Positions 1-64,000 of a stretch of DNA of 64,000 nucleotides are shown one piece after another. Within the stretch, counting starts at the first letter, position 1. Each line of letters opens with the position of its first letter. Origin of the DNA: Oscillospiraceae bacterium (GTDB lineage Bacteria > Bacillota > Clostridia > Oscillospirales > Ruminococcaceae). The stretch covers positions 1 to 64,000 of the forward strand of contig JAFYSU010000014.1 of assembly GCA_017559185.1 (NCBI GenBank), given 5' to 3'. Position numbers and translations under genes: made by a program. The notes under the pieces are model-generated. The model had not been told where the DNA came from, searched no databases, and saw nothing but the letters and a program-made list of their open reading frames with translations.

Positions 1-574
1 CCATGTCCATGGTTAGTATCATTATAGGGTCGAGTATGATGTTTGTTATGGTGCCAAGCATCATACCGAACATAGCGGCTTTTGCGCTGCCTTCGCTGCG
101 AACAATGTGCGAAAGAGCAGTGGAAAGCACAACAAACGGTGCACCAAAGGCAACATATGTAAGATAATCACGGGAAAAACCTACCGTTGCTTGGCTTACA
201 CCGATAAGACTTAAAATCTGCGGCATAAATACAAGAAATGCAGCAGTCATTAAAAAGCCTGTGAGAATTGAACCGTAAAAGCAAAAGCTGCTGGCGTATT
301 TTATCTTTTTTCTGTCGCCGGCACCCAAAAAACGGGATATTACCGAGCTGCCGCCGATGCCGTACATGTTTCCCAGTGCCATCATCAGCAAGAACACTGG
401 AGTTGTTAGTGATACAGCCGCTACCTGATTTACATCGCCTGTTTGACCGACAAAGAATGTGTCTGCCGTATTGTAGATAAGGTTTACCAGCATACTTAAA
501 ACGGTAGGAATGGCAAGGGTTGCTACAGCTTTGGGTACGGGCATGTCCTCGAATAAAACTTTTTTGTTATCCAA
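1..574 (-). CDS. MATE-family efflux transporter (C-terminus outside window)
   Basis: Integral membrane transporter of the MATE/NorM type, which exports drugs or metabolites in exchange for Na+ or H+. About 191 N-terminal residues are visible. Translation starts at a TTG with AAGGAGG nine bases upstream and reads a short hydrophilic tail, then the hydrophobic first half with the family-typical stretch around 'AIPTVLSMLVNLIYNTADT' and 'GIGGSSVISRFLGAGDRKK'. It lies 21 bases after the MarR gene and is probably co-transcribed with it, the usual MarR-plus-pump arrangement. The substrate cannot be told from sequence. The rest of the gene lies beyond base 1. Confidence 0.9.
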   Translation of the reverse strand, partial: MDNKKVLFEDMPVPKAVATLAIPTVLSMLVNLIYNTADTFFVGQTGDVNQVAAVSLTTPVFLLMMALGNMYGIGGSSVISRFLGAGDRKKIKYASSFCFYGSILTGFLMTAAFLVFMPQILSLIGVSQATVGFSRDYLTYVAFGAPFVVLSTALSHIVRSEGSAKAAMFGMMLGTITNIILDPIMILTMDM

Positions 575-595
575 TTTTTTAAACCTCCTTAAAAA

Positions 596-1024
596 TCAAT
601 CTGTATCCGATGAAATGTTGCAAAGTACAATATCCAAAAGCCTGTGAAGTGTGGCTGTTTCCTCTTCGGACAAGCCGGAGGTCAGTTTTTTTTCCAGTTC
701 TGCCTTGTGATGCTCGGAACATGCGGTTATTTTATCGGAATTAAGCAAGTGAATGTTTTTGCGGCGCATGTCTTCCTTATCGGGAACAATGGAGATGAGA
801 CCTTTTTGTTCCATTCGCTTTAGAATACCTGTAACCGTAGGGTGAGCCAAATGAAGTGCCTGCTCTAAATCACGTGCAATAACATTTTCGTTTGGATGAA
901 GTCTAAGGTAATCGGTTATTATTACCTGTGACAATGTTAAGCCTTGTTTTGCAAGCTCGTTGTTTGCGTTGGCGGCAATGGAATCGTGTATGTTTTTGAA
1001 TTTCAACGCTAAAGGACGTTCCAA
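596..1024 (-). CDS. MarR-family transcriptional regulator
   Basis: A 142-residue winged-helix regulator, close to the usual MarR length. The DNA-binding region spans roughly residues 30-95, with 'LHLAHPTVTGILKRMEQKG' as recognition helix and the basic wing 'PDKEDMRRKNIHL'. MarR proteins bind palindromes as dimers and release DNA when a ligand binds. The start is a TTG with AGGAGG (1034-1039) about nine bases before it. The next gene downstream is a MATE pump, so the likely job is control of its own promoter and of the pump. A perfect 10-bp palindrome sits just after the promoter -10 box. The ligand is unknown. Confidence 0.93.
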   Translation of the reverse strand: MERPLALKFKNIHDSIAANANNELAKQGLTLSQVIITDYLRLHPNENVIARDLEQALHLAHPTVTGILKRMEQKGLISIVPDKEDMRRKNIHLLNSDKITACSEHHKAELEKKLTSGLSEEETATLHRLLDIVLCNISSDTD

Positions 1025-1053
1025 CAGTGTTCGCCTCCTATTGTTGTGATGTG

Positions 1054-1094
1054 TAGCATGCTATATATTATACGGCGCATTTAAAACTTGTCAA
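1054..1094 (-). promoter_or_regulatory. Promoter and putative MarR operator
   Basis: On the minus strand a consensus -35 TTGACA (1094-1089) and -10 TATAAT (1072-1067) are 16 bases apart. The perfect palindrome TAGCATGCTA (1054-1063) covers the expected transcription start, a position where a bound MarR dimer would block transcription. The promoter boxes are seen; the operator role is inferred. Confidence 0.75.
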
Positions 1095-1098
1095 GAAT

Positions 1099-1130
1099 CC
1101 CCGCTGTTCATATTATCGTGAACAGCGGGG
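1099..1130 (-). terminator. Hairpin after the esterase gene
   Basis: A 12-bp perfect stem (1099-1110 with 1119-1130) and 8-base loop begin six bases after the esterase stop codon. The following minus-strand tract is only ATTCTTG, so termination may be weak. It directly abuts the -35 box of the MarR promoter. Confidence 0.6.
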
Positions 1131-1136
1131 GTTGAC

Positions 1137-1934
1137 TTATGATTTGTTAAGTTGGAAAACTGGCAAAGGCTTGTGCGGAGGAATTTCGCCCCACAAATGC
1201 TCACAGGCTTTAAAAAGGCTTTTTATCCAAAACCGCCATTCATGAGCGCCGCTCCATTCTTCGTAGGTGAAATCAAGCCCAAGTGAGGCAAGGTGCTTTT
1301 GCAGCTTAACATTTCCTTCGTAAAGAAAATCCTCTGTTCCGCAGGTCATGTAAAATTTTGTTTTAGGAATACCGGCTTTAACACATTTGTCAGAAATATT
1401 GTAAAGGCAGTTTTCGGCAAGATGCTCCAACTGCATACCCCAAATTGCCTGATACTCTTTGTAGTATGGTTTTCCAAAACCGTTTACCCATTCGGCAACA
1501 TCACAAACTGAAGAAAATGCGCAGCATCCGGCATAACGTTCAGGTAAGCTTAAAGCGCATTTTAATGCACCGTAACCGCCCATGGACATACCAAAAACAT
1601 AGCTTTTTTGGGGTTCAAGTGATAATCCGAAATATTTGTTGCAAAGCAGGGGGAGTTCTTGGGTGATGTAGGTGAAGTAATCAAGTCCAAACTCCATATC
1701 GGTGTAAAAGCTTCGTTCCACCTGCGGAAGAACAAAAATGATTTTGTACAGGTCGCAAAGGGTGGTAAGCGGTGCTTTGTCGTGCCAGTCGGAATTGTTT
1801 TCGCTTAAACCGTGAAGAAGATAAACCACAGGAAGCTCGCAAAGATTACCTTCAAAGCGCTTGGGGGTTAATACGGTGAGCGATGTATTCATATTTAATG
1901 TGTTTGAAAGTACAGTTCCTGTAAAGGTTGCCAT
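1137..1934 (-). CDS. Alpha/beta-hydrolase esterase (tributyrin esterase / esterase D type)
   Basis: A 265-residue soluble serine esterase of the esterase D / putative tributyrin esterase family. The oxyanion region 'YLLHGLSENN' lies near residue 38, the nucleophile elbow 'GMSMGG' puts the catalytic serine at about residue 117, and the likely acid and base are in 'CGTEDF' (about 203) and 'GAHEW' (about 232). No signal peptide is seen, so it acts in the cytoplasm on small acyl or acetyl esters; the natural substrate is unknown. The ATG follows TAGGAGG. The DUF218 gene lies 23 bases upstream, so the two are probably co-transcribed. Confidence 0.9.
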   Translation of the reverse strand: MATFTGTVLSNTLNMNTSLTVLTPKRFEGNLCELPVVYLLHGLSENNSDWHDKAPLTTLCDLYKIIFVLPQVERSFYTDMEFGLDYFTYITQELPLLCNKYFGLSLEPQKSYVFGMSMGGYGALKCALSLPERYAGCCAFSSVCDVAEWVNGFGKPYYKEYQAIWGMQLEHLAENCLYNISDKCVKAGIPKTKFYMTCGTEDFLYEGNVKLQKHLASLGLDFTYEEWSGAHEWRFWIKSLFKACEHLWGEIPPHKPLPVFQLNKS

Positions 1935-1957
1935 TGTTTTAAACCTCCTAATTTATG

Positions 1958-2707
1958 TCAGACTAAAAACAAAGCTTGTAGTACTGCGAAGAATTCGCGT
2001 ACAGAATATACCATAGCCAAAGCAGGCGGAGTAAAACCAGAAACAGCGTTTATTTTTGAAAAGCCTGCCTGCTTGGCGTAGATGTATGCTCGGAATTGGT
2101 GAAAACCGTCGGTGGATATTACTGCGTGGTCGGAAAGATTGTAATTACGGATTTTCTGCATTGAATAATGCAGGTTTTGCCTTGTGTTTTTTGAACTGTT
2201 TTCAGTGTAAATTCTATTTTGGGACACACCTTGTCTTAACAGATAATTTTGCATTGCCTCAGCTTCGCTGATAATGTTGTTTTCACCCACACCGCCCGAT
2301 ACAACACACATAGCCTGCGGATTTTTTTGAAGATATGCGGCAGCGGTGTCCAAACGGCGTTTAAGCATTGGGGAGGGTTCGTCCCCGTCAAGCTGGCAGC
2401 CAAGTACAATTACAGTTGTGGGAATGTCTTGTGGCGGAGGGTTGAAGCGGGCGAACGCAACCGATAATGCGCCGTGGCATATGCAAACGGCAAAAAAGCA
2501 TATTGTCAGCACTGATGTCAATTTTTCTGCCCACCTTTCGGGTTTTATTTTTTTCGGCAAAAAATTCTTGTGAGCAAGGTATAAAATAAAATACAGCGCA
2601 CCAACTGCAAGCAGTGTAAAGGTTCCGCTGTTTAGTATTCCTGTGCTTGCTGCGGTGAATGCACAGCAAAGTGAAATCATGCTTATGGTTAGTGTAAGCG
2701 CAGCCAA
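1958..2707 (-). CDS. YdcF/SanA-like DUF218 membrane protein
   Basis: About 249 residues. The N-terminal part is three or so hydrophobic segments; from about residue 95 comes a DUF218 domain with 'VIVLGCQLDGDEPSPMLKRR', 'VSGGVGENN' and 'ENSSKNTRQN'. Members (YdcF, SanA, ElyC) are linked to envelope functions, but their biochemistry is poorly defined. I chose the TTG at 2707 because AAAAGGAG lies at the right distance; an in-frame TTG at 2740 would add 11 residues but has no ribosome site. It is probably the first gene of a transcript with the esterase. Confidence 0.85.
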   Translation of the reverse strand: MAALTLTISMISLCCAFTAASTGILNSGTFTLLAVGALYFILYLAHKNFLPKKIKPERWAEKLTSVLTICFFAVCICHGALSVAFARFNPPPQDIPTTVIVLGCQLDGDEPSPMLKRRLDTAAAYLQKNPQAMCVVSGGVGENNIISEAEAMQNYLLRQGVSQNRIYTENSSKNTRQNLHYSMQKIRNYNLSDHAVISTDGFHQFRAYIYAKQAGFSKINAVSGFTPPALAMVYSVREFFAVLQALFLV

Positions 2708-2747
2708 AAGGTCACTCCTTTTAAATGTGACTTGATACAATAAGAAT

Positions 2748-2756
2748 AGTATACCA
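2748..2756 (-). promoter_or_regulatory. Extended -10 promoter for the DUF218 gene
   Basis: The minus strand reads TGGTATACT, an extended -10 box (TGn followed by TATACT). No good -35 is visible. The spacing to the chosen start fits a short leader. Confidence 0.45.
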
Positions 2757-2871
2757 TAATTCTTGCCGATTATAGTGATGGCTTAAGGAAAAATATGGTG
2801 TGAATGGGAGGGAAGATTTTAATAAAATGTTAATTGTTATATAACTACAGGAAAAACTTTGTATATCCCCC

Positions 2872-2899
2872 TTGATTTTTGGGGAAAATAGGGTACAAT
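2872..2899 (+). promoter_or_regulatory. groESL promoter
   Basis: TTGATT (2872-2877) and TACAAT (2894-2899) are separated by 16 bases. The predicted transcript start falls at the beginning of the CIRCE element. Confidence 0.8.
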
Positions 2900-2902
2900 A
2901 TA

Positions 2903-2933
2903 TTTTGGCACTCGGAAGTTGCGAGTGCCAAAA
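2903..2933 (+). promoter_or_regulatory. CIRCE heat-shock operator (HrcA binding site)
   Basis: Perfect inverted repeat TTTTGGCACTC - nine bases - GAGTGCCAAAA. The core matches the known CIRCE plan TTAGCACTC-N9-GAGTGCTAA except for a symmetric change in each arm. HrcA binds this site to repress groESL until heat stress. hrcA itself is not in the window. Confidence 0.97.
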
Positions 2934-2970
2934 TGAGTAAATGTTTTCGACTGTATAGGAGGAATTTATA

Positions 2971-3258
2971 ATGAATATCAGACCATTGGCTGACAGAGTT
3001 GTACTGAAAATGTCCGAACCTGAGGAAAAAACACAGGGCGGTATTATCTTGGCAGCTTCCAGTCAGGAAAAACCACAAACTGCAACTGTTGTAGCGGTTG
3101 GTCCTGGAAATGTTTACGAAGGCAAAACCGAACCTATGTATGTTAAGGTTGGGGATGTAGTTCTGATTAATAAATACGGCGGACAGGAAATTACAATGGG
3201 TGATGAAAAGCTCACAATCGTTCGTCAGTCCGATATTTTGGGTATAATTGAAGACTAA
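2971..3258 (+). CDS. groES: Co-chaperonin GroES
   Basis: A 95-residue cytoplasmic co-chaperonin; its heptameric ring caps GroEL. It begins 'MNIRPLADRVVLK', has the mobile loop 'EEKTQGGIILAASSQEKPQ' around residues 17-35, and ends 'VRQSDILGIIED', all typical. The ATG follows AGGAGG. It lies 34 bases before groEL in a two-gene operon under CIRCE control. Confidence 0.98.
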   Translation: MNIRPLADRVVLKMSEPEEKTQGGIILAASSQEKPQTATVVAVGPGNVYEGKTEPMYVKVGDVVLINKYGGQEITMGDEKLTIVRQSDILGIIED

Positions 3259-3286
3259 GAAAAAGCACTGATAATTTTGGAGGTAA

Positions 3287-4909
<1,623 letters not shown>

Positions 4910-4926
4910 TTTAAAGTTAACAGTAA

Positions 4927-4956
4927 AAGCTCCGCATTGTTGTGCGGAGCTTTTTT
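4927..4956 (+). terminator. Terminator after groEL
   Basis: Ten-bp stem AAGCTCCGCA / TGCGGAGCTT with a 6-base loop, running into TTTTTT. Confidence 0.93.
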
Positions 4957-5064
4957 GTACGGTTTATGGGACTGCAAGCAATGTATACTTTAAATAAAGG
5001 CGATAGTTAAATGAAAAATAAAGCTGTCGCCTTGATAAATGTACAAAGATTGCGAGTGAACTGA

Positions 5065-5193
5065 ATGCAGGAATATATTTTGAAAAATGTAAATGGTCAC
5101 ATTGAGGTTTATGATGAAAACGGTAGATTTTGTTTTTCGGGAGATAACGAAAGGGAAGTGCTGGAGGATTTGCGTGAAATAACAAACTGTTAA
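5065..5193 (+). CDS. Small protein of 42 residues, function unknown
   Basis: The gene reads M-Q-E-Y-I-L-K-N, then 'HIEVYDENGRFCFSGDN', then 'EREVLEDLREITNC'. It is acidic, has no membrane segment and looks like a small beta-hairpin plus helix. An in-frame TGA lies immediately before the ATG, which fixes the start, but the ribosome site is weak (only GAG upstream). It sits alone between the groEL terminator and the zinc-ribbon membrane protein. I do not recognise the family with certainty; the coding call rests on its protein-like composition. Confidence 0.55.
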   Translation: MQEYILKNVNGHIEVYDENGRFCFSGDNEREVLEDLREITNC

Positions 5194-5281
5194 CATATTA
5201 AAGGTGGAATTGCAGACGGGTTTGTGGTAGTATAAATTGAAATGTTGGTTGGCCGTAAGTTGTACGGCAGGGAGGAAAAAA

Positions 5282-6841
5282 ATGGTCCGTTGCAAATCTT
5301 GTGAAAAACAGCTTCAGGAAGACTTTAATGTATGTCCGTACTGTGGCTGTCCAACAGATAAATTATTAAGCGAAGCTGCTGAGCTGCCGGAAGGCGACTT
5401 GATAGAAAAAGAACTTGTGGAAATTGCGGCTTCGGCAGAACAGATGCTGCGTGTTATGGAAACGCCGGAACAGGAACGCTTGAATAAAGCACAAAACGGT
5501 ATTCTTGCACAGCCTTTGCTCAATGCAGGCGGCCGTGAGTTCGGAAGTGAACAGGAAGGCCCGATACATCGTCAGGAAAAGCAAGCTGAAGAAGCACGAG
5601 CAGCTTTAAAGACTTCCGGTTCCAAAAGCGAAATGAAAGCACTGCTAAACAGACAGAATATAATAATGGGGATGCTTTCGCTTACGGTTTGCATTTGTAT
5701 TGCTGTTATTGTAGTTTTCGGGGATATAAAGAAGCCGGAAAATCAGCTTGGTCTTGGCCGTGATTATATGGCGGCAGGACAGCTTGAAAAGGCAGAGGAC
5801 TCCTTCGAAACAGTGCTTAAACAGGACGAAAACAACCTTGAAGCAATAAAAAATCTTATTGAAATTAAAACAAAGCTTAACGAAAACGGCTCGCACAGCA
5901 GGGAAATTATTGAACTTATAAACCGTTTGGAAGACTTTACGGCAGACACCCAAGAAATTAAAAATTTGGATTACCGCCGAATTCAGCTTTACATTGAGCT
6001 TGGTGACAAGCACAATGCCGAAAAACTGCTGAAAAAGTATATTGAGCTGCCTGTGTTTACCCTTGAAAGCGGAACATATTCCGAAGACACTCTTTTTGAA
6101 ATAACAGCAAACAGCGGTACGATTTACTACACTGTGGATAAGGAAAAAACACCTGCCGTTTATACTGGGCCAATAATGCTCAAATCCGGAAGCCGCCGTG
6201 TGCAGGCTTGGGTTGAGGATGAAAACGGACTCAGCGGTGAAAAAGCGGAAGTGTTTTATTATGTTACTGCTAAAGCAGTGAACAAGGGTGTGAATGAACT
6301 TAAAGCGGAAAGCTTTCTTGCAGACACAATAACAAGAAATGTACTTCCCGAATTTTCAAGTCCCACAGGAACTGTTGTGGAGAAAATGGCAGACGACCTG
6401 TTTGCATTTATACTTGAACAGGGAGATGGCAACAGCGAGAATATTGTGATTTCGTCTGCACAGGCAGATGAAGCGGTAACTCGTATTTACGGCGATAAAA
6501 TGAAAATAAATCACCGTTCTGCCGGAAACTGGGTATACGATGAAAAAGCATTAACATACACTCCAAAAGGTGAACTTCCGCAGCCAGATGTAAAGATAGG
6601 TGTTATTTCGGCTCAGGAAGATACTGCAAAGGACTCCGGTGCTGTGCTTACGGTTCAGGCTGTAATGTATACTGTTGATGAATCTTTGAACATCTGCCAC
6701 CCTGTTACAGGTGAAGCAGCGGGCAAATACGAAACCGATGAACCAACCGAACTCAGCAGCAGTCTTCTTGGTGCTGTAATAACTCTCGGAATAAGAGATA
6801 ACGGAGAGCTGTTTTTTGTTTCCTGTGATTACATTGAATAA
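5282..6841 (+). CDS. Zinc-ribbon / TPR / chitobiase-C-like membrane protein
   Basis: About 519 residues, no single known function. Visible parts in order: an N-terminal zinc ribbon with Cys at about 4, 7, 18 and 21 (CKSC...CPYC); an acidic linker; one membrane helix at about 127-149; TPR-like helices at about 155-255 ('GRDYMAAGQLEKAEDSFETV'); a chitobiase/hexosaminidase C-terminal-type beta domain at about 260-340 ('FEITANSGTIYYTVD', 'VQAWVEDENG'); and an unassigned 180-residue C-terminus. Topology is probably zinc ribbon inside, the rest outside. The ATG at 5282 follows GGAGG six bases upstream; the frame extends to 5237 without a ribosome site. Confidence 0.8.
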   Translation: MVRCKSCEKQLQEDFNVCPYCGCPTDKLLSEAAELPEGDLIEKELVEIAASAEQMLRVMETPEQERLNKAQNGILAQPLLNAGGREFGSEQEGPIHRQEKQAEEARAALKTSGSKSEMKALLNRQNIIMGMLSLTVCICIAVIVVFGDIKKPENQLGLGRDYMAAGQLEKAEDSFETVLKQDENNLEAIKNLIEIKTKLNENGSHSREIIELINRLEDFTADTQEIKNLDYRRIQLYIELGDKHNAEKLLKKYIELPVFTLESGTYSEDTLFEITANSGTIYYTVDKEKTPAVYTGPIMLKSGSRRVQAWVEDENGLSGEKAEVFYYVTAKAVNKGVNELKAESFLADTITRNVLPEFSSPTGTVVEKMADDLFAFILEQGDGNSENIVISSAQADEAVTRIYGDKMKINHRSAGNWVYDEKALTYTPKGELPQPDVKIGVISAQEDTAKDSGAVLTVQAVMYTVDESLNICHPVTGEAAGKYETDEPTELSSSLLGAVITLGIRDNGELFFVSCDYIE

Positions 6842-6933
6842 TTCCATTTTTGCGGATGTTTGAAAATTGGCTTGCACACAGGACGGCGGTATGATTTCCG
6901 TTGAAAATTATCCATTACGGGAGTGCGTTTTGA

Positions 6934-7260
6934 ATGAAAGACATTTTGGGAAAGCTAAAAGCATCGTATATACCTATGACGGAGGCGACATTTCTTGTGT
7001 TGGCATCGTTCAGAGCCGAAAGATACGGTTATGCCGCGGCGCAGGCTGTTTCGCAGATGACCGGCGGACGGGTAAAGCTTGGTACGGGTACAGTGTATAC
7101 AATAATCTCAAAATTGCTTAAAGACAAAATGATAGAGGTTGTCAAGGAAGATGACAGAAGAAAAATTTACCGAATAACTGCACTGGGCGAACTGGTGCTT
7201 AAAGAGGAAGCAAAGCGTTTGACAGAGCTTTCGCTTATTGCGGGGGATATTTTACGGTAA
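6934..7260 (+). CDS. PadR-family transcriptional regulator
   Basis: A 108-residue winged-helix protein. It shows the PadR pattern 'TFLVLASFRAERYGYAAAQAV', 'TGTVYTIISKLLKDKMIEVV' and the wing 'DDRRKIYRITALGELVLKEE'. Such proteins are usually local repressors, often of membrane-protein or transporter genes. It lies 92 bases after the zinc-ribbon membrane protein and 32 before the NfeD gene, both on the same strand, so either could be its target. It lacks the long C-terminal helical domain of large PadR proteins. Confidence 0.9.
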   Translation: MKDILGKLKASYIPMTEATFLVLASFRAERYGYAAAQAVSQMTGGRVKLGTGTVYTIISKLLKDKMIEVVKEDDRRKIYRITALGELVLKEEAKRLTELSLIAGDILR

Positions 7261-7292
7261 TATAAATAAAAACGGAAGGAGTTGACTGCTTA

Positions 7293-7736
7293 ATGTTTTC
7301 GTTTGAAAGCATAGCTCCGTTTGCATGGCTTGCGGCAGCGGTGATTTTGGGTGCTGCGGAAGCTGCAACGGTTTCGCTTGTAGCTATCTGGTTTGCTGCG
7401 GGTGCAGTAGTGGCAATATTACCTGCTCTTTTAGGGGCAAGTGTGTGGACACAGCTTGCTGTTTTTGTTTTGGTTTCGGTGTGCATGCTTATTTTAACCA
7501 GACCGCTGGTTAAAAACAGACTTAACAATCGCACCGTTAAAACAAATGCAGACAGCAGCATTGGGAAAACCGCTGTGGTTATAAGTGACATTGACCCGTT
7601 AACAGGTACGGGCAGGGTAAGCCTTTCGGGTTTGGATTGGGCGGCAAAAAGCTGTGATAACGAACCGCTTAAAAAAGGCGAAAAAGTTGTAGTTAAGGAG
7701 ATACAGGGTGTTACACTTTTGGTGGAACGACTGTAA
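7293..7736 (+). CDS. NfeD-like membrane protein
   Basis: A 147-residue protein with about three membrane helices in the first 75 residues and a C-terminal OB-fold-like domain ('GKTAVVISDIDPLTGTGRVSLSGLDW'). It is the short NfeD type without a protease domain. NfeD genes usually pair with SPFH/stomatin genes, and that partner follows 35 bases downstream. The pair is thought to organise or control quality of membrane proteins. The ATG is preceded by GGAAGGAG. Confidence 0.92.
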   Translation: MFSFESIAPFAWLAAAVILGAAEAATVSLVAIWFAAGAVVAILPALLGASVWTQLAVFVLVSVCMLILTRPLVKNRLNNRTVKTNADSSIGKTAVVISDIDPLTGTGRVSLSGLDWAAKSCDNEPLKKGEKVVVKEIQGVTLLVERL

Positions 7737-7771
7737 ACACAAATAAAATTATTTTTGGAGGCGTTTGTACA

Positions 7772-8716
7772 ATGTCGGGCTTGTCTATATTTTTCATACT
7801 CATAATACTGATTTTGGTGCTGTTGGTACGCAATATTCAAATGGTTCCGCAGGCAATGGTTTATGTTGTTGAGCGTTTGGGGGCTTATCACGAAACATGG
7901 GAAACCGGTCTGCACTTCAAAATACCGTTTATTGACCGTGTAGCAAAGCGTGTTTCCATAAAGGAACAGGTAGTGGATTTTAAACCGCAGCCTGTTATTA
8001 CCAAAGACAATGTTACAATGCAGATTGATACCGTAGTGTTCTTCCAAGTAACAGATGCAAAGCTGTTTGCCTACGGCGTTGAAAGACCGCTTTCCGCAAT
8101 CGAAAATCTTACAGCTACTACTCTTAGAAACATAATTGGTGAACTTGAGCTTGACTCAACTCTTACATCGCGTGATGTAATAAACACCAAAATAACCACT
8201 ATTCTTGACCAAGCAACCGACAAATGGGGCATAAAGGTAAACCGTGTAGAACTCAAAAACATTATTCCTCCTGCCGAAATTCAGGATGCAATGGAAAAAC
8301 AAATGAAGGCTGAACGCCAAAGACGCGAATCCATACTTCAGGCAGAGGGTGAAAAACACAGCCAAATTCTTGTTGCCGAAGGTGAAAAACAAGCTGCAAT
8401 ACTCCGCGCCGAAGCGGAAAAAGAATCAGCAATTCTTCGTGCAGATGCAGTAAGGGAACAAAAAATACGCGAAGCGCAGGGTGAAGCCGAAGCTATCATG
8501 CTGGTTCAAAAGGCACTTGCAGACTCCATTACAATGCTTAACCAAGCAGCACCAAGCGATAAGGTGTTGACCATTAAAAGTCTTGAAGCTGTGGAAAAAA
8601 TGGCTGACGGCCGTGCAACAAAAATTATTGTGCCAAGTAACCTGCAAGGCATAGCTACCTTGGCAGCAACATTTAAAGAAGTTGCCGACTCAAGCAGCGA
8701 TTTACAGGTAAAATAA
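7772..8716 (+). CDS. SPFH/stomatin-like protein (QmcA type)
   Basis: A 314-residue membrane-anchored scaffold protein. One N-terminal membrane helix (about residues 3-22) is followed by the SPFH domain ('QAMVYVVERLGAYHETWETGLHF', given here as start 'QAMVYVVERLGAY') to about 190, then a long charged helical region rich in Ala and Glu that repeats 'AEGEKQAAILRAEAEKESAI'-like segments (about 190-260) and drives oligomerisation. It acts with the NfeD partner just upstream. GGAGG precedes the ATG by about eight bases. Confidence 0.94.
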   Translation: MSGLSIFFILIILILVLLVRNIQMVPQAMVYVVERLGAYHETWETGLHFKIPFIDRVAKRVSIKEQVVDFKPQPVITKDNVTMQIDTVVFFQVTDAKLFAYGVERPLSAIENLTATTLRNIIGELELDSTLTSRDVINTKITTILDQATDKWGIKVNRVELKNIIPPAEIQDAMEKQMKAERQRRESILQAEGEKHSQILVAEGEKQAAILRAEAEKESAILRADAVREQKIREAQGEAEAIMLVQKALADSITMLNQAAPSDKVLTIKSLEAVEKMADGRATKIIVPSNLQGIATLAATFKEVADSSSDLQVK

Positions 8717-8718
8717 AC

Positions 8719-8735
8719 GATAAGTAATACTTATC
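8719..8735 (+). repeat. 17-bp palindrome after the SPFH gene
   Basis: GATAAGTA-A-TACTTATC, perfect arms of 8, three bases after the SPFH stop. Role unknown; it could stabilise the 3' end or serve as an operator. Confidence 0.4.
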
Positions 8736-8750
8736 ACTATGTTATATAAA

Positions 8751-8794
8751 TTGGGACAGGTGAAATGATACGATTTTACCTGTCCCAACGATTT
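8751..8794 (+). terminator. Hairpin after the SPFH gene
   Basis: A 15-bp stem (8751-8765 with 8774-8788, one G-U pair, 11 outer pairs perfect) followed by CGATTTTTG. It is probably the terminator of the PadR-NfeD-SPFH unit. Confidence 0.7.
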
Positions 8795-8817
8795 TTGAAC
8801 TATCTTTTTTTGTGGGA

Positions 8818-8844
8818 TTGCATTTTCATACCAGTTGTTATAAA
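8818..8844 (+). promoter_or_regulatory. Candidate promoter of the purine operon
   Basis: TTGCAT (8818-8823) and an extended -10 TGT-TATAAA (8836-8844), only 15 bases between hexamers. It would give a leader of about 225 bases before purE. Confidence 0.4.
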
Positions 8845-8903
8845 ATAGAATGCATAAGATAAAATTACTCTAATGCTGTATTTGTGCGAACGGAGGAAAG
8901 CAA

Positions 8904-9002
8904 ATGTTTGTTGTCTTGCGGAAAACACAAATGAATATCTCTTGCATGGCTAATGCAAAAAAACAGCTTCACCAAGGGATAATTGCAGTTAATATGGGAT
9001 AA
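8904..9002 (+). CDS. 32-codon leader ORF before purE
   Basis: ATG with a strong GGAGG seven bases upstream opens a 32-residue frame beginning M-F-V-V-L-R-K-T and ending A-V-N-M-G, stop TAA at 9000-9002. Eight bases later a terminator hairpin begins, and purE starts 73 bases after the stop. This is the geometry of a leader peptide with attenuation, but no run of a regulatory codon is seen. It could also be chance overlap with a structured RNA leader: arms ATTTGTG (8879-8885) and CACAAAT (8927-8933), and the hairpin TTGCAT / ATGCAA inside the ORF. Confidence 0.45.
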   Translation: MFVVLRKTQMNISCMANAKKQLHQGIIAVNMG

Positions 9003-9009
9003 GTGCGCA

Positions 9010-9045
9010 GGTTGTGGCAGGGTTAAAATTGCCGCAGCCTTTTTT
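9010..9045 (+). terminator. Terminator hairpin in the purE leader
   Basis: Stem GGTTGTGGCA (9010-9019) with TGCCGCAGCC (9030-9039), two G-U pairs, then six Ts. Being 31 bases before the purE start, it should stop transcription before the operon unless relieved, so it is a likely attenuator. I could not recognise a known purine, ZTP or THF aptamer upstream. Confidence 0.75.
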
Positions 9046-9075
9046 ACTTGTGTTAAAAAGGAGCTGAAGTTAGCT

Positions 9076-9582
9076 ATGGCAGAAAACAAAAAAGTAGCGG
9101 TTATTATGGGCAGTGACAGTGACCTGCCTGTTGTTAAGGATGCAATTACAAAGCTTAAAAGCTTTGGTATTGAGGTTGAAGCAAGAGTAATGTCTGCACA
9201 CCGCACACCGCACGAGGCTTGCGAGTTTGCAAGCAATGCAAAAAAGAACGGCTTTGGTGTTATTATTGCGGCAGCAGGAAAAGCAGCTCATTTGGGCGGC
9301 GTTTTGGCAGCACACACAACACTTCCCGTTATTGGTATTCCAATTAAATCCTCCACTTTGGACGGCCTTGATGCCTTGCTGGCAACCGTGCAGATGCCAA
9401 GCGGTATTCCTGTTGCAACAGTTGCTATAAACGGTGCAGAAAATGCTGCCATTCTGGCAATACAAATGTTGGCTCTTTCCAATGCAGATTTGGCTGAAAA
9501 ATTGGAAACAATGAAAACCGATATGGCGAAAGCCGTTAATGCTAAAGATGAAAAACTTCAGCAGATGGTAGCAGAGTTGTAA
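9076..9582 (+). CDS. purE: N5-carboxyaminoimidazole ribonucleotide mutase PurE
   Basis: A 168-residue class I PurE that converts N5-CAIR to CAIR in purine synthesis. It carries '[12 protein letters not shown]' near residue 12, 'SAHRTPHEA' near 40 and the '[17 protein letters not shown]' substrate loop near 70. The start is the ATG at 9076 after AAAGGAGC; the frame is open further upstream to 8983 but that stretch is the hairpin leader. It is the first gene of the purine cluster, as in many Firmicutes. No purK is present, though N5-CAIR use would normally need one elsewhere. Confidence 0.96.
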
Positions 9583-9630
9583 AAGTAAAATTTCATATAA
9601 TACAAGAAATTGCTTTAGGGGGTAAAAATC

Positions 9631-11076
9631 ATGCTTGATTTTGATAAAGTGCATGAGGAGTGCGGTGTTTTTGGTGTATATGCAAAAAGTGAACAAACCG
9701 ATGTTGTAATGAATACATATTTCGCACTGTATGCGCTTCAGCACAGAGGCCAGCAGGCTTGCGGTATTGCCGTTAACGATGACGGTGTTATAACTTGTTA
9801 TAAACAGCTTGGCTTGGTTCCGGATATTTTCACCGGTGATGTTCTTGCAAAACTTGGTACAGGTAAAATGGCAGTAGGTCATGTGCTTTACTCAAACACC
9901 GGAAGCAGCGGTGCGGTAAATGCACAGCCGTTGGTAGTGCGCCATGTAAAGGGTTCGATGTCGCTGGTAAACAACGGAAGCCTTGTAAATGCTATGGAAC
10001 TGCGTGAGCAGCTTGAAATGGACGGCTGCATTTTCCACACCACCAACGATGCGGAAGTTATTTCCTACATGATTACCCGTGCTCGTCTTAAAAGCAATTC
10101 CATTGAAGAAGCTATTGCAAAAGCTATGCCTGAGCTCAAAGGTGCATATTCCATGGTAATCATGTCCCCACAAAAGATGATTGCTGTTCGTGACCCAGAA
10201 GGTATGCGTCCTTTGTCCATTGGTACAATGCCTGACGGTTCTTATGTATTTAGTAGTGAAACCTGTGGCTTTGATACCATTGGTGCTAAATTCCTGCGCG
10301 ACCTTCGTCCGGGTGAAATAGTTGTGTGCGACGAAAACGGTCTGCGCAGCATTGATACACATTGCGGAAGAAAAGGTAAGCTTTGTGTATTTGAATTTGT
10401 ATATATCGCTCGTCCAGACTCGGTAATCGAAGGTACAAGCGTTCACGAAGCTCGTTTGCGTGCAGGTGAATTCCTTGCAATTGAACATCCTGCACAGGCA
10501 GATGTTGTTATTGGTGCTCCTGACTCCGGTGTTGACGCTGCAATTGGATTTGCCCGTCAATCCGGTATACCTTACGGCATGGGCTTCATCAAAAACCGCT
10601 ATGTAGGCAGAACCTTTATTCAGCCAACACAGGCAATGCGTGAAAATGCAGTACATATTAAACTTAATGCAATTGCATCTACCGTAAAAGACAAGCGCGT
10701 TGTTTTGATAGATGACTCCATTGTTCGCGGTACTACCTGCAAACGCACTGTTAAACTTCTTAAAGAAGCAGGTGCAAAAGAAGTTCATCTTAGAATTTCC
10801 GCACCGGCATTCACAAATCCATGTTACTTCGGTGTAGATATCGACAGCTGCGACAAGCTCATAGCATGCAGAATGACTATGGACGAAATCAAGGAATTCC
10901 TTGGAGTAGACAGCTTGGGTTACCTTAGCATAGAAAGTGTTAAAAAGCTTGCACCCGAAGCTAAATGTGACTTCTGCGTGGGCTGCTTTAACGGTGAATA
11001 TCCGGTTGAAGCACCAAAACAGCCGCAGACCTGTAAATTTGATTGCAAAATAAGCGAAAATAAAAAGAACTCTTAA
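9631..11076 (+). CDS. purF: Amidophosphoribosyltransferase PurF
   Basis: A 481-residue enzyme for the first committed purine step, PRPP plus glutamine to phosphoribosylamine. A ten-residue propeptide '[10 protein letters not shown]' precedes the nucleophile Cys11 of the glutaminase domain ('[10 protein letters not shown]'). The PRPP loop '[13 protein letters not shown]' lies near residue 355. Cysteines in 'KLCVFEFVY', 'NPCYFG' and 'CDFCVGC' fit the Fe-S-cluster form known from Bacillus. GGGGG precedes the ATG. Confidence 0.97.
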
Positions 11077-11092
11077 TAACGGAGGAAGACAA

Positions 11093-12130
11093 ATGGAAAA
11101 AAGTTTCAGCGAAAGCTACAAAGCAGCGGGCGTTGATGTAACAGCCGGCTACAAAGCAGTAGAATTGATGAAAGAACATGTTGCCAGAACTGCGGTTAAG
11201 GGTGTAATGTCATCCATTGGGGGATTTGGTGGTTTGTTCAGCCTTGACCTTGAAGGCATCCAGAAGCCTGTACTGGTAAGCGGTACAGACGGTGTTGGTA
11301 CAAAACTGCGTATTGCATTTTTGACAGGCAAACATGATACAGTTGGTATTGACTGTGTTGCAATGTGTGTAAACGATATTATTTGCTGTGGTGCAAAACC
11401 ACTTATTTTCCTCGACTACCTTGCAGTAGGCAAAAACTATCCTGAAAGAGTTGCAAACATAGTAAAAGGTGTTGCAGACGGCTGTGTTCAGGGCGGATGT
11501 GCATTGGTAGGCGGTGAAACCGCAGAAATGCCGGGCTTCTATCCTGAAGATGAATACGACCTTGCGGGATTTTCGGTAGGTGTTGTTGACAGAGACAAAA
11601 TCATCGACCCTGCAAATGTTCGTCCCGGGGATGTTATTATCGGTTTGGCTTCCAGCGGTGTTCATTCCAATGGTTTCTCGCTGGTTAGAAAAGTATTCGA
11701 TGTAGAAAACACCGACCTTAACGCATATAACGAAAAACTGGGTTGCTCTTTGGGCGAAGCACTGCTCACTCCAACCAGAATTTATGTTAAACCTATCCTT
11801 AAACTCATGGAAGAAGTAAGCATTAAAGCTATTTCCCATGTAACAGGCGGCGGTTTCTACGAAAACATTCCAAGAGCACTTAACGAAAACACAAAAGCTG
11901 TTATCGACAAGAGCAAGGTTGATGTTCTTCCTATTTTCAAACTCATTCAGGAACAGGGCAATATTCCTGAAAGAGATATGTTCAACACATTCAACATGGG
12001 TGTTGGTATGTGCGTAATCGTTGCAAAAGAAGATGCTGAAAAAGCAGTTGCTATCCTTACCGAAGCAGGTGAAAAAGCTACCGTTATCGGTGAAATTAAG
12101 GAAGGCGAAAAGGGTGTGGAATTATGCTGA
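11093..12130 (+). CDS. purM: Phosphoribosylformylglycinamidine cyclo-ligase PurM
   Basis: A 345-residue ATP-dependent enzyme making AIR from FGAM. It shows '[16 protein letters not shown]' at the N-terminus, '[15 protein letters not shown]' near 61, '[18 protein letters not shown]' near 85 and '[15 protein letters not shown]' near 247. It follows purF by 16 bases with a GGAGG ribosome site and overlaps the start of purN by seven bases. Confidence 0.97.
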
Positions 12131-12726
12131 ACATAGCTGTGCTGGTGTCCGGAGGCGGAACAAACCTGCAGGCTATCATTGATGCAAGCGAAAGAGGCGA
12201 AATACCACTCGGTCGCTTGGCCTTGGTGCTCAGCTCGTCACCTAAAGCATATGCATTGGAGCGTGCGGCAAAGCACGGTATTCCATCCGAGGTGGTAAAC
12301 CGCAAGGAATGTGCCGACCGTGCCGAATTCGACTCCAAGCTGTTGGCAGCGCTTGAAAAACATAACATAGACATCATTGTTCTGGCAGGATTTATGTGTA
12401 TCTTGAGCAAAGATTTTACAGATAAATACCCAAACAGAATAATAAATGTTCATCCAAGCCTTATACCATCTTTCTGCGGTGATGGATTTTATGGTCTTAA
12501 GGTTCATGAAGCAGCATTGGAATATGGCGTAAAGGTTACCGGTGCAACAGTTCATTTTGTTAATGAAGTGTGCGACGGCGGACAGATAATAATGCAGAAA
12601 GCAGTTGACATTTTGGAAGGTGACACTCCCGAAATACTGCAAAAGCGTGTTATGGAGCAGGCTGAATGGATAATTCTGCCTAAATCGCTGGCAATGCTTT
12701 GCGAAAAATATTCCCAAGAAAAATAA
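12124..12726 (+). CDS. purN: Phosphoribosylglycinamide formyltransferase PurN
   Basis: A 200-residue, 10-formyl-THF-dependent GAR transformylase. '[17 protein letters not shown]' starts the fold, and the active-site signature '[13 protein letters not shown]' and '[13 protein letters not shown]' carry the catalytic Asn, His and Asp. The ATG lies inside the last codons of purM, suggesting translational coupling. Confidence 0.97.
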
Positions 12727-12775
12727 TAAATAGGAAGATTTTTGCACAGAATTATTGGATATGCTTGCTTTGCCC

Positions 12776-12804
12776 TTGTGAAAAATATCCAAATCTGATA
12801 TGAT
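12776..12804 (+). promoter_or_regulatory. Internal promoter before the IMP cyclohydrolase gene
   Basis: TTGTGA (12776-12781), 17 bases, TATGAT (12799-12804). It lies in the 169-base gap after purN and could let the last steps of purine synthesis be made separately. Confidence 0.6.
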
Positions 12805-12895
12805 AATAAAAATGGGAATCCGTACAGGATATAATCTGTGGGATACTCCTGAATATAGTTTTAATAATTTTCAAATAGCAAAGGAGTAAATGACT

Positions 12896-13600
12896 ATGGA
12901 ATTGCTGAATATTGCACAGGAACTTCAGGGAAATTCTTATCCGGGGCGTGGTATCATTCTTGGCAGAAGCGAAGATGGTGACAGCGCGGTTGTAGCATAC
13001 TTTATTATGGGACGCAGCGAAAACAGCCGTAACCGTGTATTTGTAGAAAATCGCAGCGGACTTAAAACCGAAGCGTTTGACCCATCCAAACTGGTGGACC
13101 CTTCCCTCATTATTTACTCCCCAGTGCGTGTGTTTGACAATACCACTATCGTAACAAACGGTAACCAGACCGATACAATTTACGACTTCATGGAAGAAGG
13201 CAGAACATTCGAAGATGCTTTGCGCACTCGTACATTCGAACCTGACTATCCAAACTTCACACCTCGTATTTCCGGTGCTATTACAGGTTTTGATTATAAG
13301 CTGTCCATCCTTAAAAGTGCGGAAGGCAATCCAAACTCTGTAAGACGCTTCTTCTATGAATACAGCAATCCGCTTCCAGGTCAGGGTCACTTCCTGCACA
13401 CTTACAGAGAAGACGGTTCTCCAATTCCATCCTTTGAGGGTGAACCAAAACCAATCGCAATCAAAGGCGATATTGACCAGTTTACCGACCTTCTGTGGTA
13501 CAACCTGAACGAAGAAAACAAAGTTTCCTTGTTTGTTCGTTACATCAACATGAAAAACGGTGTTATTACAAACCGCATTAAAAACAAACATCAGAAATAA
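12896..13600 (+). CDS. IMP cyclohydrolase, PurO-like
   Basis: A 234-residue protein of the archaeal-type IMP cyclohydrolase family (PurO fold), catalysing the last ring closure, FAICAR to IMP. It has 'YPGRGIILGRSEDGDSAVVAY' (read from residue 16; first part 'YPGRGIILG'), 'YFIMGRSENSRNRVF' and 'FTPRISGAITG', which suit this family. It replaces the N-terminal cyclohydrolase domain of the usual bifunctional PurH, and the separate transformylase gene follows directly. I place the start at 12896, nine bases after AAGGAG; the earlier ATG at 12890 is too close to it. Confidence 0.9.
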   Translation: MELLNIAQELQGNSYPGRGIILGRSEDGDSAVVAYFIMGRSENSRNRVFVENRSGLKTEAFDPSKLVDPSLIIYSPVRVFDNTTIVTNGNQTDTIYDFMEEGRTFEDALRTRTFEPDYPNFTPRISGAITGFDYKLSILKSAEGNPNSVRRFFYEYSNPLPGQGHFLHTYREDGSPIPSFEGEPKPIAIKGDIDQFTDLLWYNLNEENKVSLFVRYINMKNGVITNRIKNKHQK

Positions 13601-13653
13601 TTAAGACATCTTGAGTTTAAGGATATTGGGATTTTTAGGAGGATAATGCAAAT

Positions 13654-14829
13654 ATGGCAACAGAGCTTGAACTGAAATATGGCTGTAATCCAAACCAGAA
13701 GCCTGCAAAGCTTTTTATGAAGCAGGGCGAGCTTCCAATCGAAGTGCTGAACGGCCGTCCGGGTTACATTAACTTTATGGACGCATTCAACAGCTGGCAG
13801 CTTGTTAAAGAGCTTAAACAGGCAACAGGTTTGCCTGCGGCAGCTTCCTTTAAACATGTTAGCCCGGCAGGTGCTGCGGTTGGAACTCCTTTGAGCGATA
13901 CACTCAAAAAGATTTACTTTGTTGATGATTTGGAGCTTTCTCCTATTGCATGTGCGTATGCAAAAGCAAGAGGTGCAGACCGCATGTCATCCTACGGTGA
14001 CTGGGTTGCTTTGTCCGATACTTGTGACGAGCAGACTGCAACACTTTTGGCAAGAGAGGTTTCCGACGGTGTTATTGCTCCTGATTACACAGAAAAAGCT
14101 CTGGAAATCCTGAAAACCAAACGCAAAGGTACTTACAATGTAGTTAAAATTGACCCTAACTACACACCTGCTCCAATTGAGCATAAAGATGTTTACGGTA
14201 TTACCTTTGAACAGGGAAGAAACGAACTTAAAATTGATGATACCCTGTTTGCAAACATGGTTACCGAAAACAAAAATATTCCTGATGCAGCTAAAATTGA
14301 CCTGATTATCTCGTTGATTACATTAAAATATACACAGTCCAACTCTGTGTGCTATGTTAAAGATGGTCAGGCAATCGGTATTGGTGCAGGTCAGCAGTCT
14401 CGTATTCACTGCACTCGTCTTGCAGGTAATAAAGCTGACAACTGGTTCCTGCGTCAGCATCCAAAGGTAATGGCTCTTCCTTTCAAAAAGGATATCCGTC
14501 GCCCAGATCGTGACAACACAATTGATGTTTACATCTCCGACGATTACATGGATGTTTTGGCAGACGGTGCATGGCAGGAAATGTTTGAAACTTGTCCTGA
14601 ACCACTGACAAGGGAAGAAAAACGCGCATGGCTTGATACACTTACAGGTGTTGCACTTGGTTCGGATGCATTCTTCCCATTTGGTGATAATATCGAGCGT
14701 GCAAAACGCAGCGGTGTATGCTACATTGCACAGCCGGGTGGCTCCATTCGTGATGACCATGTTATCATGACCTGCAATAAGTACAATATGGCAATGGCAT
14801 TTACAGGAATTCGTTTGTTCCATCACTAA
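13654..14829 (+). CDS. AICAR formyltransferase (stand-alone, PurH C-terminal type)
   Basis: A 391-residue phosphoribosylaminoimidazolecarboxamide formyltransferase. It corresponds to the transformylase part of PurH, with 'LELKYGCNPNQKPAKL', 'SFKHVSPAGAAVG' (the Lys-His catalytic region), 'IGIGAGQQSRIHC' and a C-terminal 'CYIAQPGGSIRDD'. There is no N-terminal methylglyoxal-synthase-like cyclohydrolase domain; that job falls to the PurO-like protein one gene upstream. AGGAGG precedes the ATG. Confidence 0.95.
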   Translation: MATELELKYGCNPNQKPAKLFMKQGELPIEVLNGRPGYINFMDAFNSWQLVKELKQATGLPAAASFKHVSPAGAAVGTPLSDTLKKIYFVDDLELSPIACAYAKARGADRMSSYGDWVALSDTCDEQTATLLAREVSDGVIAPDYTEKALEILKTKRKGTYNVVKIDPNYTPAPIEHKDVYGITFEQGRNELKIDDTLFANMVTENKNIPDAAKIDLIISLITLKYTQSNSVCYVKDGQAIGIGAGQQSRIHCTRLAGNKADNWFLRQHPKVMALPFKKDIRRPDRDNTIDVYISDDYMDVLADGAWQEMFETCPEPLTREEKRAWLDTLTGVALGSDAFFPFGDNIERAKRSGVCYIAQPGGSIRDDHVIMTCNKYNMAMAFTGIRLFHH

Positions 14830-14852
14830 TAAATTTGCCAAAATAAAAATCG

Positions 14853-14884
14853 GACAGGCGGGAGCTTTTCTTCGCCTGTCTGTT
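14853..14884 (+). terminator. Hairpin between the transformylase gene and purD
   Basis: Stem GACAGGCG / CGCCTGTC (14853-14860, 14873-14880) with 12-base loop, followed by TGTTT. A weak terminator or processing hairpin within the purine cluster. Confidence 0.5.
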
Positions 14885-14921
14885 TCGTATATAATGCTTT
14901 TGTGTTAAGGAGGAAGTTGTT

Positions 14922-16190
14922 TTGAAAATTTTAGTTGTTGGTTCCGGCGGACGCGAACATGCATTGGTTCGTGCAATCAAAAAAAGCTCCAAAGTTGAAA
15001 AAATTTACTGCTGTCCGGGCAACGGTGGTATTTCTGCCGATGCCGAATGTGTGAACATAAAAGCTACCGATATTGATGCAATGGTAGAGTTTGCAGTTAA
15101 AGAAAAAATTGACCTTGCTGTTGTTGCACCGGATGACCCACTGGCAATGGGCATGGTAGACCGCATGAACGAAAAAGGTATAATGACATTCGGTCCTCGT
15201 CAGAATGCGGCTGTAATCGAAAGCAGCAAGGTGTTTTCCAAAAATCTTATGAAGGATTTTGGAATTCCAACCGCTTCGTATGAGGTTATTGACAATGCCG
15301 AAGCTGCAATAGCTTACATTGAAAAACAAAATAAATTCCCTGTTGTAATTAAAGCTGATGGTCTTGCATTGGGTAAAGGTGTTATTATTGCCGAAACCAT
15401 GCAGGAAGCAAAAGACGGCATTAATTCGATTATGGAAGATAAAATCTTTGGTGCAAGCGGCAACAAGGTGGTTATCGAAGAATTCATGACAGGCCCCGAA
15501 GTTTCGGTACTTGCTTTTACCGATGGTAAAACAGTAAAACCAATGGTTTCATCCATGGACCACAAGCGTGCTTACGATGGCGACAAAGGCCCAAACACCG
15601 GTGGTATGGGTACTATTGCACCAAACCCTTACTATACATCTGAAGTAGCAAAACAGTGCATGGACGAAATCTTCTTGCCAACCATTCGTGCTATGGAAAA
15701 ACTTGGCCGTCCGTTCAAGGGCTGCCTGTATTTCGGTTTGATGATAACCCCAAACGGCCCAAGAGTTATCGAGTACAACTGCCGTTTTGGTGACCCTGAA
15801 ACACAGGTAGTGCTTCCACTGCTTAAAACTGACTTGGTTGATATTATGCTGGCTATCTACGAAGAACGCCTGCATGAACTGGACATTGAATGGCATGACG
15901 GCGGGGCTGCTTGCGTTATCATGGCAAGCGGCGGATACCCGGGTTCATACCCAAAAGGTTTGCCAATTTCCGGTTTGAATGAAAACGGTCAGCTTGAGCT
16001 TGCGGATGTAACTGTATATCACGCAGGCACTAAAAAGGAAGATGGTTCCTACCTTACAAACGGCGGACGCGTTATGGGCGTTACTGCTGTTGGCAGCGAC
16101 AAAGCAGACGCTTTGCGCAAAGCTTACGATGCAGTAGGTAAGATAAGCTTTGAAAACGCACACTTCCGTAAGGATATAGGAACAAAATAA
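14922..16190 (+). CDS. purD: Phosphoribosylamine-glycine ligase PurD
   Basis: A 422-residue ATP-grasp enzyme making GAR. 'KILVVGSGGREHALVRAI' opens the protein; 'KADGLALGKGVIIAE' (near 145), 'DHKRAYDGDKGPNTGGMG' (near 212) and 'EYNCRFGDPETQ' (near 285) mark the ATP-grasp site. Start is TTG with AAGGAGG about nine bases before. It is the last purine gene here; purC, purQ, purS, purL and purB are not in the window. Confidence 0.97.
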   Translation: MKILVVGSGGREHALVRAIKKSSKVEKIYCCPGNGGISADAECVNIKATDIDAMVEFAVKEKIDLAVVAPDDPLAMGMVDRMNEKGIMTFGPRQNAAVIESSKVFSKNLMKDFGIPTASYEVIDNAEAAIAYIEKQNKFPVVIKADGLALGKGVIIAETMQEAKDGINSIMEDKIFGASGNKVVIEEFMTGPEVSVLAFTDGKTVKPMVSSMDHKRAYDGDKGPNTGGMGTIAPNPYYTSEVAKQCMDEIFLPTIRAMEKLGRPFKGCLYFGLMITPNGPRVIEYNCRFGDPETQVVLPLLKTDLVDIMLAIYEERLHELDIEWHDGGAACVIMASGGYPGSYPKGLPISGLNENGQLELADVTVYHAGTKKEDGSYLTNGGRVMGVTAVGSDKADALRKAYDAVGKISFENAHFRKDIGTK

Positions 16191-16206
16191 AAGGTATAAT
16201 ATTAAA

Positions 16207-16240
16207 GCTCCCTGTTCATACTTTGGGTATGACAGGGGGC
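16207..16240 (+). terminator. Hairpin after purD that includes the next gene's ribosome site
   Basis: CCCTGT-T-CATAC (16210-16221) pairs with GTATGACAGGG with one bulged T; GC pairs close it outside. It is followed by GTTTATTTT. The 3' arm ends AGGGGGC, which is also the only ribosome site for the TTG at 16248, so folding would both favour termination and hide that site. Confidence 0.6.
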
Positions 16241-16247
16241 GTTTATT

Positions 16248-17858
16248 TTGGCTAAAAGAACAGCAGCACTTTATGCATTTACGATATTTATGTTTACTTT
16301 GATTTTGGTTAGGATATACACGATAACAGCAAGTGATTATCTTACACAAGTTGCAAACAGACAGAGCAGTTACACACTAAACATAACAACTACACGCGGT
16401 CAGATATATGACAGGAATTTCATACCACTAACCAACAGCAGTTTTGAGTATGTGGCGGCGGTAATGCCATGTAAGGAAGCAATGAACGCCATAGCCCAAA
16501 ATGTAAAAGGTGAAGAACGCACAGCCGCATTTGAGCAGATGCGATATGGAACGCCTTTTTTAATGAAGCTGCGCCGAGGAAACATATATTCAAGAGGAAT
16601 AGATGTATTTAAGGTAAGCAGTCGTTACGATGAGCAGCAGCCTGCTGTCCATCTTGTAGGGTATCTTGACGGATGGAGCGGTGAAGGTATACGAGGAATT
16701 GAAAAGGCTTTTGAAAAGGAGCTTTCACAGGTGGGGGAAACGGTAAGTGCAACTTACGCAGTGGATGTATTTAAAAGACCTATGCCGGGTGAAACAGCCG
16801 AAATAAAAGGGGACAGTATTCCGCCCAAGGCGGGGGTTGTGCTTACTCTGGATAAAAATATTCAATTGGCGGTACAGGCAGCAGCGGAGAACATAAAAGA
16901 AGGTGCGGCTGTTGTTATGGATGTAAAAAGCGGTGATATACTTGCTGCTGTAAGCAAGCCAAGCTTTTCACCGTACGATTTGGAAAAAGCACTTTCGGCA
17001 GAGGGTGAACCGCTTTTTAACAGGGTGCTTGGGGCATATAATGTAGGTTCTACATTTAAATTGGCTGTTGCCGCAGCCGCATTGAAGCAAGGGGTATCAC
17101 CAAGCTTTTCATATTGCTGTCAGGGAGAAATTGAGGTTGACGGTATAAAGTTTTCTTGTCATAACAAAGATGGTCATGGTTGGGTTAACATGAAAACAGC
17201 AATCGAGCAGTCATGCAACCCGTATTTTATTCGTCTTTGTCGGGAAATTGAGCCCGAAAACCTGCTTGCAGTTGTGAATGGCTTGGGATTTGGGCGTTCG
17301 TGCAGCTTGGCGGACGGAATAACTGCGGAAAGCGGTAGCTTGTATACAGTCAATGAACTTGAAAATGCAGCAAACCGTGCCAATTTTTCATTTGGACAAG
17401 GGGTGCTTACAGCCACTCCTTTGCAGATAGCACAGATGGTAAGCTGTATTGCAAATGGCGGATATGATGTTACACCCCGTCTGGTAAGGGGGTGGAGTGA
17501 TAACGGTTTAGACATAACTGATGAGGTCACATTTGCACACAACCGCATTATAGAAACTGCCCATGCCGACCTTTTGAAAAATTACATGATAAATGTTGTT
17601 GAAAACGGCAGCGGACAAAAAGGAAAACCAAATAATGGAGGTGCAGGAGGAAAAACCGCATCGGCACAAACGGGGCAATATAATGAAAACGGAGAAGAAA
17701 AAATTGAAGCATGGTTTGCAGGTTTTTACCCTGCCGACATACCCAAATATGCAATAGTAATATTTGTTGAAGGCGGGAAATACGGAGGCAATGTGGCCTC
17801 GCCAATTTTTAAAGATGTTGCAGACCGTATAGCTTTATTGGAAAACAAGGTAAAATAA
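16248..17858 (+). CDS. Class B penicillin-binding protein (PBP2/FtsI type transpeptidase)
   Basis: A 536-residue peptidoglycan transpeptidase anchored by one N-terminal helix (about 6-25). The pedestal region follows, then the transpeptidase domain: S-T-F-K with the catalytic serine near 268, S-C-N near 322, and the third motif, normally K-T-G, read here as K-T-A near 469 ('GGKTASAQTGQYNENGEE', shown in part). There is no glycosyltransferase domain and no PASTA repeat. Start TTG uses a ribosome site buried in the upstream hairpin. The DivIVA-like gene downstream fits a cell-wall growth role. Confidence 0.9.
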   Translation: MAKRTAALYAFTIFMFTLILVRIYTITASDYLTQVANRQSSYTLNITTTRGQIYDRNFIPLTNSSFEYVAAVMPCKEAMNAIAQNVKGEERTAAFEQMRYGTPFLMKLRRGNIYSRGIDVFKVSSRYDEQQPAVHLVGYLDGWSGEGIRGIEKAFEKELSQVGETVSATYAVDVFKRPMPGETAEIKGDSIPPKAGVVLTLDKNIQLAVQAAAENIKEGAAVVMDVKSGDILAAVSKPSFSPYDLEKALSAEGEPLFNRVLGAYNVGSTFKLAVAAAALKQGVSPSFSYCCQGEIEVDGIKFSCHNKDGHGWVNMKTAIEQSCNPYFIRLCREIEPENLLAVVNGLGFGRSCSLADGITAESGSLYTVNELENAANRANFSFGQGVLTATPLQIAQMVSCIANGGYDVTPRLVRGWSDNGLDITDEVTFAHNRIIETAHADLLKNYMINVVENGSGQKGKPNNGGAGGKTASAQTGQYNENGEEKIEAWFAGFYPADIPKYAIVIFVEGGKYGGNVASPIFKDVADRIALLENKVK

Positions 17859-17877
17859 ACGATGCCGACGGCAGGAT

Positions 17878-17906
17878 TTGTCTTTTCCTGTCGTCGATGT
17901 TATAAT
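17878..17906 (+). promoter_or_regulatory. Promoter before the DivIVA-like gene
   Basis: TTGTCT (17878-17883), 17 bases, TATAAT (17901-17906). The same stretch forms a hairpin GACGGCAGGA / TCCTGTCGTC with one G-U pair that may terminate the PBP transcript. Confidence 0.65.
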
Positions 17907-17971
17907 GTTTAATATCAGTACAGATTTCGGCAGGGTAAGCCTTGTTTGAAAGTGCGGAAGGAGAAATTCGG

Positions 17972-18715
17972 GTGGAAGAAAAGGGTATTTTTAAGACGGC
18001 TGTAGTTGGCGGATTTGAGCGTCAATCGGTGCTGACATACATAAAAAACTTGACAGATAAGGCTGAGGCAAAGGAAAAGGAGCTTACTCAGGAGTTGTGG
18101 GAAAGTACACAGCGAACCGATGAACTTATAGCTCTTACAAAAGAGCTTCAGGAAAGACTGGCTAAAGCGGAAAGCGAAAGCTTAAAGGAAAAACAGCGTT
18201 CCGAGCGTTTGAGCTGTGACTTCAGCCGCGTTTTGCTGGAAGCTAAAAAACACCAAGAACAGGCAGAAAAATTGAGTAAAGAGCTTTCTGTTAGAAGCGA
18301 GTTGGCGAGCAACCTTAAAAAAGAAAACGAACAGCTTTTGCAGAAAAGCAAAAAATACGATGAAAGTGCCATGCAGCTGGGGGCAGTAATGCTTGATGCG
18401 CAAAAAAAAGCAGATGCACTTTTAAGCGAAGCACAAAAGGAAGCTGAGCAAATAAAATTTGAAGCACAGCGATATGTAGACGAAGCTAAGGCAGAAGCAC
18501 AAAAAATTATTAATGAAGCCAATGACGCAGTAAAATCAACCTTTGAAACAGTAAACGACCTACAAAGCTCGTATGATGAATTTAGGGAACGCTTTATGGG
18601 AACTATAAGAGTTGCTGTTGATATGCTTGATAAGGTTGACGACGCTTTTGAACACTGCAAGCAAACTGCTGCAAATGGAAAAAAACCTCACCACACACGC
18701 GAAGAAAACGGCTGA
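17972..18715 (+). CDS. DivIVA-like coiled-coil protein
   Basis: About 247 residues, hydrophilic and almost wholly coiled coil. The N-terminus 'KGIFKTAVVGGFERQSVLTYI' resembles the membrane-binding start of DivIVA/GpsB proteins, followed by long Glu/Lys/Ala heptads with an 'EAQKEAEQIKFEAQRYVDEA'-type segment around 155-185. Such proteins mark curved membrane and guide wall synthesis; the class B PBP just upstream fits. The GTG at 17972 has AAGGAG eight bases before; an open frame from 17942 lacks a site. The frame stays open for 42 codons past its TGA (see the next entry). Confidence 0.75.
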   Translation: MEEKGIFKTAVVGGFERQSVLTYIKNLTDKAEAKEKELTQELWESTQRTDELIALTKELQERLAKAESESLKEKQRSERLSCDFSRVLLEAKKHQEQAEKLSKELSVRSELASNLKKENEQLLQKSKKYDESAMQLGAVMLDAQKKADALLSEAQKEAEQIKFEAQRYVDEAKAEAQKIINEANDAVKSTFETVNDLQSSYDEFRERFMGTIRVAVDMLDKVDDAFEHCKQTAANGKKPHHTREENG

Positions 18716-18844
18716 AGGGAAAACGGCAGTGGTGATGGTTACGCAGAAAAAAGAAAACTTTTAAAGAAGCATCACACCAGAAGCCGCCGGACCTCCGGAC
18801 AGCACACATGGTTTGATAAAATTAAAGAATGTTTTATCAAGTAA
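18716..18844 (+). other. In-frame open tail after the DivIVA-like stop codon
   Basis: After the TGA at 18713-18715 the same frame reads 42 more codons to TAA at 18842-18844, ending with an amphipathic, protein-like 'TWFDKIKECFIK'. It could be a former C-terminus cut off by a recent nonsense change, a readthrough extension, or chance (an open run of this length is not rare). No separate gene is evident here. Confidence 0.3.
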
Positions 18845-18855
18845 ATAAGATATAC

Positions 18856-18890
18856 AAAAAGGTCTTGATGAAAATCATCAAGACCTTTTT
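18856..18890. terminator. Bidirectional terminator between convergent genes
   Basis: A perfect 15-bp stem (18856-18870 with 18876-18890) bounded by AAAAA on the left and TTTTT on the right, serving the DivIVA-like gene on plus and psd on minus. Confidence 0.93.
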
Positions 18891-18895
18891 GTGTA

Positions 18896-19714
18896 TTATT
18901 TTTTGTTTGCAATGTGCATGCCTTGTGTAACTTTAACTTCCTTACCGTTGGTAAGTTTTGCTGCAAGCTCAGGCAGAATGGAAATGCGGTCTTTTTGGAA
19001 CAGCATTACAATGGTAGAACCTGCAAGCTCAAAATATCCCATTTCGTCTGCTTTTGCAACTCGTTTTTGTTCGTTAACATTTACTATACCGCCAACAACA
19101 AACGCACCAACAGCAGTATGGATTACAGGACCGAAATGTTCGGTTTCAAGCAATGTCCACATACGGCGGTTTAATGTATAAACAGGGAATACATCAAATG
19201 CAGTTGGCTGAACTGTATGAAGCTCGCCTTCTATATAGTGGTTTTTGCCGTGGTAGCAGTTGTCTATGTAGCAGTAACGGTGATAATCGTTTGAACAAAG
19301 ACGGAATATAAGGCAGTCACCGCCATGGAATTTTTTTGCAAGGTTATCGTCCTGAAGCAAATCACTGAGTTTGTAGTTTTTGCCTTTAATGAGGAAGCTG
19401 CTGTCATCGGTAATAGGGAAAACACTCAGCAGACTGTCGCAAGGACTGATAAGGTGAAAAGGATTTTTGTCAAACTGAACATTATCACGCTTGCGAATAA
19501 AAAATTCACGGAATGAACGATATGTCTGACCTTTAAATTCAGACATATCTATGTTGTAATTTTTAATGTAAAAACCAATAAGCGGTTTGGAAAGTCCGGA
19601 CCAAAGGAACTTTACGATAGCTCTGTCTACATGAGAATTCATAACAAGACGAAGCATGCCGTGTCCAAGCTTTGTGCCGTACAAAAAGCGAACAGCAAAA
19701 TTATCCTTACTCAT
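18896..19714 (-). CDS. psd: Phosphatidylserine decarboxylase
   Basis: About 272 residues. It makes phosphatidylethanolamine from phosphatidylserine at the membrane. The proenzyme cuts itself at a Gly-Ser bond to form the pyruvoyl cofactor; the site is visible as 'ELAGSTIVML' near residue 232 (A-G-S-T instead of the more common L-G-S-T). 'SPCDSLLSVF' and 'FGPVIHTAVGAFVVGGI' are also typical. I start at the ATG overlapping the pssA stop (TAATG) with GGTGG upstream, which implies translational coupling. Confidence 0.94.
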   Translation of the reverse strand: MSKDNFAVRFLYGTKLGHGMLRLVMNSHVDRAIVKFLWSGLSKPLIGFYIKNYNIDMSEFKGQTYRSFREFFIRKRDNVQFDKNPFHLISPCDSLLSVFPITDDSSFLIKGKNYKLSDLLQDDNLAKKFHGGDCLIFRLCSNDYHRYCYIDNCYHGKNHYIEGELHTVQPTAFDVFPVYTLNRRMWTLLETEHFGPVIHTAVGAFVVGGIVNVNEQKRVAKADEMGYFELAGSTIVMLFQKDRISILPELAAKLTNGKEVKVTQGMHIANKK

Positions 19715-20334
19715 TAGTTGCCACCCATGAACATAACGCAAAGCAGTGTAATTCCAAAAACGGTCATTACTGCTTTTCCTGCATTACCAGGCTTTTTAAG
19801 CTGGAAAGGTGTTACAAAAGCAATCGACATGGCCAGCAGAGTTATTGTTGCAACAACATCAAGCGGCAGTGCAAAGCGTGTACCTATCTGCATGAAGGTT
19901 GGCAGAATAAGCGCTGATGTTGTAACCGGCAAGCCAAGGTAGAATTTTCTGGCTTCTTGAGTTTTGCTTTGGCGTTCTTCTTCGTCAACATTGAAAAATG
20001 CGAGACGAATAAGTGCACACAGCAGATAAAGCCCTGCAACACATGTACCTGCGGTACGACCTTCGCAAAGTGCGTAAAGCATGATTGCAGGAAGTGCACC
20101 AAAGCTGATAAGGTCGCTGAGCGAGTCAATTTGAATTCCGAACTTCTTTTCTCTGTCAGTTCGTGATTTTTTTGTGGAAGCAACCTTGCCGTCGAACATG
20201 TCGAACAGCCCCGCAAACATAAGACAAATCAATGCGGTGTGAATGTTTCCGTTCATAACATATGTAATGCCGGCAAAGGCACTTAACATACCAAGATAAG
20301 TAAGAACAACCGTATAATTATAGTAACCGAGCAC
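19714..20334 (-). CDS. pssA: CDP-diacylglycerol-serine O-phosphatidyltransferase
   Basis: A 206-residue polytopic membrane enzyme that makes phosphatidylserine from CDP-diacylglycerol and serine. The CDP-alcohol phosphatidyltransferase signature is visible as 'DMFDGKVASTKKSRTDREKK' followed by 'FGIQIDSLSDLISFG', with an insertion relative to the shortest form. Start GTG with AGGAGG. Together with psd it gives a complete phosphatidylethanolamine branch, present in only some clostridia. Confidence 0.94.
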   Translation of the reverse strand: MLGYYNYTVVLTYLGMLSAFAGITYVMNGNIHTALICLMFAGLFDMFDGKVASTKKSRTDREKKFGIQIDSLSDLISFGALPAIMLYALCEGRTAGTCVAGLYLLCALIRLAFFNVDEEERQSKTQEARKFYLGLPVTTSALILPTFMQIGTRFALPLDVVATITLLAMSIAFVTPFQLKKPGNAGKAVMTVFGITLLCVMFMGGN

Positions 20335-20484
20335 TTTAAAGTCTCCTCCTGATTTAAATAGAAAAAGGTGTACATTTTATTTTACCTTTTTTCAAAGGGG
20401 AATGCAACATCAATTATCGGTTAATTTGTAGGAAATTGTTGTGTTTTGCGCATAAATTAAGTAAAATGACGAATTTAAATACAA

Positions 20485-21114
20485 CTATTCCTCAACAGGC
20501 TGCTCCACAATGTGTGCGGTTACACGCTGTACCAACATTTCCAATGCAACTGAATTTTGTCCGCCCTCGGGTATTATGATGTCGGCAAAGCGCTTGCTTG
20601 GCTCAACAAAGCGGTCGTGCATTGGCTTTACGGTGGTAAGATATTGCTGCACTACCGACTCCAAGCTGCGTCCGCGCTGTTTTACATCACGGAGTATGCG
20701 GCGAAGAATACGCACATCGGCATCGGTGTCCACAAAAATTTTAATGTCGAGCATGTTTCGCAGGGTTTCGCTTTCAAAAAGCAGTATGCCTTCAACAAGA
20801 ATTACAGGTGAAGGGGTTATAAGCTCGGTTTTATCGGAGCGGTTGTGGATGGTAAAATCGTAAACCGGACATTCAACCGAAATTCCTTGACGAAGCTGAT
20901 TAAGGTGCTGAACCATGAGCTTGGTGTCGAAAGCTTCGGGATGGTCGTAATTAAGCAGACAGCGTTCGTCATAGGTTAAATTGTCGTGCGCTTTGTAGTA
21001 GTTATCGTGATAAATAAGGGTAATGTTATCGCCAAAATATTCTTTAAGACGGTTGGTCAAGGTGGTTTTTCCGCTTCCTGTACCGCCTGCTATACCAATT
21101 ATCATGGGTGTCAT
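20485..21114 (-). CDS. udk: Uridine kinase
   Basis: A 209-residue nucleoside kinase for pyrimidine salvage, phosphorylating uridine and cytidine with ATP or GTP. P-loop 'GIAGGTGSGKTTLTNRL' near residue 7, 'YHDNYYKAHDNLTYDERCLL' near 35, and 'VILVEGILLFES' near 108 are family hallmarks. ATG follows AAGGAGG by seven bases. It lies 14 bases after the pseudouridine synthase gene, probably in one transcript. Confidence 0.95.
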   Translation of the reverse strand: MTPMIIGIAGGTGSGKTTLTNRLKEYFGDNITLIYHDNYYKAHDNLTYDERCLLNYDHPEAFDTKLMVQHLNQLRQGISVECPVYDFTIHNRSDKTELITPSPVILVEGILLFESETLRNMLDIKIFVDTDADVRILRRILRDVKQRGRSLESVVQQYLTTVKPMHDRFVEPSKRFADIIIPEGGQNSVALEMLVQRVTAHIVEQPVEE

Positions 21115-21128
21115 GTTGGTTCCTCCTT

Positions 21129-22082
21129 TTATTTTACCAAATTCACAAACGGAATATCGTTTAATTCAAATACCTTGCCGTTAAGATAGTTAAGCGGACC
21201 TGCATCTTCGGTAAAAGCAAATTCCAATTTGTAAGCACACAGTGCCTGATGATACATTCCCGGCAGTTTTCCAATGCTGTCAGCACCGTATTTGCTGTCA
21301 CCGCATATTGGGCAGCCAATGGACGAAAGGTGTGCCCTGATTTGGTGCGAACGGCCTGTAAGAAGGTCTATTTCCAACAGGGAGTATTTTTGCCCACTTT
21401 TAATGACTTTGTATGCTGTGGTTATTTCTTTTGCGCCGTTAATCGGTTTAGTTGAAACTTCAACGGTATTTGATGCGCCGTCTTTGGTAAGCCAGCCGTG
21501 CAGAGTTTCACGGCTGCTGCGTGGTTTGCCGTGAACAAGGCAGAGGTAAAACTTTTTAATTTCCCTGTCTTTAAGCTTTTGGTTTAAAATGCGAAGCGCA
21601 GCGGCATTTTTAGCAGCTATTATAAGTCCTTGTGTGTATTGGTCAATACGGTTGCACAATGCGGGTGTAAAGCTGTTTTCACGCGCAGGGTCGTATTCTT
21701 TTTTTTCGTATAGGTAGCGCAGAATACGGTCGATTAAGGTGTCGCCCTTTATCTTGTCGTTTTCATGAACAATCAAACCTGCAGGCTTGTTTACAAGGAT
21801 AATGTTTTCGTCCTCGTAAATAATGCCCGTAAGCTTTTCTGCCTGCAAAAAGTCCAGCTTTTGGCTTTTGGTATCCGAAAAAAATTCGTCGTTAATATAA
21901 AGCTGAAGCTCATCGCCCGCCATCAGACGGTCGGCAGGTGCTGTTCGTTTGCCGTTGCGTTTTATGCGTTTAAGACGAATGTATTTTTGCATAAGACCTT
22001 TTGGCAGAAGCGGAACCGATTTTTCAATAAAACGGTCAACACGCTGTCCTGCATCATTTTCATTTATAATAAAGCTTTTCAA
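21129..22082 (-). CDS. RluC/RluD-family pseudouridine synthase
   Basis: About 317 residues. An N-terminal S4 RNA-binding domain ('AGQRVDRFIEKSVPLL') is followed by the RluA-type catalytic domain with 'IIYEDENIILVNKPAGLIVH' and the active-site motif 'NRIDQYTQGLII' carrying the catalytic Asp (usual form H-R-L-D-x-x-T-S-G). It modifies uridines in large-subunit rRNA; the exact site is not predictable. I start at the TTG at 22082 after AAGGTG; a longer frame to 22373 crosses the upstream promoter region and lacks support. Confidence 0.92.
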   Translation of the reverse strand: MKSFIINENDAGQRVDRFIEKSVPLLPKGLMQKYIRLKRIKRNGKRTAPADRLMAGDELQLYINDEFFSDTKSQKLDFLQAEKLTGIIYEDENIILVNKPAGLIVHENDKIKGDTLIDRILRYLYEKKEYDPARENSFTPALCNRIDQYTQGLIIAAKNAAALRILNQKLKDREIKKFYLCLVHGKPRSSRETLHGWLTKDGASNTVEVSTKPINGAKEITTAYKVIKSGQKYSLLEIDLLTGRSHQIRAHLSSIGCPICGDSKYGADSIGKLPGMYHQALCAYKLEFAFTEDAGPLNYLNGKVFELNDIPFVNLVK

Positions 22083-22164
22083 AACTATCACACCTTTGTT
22101 GGATGTTGTATATTTTTTATTATAGCAGATTTCGAACGATAATGCGACAGCGGGAAAGGGTGCG

Positions 22165-22194
22165 TTGTCAAGCGTGTAGACTTCGTGATACAAT
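22165..22194 (+). promoter_or_regulatory. radC promoter
   Basis: TTGTCA (22165-22170) and TACAAT (22189-22194), 18 bases apart. Confidence 0.55.
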
Positions 22195-22226
22195 AATGAA
22201 AAATCACTTTGAGGGGAGGCACGGCA

Positions 22227-22907
22227 TTGGCTGAAAATCTTCACGCAGGACATCGTGAAAAGATGAAAAAACGATTTTTGAAGCATGGACTTGATTCTTT
22301 TGAACCGCATAATGTGCTTGAGCTGTTGCTGTTTTACGCTATTCCCCGAAAGGACACAAATGTAATTGCACATCGTTTAATAAAACGCTTCGGAAGTATT
22401 TCTGCCGTTATGGATGCACCAATCGAGGAACTGCAAAAGGTTGAGGGTGTAGGTGAAAATGCTGCCACGCTAATAAAGCTTATACCGCAGCTTAGCCGCT
22501 TGTATCTGGAGGGCTTAAATAAATCAAACAAGCTGCTTGACAGTGCAGACAAGATAGGTGATTACCTGCTGCCCAAATTTGTGGGAATGACGGTGGAGGG
22601 GGTTTATCTATTATGTTTGGATAACCGCGGACATCTGCTTTATGAGGGTGCAATATCCTCGGGCGGTACGGTTAATGCTTCAAGCGTTACACTTCGTACC
22701 ATTGTTGAAGCGGCAATCAGGTGTCAAGCCACAGCGGTAGTTATTGCACATAATCATCCAAAAGGCTTTGCAATTCCGTCGGAGGCTGATTTGGCTGCAA
22801 CGCACGAAATAGCGAAACATTTAAAAGCAATTGGCGTAGAACTTAAAGACCACATAATTGTTGCCGCAAATGATTATGTATCACTGGCACAGTCGGGTAT
22901 GCTTTGA
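22227..22907 (+). CDS. radC: RadC-family JAB/MPN domain protein
   Basis: About 226 residues. An N-terminal helix-hairpin-helix-like part ('VEGVGENAATLIKLIPQ') precedes an MPN/JAMM metalloprotease-like domain whose metal motif is visible as 'VIAHNHPKGFAIPSEAD'. Although named for DNA repair, the biochemical role of RadC remains uncertain. Start TTG at 22227 follows GGGGAGG by seven bases. The excision-repair genes uvrB and uvrA follow on the same strand. Confidence 0.93.
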   Translation: MAENLHAGHREKMKKRFLKHGLDSFEPHNVLELLLFYAIPRKDTNVIAHRLIKRFGSISAVMDAPIEELQKVEGVGENAATLIKLIPQLSRLYLEGLNKSNKLLDSADKIGDYLLPKFVGMTVEGVYLLCLDNRGHLLYEGAISSGGTVNASSVTLRTIVEAAIRCQATAVVIAHNHPKGFAIPSEADLAATHEIAKHLKAIGVELKDHIIVAANDYVSLAQSGML

Positions 22908-22960
22908 ACAAAGGCATGGCGGCTGTGCTTTTGTATGTGTAAAACAAGGTGAATTTGAGG

Positions 22961-22976
22961 TTGAACATTTGTTCAA
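22961..22976 (+). promoter_or_regulatory. SOS box (LexA/DinR operator) before uvrB
   Basis: TTGAACATTTGTTCAA, a perfect dyad that contains GAAC-N4-GTTC, the known Firmicutes SOS operator core. It lies about ten bases upstream of the likely -35. Confidence 0.85.
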
Positions 22977-22984
22977 AATGATGG

Positions 22985-23013
22985 TGTATTCCGATTAATG
23001 TTCATGTTATAAT
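22985..23013 (+). promoter_or_regulatory. uvrB promoter
   Basis: TATAAT (23008-23013) with an extended TGT and a weak TGTATT (22985-22990) 17 bases upstream. Confidence 0.6.
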
Positions 23014-23071
23014 GATGTTGGGGCAAAATTAAAATAATATGATTTCTTTATATAAAAAAGGCGGTGTTTTT

Positions 23072-25048
23072 GTGGCGGACAGTTTTGAATTGGTTTCGGA
23101 TTATAAGCCTACAGGTGACCAGCCGCAGGCAATCCATGCCTTGGCAGAAGGATTAAAACAAGGCTTTAAAGAGCAAACCCTTCTTGGGGTTACAGGTTCG
23201 GGAAAAACCTTTACAATGGCTAATATTATTGCAAAAGTAAACAAGCCAACTTTGGTGCTTGCTCACAACAAAACTCTTGCCGCACAGCTTTGCAGTGAAT
23301 TTAAAGAGTTTTTCCCAAACAATGCCGTTGAATATTTTGTGTCTTACTATGATTACTACCAGCCGGAAGCATATATTGCCAATACCGATACCTACATCGA
23401 AAAGGACAGCGCCATAAACGATGAGATAGAACGACTCAGGCACTCTGCTACTGCAGCGCTTTCTGAACGACGAGATGTAATAATAGTATCCAGTGTTTCC
23501 TGTATTTACAGCTTGGGCAACCCGATTGATTATCGTAAAATGGTTATATCCCTAAGACAGGGAATGGAAAAAAGCCGTGATGAGCTTATACACAAGCTTG
23601 TTGAACTGCAATACGAACGCAACGACATGAACTTTATTCGAAATAAGTTTCGTGTAAGAGGCGATGTTGTGGAAATATTCCCTGCGTATTCGGGTGACAC
23701 TGCAATAAGAGTTGAGTTTTTCGGTGACGAGGTGGACAGAATTACCGAAATTAACACACTTACGGGTGAGGTAAAGGCTGTTGTAAGCCATGTGGCAATT
23801 TACCCTGCATCGCACTACATTGTGCCGCGTGAACAGCTGCACGAGGCTATCGAGGAAATACGCCGCGAATGTGACGAAAGGGTACAGTTTTTTAAGGACA
23901 ACGACCGCCTTATAGAAGCGCAGCGCATACGGGAGCGAACCAACTACGATATTGAAATGATACAGGAAATAGGTGTTTGCAAAGGGATTGAAAACTACTC
24001 CCGAGTGCTTTCGCGTCGTGAACCGGGCAGTGTACCGCACACCTTACTGGATTATTTTCCCGATGACTTTGTGCTGTTTATAGATGAATCCCATGTAACC
24101 ATTCCGCAGGTAAGGGGGATGTTTGGCGGCGACCATGCCCGCAAGAAAAACCTTATAGATTACGGGTTCCGTCTGCCGAGTGCTTTTGACAACCGTCCGC
24201 TTAATTTTGACGAGTTTTACAAAAAGCTAAATCAGGTGGTTTTTGTAAGTGCAACTCCCGGGCAGTTTGAAAAGGAAAACAGCCGTCAAACTGCGGAGCA
24301 GATAATTCGCCCCACAGGGCTTGTTGACCCCGAAATATCGGTAAGACCTGTAACAGGACAGATAGATGACTTGCTTGGTGAAATAAATGCCACTGTGCAA
24401 AAGGGTGAAAGGGTGCTTATAACCACTCTGACCAAAAAGATGGCGGAAGACCTGACCGATTATTTCGAGGAGATTGGAATAAAAATTCGGTATATGCACC
24501 ACGACATCGACACTATTGAAAGAATGGAAATAATTCGTGACCTTCGCCTTGGCGAGTTTGATGTGCTGGTGGGAATAAATCTGCTTCGTGAGGGTCTGGA
24601 CATTCCCGAAGTGTCGCTTATAGCAATACTGGATGCCGACAAGGAAGGCTTTTTGCGCAGTGAAACATCACTTGTGCAGACAATAGGCCGAGCCGCAAGA
24701 AATGCCAACGGCAGAGTAATAATGTATGCCGATGAGGTAACAGGCTCAATGGAAAGGGCAATAAGCGAAACATACCGCCGACGGGAAATACAGCTTGCCT
24801 ACAATGAAAAGCACGGCATAGTTCCCGTTACGGTTAAAAAGGGTGTTCGTGATGTATTGGAAATTTCCACTCGTGAAAAGATAGAAAAGAAAGGCCGTTC
24901 TGCTAAAAAGACTACAATGGGCAGAAAGGAAATTGAAGCCGAAATCGCCAAGCTGACGGTGGAAATGAAAAATGCCGCAAAAATACTTGAATTTGAACAT
25001 GCAGCTTATTTGAGAGATAAAATAAGCAGTCTTAAAGCCATGCTTTAA
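23072..25048 (+). CDS. uvrB: Excinuclease ABC subunit UvrB
   Basis: About 658 residues. The damage-verifying helicase-like subunit of nucleotide excision repair. Walker A '[14 protein letters not shown]' near 38, the beta-hairpin '[11 protein letters not shown]' near 92, DEAD-like '[13 protein letters not shown]', motif VI '[14 protein letters not shown]' and a C-terminal UVR domain ('[16 protein letters not shown]') are all present. I start at GTG 23072 after AAGGCGGTG; the upstream ATG at 23039 lacks a ribosome site. SOS control is expected from the operator upstream. Confidence 0.97.
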
Positions 25049-25074
25049 ACAATATTTAAACGGAGGTCACAAAA

Positions 25075-27912
25075 GTGGCAATAGATAAAATAATCATAAA
25101 AGGAGCAAAGGAGCACAACCTTAAAAGCGTTGACCTTGAAATACCGCGTGACAAGCTTGTGGTGTTTACGGGACTTAGCGGTTCGGGAAAATCATCGCTT
25201 GCGTTTGATACAATATATGCCGATGGACAGCGCAGGTATATGGAAAGCCTTTCATCGTACGCAAGGCAATTTTTGGGGCAGATGGAAAAACCCGATGTAG
25301 AGTCAATTGAAGGACTTTCACCCGCAATATCCATCGACCAAAAAACCACCAATAAAAACCCACGCTCCACAGTTGGAACAGTTACCGAAATATACGACTA
25401 CCTGCGTTTGCTTTATGCAAGAATAGGCATACCGCACTGCCCAGTGTGCGGCAGGGAAATAAGCCAGCAAACGGTTGACCAAATGGTAGACAAGGTGCTG
25501 GAGCTGCCCGAAAAAACAAAAATACAAGTACTTGCACCAATTGTAAGGGGCAAAAAGGGGCAGTATGCCAAGGAGTTGGACTCGGCAAGACGGTCGGGGT
25601 TTGTGCGTGTTAGAATTGACGGCAGTATGTACGAGCTTTCCGAGGAGATAAAGCTTGAAAAGAACAAAAAGCATACCATTGAAATAGTTGTTGACCGATT
25701 AAGCGTAAAGGAAGAAATACGCTCGCGCCTTGCCGACAGCTTGGAAACCGCTATATCACTTACGGGCAACCTTGCTGTTGTTGATGTTATCGGGGGCGAG
25801 GAGATGCTTTTCTCCCAAAGTTTTTCCTGTCCCGACCACGATGTAAGCGTGGAGGAGCTTTCGCCAAGGATGTTTTCTTTCAACAATCCGTTTGGTGCGT
25901 GTGAAAAATGTACGGGTTTGGGAACATTCCTTAAAATTGACCCCGAGCTTATACTTCCCAACAAAAATCTTTCAATAAGACAAGGTGCAGTAAAGGCAAG
26001 CGGTTGGTACTACGCCGAGGGCGGAATTGCACAGATGTATTACGAAGGATTGGCTAAACATTACGGTTTTTCGCTTGATACACCAATAAAAGACCTTCCG
26101 CAAAAAATAGTAGATATACTACTGTACGGTTCTAATGGTGAAAAGTTTACAATGCAAAGGGAAACAGGCTCGATGCAGGGGACATATCAGGCGGATTTTG
26201 AGGGTATAGCCAATAACATGGAGCGCAGGTTCCGCGAAACAAACAGCCAGTGGATGCGTGAAGAACTTGCCGGCTGGATGAGCAGCGTGGAATGTCCCGA
26301 TTGTCACGGCAGACGACTTAAAGCGGAAAGTTTGGCGGTTACTGTTGGCGGAGTGAACATAAGCTGTCTTTGTGATATGTCGGTAAGCGGAATATTGGAA
26401 TTCATAAACGGTTTGCAGCTGACAGAGCGTGAGCATATGATAGCCGACATGGTTTTAAAAGAAATTAAAGAACGACTCAGCTTTCTTGCTAATGTGGGTT
26501 TGGAATACCTTACCTTGTCGCGGTCTGCTGCTACATTGAGTGGTGGTGAAAGTCAGCGCATACGCTTGGCTACACAGATTGGCTCGTCACTCATGGGAGT
26601 GCTGTACATTCTGGATGAACCAAGCATAGGACTGCACCAGCGCGATAACGACAAGCTGATAGCGGCACTAAAACGTCTGCGTGATTTGGGTAATACCCTG
26701 ATTGTTGTCGAGCATGACGAGGACACCATGTACGCTGCCGACCACATTGTCGATATTGGCCCCGGTGCGGGTGTTCACGGTGGTGAGATAGTGTGTGCGG
26801 GTACTGTTGAGGATATTAAAAAATGTGTAGGCTCGCACACAGGGGATTACCTCAGTGGAAGAAAATGCATACCTGTGCCAAAGCAAAGACGAAGCGGCAG
26901 CGGCAAGTTTATTGAAATTAAGGGTGCGGAGCACAACAACCTCAAAGGCATTGATGTAAAAATACCGTTAGGTACTTTTACCGTTGTTACGGGGGTCAGC
27001 GGTTCGGGTAAATCCACACTTATTAATGAAATACTTTACAAACGCTTGGCAAGTGAGCTTAACGGCTCGCGAAACAAGTGGGGTAAGCATGGGGAAATAT
27101 TGGGAATGGAACACCTTGACAAGGTTATTGACATCGACCAAACCCCAATAGGACGAACCCCGCGTTCCAACCCTGCAACATACACAGGTGTGTTTACCGA
27201 TATTCGTTCGGTTTTTGCATTAACACCCGAAGCCAAAATGCGTGGATATGGGCCGGGAAGATTTTCGTTTAATGTAAAAGGCGGTCGTTGTGAAGCCTGC
27301 GAGGGTGACGGAGTTTTGCAGATAGAAATGCACTTCCTGCCAAACATTTATGTTCCGTGTGAAGTGTGCAAAGGCAAAAAGTACAACCGTGAAACACTCG
27401 AGGTTAAATATAAAGACAAGTCAATTTACGATATACTCGACATGACAGTTGAGGACAGTGTTCGCTTTTTTGAAAACCACCCCAAAATAAAACGCAGACT
27501 GCAAACTTTGGACGAGGTAGGCCTTGGGTACATTAAACTTGGACAAGCGGCTACTACCCTTTCGGGCGGTGAAGCACAGCGTGTAAAACTGGCGACCGAG
27601 CTTTCCAAAAAGCCAACAGGCAAAACCATTTATATTTTGGACGAACCAACAACAGGTTTACACACAGCGGATGTACACCGCTTGATTGATGTACTGCAAG
27701 CGTTGGTTGACACAGGAAACACAGTTGTGCTTATCGAGCATAATCTTGATGTAATAAAGACTGCCGATTATATAATCGACCTTGGCCCTGAGGGCGGTGA
27801 CAAAGGCGGTGAAGTGGTTGCCTGCGGTACACCCGAACAGGTTATGGAGTGCGAACGCTCGTACACGGGGAAATATCTTAAACGCTTTTTGCAAAAGCAT
27901 GATTGTGAATAG
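25075..27912 (+). CDS. uvrA: Excinuclease ABC subunit UvrA
   Basis: A 945-residue damage-recognition ATPase with two ABC domains. Walker A '[14 protein letters not shown]' near 32 and '[13 protein letters not shown]' near 640, ABC signatures '[12 protein letters not shown]' and '[12 protein letters not shown]', and zinc-finger cysteines ('CPVCGR', 'CEKCTG', 'CEACEG...CEVCKG') are all in place. Start is GTG with CGGAGG upstream, 26 bases after uvrB, so the two genes form an operon. Confidence 0.98.
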
Positions 27913-27944
27913 TGCGTTATAAACAGTGATTTAAGCAGTAAACA

Positions 27945-27984
27945 AAACAAACGGCTTTCCATTTCAATGGAAAGCCGTTTGTTT
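27945..27984 (+). terminator. Terminator after uvrA
   Basis: A perfect 19-bp stem (27945-27963 with 27966-27984) with a 2-base loop, AT-rich at both ends so that it could act in both directions. Confidence 0.85.
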
Positions 27985-28051
27985 ATTACAGAGAGATTGT
28001 ACAAGACAATCCCACAGTGGTAGTCACTGCTTATTTTGCCGTCCTTCCAGT

Positions 28052-28287
28052 GGCTTCTCCTTGAGGAGAAGCAGTCGCTGAAAGCGACTGATGAGGTGTT
28101 TTGGCACAGACTTATTGCCTTATCTAAGCCAAGTTATACGATGAAATTCCGTACAACACCTCATCCGCTTCACTGTTGTTCAGCACCTTATTGCGACTCG
28201 CTAACGCTCGCATGCATTAGCTCTGTCAGCCAATCACACTTCGCCCTGCTCGTGTTCTTGGGACATCGCGTCCCTCAAGGAGAAGGC
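28052..28287. repeat. Interspersed palindromic repeat A, interrupted
   Basis: Left end GGCTTCTCCTTGAGGAGAAG (28052-28071) forms a hairpin and is followed by GTCGCTGAAAGCGAC and TGATGAGG. The right part has CACCTCATCCGCTTCAC and ends CTCAAGGAGAAGGC. The plan matches repeat E at 29740-29894, but an extra 82-base module (28192-28273) lies in its right half. No coding capacity. Confidence 0.75.
28192..28273. repeat. About 82-base repeated module, copy 1
   Basis: Reads TGCGACTCGCTAACGCTCGC, then CATGCATTAGCTCTGTCAGC, then CAATCACACTTCGC and a GTGTTCTTGGGACATCGCGT end. Near-identical copies occur at 28471-28551 and 32585-32664. Confidence 0.8.
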
Positions 28288-28320
28288 TATGCGGTGTGGT
28301 AAAATCAGCACTAACTACCG

Positions 28321-28470
28321 TCGAGGGAACGCCGTCGACACGGCGCGGGGAGGACAAGCGGTGAATGGCACTGATTGGGCAGGAAGCCCCGACGGGTATG
28401 CCGCTTTAAGCGGCACAGACGGCTTCAGGGCCTAAAACTTGGAATGGGCAGCTCTGAAGCCGTCTGCCAG
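28321..28470 (+). mobile_element. Possible remnant of an IS605/TnpB-type right end
   Basis: A frame reading T-V-E-G-T-P-S-T-R-R-G-E-D-K-R and a stop is followed by GGGCAGGAAGCCCCGAC and a perfect hairpin TGCCGCTT-T-AAGCGGCA (28399-28415), then a 13-bp stem CAGACGGCTTCAG / CTGAAGCCGTCTG (28416-28428, 28454-28466). From memory this resembles the 3' end of tnpB genes and their guide-RNA scaffold. There is no transposase gene, so at best it is a decayed fragment. Confidence 0.3.
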
Positions 28471-28551
28471 TACGACTCGCTTTGCTCGCTTGCATTAGCT
28501 CTGTCAGCCAATCACACTTCGCTATCACTCGTGTTCTTGGGTCATCACGTC
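28471..28551. repeat. About 82-base repeated module, copy 2
   Basis: TACGACTCGCTTTGCTCGC, then TTGCATTAGCTCTGTCAGCC, ending GTGTTCTTGGGTCATCACGT. Adjacent to the possible IS605-type remnant. Confidence 0.8.
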
Positions 28552-28617
28552 AGGGCAACTTGATAAAGCGTACAGCACAGCGTCCGAGCTTTAGTGGCGG
28601 CGGCAAATGCATTTTTG

Positions 28618-28647
28618 CATACTTTTTTTGCTATGGAAAAAAGTATG
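28618..28647. repeat. Hairpin CATACTTTTTT / AAAAAAGTATG
   Basis: Eleven-bp perfect arms (28618-28628, 28637-28647) followed by GTGCCCCGCGGCATAAGCGG. Part of the interspersed repeat mosaic; function unknown. Confidence 0.5.
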
Positions 28648-28703
28648 TGCCCCGCGGCATAAGCGGAAAGGGATTGGAGTGAATGGTGAAAAAAGTAGGA
28701 TTA

Positions 28704-28772
28704 CATGAAGTTTTATTGGTTATCTTGGCTTGGATAGAACAGTAAAGCTCTGCTGTTGCCCCTCATCAGTCA
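28704..28772. repeat. 69-base repeated segment, copy 1
   Basis: Aligns without gaps to 32498-32566 with about eight to nine mismatches. It ends in CCCCTCATCAGTCA, the left edge of palindromic element C. Confidence 0.75.
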
Positions 28773-28895
28773 AACCTTGCGGTTTGCCAGCTTCCCCCGA
28801 GGGGGAAGCCACTGGCGGTGCGGTAAATTTGCCATTTTGCCAAAGCCTTCCCCTTGTGGGGGGAAGGTGTGCGGCGAAGCCGCTCGGATGAGGGG
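28759..28895. repeat. Interspersed palindromic repeat C (137 bp)
   Basis: Bounded by perfect 9-bp inverted ends CCCCTCATC / GATGAGGGG. Inside are hairpins AAACC-TTGC-GGTTT, GCTTCCCC-CGA-GGGGGAAGC and, in the right half, CCTTCCCC-TTGTG-GGGGAAGG and GCGGC-GAA-GCCGC. It lacks coding capacity, so it resembles a MITE or REP-type unit. Confidence 0.75.
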
Positions 28896-28931
28896 AAACC
28901 CCAAAAACCTGCCTTTTCAATAAAAAACATC

Positions 28932-28973
28932 AAAATCCGTGGAGTTTTTAAAAACTCCACGGATTTTTTTGTG
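28932..28973. terminator. Strong AT-flanked hairpin
   Basis: A perfect 18-bp stem (28932-28949 with 28950-28967) with TTTTTTT after it. It would terminate transcription entering from either side; no gene ends nearby. Confidence 0.7.
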
Positions 28974-28975
28974 TA

Positions 28976-29335
28976 TTTGTCTTATTTGAGACAGAAATAT
29001 AGCGATATTTCCTATAATTTTTGTGCCATTTGGGACAAATGCGTTAAAAAGTCCCTGCCGACTTTTAATTTGTTTGTCTTATTTGAGACGGTTTTTGCGT
29101 CGAAATTTCTGCGTTTTTGTATCGTTTGGTACAAAAAACGCTGTATTTCTTGAATTTTTGTACTAAATGAGACAGACGAGCAAAAAAGTGTACTTTTTGC
29201 TCGTCTACTTTATTAATCGGTCAGGGGCTTTTTTTCTAAAGTACCCCTAAAAAACTTTGTCAAACAACACAAATGGTGGATGCAAATCGCTTGTGTTTAT
29301 TGGTGCAAATGTCACAAATTCTCAAATGAGACAAA
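28976..29335 (+). repeat. Cluster of six degenerate 20-bp dyads upstream of csrA
   Basis: Consensus TTTGTCTCA-tt-TGAGACAAA. Copies start at 28976, 29020, 29073, 29116, 29157 and 29316; the first five are 41-53 bases apart. Four are followed or surrounded by further inverted repeats (28994-29011, 29044-29068, 29174-29206, 29333-29366), and copy 4 sits in the middle of a larger hairpin GCGTTTTTGT / ACAAAAAACGC. The cluster ends just before csrA. It may be a multi-site operator; no protein is predicted in it. Confidence 0.6.
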
Positions 29336-29371
29336 CGCGTTAAAAAGTACACTTTTTAACGCGTTTTTAAA
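29333..29371 (+). terminator. Terminator-like hairpin just before csrA
   Basis: A perfect 16-bp stem (29333-29348 with 29351-29366) and 2-base loop followed by TTAA within GTTTTTAA. It ends about 15 bases before the csrA ribosome site, so it could attenuate csrA transcription. Confidence 0.55.
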
Positions 29372-29392
29372 TCTGATAGGAGGTCAGTAAAA

Positions 29393-29644
29393 ATGTTGGT
29401 GCTTGGAAGGAACCTTGGCGACACCATTGTTATTAACGACAACATTGTAATTACCGTTTTTGAAAGCAATAAAACGGGGGACAAATTCAAAATCGCAATT
29501 GATGCCCCAAAGGAAGTAAAAATCCAGCGTGGCGAACTTTGCGACAAGGCAGCCGAATACGCCGCAAAGGTGGAAAGGCTCAAACAGGTGGAAATTAAAC
29601 GCCAAAACAAACAGGCAAGAAAATTTTCTGCCGAAACCTATTAA
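29393..29644 (+). CDS. csrA: Carbon storage regulator CsrA
   Basis: An 83-residue RNA-binding repressor, slightly longer than the usual 61-75. It reads 'MLVLGRNLGDTIVINDNI' and 'FKIAIDAPKEVKIQRGELC', the conserved beta-strands with the Arg at the binding edge; the C-terminal 35 residues are a charged helix. In Firmicutes CsrA blocks flagellin translation by binding GGA motifs over the ribosome site and is antagonised by FliW. The flagellin gene is next downstream and its leader has such motifs; no fliW lies in the window. GGAGG precedes the ATG. Confidence 0.93.
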   Translation: MLVLGRNLGDTIVINDNIVITVFESNKTGDKFKIAIDAPKEVKIQRGELCDKAAEYAAKVERLKQVEIKRQNKQARKFSAETY

Positions 29645-29739
29645 GTTTTTTAGCTTTCGCCAAACGCTTAAAGCGCGCTAAGCGTGCGGTGGGAGTTGAA
29701 AATAAAAAAATCCCATTTATTTTAGGTGAGAACCACAAA

Positions 29740-29894
29740 GGCTTCTCCTTGAGGAGAAGCTGTCGCTGAAAGCGACTGATGAGGCGGTATAGCAAAGGAT
29801 TTATTGCAATATCAAAGTTAAAACAGAACAACAATTTTGTTTAACACCTCATCCGCTTCGCTAACGCTCGGCACCTTCTCCTCAAGGAGAAGGC
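29740..29894. repeat. Interspersed palindromic repeat E (155 bp, complete)
   Basis: Terminal inverted repeats GGCTTCTCCTTGAGGAGAAG and CTTCTCCTCAAGGAGAAGGC; each end is itself a hairpin. Inside come GTCGCTGAAAGCGAC and TGATGAGG on the left, CCTCATCCGCTTCGCTAACG on the right, and an AT-rich centre of about 75 bases. It lies in the 426-base gap between csrA and flagellin. It has no ORF. Confidence 0.8.
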
Positions 29895-29972
29895 ATATAA
29901 GCCTAAACGGTAGCTTTCGTTCCTTATACAAGGAAAGTCCTTTACGGTAATACCTAATACTGAAATGGGAGT

Positions 29973-29990
29973 AAATAAAATATTTTATTT
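29973..29990. promoter_or_regulatory. 18-bp perfect palindrome upstream of flagellin
   Basis: AAATAAAATATTTTATTT is its own reverse complement. It lies about 80 bases before the flagellin start. It could be an operator or just an AT-rich upstream element; I found no clear sigma-D type promoter in this gap. Confidence 0.35.
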
Positions 29991-30049
29991 AAATTAACAG
30001 CCACGAACCCCCAATGAAATCAGATTATAGGACGCTGTTTTCGGGGAAT

Positions 30050-30073
30050 GGCTGCAAGGAGGAAAAAATTATG
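30050..30073 (+). promoter_or_regulatory. Flagellin ribosome site with CsrA-type GGA motifs
   Basis: Leader reads CGGGGAATGGCTGCAAGGAG, GAAAAAATT, ATG. The AAGGAGG ribosome site carries GGA and a second GGA lies 16 bases before it. Paired GGA motifs over a ribosome site are the known arrangement for CsrA control of hag in Bacillus. Binding here is inference. Confidence 0.5.
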
Positions 30074-32320
30074 GCAGGTAGTGTAGTAAGAACTAATATC
30101 ATGGCGATGAACGCAAACCGTTCCCTTGGTATCAACAATGGTCTCGTTTCCAAATCCTTGGAAAAACTGTCTTCCGGTTTCAGAATCAACCGCGCTGGTG
30201 ACGATGCTTCCGGTCTGGCAATTTCCGAAAAAATGAAAGCTCAGATTAAAGGTCTGGAAACAGCTTCCGCAAACTCCCAGGACGGTATCTCCCTTATTCA
30301 GACTGCAGAAGGCGCTCTGACAGAAGTTCACAACATGCTCAACCGTATGGTTGAACTGGCTACAAAATCCGCAAACGGCACACTTCAGAACGAAGTTGAC
30401 CGTGAAGCTCTTCAGGCAGAAGTTGACTCCCTGCTCGAAGAAATTGACCGTATCGGTAATTCCACAAACTTCAACGGCATCAACCTGCTGGACGGCAGCC
30501 TTGCTACCGAAACAGTTGCTGACACTGCAGTTGTTGAAGGCGCAGGCAAACAGGTTATGATTAACAGCTCCACAGAAGATATTACTTATGTATTGAACGA
30601 CGGTGTTAAAGACACATTTAAGACAGCTACTGCAGTTGGTGCTGTAACTAATGGTGCAACAGACCTTACTGTTACTGTTAACTACACCGATGCAGACGGT
30701 AACGCTAAATCTATGGATGTTAAGGTTGCAATTGGTGCGGCAACTGCTGCTGCTGCTACTGGTACAGCTATTGTTGCTGGCTTGAATGCTAACGAAGATT
30801 TCTCCAAACTTTTCACAGCTGCAGATACTGCTGCTGGTGCTGATGGTAAAATCAATATTACATCCAATGTAGTTGGTGCAAACGGTCCTAAGGTTACAAG
30901 CTTCTCCATTGCATCTTCCGTTCCTGCAAACTATACTGCTTCGACACACGCTAAGGATACTACTAACTCTGTTGCTGGTGCTGACCCATCCGCTACAGTT
31001 ACTTTTGCTGCTAATCCAGAAAAAGAAGACACCATCACAATTGGTGACAAAACTTACGAATTTGTTGCAAAAGCAGGCGACGCTGTTAAAGGCGAAGGCA
31101 ACATTGCTGTTGTTCTTGGTGCTGACGAAGATGCAACCGCTGCAAATCTTGTTGCTGCAATGAAAGAAAACGGTGTTTCCAGTGCGACAGCTGATGCAGC
31201 CAATAATGCAATTAAAATTGCTGACCTTTCCGAAATTTCCGTTGCTCAGAACAGCGTTCAGATTACCGAAATGGACGAAGCATTCCTTGTTGATGCACAG
31301 GCTGCAACAAAAGGCGAATACACCATGTCAATCGGTGCAGGTACAGCTAGCGAAAAACACACCTTCACACTGAAATACATGGACAAAGAAGGTACACAGA
31401 AAGAGCTGAAAGTGGAATATGATTCCAATGCCACTGCTGCAACAAACCGCAATAACATTATCAGCGAGCTGAAGAAAAACACAGAGCTTTCTGAACTGTT
31501 CGACATTGAAGCATCTGCAACAGGTTCCGATATCGTATTCAAAGCTAAAGACGCAGGCAGCGAAGCAGGCAGAGTTCTTGCAGGTGCTTCCACTGATGAC
31601 GAAGCTAACGGCACAACAACTGTTTCCGCATTGGCAACAAAAGAACCTAAAGATGCAGGCAAAGTATTGTCCCTCGACTATGCTGCTCTGGAAGAAGGCG
31701 ACACCCTTACCGTTAACGGTAAAACCTACGAATTCGTTCAGAACGCAAACACAGCTGCTAAAGAAGGCAACATTGCTATCGTTAAAGGTGCTGATGAAGA
31801 AGAAACAATGAAAGCTCTTGCTTCCGCACTGCGCAACGACGGCGTTGAAATGACCTTCGACAACGGCACAAACACCATTACATTCATGGACGATGCTGTT
31901 ATTCCTGAAGAAAAAGAAGTTGGCGGTCTCCAGCTCCAGATTGGTGATACTTCCGACAGCTTCAATGTAATGACTGTTAACGTAGACGACCTGCGTTCCG
32001 AAGCTCTTGGTCTGTCCGGTCTGGACATCTCCAACGCTGACAACGCAAGTGCTGCAATCAACACAATTAAAGACGCTATCAACAAAGTATCCACAAACCG
32101 TGCAAACATGGGTGCTCTGCAGAACCGTCTGGAATACACCATCAACAACTTGGATGTAGCTTCTGAAAACATGAACGCTGCAAACAGCCGTATCCGTGAT
32201 ACAGACATGGCTAAAGAAATGATGAACTACACCAAGATGAACGTTCTGACTCAGGCAGCTCAGGCTATGCTTGCTCAGGCTAACCAGCAGCCACAGTCCG
32301 TTCTCCAGCTGCTCGGCTAA
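30071..32320 (+). CDS. Flagellin, large, with duplicated variable domain
   Basis: About 749 residues, far longer than the usual 270-500. The filament core is conserved: N-terminal D0/D1 ('[12 protein letters not shown]', '[20 protein letters not shown]', '[14 protein letters not shown]') and C-terminal D1/D0 ending '[11 protein letters not shown]'. The middle (about 180-620) has two unit types in tandem: a B unit at about 180-290 and 413-516, and an A unit at about 308-393 and 528-620 ('[13 protein letters not shown]' versus '[13 protein letters not shown]'). So the variable region arose by one B-A duplication. True start is the ATG at 30071. Expected to be secreted by the flagellar export system. 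Confidence 0.96.
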
Positions 32321-32367
32321 TCTTTAGGTTAGTTTTACACAGCTTAAACGGTTATTCATTAATTAAT

Positions 32368-32399
32368 AAAAAAACTCCGCTTCGGCGGAGTTTTTTTTT
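32368..32399 (+). terminator. Terminator after flagellin
   Basis: Stem AAAAAAACTCCGC / GCGGAGTTTTTTT with TTCG tetraloop and nine Ts. Confidence 0.95.
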
Positions 32400-32497
32400 A
32401 TGCCCTAAAAGGCTTTGTTAGTGCGGCAAGCTTATTGTTTTGCCAAAGCATTCTCCCATAGGGAGAAGGGGGACCGCTTGCGGTGGTTGAGGGGTTG

Positions 32498-32566
32498 CAT
32501 GAAGTTTCATTGTTTATCTTAGCTTAGATATAACGGTAAATCTCTGCTGTTACCCCTCATCAGTCA
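32498..32566. repeat. 69-base repeated segment, copy 2
   Basis: Ungapped match to 28704-28772. Confidence 0.75.
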
Positions 32567-32584
32567 GCTGACGCTGACAGCTTC

Positions 32585-32664
32585 TACGACTCGCTTCGCT
32601 CGCATGCATTAGCTCTGTCAGCCAATCACACTTCGCTTCGCTTGTGTTCTTGGGACATCGCGTC
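32585..32664. repeat. About 82-base repeated module, copy 3
   Basis: TACGACTCGCTTCGCTCGCA, then TGCATTAGCTCTGTCAGCC, ending GTGTTCTTGGGACATCGCGT. It interrupts the stem of palindromic element D between CAGCTTC and CTCCCGTGGGAGAAG. Confidence 0.8.
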
Positions 32665-32825
32665 TCCCGTGGGAGAAGCCCTTGGCAAATGCGGAAGTAC
32701 TGCCCATCAAGGGGAAGCCTCTGGCGGTGCGGTAAACTTACTGACTTTCACTAAAAAAACACCTTGCGCATAGAATACACACAGGGTAGGGCATTTGCTG
32801 CTTGCCGTCGGAGGTGTTATGACTT

Positions 32826-33590
32826 TTGAAGATACTAAATGCACAAAATATTGAGGTTAAATATCAGGCAGAAAACGGTGAAATAACAGCCCTGCATAAC
32901 ATTGTTTTTTCGGTTGAAAAGGGCGAATTTGTCAGCATAGTAGGTCCAAGCGGATGCGGTAAGTCTACTTTGCTTTCGGTTATAGCAGGTTTAATAACGC
33001 CCAACAAAGGCAGTGTTGAGGTGTGCGGTGAAAAGGTTACGGGAATATCCCAACACATAGGCTACATGCTGCAAAACGATAATCTTCTTGAATGGCGTAC
33101 AATATGGCAAAATGTTCTGCTTGGATTGGAAATACAAAACAAACTTACACCGCAAAACAAAGAACGAGCAAAAAAACTTTTGGAAAATTACGGCCTTGCG
33201 GGATTTGAGCAAAAATACCCATCGCAGCTTTCGGGAGGTATGCGCCAAAGGGTGGCACTTATACGCACACTTGCCGTAGACCCCGATATTCTGCTGTTGG
33301 ACGAAGCTTTTTCGGCATTGGATTTTCAAACCCGCCTTGAAGTAACTGACGATGTTTACAGCATATTAAAAAACGAAAACAAAACCACGCTAATGGTAAC
33401 GCATGATATTTCAGAAGCAATATCCATGGGGGACAGAATAATGCTGCTGTCACAGCGCCCTGCAAGCATAAAAGAGATAATTAATGTGGATTTCGGTACC
33501 GACAAGCGAATTCCCACAGCGTGCCGAACAACAGCAGGCTTTACGGAATATTTCGATTATATATGGAAAGAGTTGAAGGCCTATGGATAA
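32826..33590 (+). CDS. ABC importer ATP-binding protein (NitT/TauT class)
   Basis: A 254-residue ATPase that powers uptake. Walker A 'GPSGCGKSTLLSVIAG' near 40, signature 'LSGGMRQRVALIRTLA' near 138 and Walker B 'ILLLDEAFSALD' near 158 are intact. It belongs to the nitrate/sulfonate/taurine/pyrimidine-precursor importer class. Start TTG at 32826 has GGAGG ten bases before it; an out-of-frame ATG at 32819 would give only an 11-codon peptide. The permease start overlaps its end by eight bases. Confidence 0.92.
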   Translation: MKILNAQNIEVKYQAENGEITALHNIVFSVEKGEFVSIVGPSGCGKSTLLSVIAGLITPNKGSVEVCGEKVTGISQHIGYMLQNDNLLEWRTIWQNVLLGLEIQNKLTPQNKERAKKLLENYGLAGFEQKYPSQLSGGMRQRVALIRTLAVDPDILLLDEAFSALDFQTRLEVTDDVYSILKNENKTTLMVTHDISEAISMGDRIMLLSQRPASIKEIINVDFGTDKRIPTACRTTAGFTEYFDYIWKELKAYG

Positions 33591-34392
33591 ATCGACGGTA
33601 TCGGCGGAACGGGCAGTATACCTTAAAAAGCAGCAGCGCGAAAAGCGGTTGATAACACTTTGCCGTATTGGATTTTTGCTGCTGTTTATTGTTTTGTGGG
33701 AGCTTGCGGCAGCGGTCGGCTGGATAGACAGCTTTATTTTGAGTCAACCCACACGAATAGTAAAAACACTCTTTAATGTTGCCGACAATGACCTGCATCT
33801 GCACATAGCGGTAACGGTTTTTGAAACCTTGGCGGGTTTTGCTTTGGGAGCTGTGCTTGGCTGTATTGCCGCAGTGGTGCTGTGGTGGAGTGATTTTGTT
33901 TCCAAGGTTTGCGAACCGTATTTGGTAGTGCTTAACAGCCTGCCCAAAATAGCGCTTGGGCCCGTAATAATTATAATTGCAGGTGCAGGAACAAAGGCGA
34001 TAATTTTTATGGCACTTGCCATATCGCTTGTTGTTACCGTAATGGAAATGTTAAGCGGTTTTCGGTCAACATCGCCCGAACTTATAAAAATGGCTGTAAC
34101 CTTTGGTGCACAAAAACGGCAGATATTTCAAAAAATAGTTTTCCCCGCTAACATAAATACTCTTTTTAATTCATTAAAGATAAATATAGGGCTTTCACTT
34201 GTGGGTGTTATTGCAGGGGAGTTTTTGGTGTCCAAAGCAGGTTTGGGGTATTTAATAGTGTACGGCGGTCAGGTGTTCAAGATGGACATTGTAATGGCAA
34301 GTGTAATAATACTTGCGGCTGCGGCTGCTGTTATGTACGAGGGCGTAATACTGCTTCAAAGATTGGTAATGCGGTTTTACCGTTACCGATAA
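33583..34392 (+). CDS. ABC importer permease (NitT/TauT class)
   Basis: A 269-residue membrane protein with about six helices. The loop that couples to the ATPase is visible as 'EMLSGFRSTSPELIKMAVTF' followed by G-A-Q-K-R-Q-I-F-Q-K, a type of EAA motif. The first 25 residues are a basic cytoplasmic tail. It overlaps the ATPase gene and precedes the binding-protein gene by 50 bases. Confidence 0.92.
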   Translation: MDKSTVSAERAVYLKKQQREKRLITLCRIGFLLLFIVLWELAAAVGWIDSFILSQPTRIVKTLFNVADNDLHLHIAVTVFETLAGFALGAVLGCIAAVVLWWSDFVSKVCEPYLVVLNSLPKIALGPVIIIIAGAGTKAIIFMALAISLVVTVMEMLSGFRSTSPELIKMAVTFGAQKRQIFQKIVFPANINTLFNSLKINIGLSLVGVIAGEFLVSKAGLGYLIVYGGQVFKMDIVMASVIILAAAAAVMYEGVILLQRLVMRFYRYR

Positions 34393-34442
34393 AACTAATA
34401 TACCGTATTAATGTACGGATAACTGAAAGGGGAATGATTGAC

Positions 34443-35435
34443 ATGAAGCATATTGTACTTAAAGCGGCAGCAGCGTGTACTGTGGTATCCATGCTGTTTG
34501 CAGGCTGCGGTCAAAAACAGGAAAAACTTGACAGAGTAACGGTTTGCGAGGTAACACACTCCATTTTTTACGCACCGCAGTACCTTGCAATAAATTTGGG
34601 ATTTTTTGAGGAGGAGGGTATACAAATCGAGCTTTCCAACGGTCAAGGTGCAGACAAGGTAATGTCGGCAGTGCTGTCGGACAATATTGACATAGGCTTT
34701 GCAGGACCCGAAGCGTCGGTGTATGTATATAATGAAGGCAAGGAAGACTACACACAGGTGTTTGCACAGCTTACTCAGCGTGACGGTTCGTTTTTGGTGG
34801 GCAGAAATCCCGAGCCTGATTTTGACTGGAGTAATCTTAAAGGAAAACATATTCTTCCGGGGCGCAGGGGCGGTATGCCTTATATGACATTGGAATACGC
34901 CATGAATAAAAACGGAGTTGAACCGCACTCGCAAACAAATTTTGATGACAGTATCCAGTTTGCTGCAATGGCAGGTGCTTTTGCGGGCGGTACAGGCGAT
35001 TATGTTACCATATTCGAGCCGACAGCATCCATGCTTGAAGCCGAGGGTAAAGGGTATATTGTAGCTTCGGTAGGCGAGGAAGCGGGCGAAGTTCCGTACA
35101 CAGCATACTTTGCAAAGAAAAGCTTTATTGAAGAAAATCCGCAGCTTATTCAGCGTTTTACAAATGCGGTAGCGAAAGGACAGCGTTGGGCAGCAAGTCA
35201 TTCTGCCGAAGAAATAGCCGAAGTAATTGCACCGTCCTTCCCCGATACTCAAATGGAGCTTATGGTAACGGTGGTTCAGCGTTATAAGGATATAAATGCA
35301 TGGAGCACCATGCCGCAGATGAACGAAAAATCGTTTGAGCTGCTGCAGGAAATAATGGCACAGGCAGGTGAACTTGACCAAAAAGCACCTTACGACAAAA
35401 TAGTAAACAACGACTTTGCTGAAATGGCAGCATAA
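34443..35435 (+). CDS. ABC importer substrate-binding lipoprotein (NMT1/SsuA-like)
   Basis: About 330 residues. A lipoprotein signal with lipobox L-F-A-G-C places the lipidated cysteine at about residue 22. The mature part is a two-lobed NMT1/SsuA-like domain, starting 'VTVCEVTHSIFYAPQYLAIN' and with 'GQGADKVMSAVLSDNIDIGF'. The ligand (sulfonate, pyrimidine precursor or other) cannot be decided; there is no riboswitch upstream and no enzyme gene next door to hint at it. I prefer the ATG at 34443 because AGGGGA is too close to the one at 34434. Confidence 0.9.
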   Translation: MKHIVLKAAAACTVVSMLFAGCGQKQEKLDRVTVCEVTHSIFYAPQYLAINLGFFEEEGIQIELSNGQGADKVMSAVLSDNIDIGFAGPEASVYVYNEGKEDYTQVFAQLTQRDGSFLVGRNPEPDFDWSNLKGKHILPGRRGGMPYMTLEYAMNKNGVEPHSQTNFDDSIQFAAMAGAFAGGTGDYVTIFEPTASMLEAEGKGYIVASVGEEAGEVPYTAYFAKKSFIEENPQLIQRFTNAVAKGQRWAASHSAEEIAEVIAPSFPDTQMELMVTVVQRYKDINAWSTMPQMNEKSFELLQEIMAQAGELDQKAPYDKIVNNDFAEMAA

Positions 35436-35535
35436 GACTTAAAAAATTACGATAAAAATCAATTAAACGGCATATAAACACTTGCAAAACCAAGCGGTTT
35501 GTGTTAAATTATCTTATGGAATACGATTAGAGGAG

Positions 35536-35566
35536 AAAGAGTGGGCAGAAAACCCACTCTTTCCTT
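35536..35566 (+). terminator. Hairpin in the rimP-nusA operon leader
   Basis: Stem AAAGAGTGGG / CCCACTCTTT (35536-35545, 35553-35562) followed by CCTTT. It lies 50 bases before rimP and may be an attenuator of the nusA operon or the terminator of the importer. Confidence 0.5.
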
Positions 35567-35615
35567 TATGTTAAGACATCATGTAAAAAATCTGTCTGGA
35601 GGGATAGAAACTATA

Positions 35616-36098
35616 ATGGCAAGTGGTAAAAAGCCGAATACAATTACAACAGTTTCGGAGCTGGCAGCTCCGGTAGCGGAACAGTTTGGTGTACAGCTTT
35701 GGGATGTAAGATACGAAAAAGAGGGTGCATCTTGGTTCCTTAGAATATTCATCGACAAAGAGGGCGGCGTAAATATTGACGACTGCGAAAATGTAAGCCG
35801 TGCAATGAGCAAGCTGCTTGACGAAAACGACCCTATCGACCAGTCCTACTATCTGGAGGTTTCTTCTCCGGGCATCGGCCGTGACTTGGTTAGACCATGG
35901 CATTTTGAAAAATACCTTGGTCATGAAGTGGAAGTGCGCTTGATTCGCGCGGTTGAAGGTGTTAGAGACTTTATTGGCGAAATGACTGAATTTGACGGCA
36001 ACAATGTTACCATACTGCTTGAAGAGCTTGAAGCGGAAATGACATTTAATCTTAAAGAAGCAGCGTGGGTAAGACTTCACGAAGAAATTGATTTTTAA
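35616..36098 (+). CDS. rimP: Ribosome maturation factor RimP
   Basis: A 160-residue protein for 30S subunit maturation. It begins 'VSELAAPVAEQFGVQLWDVRY', has 'GGVNIDDCENVSRAMSKLLD' and the signature 'YYLEVSSPGIGRDLVRPWHF', and a C-terminal SH3-like domain. The frame is open from 35541, but that part is the hairpin leader; ATG 35616 follows GGAGGG. First gene of the nusA-infB operon, the standard order in Firmicutes. Confidence 0.95.
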   Translation: MASGKKPNTITTVSELAAPVAEQFGVQLWDVRYEKEGASWFLRIFIDKEGGVNIDDCENVSRAMSKLLDENDPIDQSYYLEVSSPGIGRDLVRPWHFEKYLGHEVEVRLIRAVEGVRDFIGEMTEFDGNNVTILLEELEAEMTFNLKEAAWVRLHEEIDF

Positions 36099-36175
36099 CC
36101 ACTAAATCAGAATATAAATAACCGCAGAGCATTAAGTGAGCTCTGCCCTTAACGATTGAAGGAGAAATGAAGAAA

Positions 36176-37234
36176 ATGAATAAAGAATTTTTTGAAGCTC
36201 TTTACGCACTGGAAAAGGAAAAAGGTATTTCGGTTGCTTACTTAATCGAAAAAATTTCCAATGCAATTTCTATTGCCGTTAAAAGAGATGTTGGCGGTAT
36301 AGATGAAAACATTGTTGAAATTGACCCGGAAGCAGGTCGTTTTTATGTAGCTGTTCGCAAATATGTTGTTGAAGAGGTTACCGACCCTCTTACCGAAATG
36401 ACACCTGCCGAAGCTATTAATTACAGCAAATCCGCAAACATTGGCGATTTGGTTGAAATTCCGCTTAAAACAAAGGAATTCGGTCGTATTGCTGCACAGG
36501 CTGCAAAACATGTTATCCGTCAGGGTATAAGCGAAGCTGAAAAAGGTCAGCTCCTGCAGAAATATCAGAGCAAAAAATACGAACTTATCTCTGCACAGGT
36601 ACTTAAAGTTGACCCAATTAAAGGTAATGCTACACTTGAAATTGATAAACACGAAGCAATTCTGCCAAAATCCGAACAGGTTCCGGGTGAAGAACTGGTT
36701 GAAGGCAGCCGTGTTATGATTTATGTTGTGGATGTATCCGCAGGTGCAAAAGGTCCTAAACTTATGATATCCAGAACACATCCTGGTCTTATCAAACGCC
36801 TGTTTGAAATTGAAACTCCAGAAGTTGAAGACGGCACCGTGGAAATTAAAGCGGTTTCCCGTGAAGCAGGCTCCAGAACCAAAATTGCGGTTTACTCCAA
36901 GGATGAAAATGTTGACCCTGTAGGTGCTTGCATAGGCCCTAAAGGCAGCCGTGTATCAGCTATTGTTGAAGAACTCGGCGGTGAAAAAATTGATGTTGTT
37001 AAATATTCGGAAGACCCTGCTGAATTTATCTCCGCAGCTCTTTCTCCTGCACAGGTTTTGTCGGTTGAGCTTGATGAAGAAGGCACAAAAGCATGTCATG
37101 TTACAGTTCCCGATAATCAGCTTTCCTTGGCAATCGGCAACAAGGGTCAGAATGCTCGTCTTGCTGCAAGACTGACAGGCTGGAAGATTGACATTCGTCC
37201 AGAAAGCGGATTTTACGAAGGTTCCCAGGAATAA
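36176..37234 (+). CDS. nusA: Transcription termination/antitermination factor NusA
   Basis: About 352 residues: an RNA polymerase-binding N-terminal domain (1-125), S1 domain (about 135-200, 'GVRVMIYVVDVSAGAKG'-like region) and two KH domains ('CIGPKGSRVSAIVEELGGEK' near 245 and 'LAIGNKGQNARLAARLTGWK' near 320). It lacks the C-terminal acidic repeats of proteobacterial NusA, as is normal for Firmicutes. ATG 36176 has AAGGAG eleven bases upstream; ATG 36167 is only two bases away and unlikely. Confidence 0.96.
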   Translation: MNKEFFEALYALEKEKGISVAYLIEKISNAISIAVKRDVGGIDENIVEIDPEAGRFYVAVRKYVVEEVTDPLTEMTPAEAINYSKSANIGDLVEIPLKTKEFGRIAAQAAKHVIRQGISEAEKGQLLQKYQSKKYELISAQVLKVDPIKGNATLEIDKHEAILPKSEQVPGEELVEGSRVMIYVVDVSAGAKGPKLMISRTHPGLIKRLFEIETPEVEDGTVEIKAVSREAGSRTKIAVYSKDENVDPVGACIGPKGSRVSAIVEELGGEKIDVVKYSEDPAEFISAALSPAQVLSVELDEEGTKACHVTVPDNQLSLAIGNKGQNARLAARLTGWKIDIRPESGFYEGSQE

Positions 37235-37252
37235 TATTGGGAGGTAGCGGGC

Positions 37253-37525
37253 ATGACGGTAAGAAAAATTCCCGTGCGTATGTGTACGGGATGCAGCGAG
37301 CATAAACCCAAAAAAGAACTTATTCGTGTGGTAAAATCTCCCGAAGGCGAGATTTCCATTGACCACAAAGGGAAAAAATCGGGCAGAGGAGCATACATTT
37401 GCCCTGATGCTGAATGTCTTAAAAAGGCAAGAAAAGCAAAACGCCTGGAACGCGTTTTTGAATGTCAGATACCGGAAGAGGTTTACCAAAGGCTGGAGGA
37501 GGAAATTCAAAACAGTGAAGGATAA
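37253..37525 (+). CDS. ylxR: YlxR (DUF448) RNA-binding protein
   Basis: A 90-residue nucleoid or RNA-associated protein. The conserved start 'RKIPVRMCTGCSEHKPKKEL' and 'KSGRGAYICPDAECLKKA' define DUF448. It lies between nusA and ylxQ, as in Bacillus. YlxR has been reported as an expression regulator and RNase P interactor in other Firmicutes; its role here is inferred from family only. Confidence 0.95.
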   Translation: MTVRKIPVRMCTGCSEHKPKKELIRVVKSPEGEISIDHKGKKSGRGAYICPDAECLKKARKAKRLERVFECQIPEEVYQRLEEEIQNSEG

Positions 37526-37835
37526 AATGCTGTCTACTATTGGATTGTGCAAGCGTGCCGGAAAGCTCGTGATGGGATTTGACTTGGTGGCAGATGCACT
37601 TGCGACAGGAAAAGCACACAGCGTGTTTTTGTGCAGTGATTTGTCGCCGAAAAGCGAAAAATCCATAACCCGTATATGCGAAGAATGGGGCGAAGCACCT
37701 TATGCTTTGCCGCTTGTAATGGATGAGGTGGCAATGATTGTAGGCCGCCGTACCGGAATACTGGCTGTGACCGATGCCGGACTTGCCAAAAAACTGGCAG
37801 GACTTGTTGGGAACTGTGAGGAGGATAAGATATGA
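37515..37835 (+). CDS. ylxQ: L7Ae-like ribosomal/kink-turn protein YlxQ
   Basis: About 106 residues of the L7Ae/L30e fold, which binds kink-turn RNA. It starts '[20 protein letters not shown]' and has '[18 protein letters not shown]' at the end. The GTG at 37515 (GGAGGAGG upstream) overlaps the end of ylxR by 11 bases; ATG 37527 is an alternative start. Its stop overlaps the infB start (ATGA). Confidence 0.9.
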
Positions 37836-40486
37836 CGAATGATAAATACCGCGTACATGAAGTCGCAAAGGATTTGAATGTACCAAGTAAAGATATTATT
37901 GATTTGCTCGGCAAACATTTTGATACACCAAAAAAACACATGACTGCACTTACTTCCGAAGAACTGAACCTGGTGTTCGAACACTATACCCAGAACAATC
38001 AGGAAAAGAGCTTTGATGAATATTTTGCTTCCGGTCAGAAAAAGGAAGCTGCAAAACCTGAACAGCCAAAACAGGAAAAGGCTGAAAAACAGGCACCAAA
38101 ACAACCAAAGCAGGAACAAAAAGCTGCACCTAAGCGTGAAGAAACTCCTGCAAAATTTGAAAAAGAAGCTCAGCGTGAGGTGACTATGGAGAAAAAACCG
38201 GCACAGCAGGCATCTGCACCAAAAGCAGACGCACCAAAACAGAAAGCAAACTTTACCCCAAATACAAACAAGAAGTTTAATTCTGACAACCGTCAGGGCG
38301 GTCAGCAAGAAAGAAGACAGGGCGGTCAAAATCAGCAAAGACCAAACAATAACAACGGTTTCCGCCAGAACAACAATCAGCAGCCAAAAGCTGCACCTGC
38401 ACAGCAGAACCGTCCAAACAACGCGCCTGCTGCTAAAAAACCTGCTGCTCAGCCGGCAGCACCTGCTCGTCCTGTAACACCGGTAGCTCCTCCGCCAACC
38501 GAAACCACCGCAAGCGGAAGAACCTTCCGTCATGTTGACATGCGTGCGGCAAATGTTGATTTGGATAAATACAACGAACGCTACGAAACCATTGCACCTG
38601 TGAACATGGCTCGTAAAGATACAGGCGTTAAAAAGCAGAAATTTGCAAACAAAAACAATAAAAAACCATTCATGTCCAAAAAGGATAAAGAAATGGAAAA
38701 ACTGCGCCGTTTGGAAATGGAACGCGAACGCCGCCAGAAACTGCAGATTACCATTCCTGATGAAATTACAGTTGGTGATTTGGCTCTCCGTCTTAAAGTG
38801 CAGGCTGCCGAAGTTATCAAAAAGCTTATGATGCTTGGTGTAATGGCATCCGTTTCCGAAGTTATTGACTACGACACCGCTGCAATGGTTGCAATGGAAA
38901 TTGGTGCAAAGGTTGAGCGTGAAGTAGTTGTTACCTTGGAAGAACGCCTGTTTGACGATACCGAAGACAACGACGACAATCTGGTTGCTCGTCCTCCGGT
39001 AGTTGTTGTAATGGGGCATGTTGACCACGGTAAAACATCTATTCTGGACGCTATCCGCAAAGCTAATGTTACCTCCGGCGAGGCTGGCGGTATTACACAG
39101 CACATTGGTGCTTATCAGGTAGCTGTTGGCGACCGTCCAATCACATTCCTTGATACACCAGGTCACGAAGCGTTTACCTCCATGCGTGCGCGCGGTGCAA
39201 AAACTACCGATATTGCTATCCTTGTAGTAGCTGCCGACGACGGTATCATGCCTCAGACAGTTGAGTCCATTGCTCACGCAAAAGCGGCTGAAGTTTCCAT
39301 CATTGTTGCTATCAATAAAATTGACAAACCAACCGCTGATATTGAAAGAGTAAAACAGGAACTTACCGAATACGAACTCGTACCTGAAGAATGGGGCGGC
39401 GATGTTATTTGTGTTCCTGTATCCGCTAAAACAGGTCAGGGTCTTGATGAACTGCTTGAAATGGTTCTGCTTACCGCAGATGTTAAAGAACTCAAAGCTA
39501 ACCCAGACCGTCAGGCTAAAGGTACTGTTATTGAAGCTCGTCTGGACAAAGGCCGTGGTCCTATTGCTACACTGCTTGTACAGACAGGTACACTCAGAAC
39601 AGGTGATGCAATCATCGCTGGTACTGCTGTAGGCCGTGTGCGTGTAATGTGCAACGACCGTGGTGAACGCCTTGATGTTGCAGGTCCTTCCACTCCTGTT
39701 GAAATTACAGGTTTGGCAGAAGTTCCATCTGCTGGGGATATCTTCAATGCAGTTGAAGATGAGCGTCTGGCTCGTGAACTTGTTGAACAGCGTAAAACAG
39801 AAGCTAAAGAAGAACAGTTCAAATCCTACAACAAGGTAACACTTGAAAACCTGTTCTCCCAGATTGCTGATGGCGAAATGAAGGAACTTCCAATCATCGT
39901 TAAAGCGGATGTACAGGGTTCTGCCGAAGCTGTAAAACAGTCTTTGGAAAAACTTACAAACGAAGAAGTACGCGTAAAAGTTATTCACAGCGGTGTTGGT
40001 ACAATCAGCAAATCCGATGTTATGCTTGCTAACGCTTCCAATGCAATCATCGTAGGCTTTAATGTTCGTCCAGATACCATTGTTAAAGAAGAAGCTGAAC
40101 GCGAAGGTGTTGACATTCGTCTGTACCGTATTATTTACGATGCAATCAACGAAATTACCGATGCTATGAAAGGTATGCTTGCACCAAAATTCCGCGATGT
40201 TGAACTTGGTAAAGCTGAAATCCGTCAGGTTTACAAAATTTCCGGTGTTGGTATGGTTGCAGGTGCTTATGTTACCGAAGGTAAAATTACCAGAAATGCA
40301 AAAATCCGCGTTGTTCGTGACGGCATTATCGTTGCAGATGTTGAGCTTAATGACCTTAAACGCTTTAAAGACAGCGTAAAAGAGGTTGCAAGAGGCTTTG
40401 AATGTGGTATGAGCCTTGTTAAATATGCAGATATTAAAGAAGGCGACATCTTTGAAGCATATATTACTGAAGAATATCGTGACTGA
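37832..40486 (+). CDS. infB: Translation initiation factor IF-2
   Basis: An 884-residue GTPase that places initiator tRNA on the ribosome. An N-terminal IF2_N domain is followed by a long Gln/Ala/Pro/Lys-rich linker (about 65-235), a second IF2_N domain, then the GTPase domain from about 385 ('[14 protein letters not shown]', '[15 protein letters not shown]', 'NKIDKP') and domains II-IV to '[11 protein letters not shown]'. The four-base overlap with ylxQ implies coupling. Confidence 0.97.
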
Positions 40487-40525
40487 GTCTGAAGCCTGTT
40501 AAGGTCATTCCGACTCGTAAAAAAT

Positions 40526-40551
40526 GCCGGAGGCGAGTACTCGCTTCCGGC
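40526..40551 (+). other. Stable hairpin between infB and rbfA
   Basis: Stem GCCGGAGGCGAG / CTCGCTTCCGGC (one G-U pair, 2-base loop), without a T tract. It is more likely an mRNA processing or stability element than a terminator. Confidence 0.5.
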
Positions 40552-40580
40552 AGGTTAATCCAAAAAAGAGGTGAAAAGGA

Positions 40581-40940
40581 ATGGCAAACTATAAAGTTAA
40601 CAGAATGACAGAAGATATCCGTCGTGAGCTTACCGATATTATGCACATGATGAAAGACCCAAGAATAAGCAGCCTTTTAACCATTATGAAGGTAGACCTT
40701 TCAAACGATTACGGTCATTGCAGGGTATACATTTCCTCAATGGAAGGCATTGAAAAAGCAAACGAGGCTGTAAAAGGACTTAACAGCGGTGCGGGATTTA
40801 TTCGTCGTGAAATAAACTCACGCCTTAAAATGCGCAGAACACCGGAATTCAAGTTCATAGCTGATGATTCTACGGAATACAGTGCGGGAATTGCAAAAAT
40901 TCTCAATGACCTTGAGGTGGGAAAAAATGATGAGGATTGA
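40581..40940 (+). CDS. rbfA: Ribosome-binding factor A
   Basis: A 119-residue KH-like protein needed for 16S rRNA 5'-end processing and 30S maturation. It shows 'RMTEDIRRELTDIMHMMKDP' and 'RREINSRLKMRRTPEFKF', both typical. It ends inside the start of the DHH phosphoesterase gene. Confidence 0.96.
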   Translation: MANYKVNRMTEDIRRELTDIMHMMKDPRISSLLTIMKVDLSNDYGHCRVYISSMEGIEKANEAVKGLNSGAGFIRREINSRLKMRRTPEFKFIADDSTEYSAGIAKILNDLEVGKNDED

Positions 40941-41880
40941 TGTATCAAAAGCTGCGCAGCTTCTTAAAGAGCAGGACAAGATTATAATAATCTGTCATGA
41001 ATCGCCCGACGGGGATACAGTGGGAAGCGGATTTAGCTTGGGCAGAGCATTGAAGAAAATGGGTAAAAAGGTAAAAATACTCTGTTCCGACCCGTTTCCG
41101 AAGTCCCTTTTGTTTATTACCGAAAATTTTGAAAATGACGAGTTTGAAAACGGCTATGTTGTAGCTGTTGATGTTGCCGATAACAAATTGTTTGGCAGCA
41201 AACTTGAAGAATATAAAGAAAAAACAAACCTGTGCATAGACCATCACCAAAGCAACACCGAGTATGCACAAAATTTGCTTTTGCGTGCCGATGCAGCCGC
41301 AGCGGCAGAGGTAGTGTACGATGTAATAAAAGCTCTTGGTGCGGACATTTCGGGGGACATAGCACAGGGGATATATACTGCTTTAGCTACCGATACAGGC
41401 TGCTTTATGTTTTCCAATACAAGTGCACATACGCACCGTTTGGCGGCTGAGCTTATTGAAGCTGGAGTGGATTTTGCCGCGGTAAACCAAAGAATGTTTG
41501 AAACCAAAACACCCGGCAGAGTTGCCATGGAAAAAATGGTATACAACGATTTGGAATATTACTTTGACGGACAATGTGCGGTGATTTGCATTACACAGGA
41601 AATGCTTGCAAAAGCAGATGCTCGTACCGATGAGCTGGAAGGCCTTGCGTCGCTTCCGCGCCAAATCGAGGGTGTTAAGGTAGGTATAACCATGAAGCAG
41701 CAGGAAGATTTGGAAAGCTTTAAGGTGTCGGTTCGTACTACCGACGAAGCAGATGCTTCGGATATATGCAGGCTGCTTGGCGGCGGTGGACATGCCAAAG
41801 CTGCAGGCTGCCGTGTATACGGGGATGTTAAGCAGGCAAAAGAACAAATACTTGAAGCAGTACAAAGCTGCCTTAAATAA
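40927..41880 (+). CDS. nrnA: DHH-family bifunctional oligoribonuclease/PAP phosphatase NrnA
   Basis: About 317 residues. It degrades nano-RNAs and 3'-phosphoadenosine 5'-phosphate. Motifs seen: 'HESPDGDTVGSGFSLG' near 24, the D-H-H of 'NLCIDHHQSN' near 100, and the DHHA1 tail 'LLGGGGHAKAAGCRV' near 285. It starts inside the end of rbfA (14-base overlap; ATG 40927 or 40930). The rbfA-nrnA-truB-ribF order is standard in Firmicutes. Confidence 0.94.
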   Translation: MMRIDVSKAAQLLKEQDKIIIICHESPDGDTVGSGFSLGRALKKMGKKVKILCSDPFPKSLLFITENFENDEFENGYVVAVDVADNKLFGSKLEEYKEKTNLCIDHHQSNTEYAQNLLLRADAAAAAEVVYDVIKALGADISGDIAQGIYTALATDTGCFMFSNTSAHTHRLAAELIEAGVDFAAVNQRMFETKTPGRVAMEKMVYNDLEYYFDGQCAVICITQEMLAKADARTDELEGLASLPRQIEGVKVGITMKQQEDLESFKVSVRTTDEADASDICRLLGGGGHAKAAGCRVYGDVKQAKEQILEAVQSCLK

Positions 41881-41916
41881 CGGCTTTTGCCGAATTTTGA
41901 AGAAACGGAGCATTGA

Positions 41917-42840
41917 ATGAAGATGAATACCGACGGAATATTATTGATAGATAAACCACAGGGATACACCTCGTTCGATGTGGTTGCGCGAATGCGTGGT
42001 ATGCTGTCCACCCGAAAGGTTGGACATGCAGGAACGCTTGACCCTATGGCAACAGGCGTGCTGCCTGTGTTTGTGGGTAGAGCAACCAAATGCTGCGATA
42101 TTCTTCCAAGACAGGACAAGCGTTATCTGGCAGAGTTTGTTTTGGGCAAAACAACAGACACTCAGGATATAACAGGAACAGTTTTGACTGAAAGTGCTGT
42201 TGATGTAAATGAAAAAGATGTTGAAAAAGTACTTGAAAGCTTTCGCGGAAAAATTCAGCAGATACCTCCAATGTATTCGGCTGTGCAGGTCGATGGAAAA
42301 CGCCTTTACGAATTGGCAAGAAAAGGTGTTGAGGTTGAACGCAAACCGCGTGATATTGAGATTTTTTCGCTTGAATTAATTGAAAGCGATGCCGAAAATG
42401 CCCGCTATGTTATAGATGTGCATTGTTCAAAGGGTACTTACATCAGAACCGTTTGTCATGATATAGGGCAGGAGCTGGGCTGCGGTGCAACTCTTACGGG
42501 ATTAAGGCGCACAATGGCAGCAGGCTTTGGAATTGGCGAGTGCATTACCATTGATGAGGCAAATGAACTTGCCGAAAAAAACTGCCTGCGCGAAAAGCTT
42601 ATTCCGATTTCCGAAGCATTCCGAAGCCTTGCCGAAATAAATTTGAGTGAGGACCAAACAAGAATGTTCCGAAACGGTGTAAGATTGGATGCAAAACGGT
42701 GCAGGGTGCAAAAAAACTCGCAGGAAAACCGCTACCGCGTATTGGGTGCGGACAGAACATTTTTGGGAATAGCACATATAGGCGAGGATGGTCACACCCT
42801 GTATTGTGACAAACTTTTTGCAACGGAGGGAAATCCTTGA
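41917..42840 (+). CDS. truB: tRNA pseudouridine-55 synthase TruB
   Basis: A 307-residue enzyme that makes pseudouridine 55 in the T-loop of tRNAs. Catalytic motif 'GHAGTLDPMATGVLPVFVG' near residue 36 holds the essential Asp; 'YSAVQVDGKRLYELARKG' and 'CSKGTYIRTVCHDIGQELG' follow. Its stop overlaps the TTG start of ribF. Confidence 0.97.
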   Translation: MKMNTDGILLIDKPQGYTSFDVVARMRGMLSTRKVGHAGTLDPMATGVLPVFVGRATKCCDILPRQDKRYLAEFVLGKTTDTQDITGTVLTESAVDVNEKDVEKVLESFRGKIQQIPPMYSAVQVDGKRLYELARKGVEVERKPRDIEIFSLELIESDAENARYVIDVHCSKGTYIRTVCHDIGQELGCGATLTGLRRTMAAGFGIGECITIDEANELAEKNCLREKLIPISEAFRSLAEINLSEDQTRMFRNGVRLDAKRCRVQKNSQENRYRVLGADRTFLGIAHIGEDGHTLYCDKLFATEGNP

Positions 42841-43766
42841 TTAAATATTCAACCCTTGAGGGGATAAATGTGCCCGGCACATCCATTGCATTGGGTCAGT
42901 TTGACGGTATCCATCTTGGACATCAGGCTGTTATAAATAAGGCTGTGGAGGGCAGACAACGCGGTTTGGTGCCTGCTGTTTTCACATTTACAACAGGGAA
43001 TTCTCCAGCCACTGCCCCATCCAAAAAGGTAAACAATAAATTCATTTTTTCGCAGGACCTCAAGCTGAAGGCTTTGGATTACTTGGGGGTTGAAGTTGTT
43101 TTCAATCCGCCGTTTGAATCGTTTCGAGGTCTTACTCCCGAAGAGTTTGTACGCGATATTATTATAGGAACTTTTCATGCGAAAGAGATTTCCTGCGGAT
43201 TTAACTTTTTCTTTGGGAAAAATGCAGCTGCTTCGGCAGATGATTTGACCGAAATGGCTGCAAAATACGGTGTTCCGGTACATAAGGTTGAGGGTGTAAT
43301 GTGGAAGGACGAGCCTGTAAGCTCCACCAGAATACGCAAATGTTTGGAAGAAGGAGATATACTTTCGGCAAATTCAATGCTGGGGCTTTCTTTCATGCTT
43401 CGCAACGAGGTTATACCGGGTAAAAAGCTTGGAAGAAAAATACAGTTTCCAACAATAAATCAGCTTTTCCATCCGGGTCAGCTTATACCGCGCTACGGTG
43501 TGTATGCCACATATTTGGAATTTGGCAGCCGCCGTTATGCAGGTGTAACAAACATTGGAGTAAAACCCACCGTTGGAAGCGATATGCCGCTTGCCGAAAC
43601 ATACATAATCGGGTTCGAAGGTGATTTGTACGGTACTTACCCTGTGCTTCATCTGCTTGAGTTCTTGCGTCCCGAAATGAAGTTCGGCAGCGTTGAAGAA
43701 CTTCGCATGGCAATTGCAAACGATGTTGAGAGCTCAAAGGCTGTATTTAAAAAATATTTTGGGTGA
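42837..43766 (+). CDS. ribF: Bifunctional riboflavin kinase/FAD synthetase RibF
   Basis: A 309-residue enzyme that makes FMN and FAD. The N-terminal nucleotidyltransferase domain has 'ALGQFDGIHLGHQAVI' near residue 20 and 'EEGDILSANSMLG'; the C-terminal kinase domain has 'GKKLGRKIQFPTINQL' and 'YAGVTNIGVKPTVG'. TTG start overlaps truB by four bases. Confidence 0.96.
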   Translation: MIKYSTLEGINVPGTSIALGQFDGIHLGHQAVINKAVEGRQRGLVPAVFTFTTGNSPATAPSKKVNNKFIFSQDLKLKALDYLGVEVVFNPPFESFRGLTPEEFVRDIIIGTFHAKEISCGFNFFFGKNAAASADDLTEMAAKYGVPVHKVEGVMWKDEPVSSTRIRKCLEEGDILSANSMLGLSFMLRNEVIPGKKLGRKIQFPTINQLFHPGQLIPRYGVYATYLEFGSRRYAGVTNIGVKPTVGSDMPLAETYIIGFEGDLYGTYPVLHLLEFLRPEMKFGSVEELRMAIANDVESSKAVFKKYFG

Positions 43767-43772
43767 ATATAC

Positions 43773-43802
43773 TTTACAAAAAAGCAAAGTATATGTTATA
43801 CT
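43773..43802 (+). promoter_or_regulatory. rpsO promoter
   Basis: TTTACA (43773-43778) and extended -10 TGT-TATACT (43794-43802), 18 bases between hexamers. Confidence 0.6.
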
Positions 43803-43804
43803 AA

Positions 43805-43900
43805 CATGGTTATTGACCATATCCGCGGCTTGCGGGTGTAAGCCCTGTTTTCAGGGAGTATCACCGTTCCCCTTGCTGCGAATATAGGACAAGAAAAATA
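43805..43900 (+). promoter_or_regulatory. Structured rpsO leader
   Basis: The leader can form three hairpins: ATGGT-tattg-ACCAT, GGCTT-gcgggtgt-AAGCC and CCCTG-tttt-CAGGG. S15 is known to repress its own mRNA through structured leaders in several bacteria, so this is a candidate autoregulatory site. No known S15 leader class was matched. Confidence 0.4.
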
Positions 43901-43921
43901 TATTTAATGAGGTGATTCTCC

Positions 43922-44188
43922 ATGATGAGAAAAGAAGAAAAAACAGAAGTTATTCTTAACAACAGAACCCACGAAACTGACACAGGTTCTCCAGAAGTAC
44001 AGATCGCTATTCTTACAAAAAGAATTAACGACCTGACCGAGCACTGCAAAATCCACGCTAAAGACCATCACAGCCGTCGCGGTCTGCTCCAGATGGTTGG
44101 TAAACGCCGCAGCCTGCTCAACTACCTGATGAAGAAAGACATCAACCGTTACCGTGAAACAGTTAAGAGACTGGGTCTGCGTAAGTAA
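43922..44188 (+). CDS. rpsO: Ribosomal protein S15
   Basis: An 88-residue primary 16S rRNA-binding protein. '[20 protein letters not shown]' and '[20 protein letters not shown]' are strongly conserved. Two adjacent ATGs open the gene; either may be used. It sits before pnp, the conserved rpsO-pnp order, but has its own promoter and terminator. Confidence 0.98.
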
Positions 44189-44203
44189 TTAGCTAAACTT
44201 AAG

Positions 44204-44237
44204 GGGCAAAGGTGCAAGTCTTGTACCTTTGCCTTTT
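44204..44237 (+). terminator. Terminator after rpsO
   Basis: Stem GGCAAAGGT / ACCTTTGCC (44204-44212, 44224-44232) followed by TTTTGT. Confidence 0.85.
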
Positions 44238-44278
44238 GTACAATAAAAACGAATCAGACCTGTGGACGGCAAAGCACA

Positions 44279-44334
44279 ATTTAGCAGTGAATAGAGTGTT
44301 TGGCGTATTCCAAGCACTGTATTTATTGCTAAAT
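44279..44334 (+). promoter_or_regulatory. Long hairpin in the pnp leader
   Basis: Two 25-base arms (44279-44303 and 44310-44334) pair at 24 of 25 positions, three of them G-U, around a 6-base loop, about 50 bases before the pnp start. Flanking CGGCA and TGCCG may extend it. In E. coli a comparable leader duplex is cut by RNase III, which lets PNPase repress itself; the same is inferred here. Confidence 0.6.
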
Positions 44335-44382
44335 GCCGAGCAGCCGTTCCTTGGTCAAAAAAATAATGGAGGAATGTAAATT

Positions 44383-46497
44383 ATGTTTGAAAACTACAGA
44401 ATTTTTGAAACAGAAGTTGCCGGCCGTAAGATGTCATTTGAAGTTGGCAAAATGTGCTGTCTTTCCAACGGTTCCGTAATGGTTCGCTACGGTGACACTT
44501 CCGTACTGGTAAATGTTACCGCAGCTTCCAAGCCAAGAGACGGCATTGACTTTTTCCCACTGTCCGTAGATTACGAAGAAAAACTGTACTCGGTAGGTAA
44601 AATTCCGGGTTCTTTCATGCGTCGTGAAGGCAAACCATCCGACAAAGCAATCTTGACTTCTCGTGTGGTTGACCGTCCAATTCGTCCGCTTTTCCCAAAA
44701 GATATGCGCAACGATGTTTCCGTTGTAATGACCGTTATGTCCTGCGACCAGGATTATTCTCCTGAAGTTTGCGGCATGATTGGTACATCCTTTGCTCTGT
44801 CCATTTCCGATATTCCATGGAATGGTCCAATCGCAGGCTTGAGCGTTGGTCTGGTTGACGATGAAATCATCCTTAACCCTACCGAAGAACAGAGAGCAAA
44901 AAGCACTCTTAACCTGACTGTTGCAGGTTCTGCTGAAAAAATCGTTATGATTGAAGCAGGTGCAGACCAGATTAAAGAAGATGTAATGCTCAAAGCAATT
45001 GAAACTGCACACGCAGAAATCAAAAAAATCGTTGCTTTCATTAAATCTGTTCAGGAAGAAATCGGCAAACCTAAATTTACATTTGAATCCAAAGAAGTTG
45101 ACCACGACATGTTCGAAGCAATTAAAGATTTTGCTATCGAAAAAGTTCGTGCAGCTTTGGATACCGATGATAAAAACGAAAGAGATGCTCGTCTTGCTCC
45201 TGTTATTGAAGAAGTTCACGCTAAATTCGATGAACTGTACCCAGAACAGATTGCTATGATTGACGAATGTCTGTACAAGCTTCAGAAATATGTTGTAAGA
45301 AGATGGCTGCTGGACGACGGCAAACGCGTTGACGGTCGTGGAATTAACGAAATCCGTCCGCTTGCTGCTGAAGTTGGTTTGCTGCCAAGAGTTCACGGCT
45401 CCGGTATGTTTACCCGTGGTCAGACTCAGGTTCTTACAGTTGCTACCCTTGGTTCTGTTTCCATGGAACAGAAGCTGGACGGTATCGACAACGAAGAATC
45501 CAAACGCTACATGCACCACTACAACTTCCCATCCTATTCCGTTGGTGAAACCAAACCTTCCAGAGGTCCCGGCCGCCGCGAAATCGGTCACGGTGCATTG
45601 GCTGAAAGAGCACTTGAACCTGTTATTCCTTCCGTTGAAGAATTCCCATACGCATTCCGTCTGGTTTCCGAGGTTCTGTCCTCCAACGGTTCCACATCTC
45701 AGGCATCCATTTGCGGTTCTACTTTGGCACTGATGGACGCAGGCGTTCCAATTAAAGCACCTGTTGCAGGTATCTCCTGCGGTCTTGTTACCGAAGGTGA
45801 CCGTTGGATGACAATGGTTGACATTCAGGGGCTGGAAGACTTCTTCGGCGATATGGACTTTAAAGTTGGCGGTACACACGAAGGTATTACCGCTATTCAG
45901 ATGGACCTTAAAAACGATGGTCTTACAATGGAAATCGTTGCTGAAGCATTTGAAAAATGCCGTCAGGCAAGACTGTACATTCTGGACGACATTATGCTCA
46001 AAGCAATTCCTGAACCACGCGAAGAACTGAGCCAGTACGCACCAAAAATGCTTACACTCACCATCCCTGTGGATAAAATCCGCGAAGTTATTGGTTCCGG
46101 CGGTAAAGTTATTCAGAAGATTTGTGCAGAATGTGATGTTAAAATTGACATCAGCGAAGAAGGTCAGGTATTTGTATCCGGTATTGATGCAGACAACGCA
46201 AGACGCGCTGTAAACATGATTGAAACCATTGCAAAAGACCCTGAAATCGGTGCAATTTATAAAGGTCGTGTAACCAAAATCATGAACTTCGGTGCATTCG
46301 TTGAAATCGCACCAGGTAAAGAAGGTATGGTTCACATTTCCGAACTGGAAAACCGTCGTGTTGAAAAAGTTGAAGATGTTGTTGCTGAAGGCGATGTTAT
46401 CCTTGTAAAGGTTAAAGAAATTGACAAAGTAAACGGCAAAATCAAACTTTCCAGAAAAGATGCACTTGATGCACTTGCACAGAGCAAAAAAGCATAA
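44383..46497 (+). CDS. pnp: Polynucleotide phosphorylase
   Basis: A 704-residue trimeric 3'-5' exoribonuclease of the RNA degradosome. Two RNase PH domains, with 'GKIPGSFMRREGKPSDKAIL' near 74 and 'RRWLLDDGKRVDGRG' then 'GRREIGHGALAERAL' in the second, are followed by KH ('VIGSGGKVIQKICAEC' near 568) and S1 ('YKGRVTKIMNFGAFVEIAPG' near 625) domains. It follows rpsO, the usual place, and has a long leader hairpin. Confidence 0.98.
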   Translation: MFENYRIFETEVAGRKMSFEVGKMCCLSNGSVMVRYGDTSVLVNVTAASKPRDGIDFFPLSVDYEEKLYSVGKIPGSFMRREGKPSDKAILTSRVVDRPIRPLFPKDMRNDVSVVMTVMSCDQDYSPEVCGMIGTSFALSISDIPWNGPIAGLSVGLVDDEIILNPTEEQRAKSTLNLTVAGSAEKIVMIEAGADQIKEDVMLKAIETAHAEIKKIVAFIKSVQEEIGKPKFTFESKEVDHDMFEAIKDFAIEKVRAALDTDDKNERDARLAPVIEEVHAKFDELYPEQIAMIDECLYKLQKYVVRRWLLDDGKRVDGRGINEIRPLAAEVGLLPRVHGSGMFTRGQTQVLTVATLGSVSMEQKLDGIDNEESKRYMHHYNFPSYSVGETKPSRGPGRREIGHGALAERALEPVIPSVEEFPYAFRLVSEVLSSNGSTSQASICGSTLALMDAGVPIKAPVAGISCGLVTEGDRWMTMVDIQGLEDFFGDMDFKVGGTHEGITAIQMDLKNDGLTMEIVAEAFEKCRQARLYILDDIMLKAIPEPREELSQYAPKMLTLTIPVDKIREVIGSGGKVIQKICAECDVKIDISEEGQVFVSGIDADNARRAVNMIETIAKDPEIGAIYKGRVTKIMNFGAFVEIAPGKEGMVHISELENRRVEKVEDVVAEGDVILVKVKEIDKVNGKIKLSRKDALDALAQSKKA

Positions 46498-46513
46498 TAA
46501 AAATGCATTTATG

Positions 46514-46548
46514 CAGGAGACAGCTAAAACAGCTGTCTCCTGTTTTTT
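46514..46548 (+). terminator. Terminator after pnp
   Basis: Perfect 12-bp stem CAGGAGACAGCT / AGCTGTCTCCTG, 5-base loop, then TTTTTT. Confidence 0.95.
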
Positions 46549-46680
46549 GCAAAGAATAAAGATTTCAAGCTTTGTTTGAACTGTACACAATGGTTGAATG
46601 TTTGGGGATAAAGTGCTAAAATAGAGTAAATTAAATTACCATGGGTTATTGTGTAAAAATGCAGAAAGGAGGCGGTGTAA

Positions 46681-48723
46681 ATGGCTGTAAAACGCTGGAA
46701 TATTAGGGAATATTCCGAACAAGCAGTTTCAGAGCTTGCAATGGAAACAGGATTTCCGCGTCTTGTGTGTTCCGTTTTGGCATCCAGAGGAATAAACACT
46801 GCCGAAAAAACAGCTGCATTTTTGGGTGGGAACGAGGTTTTCCACAACCCTTATATGATGAAGGATATGGAAAAGGCGGTAGACCGTATCCGCATGGCGG
46901 TGGAAAATCAAGAGCCGATAGTTATATACGGTGATTATGATTGCGATGGCATAACTGCAACTGCACTTTTGTGCAGTTATTTGGCGGAGGTTGGGGCAGA
47001 TGTGTCCTACTACATCCCAAAAAGAGACGGCGAGGGCTATGGTCTTAACACGAAAGCAGTGTCGGCTTTGGCAAAGCGGGGAATAAAGCTGATAATTACC
47101 GTGGACAACGGTATTTCCTCGTTGGAGGAAGCCGAGCTTGCAAAGTCGTTGGGGGTAGACCTAATTATTACCGACCATCACACACCGCGCGAAACAGTGC
47201 CAAATGCTGTTGCAGTGCTTAATCCGCATCGTAAAGACTGCGAATACCCGTTTAAAGAGCTTTCGGGTGTAGGTGTTGCATTTAAATTGGTCTGTGCTTT
47301 GGAGGATGATATTGACTGCGAGGACACACTTTACCAATACGGTGCAATTACTGCACTTGGTACAGTTGCCGATGTAGTTGAGCTTAAAGGTGAAAACCGT
47401 GTTATTGTTCAAAACGGATTGCAAGGTATGGAAGACTGCCCGTATTTGGGTATAAACGCATTAATAAAAGCGGCTGGGTACGAAGGCAAACCGCTGGATT
47501 CAACTGCACTTGCGTTCGGCTTGGCACCGCGTATAAATGCGGCAGGCCGCTTGGAGCAAACAAACAAAGCTGTTGAACTGCTTTTGGCGGAAGATGAAGA
47601 AGAAGCCGAAATTTTGGCGAATGAAATAAACGAACTTAACGCCCTGCGAAGAAAAACAGAGCAGGAAATAACCGACGATATAACCAATATTATACTTAAC
47701 AATCCGAAGCTGCTTAATGAGCGAGTAATAATTATTTCCGGGGAAAACTGGAATGCGGGTGTTATTGGAATAATATGTGCGAAAATCGTCGAAAAATACG
47801 GAAAACCATGTATTTTAATATCCAACTGCGACGGTGAAGCACGCGCTTCTGCCCGAAGTGTGGAGGGTTATTCCATAATTGCAGCAATAAGCCGATGCAG
47901 CAGGCTGCTCAAGCGATTTGGCGGGCATGTAATGGCTGCCGGATTCAGCCTTGACTCGGCAGATGTGTCGGAGTTTTGCAGTGAACTTTTAGCTGATGCA
48001 AAACAGCATTTCCCAATTATGCCGGTGCATTGTATAAACATTGATTGTGTTGTCGAACCTGATTTACTTACAGTGGAAAATGTTAGTAAGCTTGAAATGC
48101 TTCAGCCTTACGGTGCAGGCAACGAACAGCCTGTTTTTGCGGTGCTTGGAGCTGTGCTTGAGGGTATAAATCCAATAGGTGACGGAAAGCATTTAAGATT
48201 GTATTTTGTAAAAGATGAAAAAAGGTTTCAGGCTTTGTATTTTGGTATGCGTGCCGAAAACTTTTTATATCAGATAGGCGACAAACTGGATATAGCTGCC
48301 GATGTAAGCCTTAATTCGTACAATAAAAGTGTATCGGTTACCGTAAAGATAAAGGATATGCGACTTAGCGGCGTGAATTATGACAATTACTTTATTCACA
48401 GTCAAATTTACGAACGCTACTGCATTGGCGAAGCGGAAGATGTTTCACTTCTTGTGCCAACACGCGAGGAAATGGGCAGGGTATACCGCTTTATTCGAAG
48501 CAATGCTGCAATCTGCACATCGAATGAGGTTATTTATTGCCGTCTGCGTGATATGGAGTACGGTAAGCTTAGAATAATTATGGATATAATGCAGGAGCTT
48601 GAGTTGATTGAAATAGCAAGCTCAAACGGCAGACAGACAATAAAAGTAATTCCAAAAACCGAAAAAGTGAACCTTGAAAGTTCGCAATTGCTGCAGGAGC
48701 TGCGCAGAAAGTGCTTGCAGTAA
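46681..48723 (+). CDS. recJ: Single-stranded-DNA exonuclease RecJ
   Basis: A 680-residue 5'-3' exonuclease for recombination and mismatch repair. DHH-family metal motifs are 'YGDYDCDGITATALL' near 82 and 'IITDHHTPRETVPNAVAVLN' near 160; the DHHA1 part has 'SRCSRLLKRFGGHVMAAGF' and an OB-fold follows. A C-terminal extension of about 120 residues is common in Firmicutes. The RelA/SpoT homologue gene is next; the apt gene often found between them is absent here. Confidence 0.95.
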   Translation: MAVKRWNIREYSEQAVSELAMETGFPRLVCSVLASRGINTAEKTAAFLGGNEVFHNPYMMKDMEKAVDRIRMAVENQEPIVIYGDYDCDGITATALLCSYLAEVGADVSYYIPKRDGEGYGLNTKAVSALAKRGIKLIITVDNGISSLEEAELAKSLGVDLIITDHHTPRETVPNAVAVLNPHRKDCEYPFKELSGVGVAFKLVCALEDDIDCEDTLYQYGAITALGTVADVVELKGENRVIVQNGLQGMEDCPYLGINALIKAAGYEGKPLDSTALAFGLAPRINAAGRLEQTNKAVELLLAEDEEEAEILANEINELNALRRKTEQEITDDITNIILNNPKLLNERVIIISGENWNAGVIGIICAKIVEKYGKPCILISNCDGEARASARSVEGYSIIAAISRCSRLLKRFGGHVMAAGFSLDSADVSEFCSELLADAKQHFPIMPVHCINIDCVVEPDLLTVENVSKLEMLQPYGAGNEQPVFAVLGAVLEGINPIGDGKHLRLYFVKDEKRFQALYFGMRAENFLYQIGDKLDIAADVSLNSYNKSVSVTVKIKDMRLSGVNYDNYFIHSQIYERYCIGEAEDVSLLVPTREEMGRVYRFIRSNAAICTSNEVIYCRLRDMEYGKLRIIMDIMQELELIEIASSNGRQTIKVIPKTEKVNLESSQLLQELRRKCLQ

Positions 48724-48756
48724 CAGGGTATTTTTATTAAAAAATCGAGGGATTAT

Positions 48757-50925
48757 ATGTATACTTACGAGCAAATGATTGAGCAGCTGGAAAGCAGCCC
48801 AAAGCAATACGATATAAATAAAATAATAAAGGCGTACAACCTTGCTGAAGTGGCACATGCGGGACAGATGCGTGAGTCGGGTGAACCATACATCAGCCAT
48901 CCAATGGCTGTTATGGAAATTCTTTTGGACCTTGGAATGGATACCGAATCCCTGATAGCTGCACTTTTGCACGATGTTGTCGAGGATACAAACATTACTC
49001 TGGACGACATTAAAAAGAACTTTGGCGACGAGGTTGCGCTGCTTGTTGACGGTGTAACCAAGCTTTCCAAAATGACATATTCTTCAAAAGAAGAACAGCA
49101 GGCGGAAAATGTACGAAAAATGCTTTTGGCAATGGCAAAGGATGTTCGCGTTATTATTATAAAGCTTGCGGACAGACTGCATAATATGCGTACCATGGGC
49201 TACAAAAAAAATGAAGACAAACGACGCGAAAAGGCAAGAGAAACAATGGAAGTGTATGCTCCGTTGGCGCATCGTTTGGGGATTCGTGCAATAAAGGAAG
49301 AACTGGAAGATATATCGCTGCGTTTTCTTGACCCTATTGGTTACCACGAAATCGAAAGAATGCTTGAGATGAAAAAGGAAGACCGCGAAAACTTTCTTAA
49401 TCGTATTAAGGAGCAAATTCAGCAGCGTCTTGCGCAGGAATCCATGGAGGTGCATCTTGCAGGTCGTGTAAAAAGCATTTACGGCATATACCGCAAGGTG
49501 TTTGTTCAGGGGCGCGAATTTGATGAAATATACGATGTTTACGCAGTTCGCCTTATAGTAAACAATATGCAGGAGTGCTACAATCTGCTTGGGATTGCGC
49601 ACGATATGTTTACACCTATTCCAAATCGCTTTAATGACTACATTTCCACACCTAAGAACAATATGTATCAGTCCCTGCATACCACAGTAGTAAACAAGGA
49701 TGCTATCCCGTTTGAAATACAAATACGCACATGGGATATGCACTATACTGCTGAATACGGTATCGCAGCGCACTGGAAATACAAAGCAGGTGTAACCAAA
49801 AAAGATAAGCTGGACGAGCGTTTGTCATGGGTGCGTCAGCTGTTGGAAGCACAGCAAATTTCCGACGATGCCGAAGATATTGTTCGTACCATTAAATCTG
49901 ACATTGCACCCGAAGAAGTATTTGTGTTTACTCCTCAGGGGGATGTTATAAGCCTGCCTACCGGTGCAACGGTGCTCGACTTTGCATATGCAATACACTC
50001 GGCGGTAGGCAACCGTACTGTCGGTGCAAAGGTAGACGGCAGAATGGTATCGCTTGATTTTAAGGTTAAAACAGGCAATATTGTTGAAATCCTTACTGCA
50101 AAAGGTCATGGTCCAAGCCGTGACTGGCTTAATATAGTTACAACAGGTGAAGCAAAAACCAAAATTCGCTCATGGTTCAAAAAAGAGCGCCGCGAGGAAA
50201 ACATTGTTGAAGGTCGTCAGCAGGTTGAGCGTGAAATGCGCCGCAACCTTATGAATGTTGATGATGCCGATTTGGAACAGTTCCTTATGGGTGTTGCGAA
50301 AAAACAAAACACTCCTACATTGGACGATTTCTACGCTGCTGTAGGTTACGGTGGTATATCCTTGTCCAAGCTGCTTCCGCGAATGAAAGAAGCGTACAAG
50401 GCTTATCGTGTGGTTGAAGAAGACCCAGTGGAAAAAACACTTGCTGCCAATAAGCCTAAAAAAGAACGCAAGGCAAGCGGAGGTGTTGTTGTTGAGGGCT
50501 TGGACAGCTGCCTTGTAAAATTTGCAAAATGCTGCAACCCGCTGCCGGGTGATGATATTATAGGCTTTGTTACTCGTGGCTACGGTGTTTCAATCCACAA
50601 AAAAGATTGTGTTAATGTGGAAAATTCACCTGAAGACCAAAAAAACCGTTGGGTAAATGCCGAATGGGCTAAAAACTTCCGCGAAAAATTCCAGTCTACA
50701 ATCGACATTAAATCGGAAAACCGCACAGGTCTGCTTGCAGATGTCAGCATACTTCTTTCCAACATGCACATTCCAATTCATTCGGTAATGGCAAAGGAAC
50801 TTAAAGAGGGATACACCATAATTCAAATTACGGTAGAGGTTGCCGACCTTGGTCAGCTTACACATCTGCTTAATGCACTGGGCGGTGTTAAAGGTGTATT
50901 CAGCGTTCAGCGTTCGCTGCAATAA
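48757..50925 (+). CDS. relA: Bifunctional (p)ppGpp synthetase/hydrolase (RelA/SpoT homologue)
   Basis: A 722-residue long RSH enzyme controlling the stringent response. Domains in order: HD hydrolase (about 45-145, 'YISHPMAVMEILL', 'ALLHDVVEDTNIT'), synthetase (about 235-350, 'VKSIYGIYRKVF', 'NNMYQSLHTTVVNKDAIPF'), TGS (about 385-450, 'VFTPQGDVISLPTGATVLDF'), a zinc-finger-like 'KFAKCCNPLPGDDIIGFVTR', and ACT (about 645-720). The intact HD motif suggests it both makes and degrades alarmone. Confidence 0.97.
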   Translation: MYTYEQMIEQLESSPKQYDINKIIKAYNLAEVAHAGQMRESGEPYISHPMAVMEILLDLGMDTESLIAALLHDVVEDTNITLDDIKKNFGDEVALLVDGVTKLSKMTYSSKEEQQAENVRKMLLAMAKDVRVIIIKLADRLHNMRTMGYKKNEDKRREKARETMEVYAPLAHRLGIRAIKEELEDISLRFLDPIGYHEIERMLEMKKEDRENFLNRIKEQIQQRLAQESMEVHLAGRVKSIYGIYRKVFVQGREFDEIYDVYAVRLIVNNMQECYNLLGIAHDMFTPIPNRFNDYISTPKNNMYQSLHTTVVNKDAIPFEIQIRTWDMHYTAEYGIAAHWKYKAGVTKKDKLDERLSWVRQLLEAQQISDDAEDIVRTIKSDIAPEEVFVFTPQGDVISLPTGATVLDFAYAIHSAVGNRTVGAKVDGRMVSLDFKVKTGNIVEILTAKGHGPSRDWLNIVTTGEAKTKIRSWFKKERREENIVEGRQQVEREMRRNLMNVDDADLEQFLMGVAKKQNTPTLDDFYAAVGYGGISLSKLLPRMKEAYKAYRVVEEDPVEKTLAANKPKKERKASGGVVVEGLDSCLVKFAKCCNPLPGDDIIGFVTRGYGVSIHKKDCVNVENSPEDQKNRWVNAEWAKNFREKFQSTIDIKSENRTGLLADVSILLSNMHIPIHSVMAKELKEGYTIIQITVEVADLGQLTHLLNALGGVKGVFSVQRSLQ

Positions 50926-50937
50926 GGAGGATTTTGC

Positions 50938-51399
50938 GTGAAGGCAGTTATACAGCGTACGGCGTATTGCCGTGTAACGGTGGACGGCAGGGAAACAGGA
51001 AGCATACAAAAGGGACTATTGGTGCTTTTGGGTGTGTCGGATAACGATACCGAAAAGGAACTTGATTACCTTGCCGAAAAGATAATCGGTTTAAGAATAT
51101 TTGAAGATGAACAGGGCAAAATGAACCTTTCGTTGGCAGATGTGGGCGGCGAACTGATGGTGGTTTCGCAGTTTACGCTTTATGGAGACTGCCGTAAGGG
51201 CCGCCGACCTTCGTTCATTGGTGCAGGAAAGCCTGAACACGCAAATGCTATGTATGAAAAATTCATACAAAAAGCACAGCAGCTTAATGTTGCAAAGGTT
51301 GCACATGGTGAGTTTGGTGCAGACATGAAGGTGGAGCTGCTTAATGATGGTCCTGTTACATTGATTTTGGATACTGATGAAATAATGCCCAAGAAATAA
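50938..51399 (+). CDS. dtd: D-aminoacyl-tRNA deacylase
   Basis: A 153-residue enzyme that removes D-amino acids (and Gly from tRNA-Ala) as a translation proofreading step. The active-site motif 'SQFTLYGDCRKGRRPSF' is near residue 79 and the second motif 'LNDGPVTLILDT' near the end. Start GTG follows AAGGAGG, 12 bases after the RSH gene, a classic pairing. Confidence 0.97.
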   Translation: MKAVIQRTAYCRVTVDGRETGSIQKGLLVLLGVSDNDTEKELDYLAEKIIGLRIFEDEQGKMNLSLADVGGELMVVSQFTLYGDCRKGRRPSFIGAGKPEHANAMYEKFIQKAQQLNVAKVAHGEFGADMKVELLNDGPVTLILDTDEIMPKK

Positions 51400-51422
51400 T
51401 TTTACTAAAAGGGGGATTTTCC

Positions 51423-52049
51423 ATGATGGAGCTGAGCCGCGTAAACTGCGGATATGAGGCAGCAAACTGCTACTGCATAAAGTACAGTGATACCGAATGT
51501 CTGCTTGTAGACCCTGGCGACAGAGCCGACAGGGTACTGGCTTACCTTGAACAAAAAAGCCTTAAGCTGACGCACATTTTGCTCACTCATGGACATTTTG
51601 ACCATACAGGTGCCTGCAAGGAGCTGCGCGAGGAAACAGGCTGCAAAATTGCAATAGGCAAAGGCAACGAAATAATGCTGCGTGACCCCGATTATGCAGG
51701 CGTTACATTTTTCAGACTGCCAAATCCGCAGCGTTATCTGTTCGAACCTGATATGATTGTTGACGATGGCGATGTACTTGAATTTGGTGAACTTAAAATT
51801 AAAGTAATAGGTGCATCAGGACATACCGCAGGCGATGTTTGCTACCTTGTTGATGATATACTGATTACAGGCGATGTACTGTTCGAGGGCAACTGCGGCC
51901 GCTGTGACCTTCCGGGAGGCAGTTGGGAAAGAATGCAGAAATCACTTGCCAAGCTAAAGGCACTTCCGGGGGATTACAAGGTGCTTTCGGGTCATGGGCC
52001 GGACACAACCTTGGACAGAGAAAGAAAATACAATCCATACATGAAATAG
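51423..52049 (+). CDS. MBL-fold metallohydrolase (glyoxalase II-like)
   Basis: A 208-residue metallo-beta-lactamase-fold protein. The metal motif H-x-H-x-D-H is visible in 'ILLTHGHFDHTGACKEL' near residue 59, with further ligands in 'GASGHTAGDVCYLV' and 'DDILITGDVLFEGNCGRCDL', and 'VLSGHGPDTTLDRERKYN' at the end. This is the YqgX/GloB-like group; the substrate is uncertain. It sits between dtd and the HemZ-like gene in one transcript. Confidence 0.92.
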   Translation: MMELSRVNCGYEAANCYCIKYSDTECLLVDPGDRADRVLAYLEQKSLKLTHILLTHGHFDHTGACKELREETGCKIAIGKGNEIMLRDPDYAGVTFFRLPNPQRYLFEPDMIVDDGDVLEFGELKIKVIGASGHTAGDVCYLVDDILITGDVLFEGNCGRCDLPGGSWERMQKSLAKLKALPGDYKVLSGHGPDTTLDRERKYNPYMK

Positions 52050-52075
52050 TGTTATGCTCGAAGGGGGAATGAAAA

Positions 52076-53578
52076 TTGCAGATTTTAAATATAGGACACT
52101 CCATGCATTACGAGATGGAATGTCTGGCAATGCTGTTCCTTTCCGGCGAAAAAATCGAGCGCATTCAAAATGAAAGTGAAATTACAGGTGATTACCTTAA
52201 AACTACCCTTGAAAAAAATGATGCACAGTGGGTAATGTCTGCCGAGCTTTCGGTTGAGGGAAATGTTTTCAGCGACAGCGAAACCATAAATTCGCAAACA
52301 CTGCCGGAACTTACCGAATGTGAAAGAACAATGGGCAGAGTGGTTTACAGGATTTTCAGTGAAGCTACGGGGAAACGCCCTAAATGGGGGATACTTACGG
52401 GAATACGCCCTGTTAAGCTGTTCCGTACAAGAATGGCAGAGGGCATGACCGAAGAAGAAACTGCCGAGCTTTACCGCACAAAGTGCCTTGTTGATGATGA
52501 AAAAATACAGCTGGCACTGGCAACTGCACGCGAAGAGGAAAAAATAGTTGCAACAAACAGCCCCGAAAGCTTTAGTCTTTACATTTCAATTCCGTTTTGC
52601 CCGTCCAGATGCCATTACTGCTCTTTTGTATCGCACGATATTGCAAGCCCATCAGCAAAAAAGCTGATAGCACCATATGTCGAAAAGCTTGCGGAGGAAA
52701 TACGCGCAACTGGAAAACTGGTAAAACAGCTTGGACTTCGTCTTGAAACGGTTTACTTTGGCGGTGGTACACCAACTACGCTTACTGCACAGCAGCTTGA
52801 ATTTTTGTGCAGTGCGGTTTCCGAAAGCTTTGACATGACAACGCTTAGGGAATATACCGTTGAAGCAGGTCGTCCCGACACAATAACCCGTGAAAAGCTT
52901 GAAACGCTTAAAAAAGCGGGTGTAACCAGAATAAGTATAAATCCGCAAACATTAAACGATGAAGTGCTTAAAGGAATAGGACGAAAACATACTGCACAGC
53001 AGGTAATTGACTGTTTTGAGATGGCTCGTGAGATAGGGTTTGACAACATAAACATGGACCTTATAGCGGGACTTATGGGAGATGACCTGCCAAGCTTTGA
53101 GCGTACAATTGAACAAATCTCACAGATTTTGCCCGAAAATGTTACCGTTCATACATTATCGGTAAAGCGTTCGGCAGATTACGGACGCCGTAAGGAAGAG
53201 GTGCTTGCACACGACAAAACAGTGGAGCAGATGGTACAGCTTGCTCAGCGCAGGTTTATGAGTGATGGGTATCTTCCGTATTATCTTTACAAACAAAAGA
53301 ACACCCTTGCTAACCTTGAAAATACGGGTTACAGCAAGCAGGGCAAGGAATGTTTGTACAATGTGTTGATTATGGAGGAGATACAAACCATACTTGCGGT
53401 GGGGGCAGGTGCTTCCACAAAGCTGTGCTTTGGTAATGGAAAGGTAATCGAAAGGGTGTATAATTACAAATACCCTTATGAGTATGTAAATAATTTCGAC
53501 GAAATTCTCCGACGCAAGGAGCGATTAATCTCGTTCTACAATGAAAACGCATGGGATTCACAAACCAAGCGTGGGTGA
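52076..53578 (+). CDS. hemZ: HemZ-like radical SAM protein (coproporphyrinogen dehydrogenase family)
   Basis: A 500-residue oxygen-independent coproporphyrinogen oxidase-like protein. The Fe-S motif C-x3-C-x2-C is present in 'PFCPSRCHYCSFVSHDIASP' near residue 177, followed by 'TVYFGGGTPTTLTAQQLEF' and the HemN-like core. An N-terminal region of about 160 residues ('GILTGIRPVKLFRTRM') is the HemZ-specific extension. With no other heme gene nearby, the true substrate in this anaerobe is open. Start is TTG at 52076. Confidence 0.9.
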   Translation: MQILNIGHSMHYEMECLAMLFLSGEKIERIQNESEITGDYLKTTLEKNDAQWVMSAELSVEGNVFSDSETINSQTLPELTECERTMGRVVYRIFSEATGKRPKWGILTGIRPVKLFRTRMAEGMTEEETAELYRTKCLVDDEKIQLALATAREEEKIVATNSPESFSLYISIPFCPSRCHYCSFVSHDIASPSAKKLIAPYVEKLAEEIRATGKLVKQLGLRLETVYFGGGTPTTLTAQQLEFLCSAVSESFDMTTLREYTVEAGRPDTITREKLETLKKAGVTRISINPQTLNDEVLKGIGRKHTAQQVIDCFEMAREIGFDNINMDLIAGLMGDDLPSFERTIEQISQILPENVTVHTLSVKRSADYGRRKEEVLAHDKTVEQMVQLAQRRFMSDGYLPYYLYKQKNTLANLENTGYSKQGKECLYNVLIMEEIQTILAVGAGASTKLCFGNGKVIERVYNYKYPYEYVNNFDEILRRKERLISFYNENAWDSQTKRG

Positions 53579-53622
53579 GATATAATAAAAATAGCTTCAG
53601 ACAGAAAGGTAGGATTAATTTT

Positions 53623-53982
53623 ATGGGCAGCTTTGACAGATTATTTAATAAAGCGGTGGATGTGGCAAACACAGCAGGCAAAAAAACAGGAGAAGTGATT
53701 GAAGCATCCAAAATCCGTGTGCGTGCAGCTAATTTGGAGAACGACATCCAAAAACTTATGGCAAAGCTTGGCAACATTGTGTATGAAGGCAAGAAAAACG
53801 GAACTGAAAACGATGACCTTGTTGAAAGATATGTAAACGAAATTGATGAACTGCGCAAACAGCTCAGCGAGCTTAACGCACAGATTGATGATATTCATCA
53901 GGTTAGAAAATGCACAAACTGCGGTGCTTCCAACGGTGAGGAAAACATCTTCTGCCAAAGATGCGGTGCAAAGCTGGGCTGA
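53623..53982 (+). CDS. Small coiled-coil zinc-ribbon protein
   Basis: About 119 residues. The first 95 form a long helix or coiled coil ('SFDRLFNKAVDVANTAGKKT' onward); the end is a zinc ribbon with four cysteines (C-T-N-C ... C-Q-R-C). Genes of this shape are common in clostridia; function unknown. ATG 53623 follows AAAGG-type sequence; the frame is open to 53551 but upstream is the end of hemZ. Confidence 0.8.
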   Translation: MGSFDRLFNKAVDVANTAGKKTGEVIEASKIRVRAANLENDIQKLMAKLGNIVYEGKKNGTENDDLVERYVNEIDELRKQLSELNAQIDDIHQVRKCTNCGASNGEENIFCQRCGAKLG

Positions 53983-54088
53983 TTTGATTGCTTGATGCAA
54001 GCTTGCGCTTGATGTAAGACCGCTTATAATGAATGTGCACCGTGCATAGTATTGTAATAAAGCGGTCAAGTGGAAAGGAGCAAGGTGA

Positions 54089-55831
54089 TTGGCAGTCGAA
54101 AAAAAACAAACTTTTCTGCACGGGGCAGCAATTTTAGCGGTAGGTACAATGATGGTAAAAGCTATTGGGGTACTGTTCAAAACACCGCTGAATAACCTGC
54201 TTGACGGTGTGGGCATGGCGTACTTTTCTTCAGCGTACACCATATTCAATACATTATATGCACTTTCGGTGGCGGGACTTCCTATAGCGGTGTCCCGCCT
54301 TGTTTCGCAAAATGCGGTTTTGGGTCGCTGGCGTGAAATACAAAAAATTCTTACTCTGTCACGCAGATTATTTTTTATTAGCGGCAGTGTGGGCTTTTTT
54401 GTTATGCTTTTTGCGGCTCGTTCGTTTGCGGAACTGGTTCGCAACCCTGGTGCTTATTTGGCTGTAACGGCAATGTCGCCGGCAGTCTTGTTTTGCTGCA
54501 TGACAGCGGCTTACAGGGGGTATTTTCAAGGTCTAAGCAATATGTACCCCACAGCCGTTTCGCAGGTTATAGAGGCATTAACAAAGCTGGTTTTCGGTAT
54601 AGGCTTTGCTTGGATTGTGATAAACAAGCTTGAAAATGAATACAAGCTGACTTCGACTGTTTTGGGAATGCTTGCAGCCGATGATGCTCAGGCGGCGGTT
54701 ATTATTTCGCAGTACAGTGCAGCGGCAGCAATTGCGGGCATTGTTGTAAGCACTGCATTTGGTACGCTGTACTGCCGAATTCGCTGGAAAGCGGGCGGTG
54801 ACGGAATAACTGCCGAGCAATTGGAAAATTCGCCAAAGCCGTCGGGTTCTTTTGGAATAATAAAGGAGCTGTTAAGGGTGGCGGTTCCTGTTTGTATGGG
54901 TGCGGTAGTGCTTAATGTTACCTCGCTGATAGACATGGTATCAATAATGGGCTGTCTTGAAAAAGCGGTGCTGGCTGATGCTGATATTGTAAGGAAAATG
55001 TATCTGCCTTACTTTACAAAAGGACTTCGCACGGTGGATATTCCCGCTTACCTTTACGGCTGTTATGCGGGAATTGCCGTTACCATGTTTAATTTGATAC
55101 CTGCAATTACCTCCACAATAGGGGTGAGTGCGCTGCCTGCGGTTACGGCAGCGTGGGTAAGCGGTGACAGGGAAAAAACAGCACGCAGCGTGGAGTCGGT
55201 TTTGCGTGTAAGCGGTATAGTTGCTTTTCCTGCGGGGCTTGGACTTTCTGTAATGGCAAGACCTGCTGCGGAATTGGTTTTCAGTCGCTCGCCTATGGAA
55301 GCGGCTGTGGGAGGTCAGCTTTTACAGGTGCTTGCACTGTCGGCAATTTTGGTGGCATTATCCACACCAATAAACAGTGTGCTTCAGGCGATTGGTCAGA
55401 TGACCCTGCCTGTAAAGCTAATGCTTGCAGGTGCGGTAATAAAGCTTGGGGTAAATTGTATGTTTATTGGTATTCCGCAAATAAACATACAGGCTGCGCC
55501 GTTTGGAACTCTGGCTTGCTACATTATAATAATTGGGATGAGCTTGAAATATCTTAACAAGCACCTTGGTGTAAAGCTGCGTTGGAACAAGGTGTTTGGC
55601 TGTTCGTTTGCTTCGGCAATACTGTGTGCAATGGCTGCATGGTCATCATACGGAATGCTGAAACTGCGCATTTCGCAGCCGCTTGCAACGCTTGTTTCCA
55701 TAGCTTTGGGAGCGGTTATATATGCAATTTCACTACTTTTAATGGGTGGAATATGCAAAGAAGATGTTGTTATGTTACCTAAAGGGGAAAAAATTGCAAA
55801 ACTACTTGAAAACAAGCGGTTTTTAAGGTAA
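54089..55831 (+). CDS. SpoVB/MurJ-superfamily polysaccharide flippase
   Basis: A 580-residue protein with about 14 membrane helices of the MOP exporter superfamily. It begins 'QTFLHGAAILAVGTMMVKAI' and has 'GVGMAYFSSAYTIFNTLYAL' and 'AYRGYFQGLSNMYPTAVSQV', the SpoVB/YabM-type features. Such proteins flip lipid-linked cell-wall precursors; spore cortex or wall synthesis is likely. TTG start after AAAGGAG. It precedes mazG, like yabM before yabN (mazG) in Bacillus. Confidence 0.92.
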   Translation: MAVEKKQTFLHGAAILAVGTMMVKAIGVLFKTPLNNLLDGVGMAYFSSAYTIFNTLYALSVAGLPIAVSRLVSQNAVLGRWREIQKILTLSRRLFFISGSVGFFVMLFAARSFAELVRNPGAYLAVTAMSPAVLFCCMTAAYRGYFQGLSNMYPTAVSQVIEALTKLVFGIGFAWIVINKLENEYKLTSTVLGMLAADDAQAAVIISQYSAAAAIAGIVVSTAFGTLYCRIRWKAGGDGITAEQLENSPKPSGSFGIIKELLRVAVPVCMGAVVLNVTSLIDMVSIMGCLEKAVLADADIVRKMYLPYFTKGLRTVDIPAYLYGCYAGIAVTMFNLIPAITSTIGVSALPAVTAAWVSGDREKTARSVESVLRVSGIVAFPAGLGLSVMARPAAELVFSRSPMEAAVGGQLLQVLALSAILVALSTPINSVLQAIGQMTLPVKLMLAGAVIKLGVNCMFIGIPQINIQAAPFGTLACYIIIIGMSLKYLNKHLGVKLRWNKVFGCSFASAILCAMAAWSSYGMLKLRISQPLATLVSIALGAVIYAISLLLMGGICKEDVVMLPKGEKIAKLLENKRFLR

Positions 55832-55895
55832 TATATGAAATGTTCGAATTCCGGCGATGGTTCATTCTGCATGTTTGAGGCGGAGGTTGAAGGAT

Positions 55896-56708
55896 TTGCC
55901 AAAAGTTGATTTTACTTTTAAAGACAGTTATAAAGTTGATGACCTTGTACAAATTGTCAAGCTGCTTCGCGGTGAGGGCGGATGCCCTTGGGAGAGGGAG
56001 CAGACACATGATTCAATAAAGGGCAATTTGTTGGAAGAAACTTACGAGGCTTACGAAGCAATAGTTTTGAATGATACTCAGCTGCTGCGCGAAGAGCTTG
56101 GCGATGTTTTGCTTCAAGTGGTTTTTCATGCGCAGATTGAAAACGAAGCAGGCAGCTTTGATTTTGACAGCGTTTGTAATGATGTTTGCCAAAAGCTAAT
56201 CGAGCGTCACCCGCATGTCTTTGGTGCGGTAAAGGCGGATAATTCCGAGCAGGTTTTGGAAAATTGGGATAAAATCAAGCAAAAGCAAAAAAACCAGACA
56301 ACTGCAACGCAAACGCTTAAGGCTGTTCCAAGTGTTTTCCCTGCATTGATGAAAGCACAAAAGGTGCAAAAGCGTGCGGCAAAAGTCGGATTTGATTACC
56401 CGGATACTGATTGGGCTGTAAAGGACCTTGTCAGCGAGGTCGAAGAATTAAAATCGGCTATTTCTTCAAATGATATGGAAAATGCAGCGGAAGAATTGGG
56501 CGATGTGATTTTCTCGGCAGTAAATGTGGCAAGATTTATAAAGGCGGATGCCGAATCGGCTCTGAATGAATCCACAAAGAAGTTTATTAACCGTTTTGAA
56601 AAGGTTGAAGAGTTGGCGATTGCCAAAGGTGTTGATATGAATACTGCTTCTATCGAACAGTTGGACGCACTTTGGAAAGAGGCTAAACGCATCGAACGCC
56701 AAGCCTGA
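55896..56708 (+). CDS. mazG: Nucleoside triphosphate pyrophosphohydrolase MazG
   Basis: About 270 residues with two MazG domains. The first has 'LRGEGGCPWEREQTHDSIKG' and 'LLEETYEAYEAI' (Glu metal ligands) plus 'REELGDVLLQVVFHAQI'; the second has 'EVEELKSAI' and 'EELGDVIFSAVNVAR'. It removes non-canonical NTPs. It lacks the N-terminal methylase-like domain of Bacillus YabN. Start TTG at 55896 with GGAGG upstream. Confidence 0.95.
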   Translation: MPKVDFTFKDSYKVDDLVQIVKLLRGEGGCPWEREQTHDSIKGNLLEETYEAYEAIVLNDTQLLREELGDVLLQVVFHAQIENEAGSFDFDSVCNDVCQKLIERHPHVFGAVKADNSEQVLENWDKIKQKQKNQTTATQTLKAVPSVFPALMKAQKVQKRAAKVGFDYPDTDWAVKDLVSEVEELKSAISSNDMENAAEELGDVIFSAVNVARFIKADAESALNESTKKFINRFEKVEELAIAKGVDMNTASIEQLDALWKEAKRIERQA

Positions 56709-56751
56709 CAATATGCGGTTAAGCATGTAAAAATTTTGGAGGTATAACACA

Positions 56752-57027
56752 ATGACTAAAACAGATCTTATCAGCGCAGTAGCAGCTAAAACCGAATTTT
56801 CCAAAAAAGACAGCGAAATGATGGTAAATGCTGTTCTCGATTGCATTACCGAAGCACTGGCTTCCGGTGATAAAGTTTCCTTGGTTGGCTTTGGTACTTT
56901 TGAAGTAAAAGAAAGAGCTGAAAGACAGGGTATCAACCCACAGACCAAAGAAAAAATGACAATTGCTGCTTCTAAACTGCCATCTTTCAAAGCAGGTAAA
57001 GCCCTGAAAGACGCTGTTGCAAAATAA
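56752..57027 (+). CDS. hup: DNA-binding protein HU
   Basis: A 91-residue histone-like protein that bends DNA. '[19 protein letters not shown]', '[20 protein letters not shown]' and '[20 protein letters not shown]' are the full family pattern, including the DNA-binding arm with the I-N-P tip. It follows mazG by 43 bases with GGAGG before the ATG. Confidence 0.97.
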
Positions 57028-57105
57028 GCATCATTAATATTTAGGGTGGAAGCTCTGCCGTTGTACGGGGGAGAGTCTGCCCTTGTTTTTTTAGGAGGGT
57101 AGTTT

Positions 57106-57294
57106 GTGAGACTTGATAAATATTTAAAAGTCAGCCGTCTTATTAAGCGCAGAACGATTGCAAACGAAGCCTGTGATGCAGGCAGGGTAATGCTTAACGG
57201 GAAAATTGCCCGTGCATCGACTGCTGTTAAGGAGGGCGACATAATTGAAATACAAATGGGAAAAAGCCCTCTGAAGGCGGAAATCTTAAAATAA
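57106..57294 (+). CDS. rqcP: S4-domain RNA-binding protein (RqcP/YabO-like)
   Basis: A 62-residue S4 protein, 'MRLDKYLKVSRLIKRRTIAN' and 'CDAGRVMLNGKIARAST', shorter than the usual 80-90. RqcP helps RqcH add Ala tails on stalled ribosomes. Its place between hup/mazG and yabP is the same as yabO in Bacillus, which supports the assignment. GGAGG precedes a GTG start. Confidence 0.9.
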   Translation: MRLDKYLKVSRLIKRRTIANEACDAGRVMLNGKIARASTAVKEGDIIEIQMGKSPLKAEILK

Positions 57295-57349
57295 GCGAAA
57301 TTGCTACCAAAGATGCCGCAACAACATACTACAGAATAATAGAATGAGT

Positions 57350-57377
57350 AAAAGCCGCACGCTTGTGCGGCTTTTGT
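57350..57377 (+). terminator. Terminator between rqcP and yabP
   Basis: Stem AAAAGCCGCAC / GTGCGGCTTTT with a 3-base loop, followed by GTTG. Confidence 0.85.
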
Positions 57378-57431
57378 TGTGGAATAATTTGTACCTTAAA
57401 CAGCATACACTTGGACAAGGAGGTGTATGAT

Positions 57432-57713
57432 ATGGCGGAAAACAAAAAAACCGTGCAGCTGCCGCACAACATTATTATGGAAAACCGAAGAAAACTCAAT
57501 CTTACAGGTGTAAGCGATATTGACAGCTTTGATGAGGAAACGGTAATAGTTTTTACCGAGCAAGGAGAACTTACCATAAGGGGAAGCAACCTGCACATAA
57601 ACAAAATTGATGTTGAAGCAGGCGAACTGGACCTTGAGGGGGCAATAAATTCGCTAAGCTATACCGATAACAAGCCGCACAAGGGCGGTATGCTGTCACG
57701 CTTTTTCAGCTGA
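57432..57713 (+). CDS. yabP: Sporulation protein YabP
   Basis: About 93 residues: 'QLPHNIIMENRRKLNLTGVS', 'VIVFTEQGELTIRGSNLHIN' and 'AINSLSYTDN'. In Bacillus yabP is needed for spore coat assembly. Its presence with yabQ is a marker of a spore-forming lineage. ATG 57432 follows AAGGAGG; the longer frame from 57363 begins in the terminator. Confidence 0.95.
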   Translation: MAENKKTVQLPHNIIMENRRKLNLTGVSDIDSFDEETVIVFTEQGELTIRGSNLHINKIDVEAGELDLEGAINSLSYTDNKPHKGGMLSRFFS

Positions 57714-57731
57714 CGCCAGGGGAGATAGCTC

Positions 57732-58316
57732 TTGGGAATATCATTGGCACATCAAACACAAACCTTTTTGATATCCTGTATGCTCGGTGTTGGGTTGGGC
57801 ATGGTTTATGACTGTATTCGTATCGCAAGAAAAGCTGTTAAGCACACTGCGTGGAGTATATCGCTTGTGGATGTGTGCTTTTTTTTACTTGCTTCTTGGG
57901 GCAGCTTTTATTTCATGCTGAATAACAATATGGGCGAGGTAAGAGGGTTTGTTTTAGTGGGAGAATTGTTGGGCTTCCTTTTTTACCGGAATGCATTCAG
58001 TGAAGCGTTTTTAGGTCTTGGAATGGGTGCTGCGGAAGTGTTGGGTAAGGTGCTTAAAGTTGTACAAAAGCTGTTTTTTTGTCCTGTTTTGCGAATGCTT
58101 GGCGGCTTGCTTGCAGTGGGTTTAATACCTGTGAAAAATATAAAAAAAATGCTTAAAAAAATTCAGCTTCGCGTTAAAATTGTCTTGAAACGACAAAGGA
58201 TTATGTTGTATAATTTATTTGCTGTCAATTTTGGGCAGTGTAAAATTAAAAAGCACGAACACAGGTCTTTCGCCAATGAAGGAGGAGAGCTCAATGGCAG
58301 TGAGAAGACGAAATAA
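57732..58316 (+). CDS. yabQ: Spore coat assembly membrane protein YabQ
   Basis: A 194-residue protein with about four membrane helices in the first 130 residues ('LISCMLGVGLGMVYDCIRIA' is the conserved start) and a basic cytoplasmic tail. Works with YabP in coat and cortex formation in Bacillus. TTG start, 18 bases after yabP. It overlaps the divIC-like gene by 23 bases. Confidence 0.92.
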   Translation: MGISLAHQTQTFLISCMLGVGLGMVYDCIRIARKAVKHTAWSISLVDVCFFLLASWGSFYFMLNNNMGEVRGFVLVGELLGFLFYRNAFSEAFLGLGMGAAEVLGKVLKVVQKLFFCPVLRMLGGLLAVGLIPVKNIKKMLKKIQLRVKIVLKRQRIMLYNLFAVNFGQCKIKKHEHRSFANEGGELNGSEKTK

Positions 58317-58584
58317 AATTAGTTTTCCTGTAATGCTGTTGGTTGCTGTTGGTGTGGCGTTTATTCTTATTCGGTTTGCGTCCTTGCAGATGCAGCTCGG
58401 AAGAGAAGAAAATGAATTGGCTCAAATACAGGAAAAGGTAAAGGCGCAAACAGTCGAAAACAAGGAATTGGAACGGCTGATAGCCATGGGCGATGACGAA
58501 GAATACCAAAAGCGTATTGCAATGGAACAGCTTAACTTTGCCTATTCTGACGAGAAAATTTATATTGATATTTCAGGGAATTAG
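58294..58584 (+). CDS. divIC: Septum formation protein DivIC/FtsB-like
   Basis: A 96-residue bitopic protein: basic N-terminus, one membrane helix at about 10-28 ('FPVMLLVAVGVAFILIRFAS'), then a coiled coil outside ('EENELAQIQEKVKAQTVENK'). DivIC forms a complex with FtsL and DivIB at the division site. ATG 58294 has AAGGAGG upstream. Confidence 0.92.
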   Translation: MAVRRRNKISFPVMLLVAVGVAFILIRFASLQMQLGREENELAQIQEKVKAQTVENKELERLIAMGDDEEYQKRIAMEQLNFAYSDEKIYIDISGN

Positions 58585-58619
58585 TGCATCCCGAATTTCG
58601 AGGAGGAAAAATTAAAACA

Positions 58620-59114
58620 ATGCAGGTTGAAGTTGGAAACATCGTAGAGGGTAAGGTTACCGGTATAACCAAATTTGGAGCATTTGTTGAACTGCCGGGT
58701 GGAAAAACCGGAATGGTTCACATCTCCGAAGTAGCATCTACTTATGTTAATGACATTTCTGAACACCTTACCGACGGTCAAACAGTAAAGGTTAAAGTAA
58801 TTGGCATTAACGAGGAGGGAAAAATCAGCCTTTCTATTAAAAAGGCAGAACCTCGTCCGGAACGCACAGAGCGTCCGCAGGGCCAGCGCTTTAACGGCGG
58901 CGGTTTCCAGAAAAATGCGCAGAACGGCGGCGGCAGACCTCCAAGAGCTCCAAGACGCGACATTACTTGGCAGCCTAAGGTTAGCGAAAAACCAACTTCC
59001 TTTGAAGATATGATGGCAAAATTCAAACAGACAAGTGACGACAAAATGTCCGACCTTAAAAAATACCGCGGCGAAGTAAAACGCGGAGCATCCAACCGCA
59101 GAGCTCGCGGATAA
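58620..59114 (+). CDS. yabR: S1-domain RNA-binding protein (YabR-like)
   Basis: About 164 residues. One S1 domain at residues 1-75 ('VEVGNIVEGKVTGITKFGAF', 'GMVHISEVAS'), then an Arg/Gly/Pro-rich disordered part, and a helical end 'SFEDMMAKFKQTSDDKMSDL'. RNA binding is expected; the role is unknown. It lies after divIC, as yabR does in Bacillus. ATG 58620 follows AGGAGG. Confidence 0.93.
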   Translation: MQVEVGNIVEGKVTGITKFGAFVELPGGKTGMVHISEVASTYVNDISEHLTDGQTVKVKVIGINEEGKISLSIKKAEPRPERTERPQGQRFNGGGFQKNAQNGGGRPPRAPRRDITWQPKVSEKPTSFEDMMAKFKQTSDDKMSDLKKYRGEVKRGASNRRARG

Positions 59115-59127
59115 TTTTAAAAAATTC

Positions 59128-59167
59128 CCGATGAACATCTTGTTTATAAGAAGTTCATCGGGTTTTA
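59128..59167 (+). terminator. Terminator after yabR
   Basis: Stem CCCGATGAAC / GTTCATCGGG (59128-59137, 59153-59162), then TTTT. Confidence 0.88.
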
Positions 59168-59181
59168 ATTTTAAGCTATTA

Positions 59182-59217
59182 AAAAATGGTGGCCTGATTT
59201 GTCAGACCACCATTTTT
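59182..59217 (-). terminator. Terminator after the chemoreceptor gene
   Basis: Arms AAAATGGTGG-C-CTGA and TCAG-ACCACCATTTT, T-rich on both outer sides, so usable on both strands; on minus it ends the chemoreceptor transcript. Confidence 0.85.
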
Positions 59218-59235
59218 ATGGTTATTTATTGATTT

Positions 59236-60948
59236 TTAGTTTTCTTCCCAAGAAAGAGAAGTGGAGCTGATGTTTTTCAGGCGGAATTTGCTAACCTGAT
59301 TTTTAAGCAGCTGAACCTGACCACTGAGCTCTTCACTTGTTGCCGCATATTCTTCTGCGGTAGCGGAGTTGGTTTGAACAACGCTGGAAATCTGGTCAAC
59401 ACCTTCGGTGATTTGAGAAACAGCCTCGGCCTGAGCGTTGGAAGCCATAGAGATTTCTTCGATAATCTGTGTTACCTGATTGGTTCCGTCAACAACAGCA
59501 ATCATTGCTTTTGCGGTTTGGTCTGCAATTTGTGTACCTTCTTCAACTGCTTGGATGGATTCTTCAATCAGTTTGGAGGTGCTTGCAGCAGCTTCGGCAG
59601 ATTTTTGAGCAAGGTTACGAACTTCGTCAGCAACTACTGCAAAGCCTTTACCTGCTGCGCCTGCTCTTGCAGCTTCAACGGCAGCGTTCAACGCAAGGAT
59701 ATTTGTCTGGAATGCAATGTCATCAATAGTTTTAATGATTTTGCCGATTTCCTGAGATTTTTCGCTGATGTTGTTCATAGCGGAAATCATGGTCTGCATC
59801 TGGCGGTTGCTTTCAAGAACATTCTGAACGGATTTTTCGGAATGAACTTTAGCATTAGCAGCATGCTCGGCATTCTGCTGAATTTGCAGAGCAACATCGT
59901 TAATATTAGCGGAAAGCTGCTGAATGCTGCTTGCCTGTTCGGTAGAGCCCTGAGAAAGTGCCTGAGAACCATCAGCCATCTGGTGTGCACCTGCAGAAAC
60001 TTCGTCAGCAGAGTTATTGATTTCGGTCATTGTGTGGGTAAGACCTTCCACAATAAGGTCGGTGGAAGCAAGCAGAGGGGAGAATTCACCAATGTAAGCT
60101 TCACGGCGTTCACTTTCTACGGTGAAGTTGCCATGACTGATTTCTTCCAAAATCATGCCCATGTCACGAATGATATCTCGGGTGTAAGCACAAAGTGTCT
60201 GCATACTGTTTGCAAGACTTCCGAGTTCATCCAAGGATTCATACTCGATATGGATGTCGAAATTGCCCTGTGCCATGTCTTTTGCAGCTTTTTCGATTTC
60301 CTGCAAAGGTTTTCTGATAGCGCGGGTGATATAGGTAGCTATGCTTATCATGATAACAACTGCAATAGCACCAAAGCTATACATGAATACCATTGTTGTG
60401 TAAACCAGACGCTGTGCTTTTGCGTAAATCGCTTCGGTAACAGTTACAGCTTCTTGGTCAATTGCCTGAGCAGACTGGGAAAGCTGCAACAGGTATGGTT
60501 CGTAGGTCTGCATATAGTACATGCGAGCAGCTTCTGTATCCTCGGAATTGTTTATCAAGGTGATAAGCTCCTGACGAGCAGATTTTTCTTTGCTCAGGTA
60601 AGTCTTACATTCTTGAATAAGACCTGCATCGCCAGTAAAGCTCTGCTCCAGCTGTGCCAAAGCTTCCTCGGCGGATTTCAGTTCTGCATCAGCAGCGGCA
60701 AGATACTGCGAAGTCATTTCCGCATCCGGGGTCATGATGGCATAACCAAAGTTTTTGCCTGCGGATTCCAAGTTGTTGTCCATCTGACGGGCAACGCTTA
60801 CAACACTGTAACCCTGTTCGTAAAAGTCGGTAAAGTTTACACCGTTCTTGCGCATGTCATCCATGGATGCCCAAAGTGTGAAACCGTACAGAACCAAAAT
60901 TACGGAGAAAGTAATGAGTAATTTTTGCCCTATGCGTTTATTTTTCAT
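59236..60948 (-). CDS. Methyl-accepting chemotaxis protein
   Basis: About 570 residues. Membrane helix at about 8-28, an outside four-helix-bundle sensor (about 30-185), a second helix at about 190-212, HAMP (about 212-265) and the cytoplasmic signalling domain with the hairpin tip '[20 protein letters not shown]' and '[20 protein letters not shown]'. It senses an unknown small molecule and signals to CheA/CheW for swimming, fitting the flagellin gene. Start ATG 60948 follows AAGGAGA; the frame to 61020 lacks a site. No CheR-docking tail is seen. Confidence 0.96.
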
Positions 60949-61213
60949 ACATTCGTCTCCTTTACGTTTGTAATAAATGATGAATATTTGTTGGTTTAAA
61001 TCTGAATTTAAACCGTTCAATAATGCTTTCGTTCACATATTTTTGTTACATCATACAAGCGAAATCATTATTAAATAAATCTACACACTTACATTATCCT
61101 AACAAAAACTGCTAAATGCAAGAAATTTTTGAAAAAAATTTAACAATTAGACTATTTTTGGGATTATGTACTATTTTATCAAATGTTAATTGGCAAGATT
61201 GCTGTTCCGTGTA

Positions 61214-61879
61214 TTAAAGTGGCAGCGATAAGAAATGTATTGTTTCGTAAAGTTCCGAAACCGAATTTGCCAAAGCTGTGGGGTGGAGTTTTTGCAGCTG
61301 ACAAACGGGGCGATATCCCCATGTAACTGCGATGCATGGAATTTTTGCGGCCGCAGCAGTTTTTACATCGACATCCGAATCACCAACAAATATGCAATGG
61401 TCTGCCGATACATTTAACTCCCGAAGAATTTTGAATACCGTTTCGGCAGAGGGCTTTAACGGAAGTCCATCGGTTTTGCCAAGACACATATCAAAAATGT
61501 CATCGAACTTTTCACGGCAAATTTCGCACACAAAGCTGTGAGGCTTGTTGGAACAAACCGCAAGCTTAAAACCTTCGTTTTTAAGCTGTAAAAGCATTTG
61601 CGGTATTCCGTCATATGGTACGGAACGGCACAAAAAGTGATTATCATAAAAGTCGTGGCTTTCATTATAAACGGTTTGATAAACGGAGTCGGTAAGCTTT
61701 TCGCTTGGTATGGAACGCTTTACCAAATCGGAAAAGCCATGTCCTACAAGTGACGGGAAAATATCTTGAGGAATAGGCGGAAGACCTGCCTTTGCAAGAC
61801 CGTGGTTTATTGCATCGTTTAAATCGGCAATACTGTTGAACAAAGTACCGTCCAGGTCAAATATAATGAGTTTTTGCAT
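61214..61879 (-). CDS. HAD-family hydrolase (phosphoglycolate phosphatase-like)
   Basis: About 221 residues. Motif I 'IFDLDGTLFNSIADLNDAI', motif II 'AVCSNKPHSFV', and motif IV 'HCIFVGDSDVDVKTAAAAKI' are intact, with the Gph/PGMB-type alpha cap at about 15-85. It removes phosphate from a small metabolite, possibly 2-phosphoglycolate or a sugar phosphate. ATG 61879 has GGAG-type site; an ATG-like start at 61906 has none. Confidence 0.92.
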   Translation of the reverse strand: MQKLIIFDLDGTLFNSIADLNDAINHGLAKAGLPPIPQDIFPSLVGHGFSDLVKRSIPSEKLTDSVYQTVYNESHDFYDNHFLCRSVPYDGIPQMLLQLKNEGFKLAVCSNKPHSFVCEICREKFDDIFDMCLGKTDGLPLKPSAETVFKILRELNVSADHCIFVGDSDVDVKTAAAAKIPCIAVTWGYRPVCQLQKLHPTALANSVSELYETIHFLSLPL

Positions 61880-62035
61880 AATGAATATCACTCCGAAAAT
61901 AAGCATATTTTGTAAAGTATTGCATAAAACATAAAAATAATCCAGACATTAAAGTTTTAAACATAAAAATCAAGAACAATTGACATATGTATATTTGCGC
62001 AGTATACTGTAGCAAAAGCGGATTGCTCCGCAAAT

Positions 62036-62133
62036 ATACGCAGGGGAGCTGGGTGAACCCGGCTGAGATTGACTGTGATACACAGGCTGAACCCTTATAC
62101 CTGAACTGGATAATGCCAGCGTAGGAAAGCGAG
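62036..62133 (+). ncRNA. TPP (thi-box) riboswitch
   Basis: Core segments of the thiamine pyrophosphate aptamer are all present in order: CAGGGGAGC, GGCTGAGA, ACCCTTATACCTGAACTGG and ATAATGCCAGCGTAGGAAAG. Bound TPP should favour the terminator that follows, turning off thiT. Confidence 0.97.
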
Positions 62134-62151
62134 TAAAACAGGATTTTAGTG

Positions 62152-62184
62152 CCTTTCTGCATGGTTTTGCGGAAAGGTGTTTTT
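62152..62184 (+). terminator. Riboswitch-controlled terminator
   Basis: Stem CCTTTCTGC / GCGGAAAGG (62152-62160, 62169-62177, one G-U pair) followed by TGTTTTTT. Confidence 0.88.
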
Positions 62185-62233
62185 TATTTTCCCGGTTTGC
62201 TGCTTTGCCGTAACAAGAAAGGAAAGTGAAAAC

Positions 62234-62869
62234 ATGAAACAAATTAACACGAAGCGAATGGTTGAAAGCGGTTTGATGATGGCGCTTGCGGTACTGCTGT
62301 CAATGATGAAAATTTTTCAGCTGCCGTACGGAGGCTCGGTTACTGCTTTAAGCATGCTGCCAATGCTGCTGTTGGCGTATCGTTACGGTATGGCATGGGG
62401 GGCTGCATCATGCTTTGCTTACAGTCTTGCCCAATTACTTCAAGGACTTGCAGAGGGTTCGCTTAAAGGGCTTACAATGCAGGCGTTTGCCGGATGTATG
62501 TTTTTTGATTATATTTTGGCGTTTACTGTTTTGTGTTTAGGTGGAGTATTTAAAGGGAAAATGAGAAGCGAGGGTGCTTCAATAGCGTGCGGAACGGCAC
62601 TTGCGTGTATATGCAGGTATTTGTGCCATATAATTTCGGGATATTTGTTCTTTGGAGATTATGCTGAGTGGTTTTTTACGGAATCGGGATTCCCTTTGGG
62701 AAATGAAGTGCTTGGCTTATTCAGCGGAAAAGCATTGGCACTGATATATTCCATAATATATAACGGTACATTCATGATACCTGAAACTGTTATAACAACA
62801 GCGGCAGCAATACCTGTGATAAACATGATAATGCGTGTTGCACCAAAAGACGAAACACAATGTGCATAA
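62234..62869 (+). CDS. thiT: Thiamine transporter ThiT (ECF S component)
   Basis: A 211-residue membrane protein with about six helices that binds thiamine outside and works with the shared ECF energising module (not in the window). 'KRMVESGLMMALAVLLSMMK' and 'SVTALSMLPMLLLAYRYGMA' with 'WGAASCFAYSLAQLLQG' are typical, including the substrate-site aromatics. The TPP riboswitch upstream confirms the ligand. ATG 62234 follows AAAGGAAAG; earlier frame positions lie in the terminator. Confidence 0.96.
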   Translation: MKQINTKRMVESGLMMALAVLLSMMKIFQLPYGGSVTALSMLPMLLLAYRYGMAWGAASCFAYSLAQLLQGLAEGSLKGLTMQAFAGCMFFDYILAFTVLCLGGVFKGKMRSEGASIACGTALACICRYLCHIISGYLFFGDYAEWFFTESGFPLGNEVLGLFSGKALALIYSIIYNGTFMIPETVITTAAAIPVINMIMRVAPKDETQCA

Positions 62870-62883
62870 AATAAAGAAAAAAG

Positions 62884-62930
62884 ACCGTATATTCTTATTG
62901 ACTCAATAAAGAATATACGGTTATTTTTTT
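62884..62930 (+). terminator. Terminator after thiT
   Basis: Stem CCGTATATTCTT / AAGAATATACGG with inner ATTGA/TCAAT pairing, followed by TTATTTTTTT. Confidence 0.9.
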
Positions 62931-63088
62931 GTGCGGTTAAGAAAAGCTGCGATTTGTGTAGAGGGTAGCAGGAAACAAAAACGGTTTGTTGTAATTATTT
63001 ATATTTGATGTTAAATTCAGAATAATGCATTTTAATATGTAAAGGATGCACAAAAATAAGTTTGATTTTATTTATTTACTAAAAATAG

Positions 63089-63117
63089 TTGCGATTTTGA
63101 TAAAAAAACGGTATTAT
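63089..63117 (+). promoter_or_regulatory. Promoter of the ROK regulator gene
   Basis: TTGCGA (63089-63094), 17 bases, TATTAT (63112-63117), in an AT-rich stretch. The rest of the 339-base gap holds only the thiT terminator and nothing else I can support. Confidence 0.5.
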
Positions 63118-63208
63118 AAACATTGGAAAATAATGATACAGGGCATACAGTTTTATCATAGGTAATAAAAGTTTGTATTGGATTAGATTACGACAGGAGG
63201 AATTTAAA

Positions 63209-64000
63209 GTGGATCAATATGTAGGGCAGCCACAATTCCTTAAGGAAGTAAACTATAATATCGTCAATAATCTTATAGCAGAAAAAGGTCCGATATCAAA
63301 ACCTCAAATATCACAAATAACGGGGTTAAGTCTGCCGACGGTAAATAAGATAGTTTACTATCTTGAAGGGCAAAAAAGAATAAAAGAAGCAGGTACTACC
63401 ACGGGCTTGGGCAGAAAAGCTATTTTATATGTTACCAACGAGGAGCTTGGTAATATACTCACGCTTTCGCTTAACGGAAAAAGCTTTACCTGCTGTGTAG
63501 TGAATATGATTGGGGATATAATACATCGCTTTACTACAGAGCTGGATACCACCGACTATGATTCGTCAATACGCTGTGTTATGTCCGCGGTGGAAAGACT
63601 TATGGACAACTGCAGCGCAAAGGTGATGTCGATTGGGGTTGGACTTCCGGCTTGGGTAGGTTTAAGCGGCGTTGTTATAAATGCACCAACTGTTCCTGTT
63701 TGGAATAATGTTGACTTGCGCAAAGTACTGTCCGACCAGTTTAATGTTCCTGTGTATGTTGAAAGCAATGTTCGTTTTGCAACAATTGGATATTACGCTT
63801 GGACACTTAAAAAGGCATATCACGATATGGTATATATATCGGTAGACAAAGAGCTGTCGTCAGGTATGATTCTTAACGACAAGCTGTACAGTGGTTACAG
63901 CTGCTTTGCCGGTGCTTGCGGATATATGAGTATAAGCGAGAATATTCCAAAAGGAAAGCTGCTTGGAGATTATGTTTCCGAAATAGTTGAAAAGATGCGT
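63209..64000 (+). CDS. ROK-family transcriptional regulator (C-terminus outside window)
   Basis: 264 residues are visible, still open at the window end. GTG start with AGGAGG nine bases upstream. The N-terminal winged helix spans about 15-65 ('GPISKPQISQITGLSLPTVN'), followed by a ROK/ASKHA sugar-kinase-like domain. The catalytic Asp region, usually E-N-D-A-N, reads E-S-N-V-R, and the zinc-site G-H-M reads G-Y-M ('GACGYMSI'), so kinase activity is unlikely. It probably senses a sugar and represses a sugar-use operon lying beyond the window. XylR/NagC-like. Confidence 0.9.
   Translation, partial: MDQYVGQPQFLKEVNYNIVNNLIAEKGPISKPQISQITGLSLPTVNKIVYYLEGQKRIKEAGTTTGLGRKAILYVTNEELGNILTLSLNGKSFTCCVVNMIGDIIHRFTTELDTTDYDSSIRCVMSAVERLMDNCSAKVMSIGVGLPAWVGLSGVVINAPTVPVWNNVDLRKVLSDQFNVPVYVESNVRFATIGYYAWTLKKAYHDMVYISVDKELSSGMILNDKLYSGYSCFAGACGYMSISENIPKGKLLGDYVSEIVEKMR

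Follow-up and report, generated by a model that had tools for sequence, protein, structure and literature searches.

The closest known analog of the switch described here is the Hin/hix-fljBA system of flagellar phase variation in Salmonella, in which one flagellin gene and a gene whose product represses the alternative flagellin post-transcriptionally are both expressed from an invertible promoter. The staphylococcal Sin protein, another small serine recombinase, acts together with HU to resolve resH sites arranged as direct repeats. CsrA, a known flagellin repressor, acts on flagellin mRNA in Bacillus, and flagellin is a major antigen of motile gut Clostridia. CsrA acts on flagellin mRNA in Campylobacter as well (PMC4894983). 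In C. difficile, the recombinase RecV inverts the flagellar (flg) switch that is located upstream of the early flgB operon (PMC5386303, PMC7446863), and in the invertons of gut bacteria a promoter between inverted repeats is flipped by a recombinase, with phase-variable surface structures among the results (PMC11868660; PMC8748976).

The 64,000-nucleotide stretch of an Oscillospiraceae genome analyzed here (hereafter, the window) contains a csrA gene followed by a flagellin gene, and the interval 28976-29335 upstream of csrA was correctly read in the original prediction as the non-coding control region of this pair. We consider it very likely that the region is an invertible-promoter phase switch (inverton) for the csrA-flagellin pair because the site pairs are conserved, their central dinucleotides are inverted, the segments of paralogous loci are found in both orientations, and a recombinase is linked to such loci and co-occurs with them. 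For the species from which the window comes, we infer inversion, promoter activity, the ON/OFF state, co-transcription of flagellin, any protein binding and the role of the repeats discussed below.

Putative crossover sites and promoter upstream of csrA

The csrA gene of the window (29393..29644, plus strand) is a stand-alone gene encoding a protein of 83 aa that matches the Pfam CsrA family (PF02599) with 61.8 bits, above the cut-off, and scores below the NCBIfam CsrA equivalog cut-off; it is a divergent paralog. The gene is preceded by the ribosome-binding site AGGAGG (29378..29383, plus strand), and followed by a flagellin gene (30071..32320, plus strand) whose product contains the Flagellin_N and Flagellin_C domains. 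There is no fliW gene beside the window csrA; an ordinary flgL-fliW-csrA cluster with the fliW-linked paralog is located on another contig of the genome (G000:C37). By analogy with the characterized CsrA proteins, the paralog in the window would be expected to repress flagellin, whose leader contains GGA motifs (30030-30063). The flagellin gene of the window is the only full-strength flagellin match in this 86%-complete assembly, so that the simplest outcome of a switch would be ON/OFF flagellation together with the CsrA paralog. REP/MITE-like repeats (CTTCTCCTTGAGGAGAAG and GATGAGG-type) are scattered around the locus (28040-28560, 28770-28900 and 29740-29900), one of them between csrA and flagellin. 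The sole Rfam match in the window is a TPP riboswitch (62032-62145), which is distant from the locus.

Two 26-bp palindromes with the core AAAAAGT[GT/AC]ACTTTTT bracket a 159-bp segment that contains no gene. Site 1 (29178..29203, plus strand) has the core AAAAAGTGTACTTTTT with the central dinucleotide GT, and site 2 (29337..29362, minus strand) has the core AAAAAGTACACTTTTT with the central dinucleotide AC; thus, the two sites share the same central 2-bp overlap in inverted orientation. Both belong to longer, perfect or near-perfect palindromes that were overlooked in the original prediction, namely, an extended hairpin at 29174-29206, inside the interval that it delineated, and another one at 29333-29366, which starts in the last bases of that interval. 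This locus accounts for the only two occurrences of the exact 16-bp core in the 1.58-Mb assembly. The predicted invertible segment extends between the crossover centres (29191..29349; no strand is assigned to this segment, to the hairpin described next or to the repeats discussed below). The uvrA-side boundary of the region is formed by a bidirectional terminator-like hairpin with a 16-bp stem and tails on both strands (28932..28967), and many relatives also have hairpins resembling intrinsic terminators to the left of site 1.

A scan with the SigD consensus (PMC3865298) identified a putative sigma28/SigD-like promoter within the segment (29214..29240, minus strand; TTTAGAAAA-N11-CCGATTA) that points away from csrA. 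Taken alone, this match is modest, with a shuffle p of about 0.15. Identical, identically spaced boxes (TTTAGAAAAGAAAAGTTATGCCGATTA) precede a csrA-less flagellin gene at G232:C43, and similar boxes, likewise reading away from csrA, are found in four cassettes of relatives (L066, L070, L072 and L073). In several other relatives, a sigmaA-like promoter is present inside the segment instead (TTGCAA-N17-TAATAT in L095), which indicates that the promoter type varies. No standard sigma70 promoter for csrA was detected between 28500 and 29390 in the assembled orientation. After inversion of the segment, the end of the -10 box would be 67 bp upstream of the start codon of csrA. Given that the promoter faces the terminator at 28932-28967, away from csrA, the assembled state is probably OFF; the segment orientation in this species is known from one assembly only, with both orientations seen among paralogs in the genomes G232 and G162.

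In the mechanism that we propose, a serine recombinase encoded on another contig (C14, see below) would attach to the two sites and flip the segment by way of cleavage at the central GT/AC dinucleotide. With the switch OFF, the sigma28-type promoter would read away from csrA towards the terminator, which would stop the outward transcript. After inversion to the ON state, transcription would start about 60 bp before csrA and proceed into csrA and flagellin. The repeats that flank site 1 would most likely serve the switch as an array to which an accessory or regulatory protein binds.

Distribution of the site pair and the recombinase

A profile constructed from the window csrA and those of two relatives was used to find stand-alone csrA genes in other genera. 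These genes, of which a single genome can have as many as six, often have a flagellin gene directly downstream, and paired palindromes with the core AAAARGTATACYTTTT are located upstream. Within the family, 17 cassettes from 11 genomes contribute 34 sites, whose alignment yields the 26-bp consensus TTACAAAAARGTATACYTTTTTGTAA, and the centre-to-centre distance between the sites across the 17 cassettes is 99-168 bp. All five tabulated csrA cassettes with an asymmetric central dinucleotide have the pair inverted, as AC…GT in L071 and as GT…AC in L065, L066, L102 and the window.

Comparison of paralogs within the same genome shows that homologous segments occur in both orientations. G232 encompasses six csrA-flagellin cassettes (L067 and L093-L097); among the five that retain both sites, the promoter points away from csrA in four and towards it in one. 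The segment of L095 matches those of its four paralogs only when flipped (72-78 versus 10-12), and the flanks are collinear. The same is observed in G162, where L069 matches L098 only when flipped (75 versus 10). In-silico inversion at the site centres increases the identity between L095 and L097 from 75.5 to 84.8% and that between L069 and L098 from 74.8 to 96.2%, and lowers the identity in a same-orientation control pair.

A clear site pair is absent in two related csrA loci, L034 and L062. The former (L034:4001-4416) comes from a Clostridiales MAG that encodes the closest CsrA (59%) and shows the same csrA-flagellin order, with no recognisable site pair; the other csrA loci recovered in the contig search are too distant to be compared. 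Four loci of G144 (L063, L090, L091 and L092) contain a CTATAG core in place of GTATAC, and these sites are perhaps a diverged class recognized by a recombinase of different specificity.

A serine recombinase gene adjoins seven cassettes in seven genera, with one of the copies cut off by a contig end. The genome of the window encodes a Sin/Hin-like small serine recombinase (Resolvase, PF00239) on another contig, unlinked to the window locus (G000:C14:13579-14205, minus strand, corresponding to L107:5580-6206), as a solo gene between a chemotaxis-receptor gene and mraZ. This C14 recombinase shares 57-62% identity with the six complete cassette-linked recombinases; the other two serine recombinases of the same genome are only 26-29% identical to it. 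Recombinases of this kind and stand-alone csrA co-occur, with 15 of 16 genomes versus 74 of 381 (Fisher p 9e-10), where the 16 genomes were classed by inspection of their loci, lower-scoring csrA matches, not singly inspected, were assigned to the group without stand-alone csrA, and the single genome counted as recombinase-less carries the copy that is cut off by the contig end. The solved structure nearest to the C14 protein is Sin (PDB 2r0q, E 2e-27, catalytic domain), and its structural relatives include Sin, DNA-invertase and gamma-delta. The C14 recombinase is the probable trans-acting invertase of the window switch.

Recombinase-linked switches are found elsewhere as well, and the asymmetric central dinucleotides are inverted in 11 of 11. 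In each of these (L114, L115, L117, L120, L121, L123, L126, L130, L135, L136 and L137), the recombinase gene directly precedes a GT...AC inverted site pair, and the genes beyond it vary, including those for zinc-ribbon proteins, secreted proteins and a condensation-domain-like protein. Such self-linked promoter switches appear to form a wider class in other genera.

The repeat array and alternative explanations

The original prediction centered on six repeats, and these are indeed located at the positions that it gave: 28976..28995 (TTTGTCTTATTTGAGACAGA), 29020..29039 (TTTGTGCCATTTGGGACAAA); 29073..29092; 29116..29135, inside a longer 31-bp dyad (GCGTTTTTGTATCGTTTGGTACAAAAAACGC); 29157..29176, with its centre exactly 24 bp to the left of the site 1 centre; and 29316..29335, inside the invertible segment and with its centre exactly 24 bp to the left of the site 2 centre. 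Thus, five copies of the TTTGTCTCA-type array are located outside the segment, next to site 1, and the sixth is within it. The steps between successive copies are 44, 53, 43, 41 and 159 bp, or 4.2, 5.0, 4.1, 3.9 and 15.1 helical turns. The repeats are specific to this locus: in a leave-one-out profile scan of the 64 kb on both strands, each left-out copy (11.7-24.4 bits) scored above all other positions, copy 6 narrowly so (11.7 versus 11.5 bits for the best match elsewhere). The first 260 bp of the region, to the left of site 1, contain 18 pairs of similar 20-mers, compared to at most one in shuffles, and two matches to the 20-mer with up to 3 mismatches were found where 0.03 are expected per window. 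Across the whole genome, at the same threshold, the pattern clusters only here, with 4 matches in the cluster; there are also 4 scattered singles, near the level of the reversed control pattern (about 2). The claim that the repeats are dyads holds for copies 1, 2 and 4, which are good palindromes; copies 3, 5 and 6 are rather degenerate repeats, with 7, 8, 5, 7, 5 and 5 self-complementary positions out of 10 in copies 1 to 6, respectively.

The array is a real, lineage-specific side array. Across 198 family genomes, the 20-mer (up to 2 mismatches) is no more frequent than expected by chance, with matches in 5 genomes versus 6 for the reversed control pattern, and a repeat array of comparable density is present in none of the 19 other stand-alone csrA loci examined. 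The TTTGTCTCA dyad was rejected as a family-wide operator given its chance-level occurrence in the 198 genomes. Accordingly, the original prediction of a conserved multi-site operator is not supported by the comparison with relatives, in which the array upstream of csrA, the very feature whose lack of conservation was named there as refuting it, is absent. A search for similar DNA among plasmids yielded no matches. Several features suggest that the array is linked to the switch historically and possibly functionally. In addition to the 24-bp offsets of copies 5 and 6, a possible decayed recombination site follows copy 2 (29046..29066; AAAAAGTCCCTGCCGACTTTT), with an offset of 26 bases from that copy, the same as the offset of the AAAAAGT of site 2 from copy 6. 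Inversion would place copy 6 at 48 bp from copy 5, such that the steps of the array in the ON state would be 44, 53, 43, 41 and 48 bp. A single TTTGTCTCATTTGAAACAAC is found elsewhere in the genome (L024:4171-4190, G000:C52), beside a hairpin of the form AAAAAGT...ACTTTTT and some 220 bp upstream of an ApbE-like gene; this unit resembles the repeat-plus-site unit of the window and may be due to chance.

The array may be a protein-binding platform, accessory or regulatory, for the switch, possibly functioning either as an accessory site for synapsis or as a platform for a regulator upstream of the ON promoter. The more specific possibility that the repeats act in the invertase reaction as accessory sites which steer synapsis or the direction of switching, comparable to the Fis enhancer for Hin or site II for Sin, can be entertained only tentatively. 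The offset shared by copies 5 and 6 relative to the crossover sites, the fit of the flipped copy 6 into an array with 41-53-bp steps, and the use of an accessory site by Sin (2r0q), the nearest solved relative, are all compatible with this role. However, the repeat sequence is unlike the crossover half-site, and the cassettes of other genera lack the array and still show both orientations of the segment, so that the array is no general requirement. The reading under which a dimeric or oligomeric regulator binds the six repeats as a multi-site operator, repressing or activating csrA-flagellin independently of inversion, accounts for the presence of six locus-specific repeats far above the shuffled expectation and for steps close to whole helical turns; nevertheless, we regard it as unlikely because the motif has no family-wide use, the array occurs at no other cassette, three copies are weak in dyad symmetry, and the conserved elements lie elsewhere.

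The two remaining explanations concern the palindromes themselves. The predicted folding of the region is very stable on both strands (z about -12), and the arms of the crossover palindromes vary yet remain complementary, as could be expected of a structured RNA leader or a non-coding RNA in which the dyads form hairpins, such as a CsrB-like sponge, an attenuator or a riboswitch. Equal stability of the two strands is, however, expected from DNA palindromes, and the segment flips in paralogs, which makes an RNA function quite improbable. In particular, a CsrA sponge RNA was rejected because the repeats contain hardly any GGA motifs to which CsrA could bind, and a known RNA element was rejected because the Rfam search gave no match at the locus. 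The presence of two palindromes with identical cores at 99-168 bp from each other upstream of a gene would also suit the operators of a DNA-looping repressor rather than recombination sites. The inverted central dinucleotides, the flipped segments of paralogs and the linkage to serine recombinases leave this reading hardly any probability, and it was rejected.

Relationship to known phase switches

We found no description of a csrA-flagellin class of invertible promoters in the openly licensed literature, which yielded the C. difficile switch, Hin and general reviews; an earlier description elsewhere is possible. Dispersed invertible promoters in front of csrA-flagellin pairs, as many as six of them in one genome, would account for the variable flagellation of motile gut Clostridia, and the inverton reading entails an exact prediction with respect to the site, the overlap and the recombinase. 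One might further speculate, although we consider this rather doubtful, that the csrA-flagellin cassettes are the Clostridial counterparts of fljBA, such that a flip would activate a single flagellin along with its own RNA-binding repressor, which silences the other flagellin mRNAs, resulting in antigenic alternation in multi-cassette genomes (six cassettes in G232), with the array of the window lineage biasing the direction of switching.

Among the described systems, the flg switch of C. difficile is also a case of clostridial flagellar phase variation via DNA inversion upstream of flagellar genes, but it depends on RecV and controls the early flgB operon, whereas the window combines a serine recombinase with a promoter segment in front of csrA-flagellin. 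The invertons of gut bacteria share the layout with a promoter between inverted repeats; the sources that describe them mention neither a csrA-flagellin target nor the AAAAGTGTACTTTT site class. Sin acts on directly repeated resH sites with HU, in contrast to the simple sites in inverted orientation in the window. The Hin/fljBA system has in common with the window a serine recombinase, palindromic sites of about 26 bp in inverted orientation, and an invertible promoter in front of an operon in which flagellin is paired with an RNA-level flagellin regulator. That regulator is FljA in Salmonella and an unrelated CsrA paralog in the window, so the csrA-flagellin switch would parallel fljBA while being built from unrelated parts. 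In Salmonella, the hin gene lies inside the invertible segment along with a Fis-bound enhancer, whereas the segment of the window is much shorter (159 bp) and contains no gene, the probable recombinase is encoded outside the segment and unlinked to it, and the switch presumably operates without Fis. With one flagellin in the assembly, ON/OFF switching is likelier for the window than an alternation of the Hin/fljBA type.
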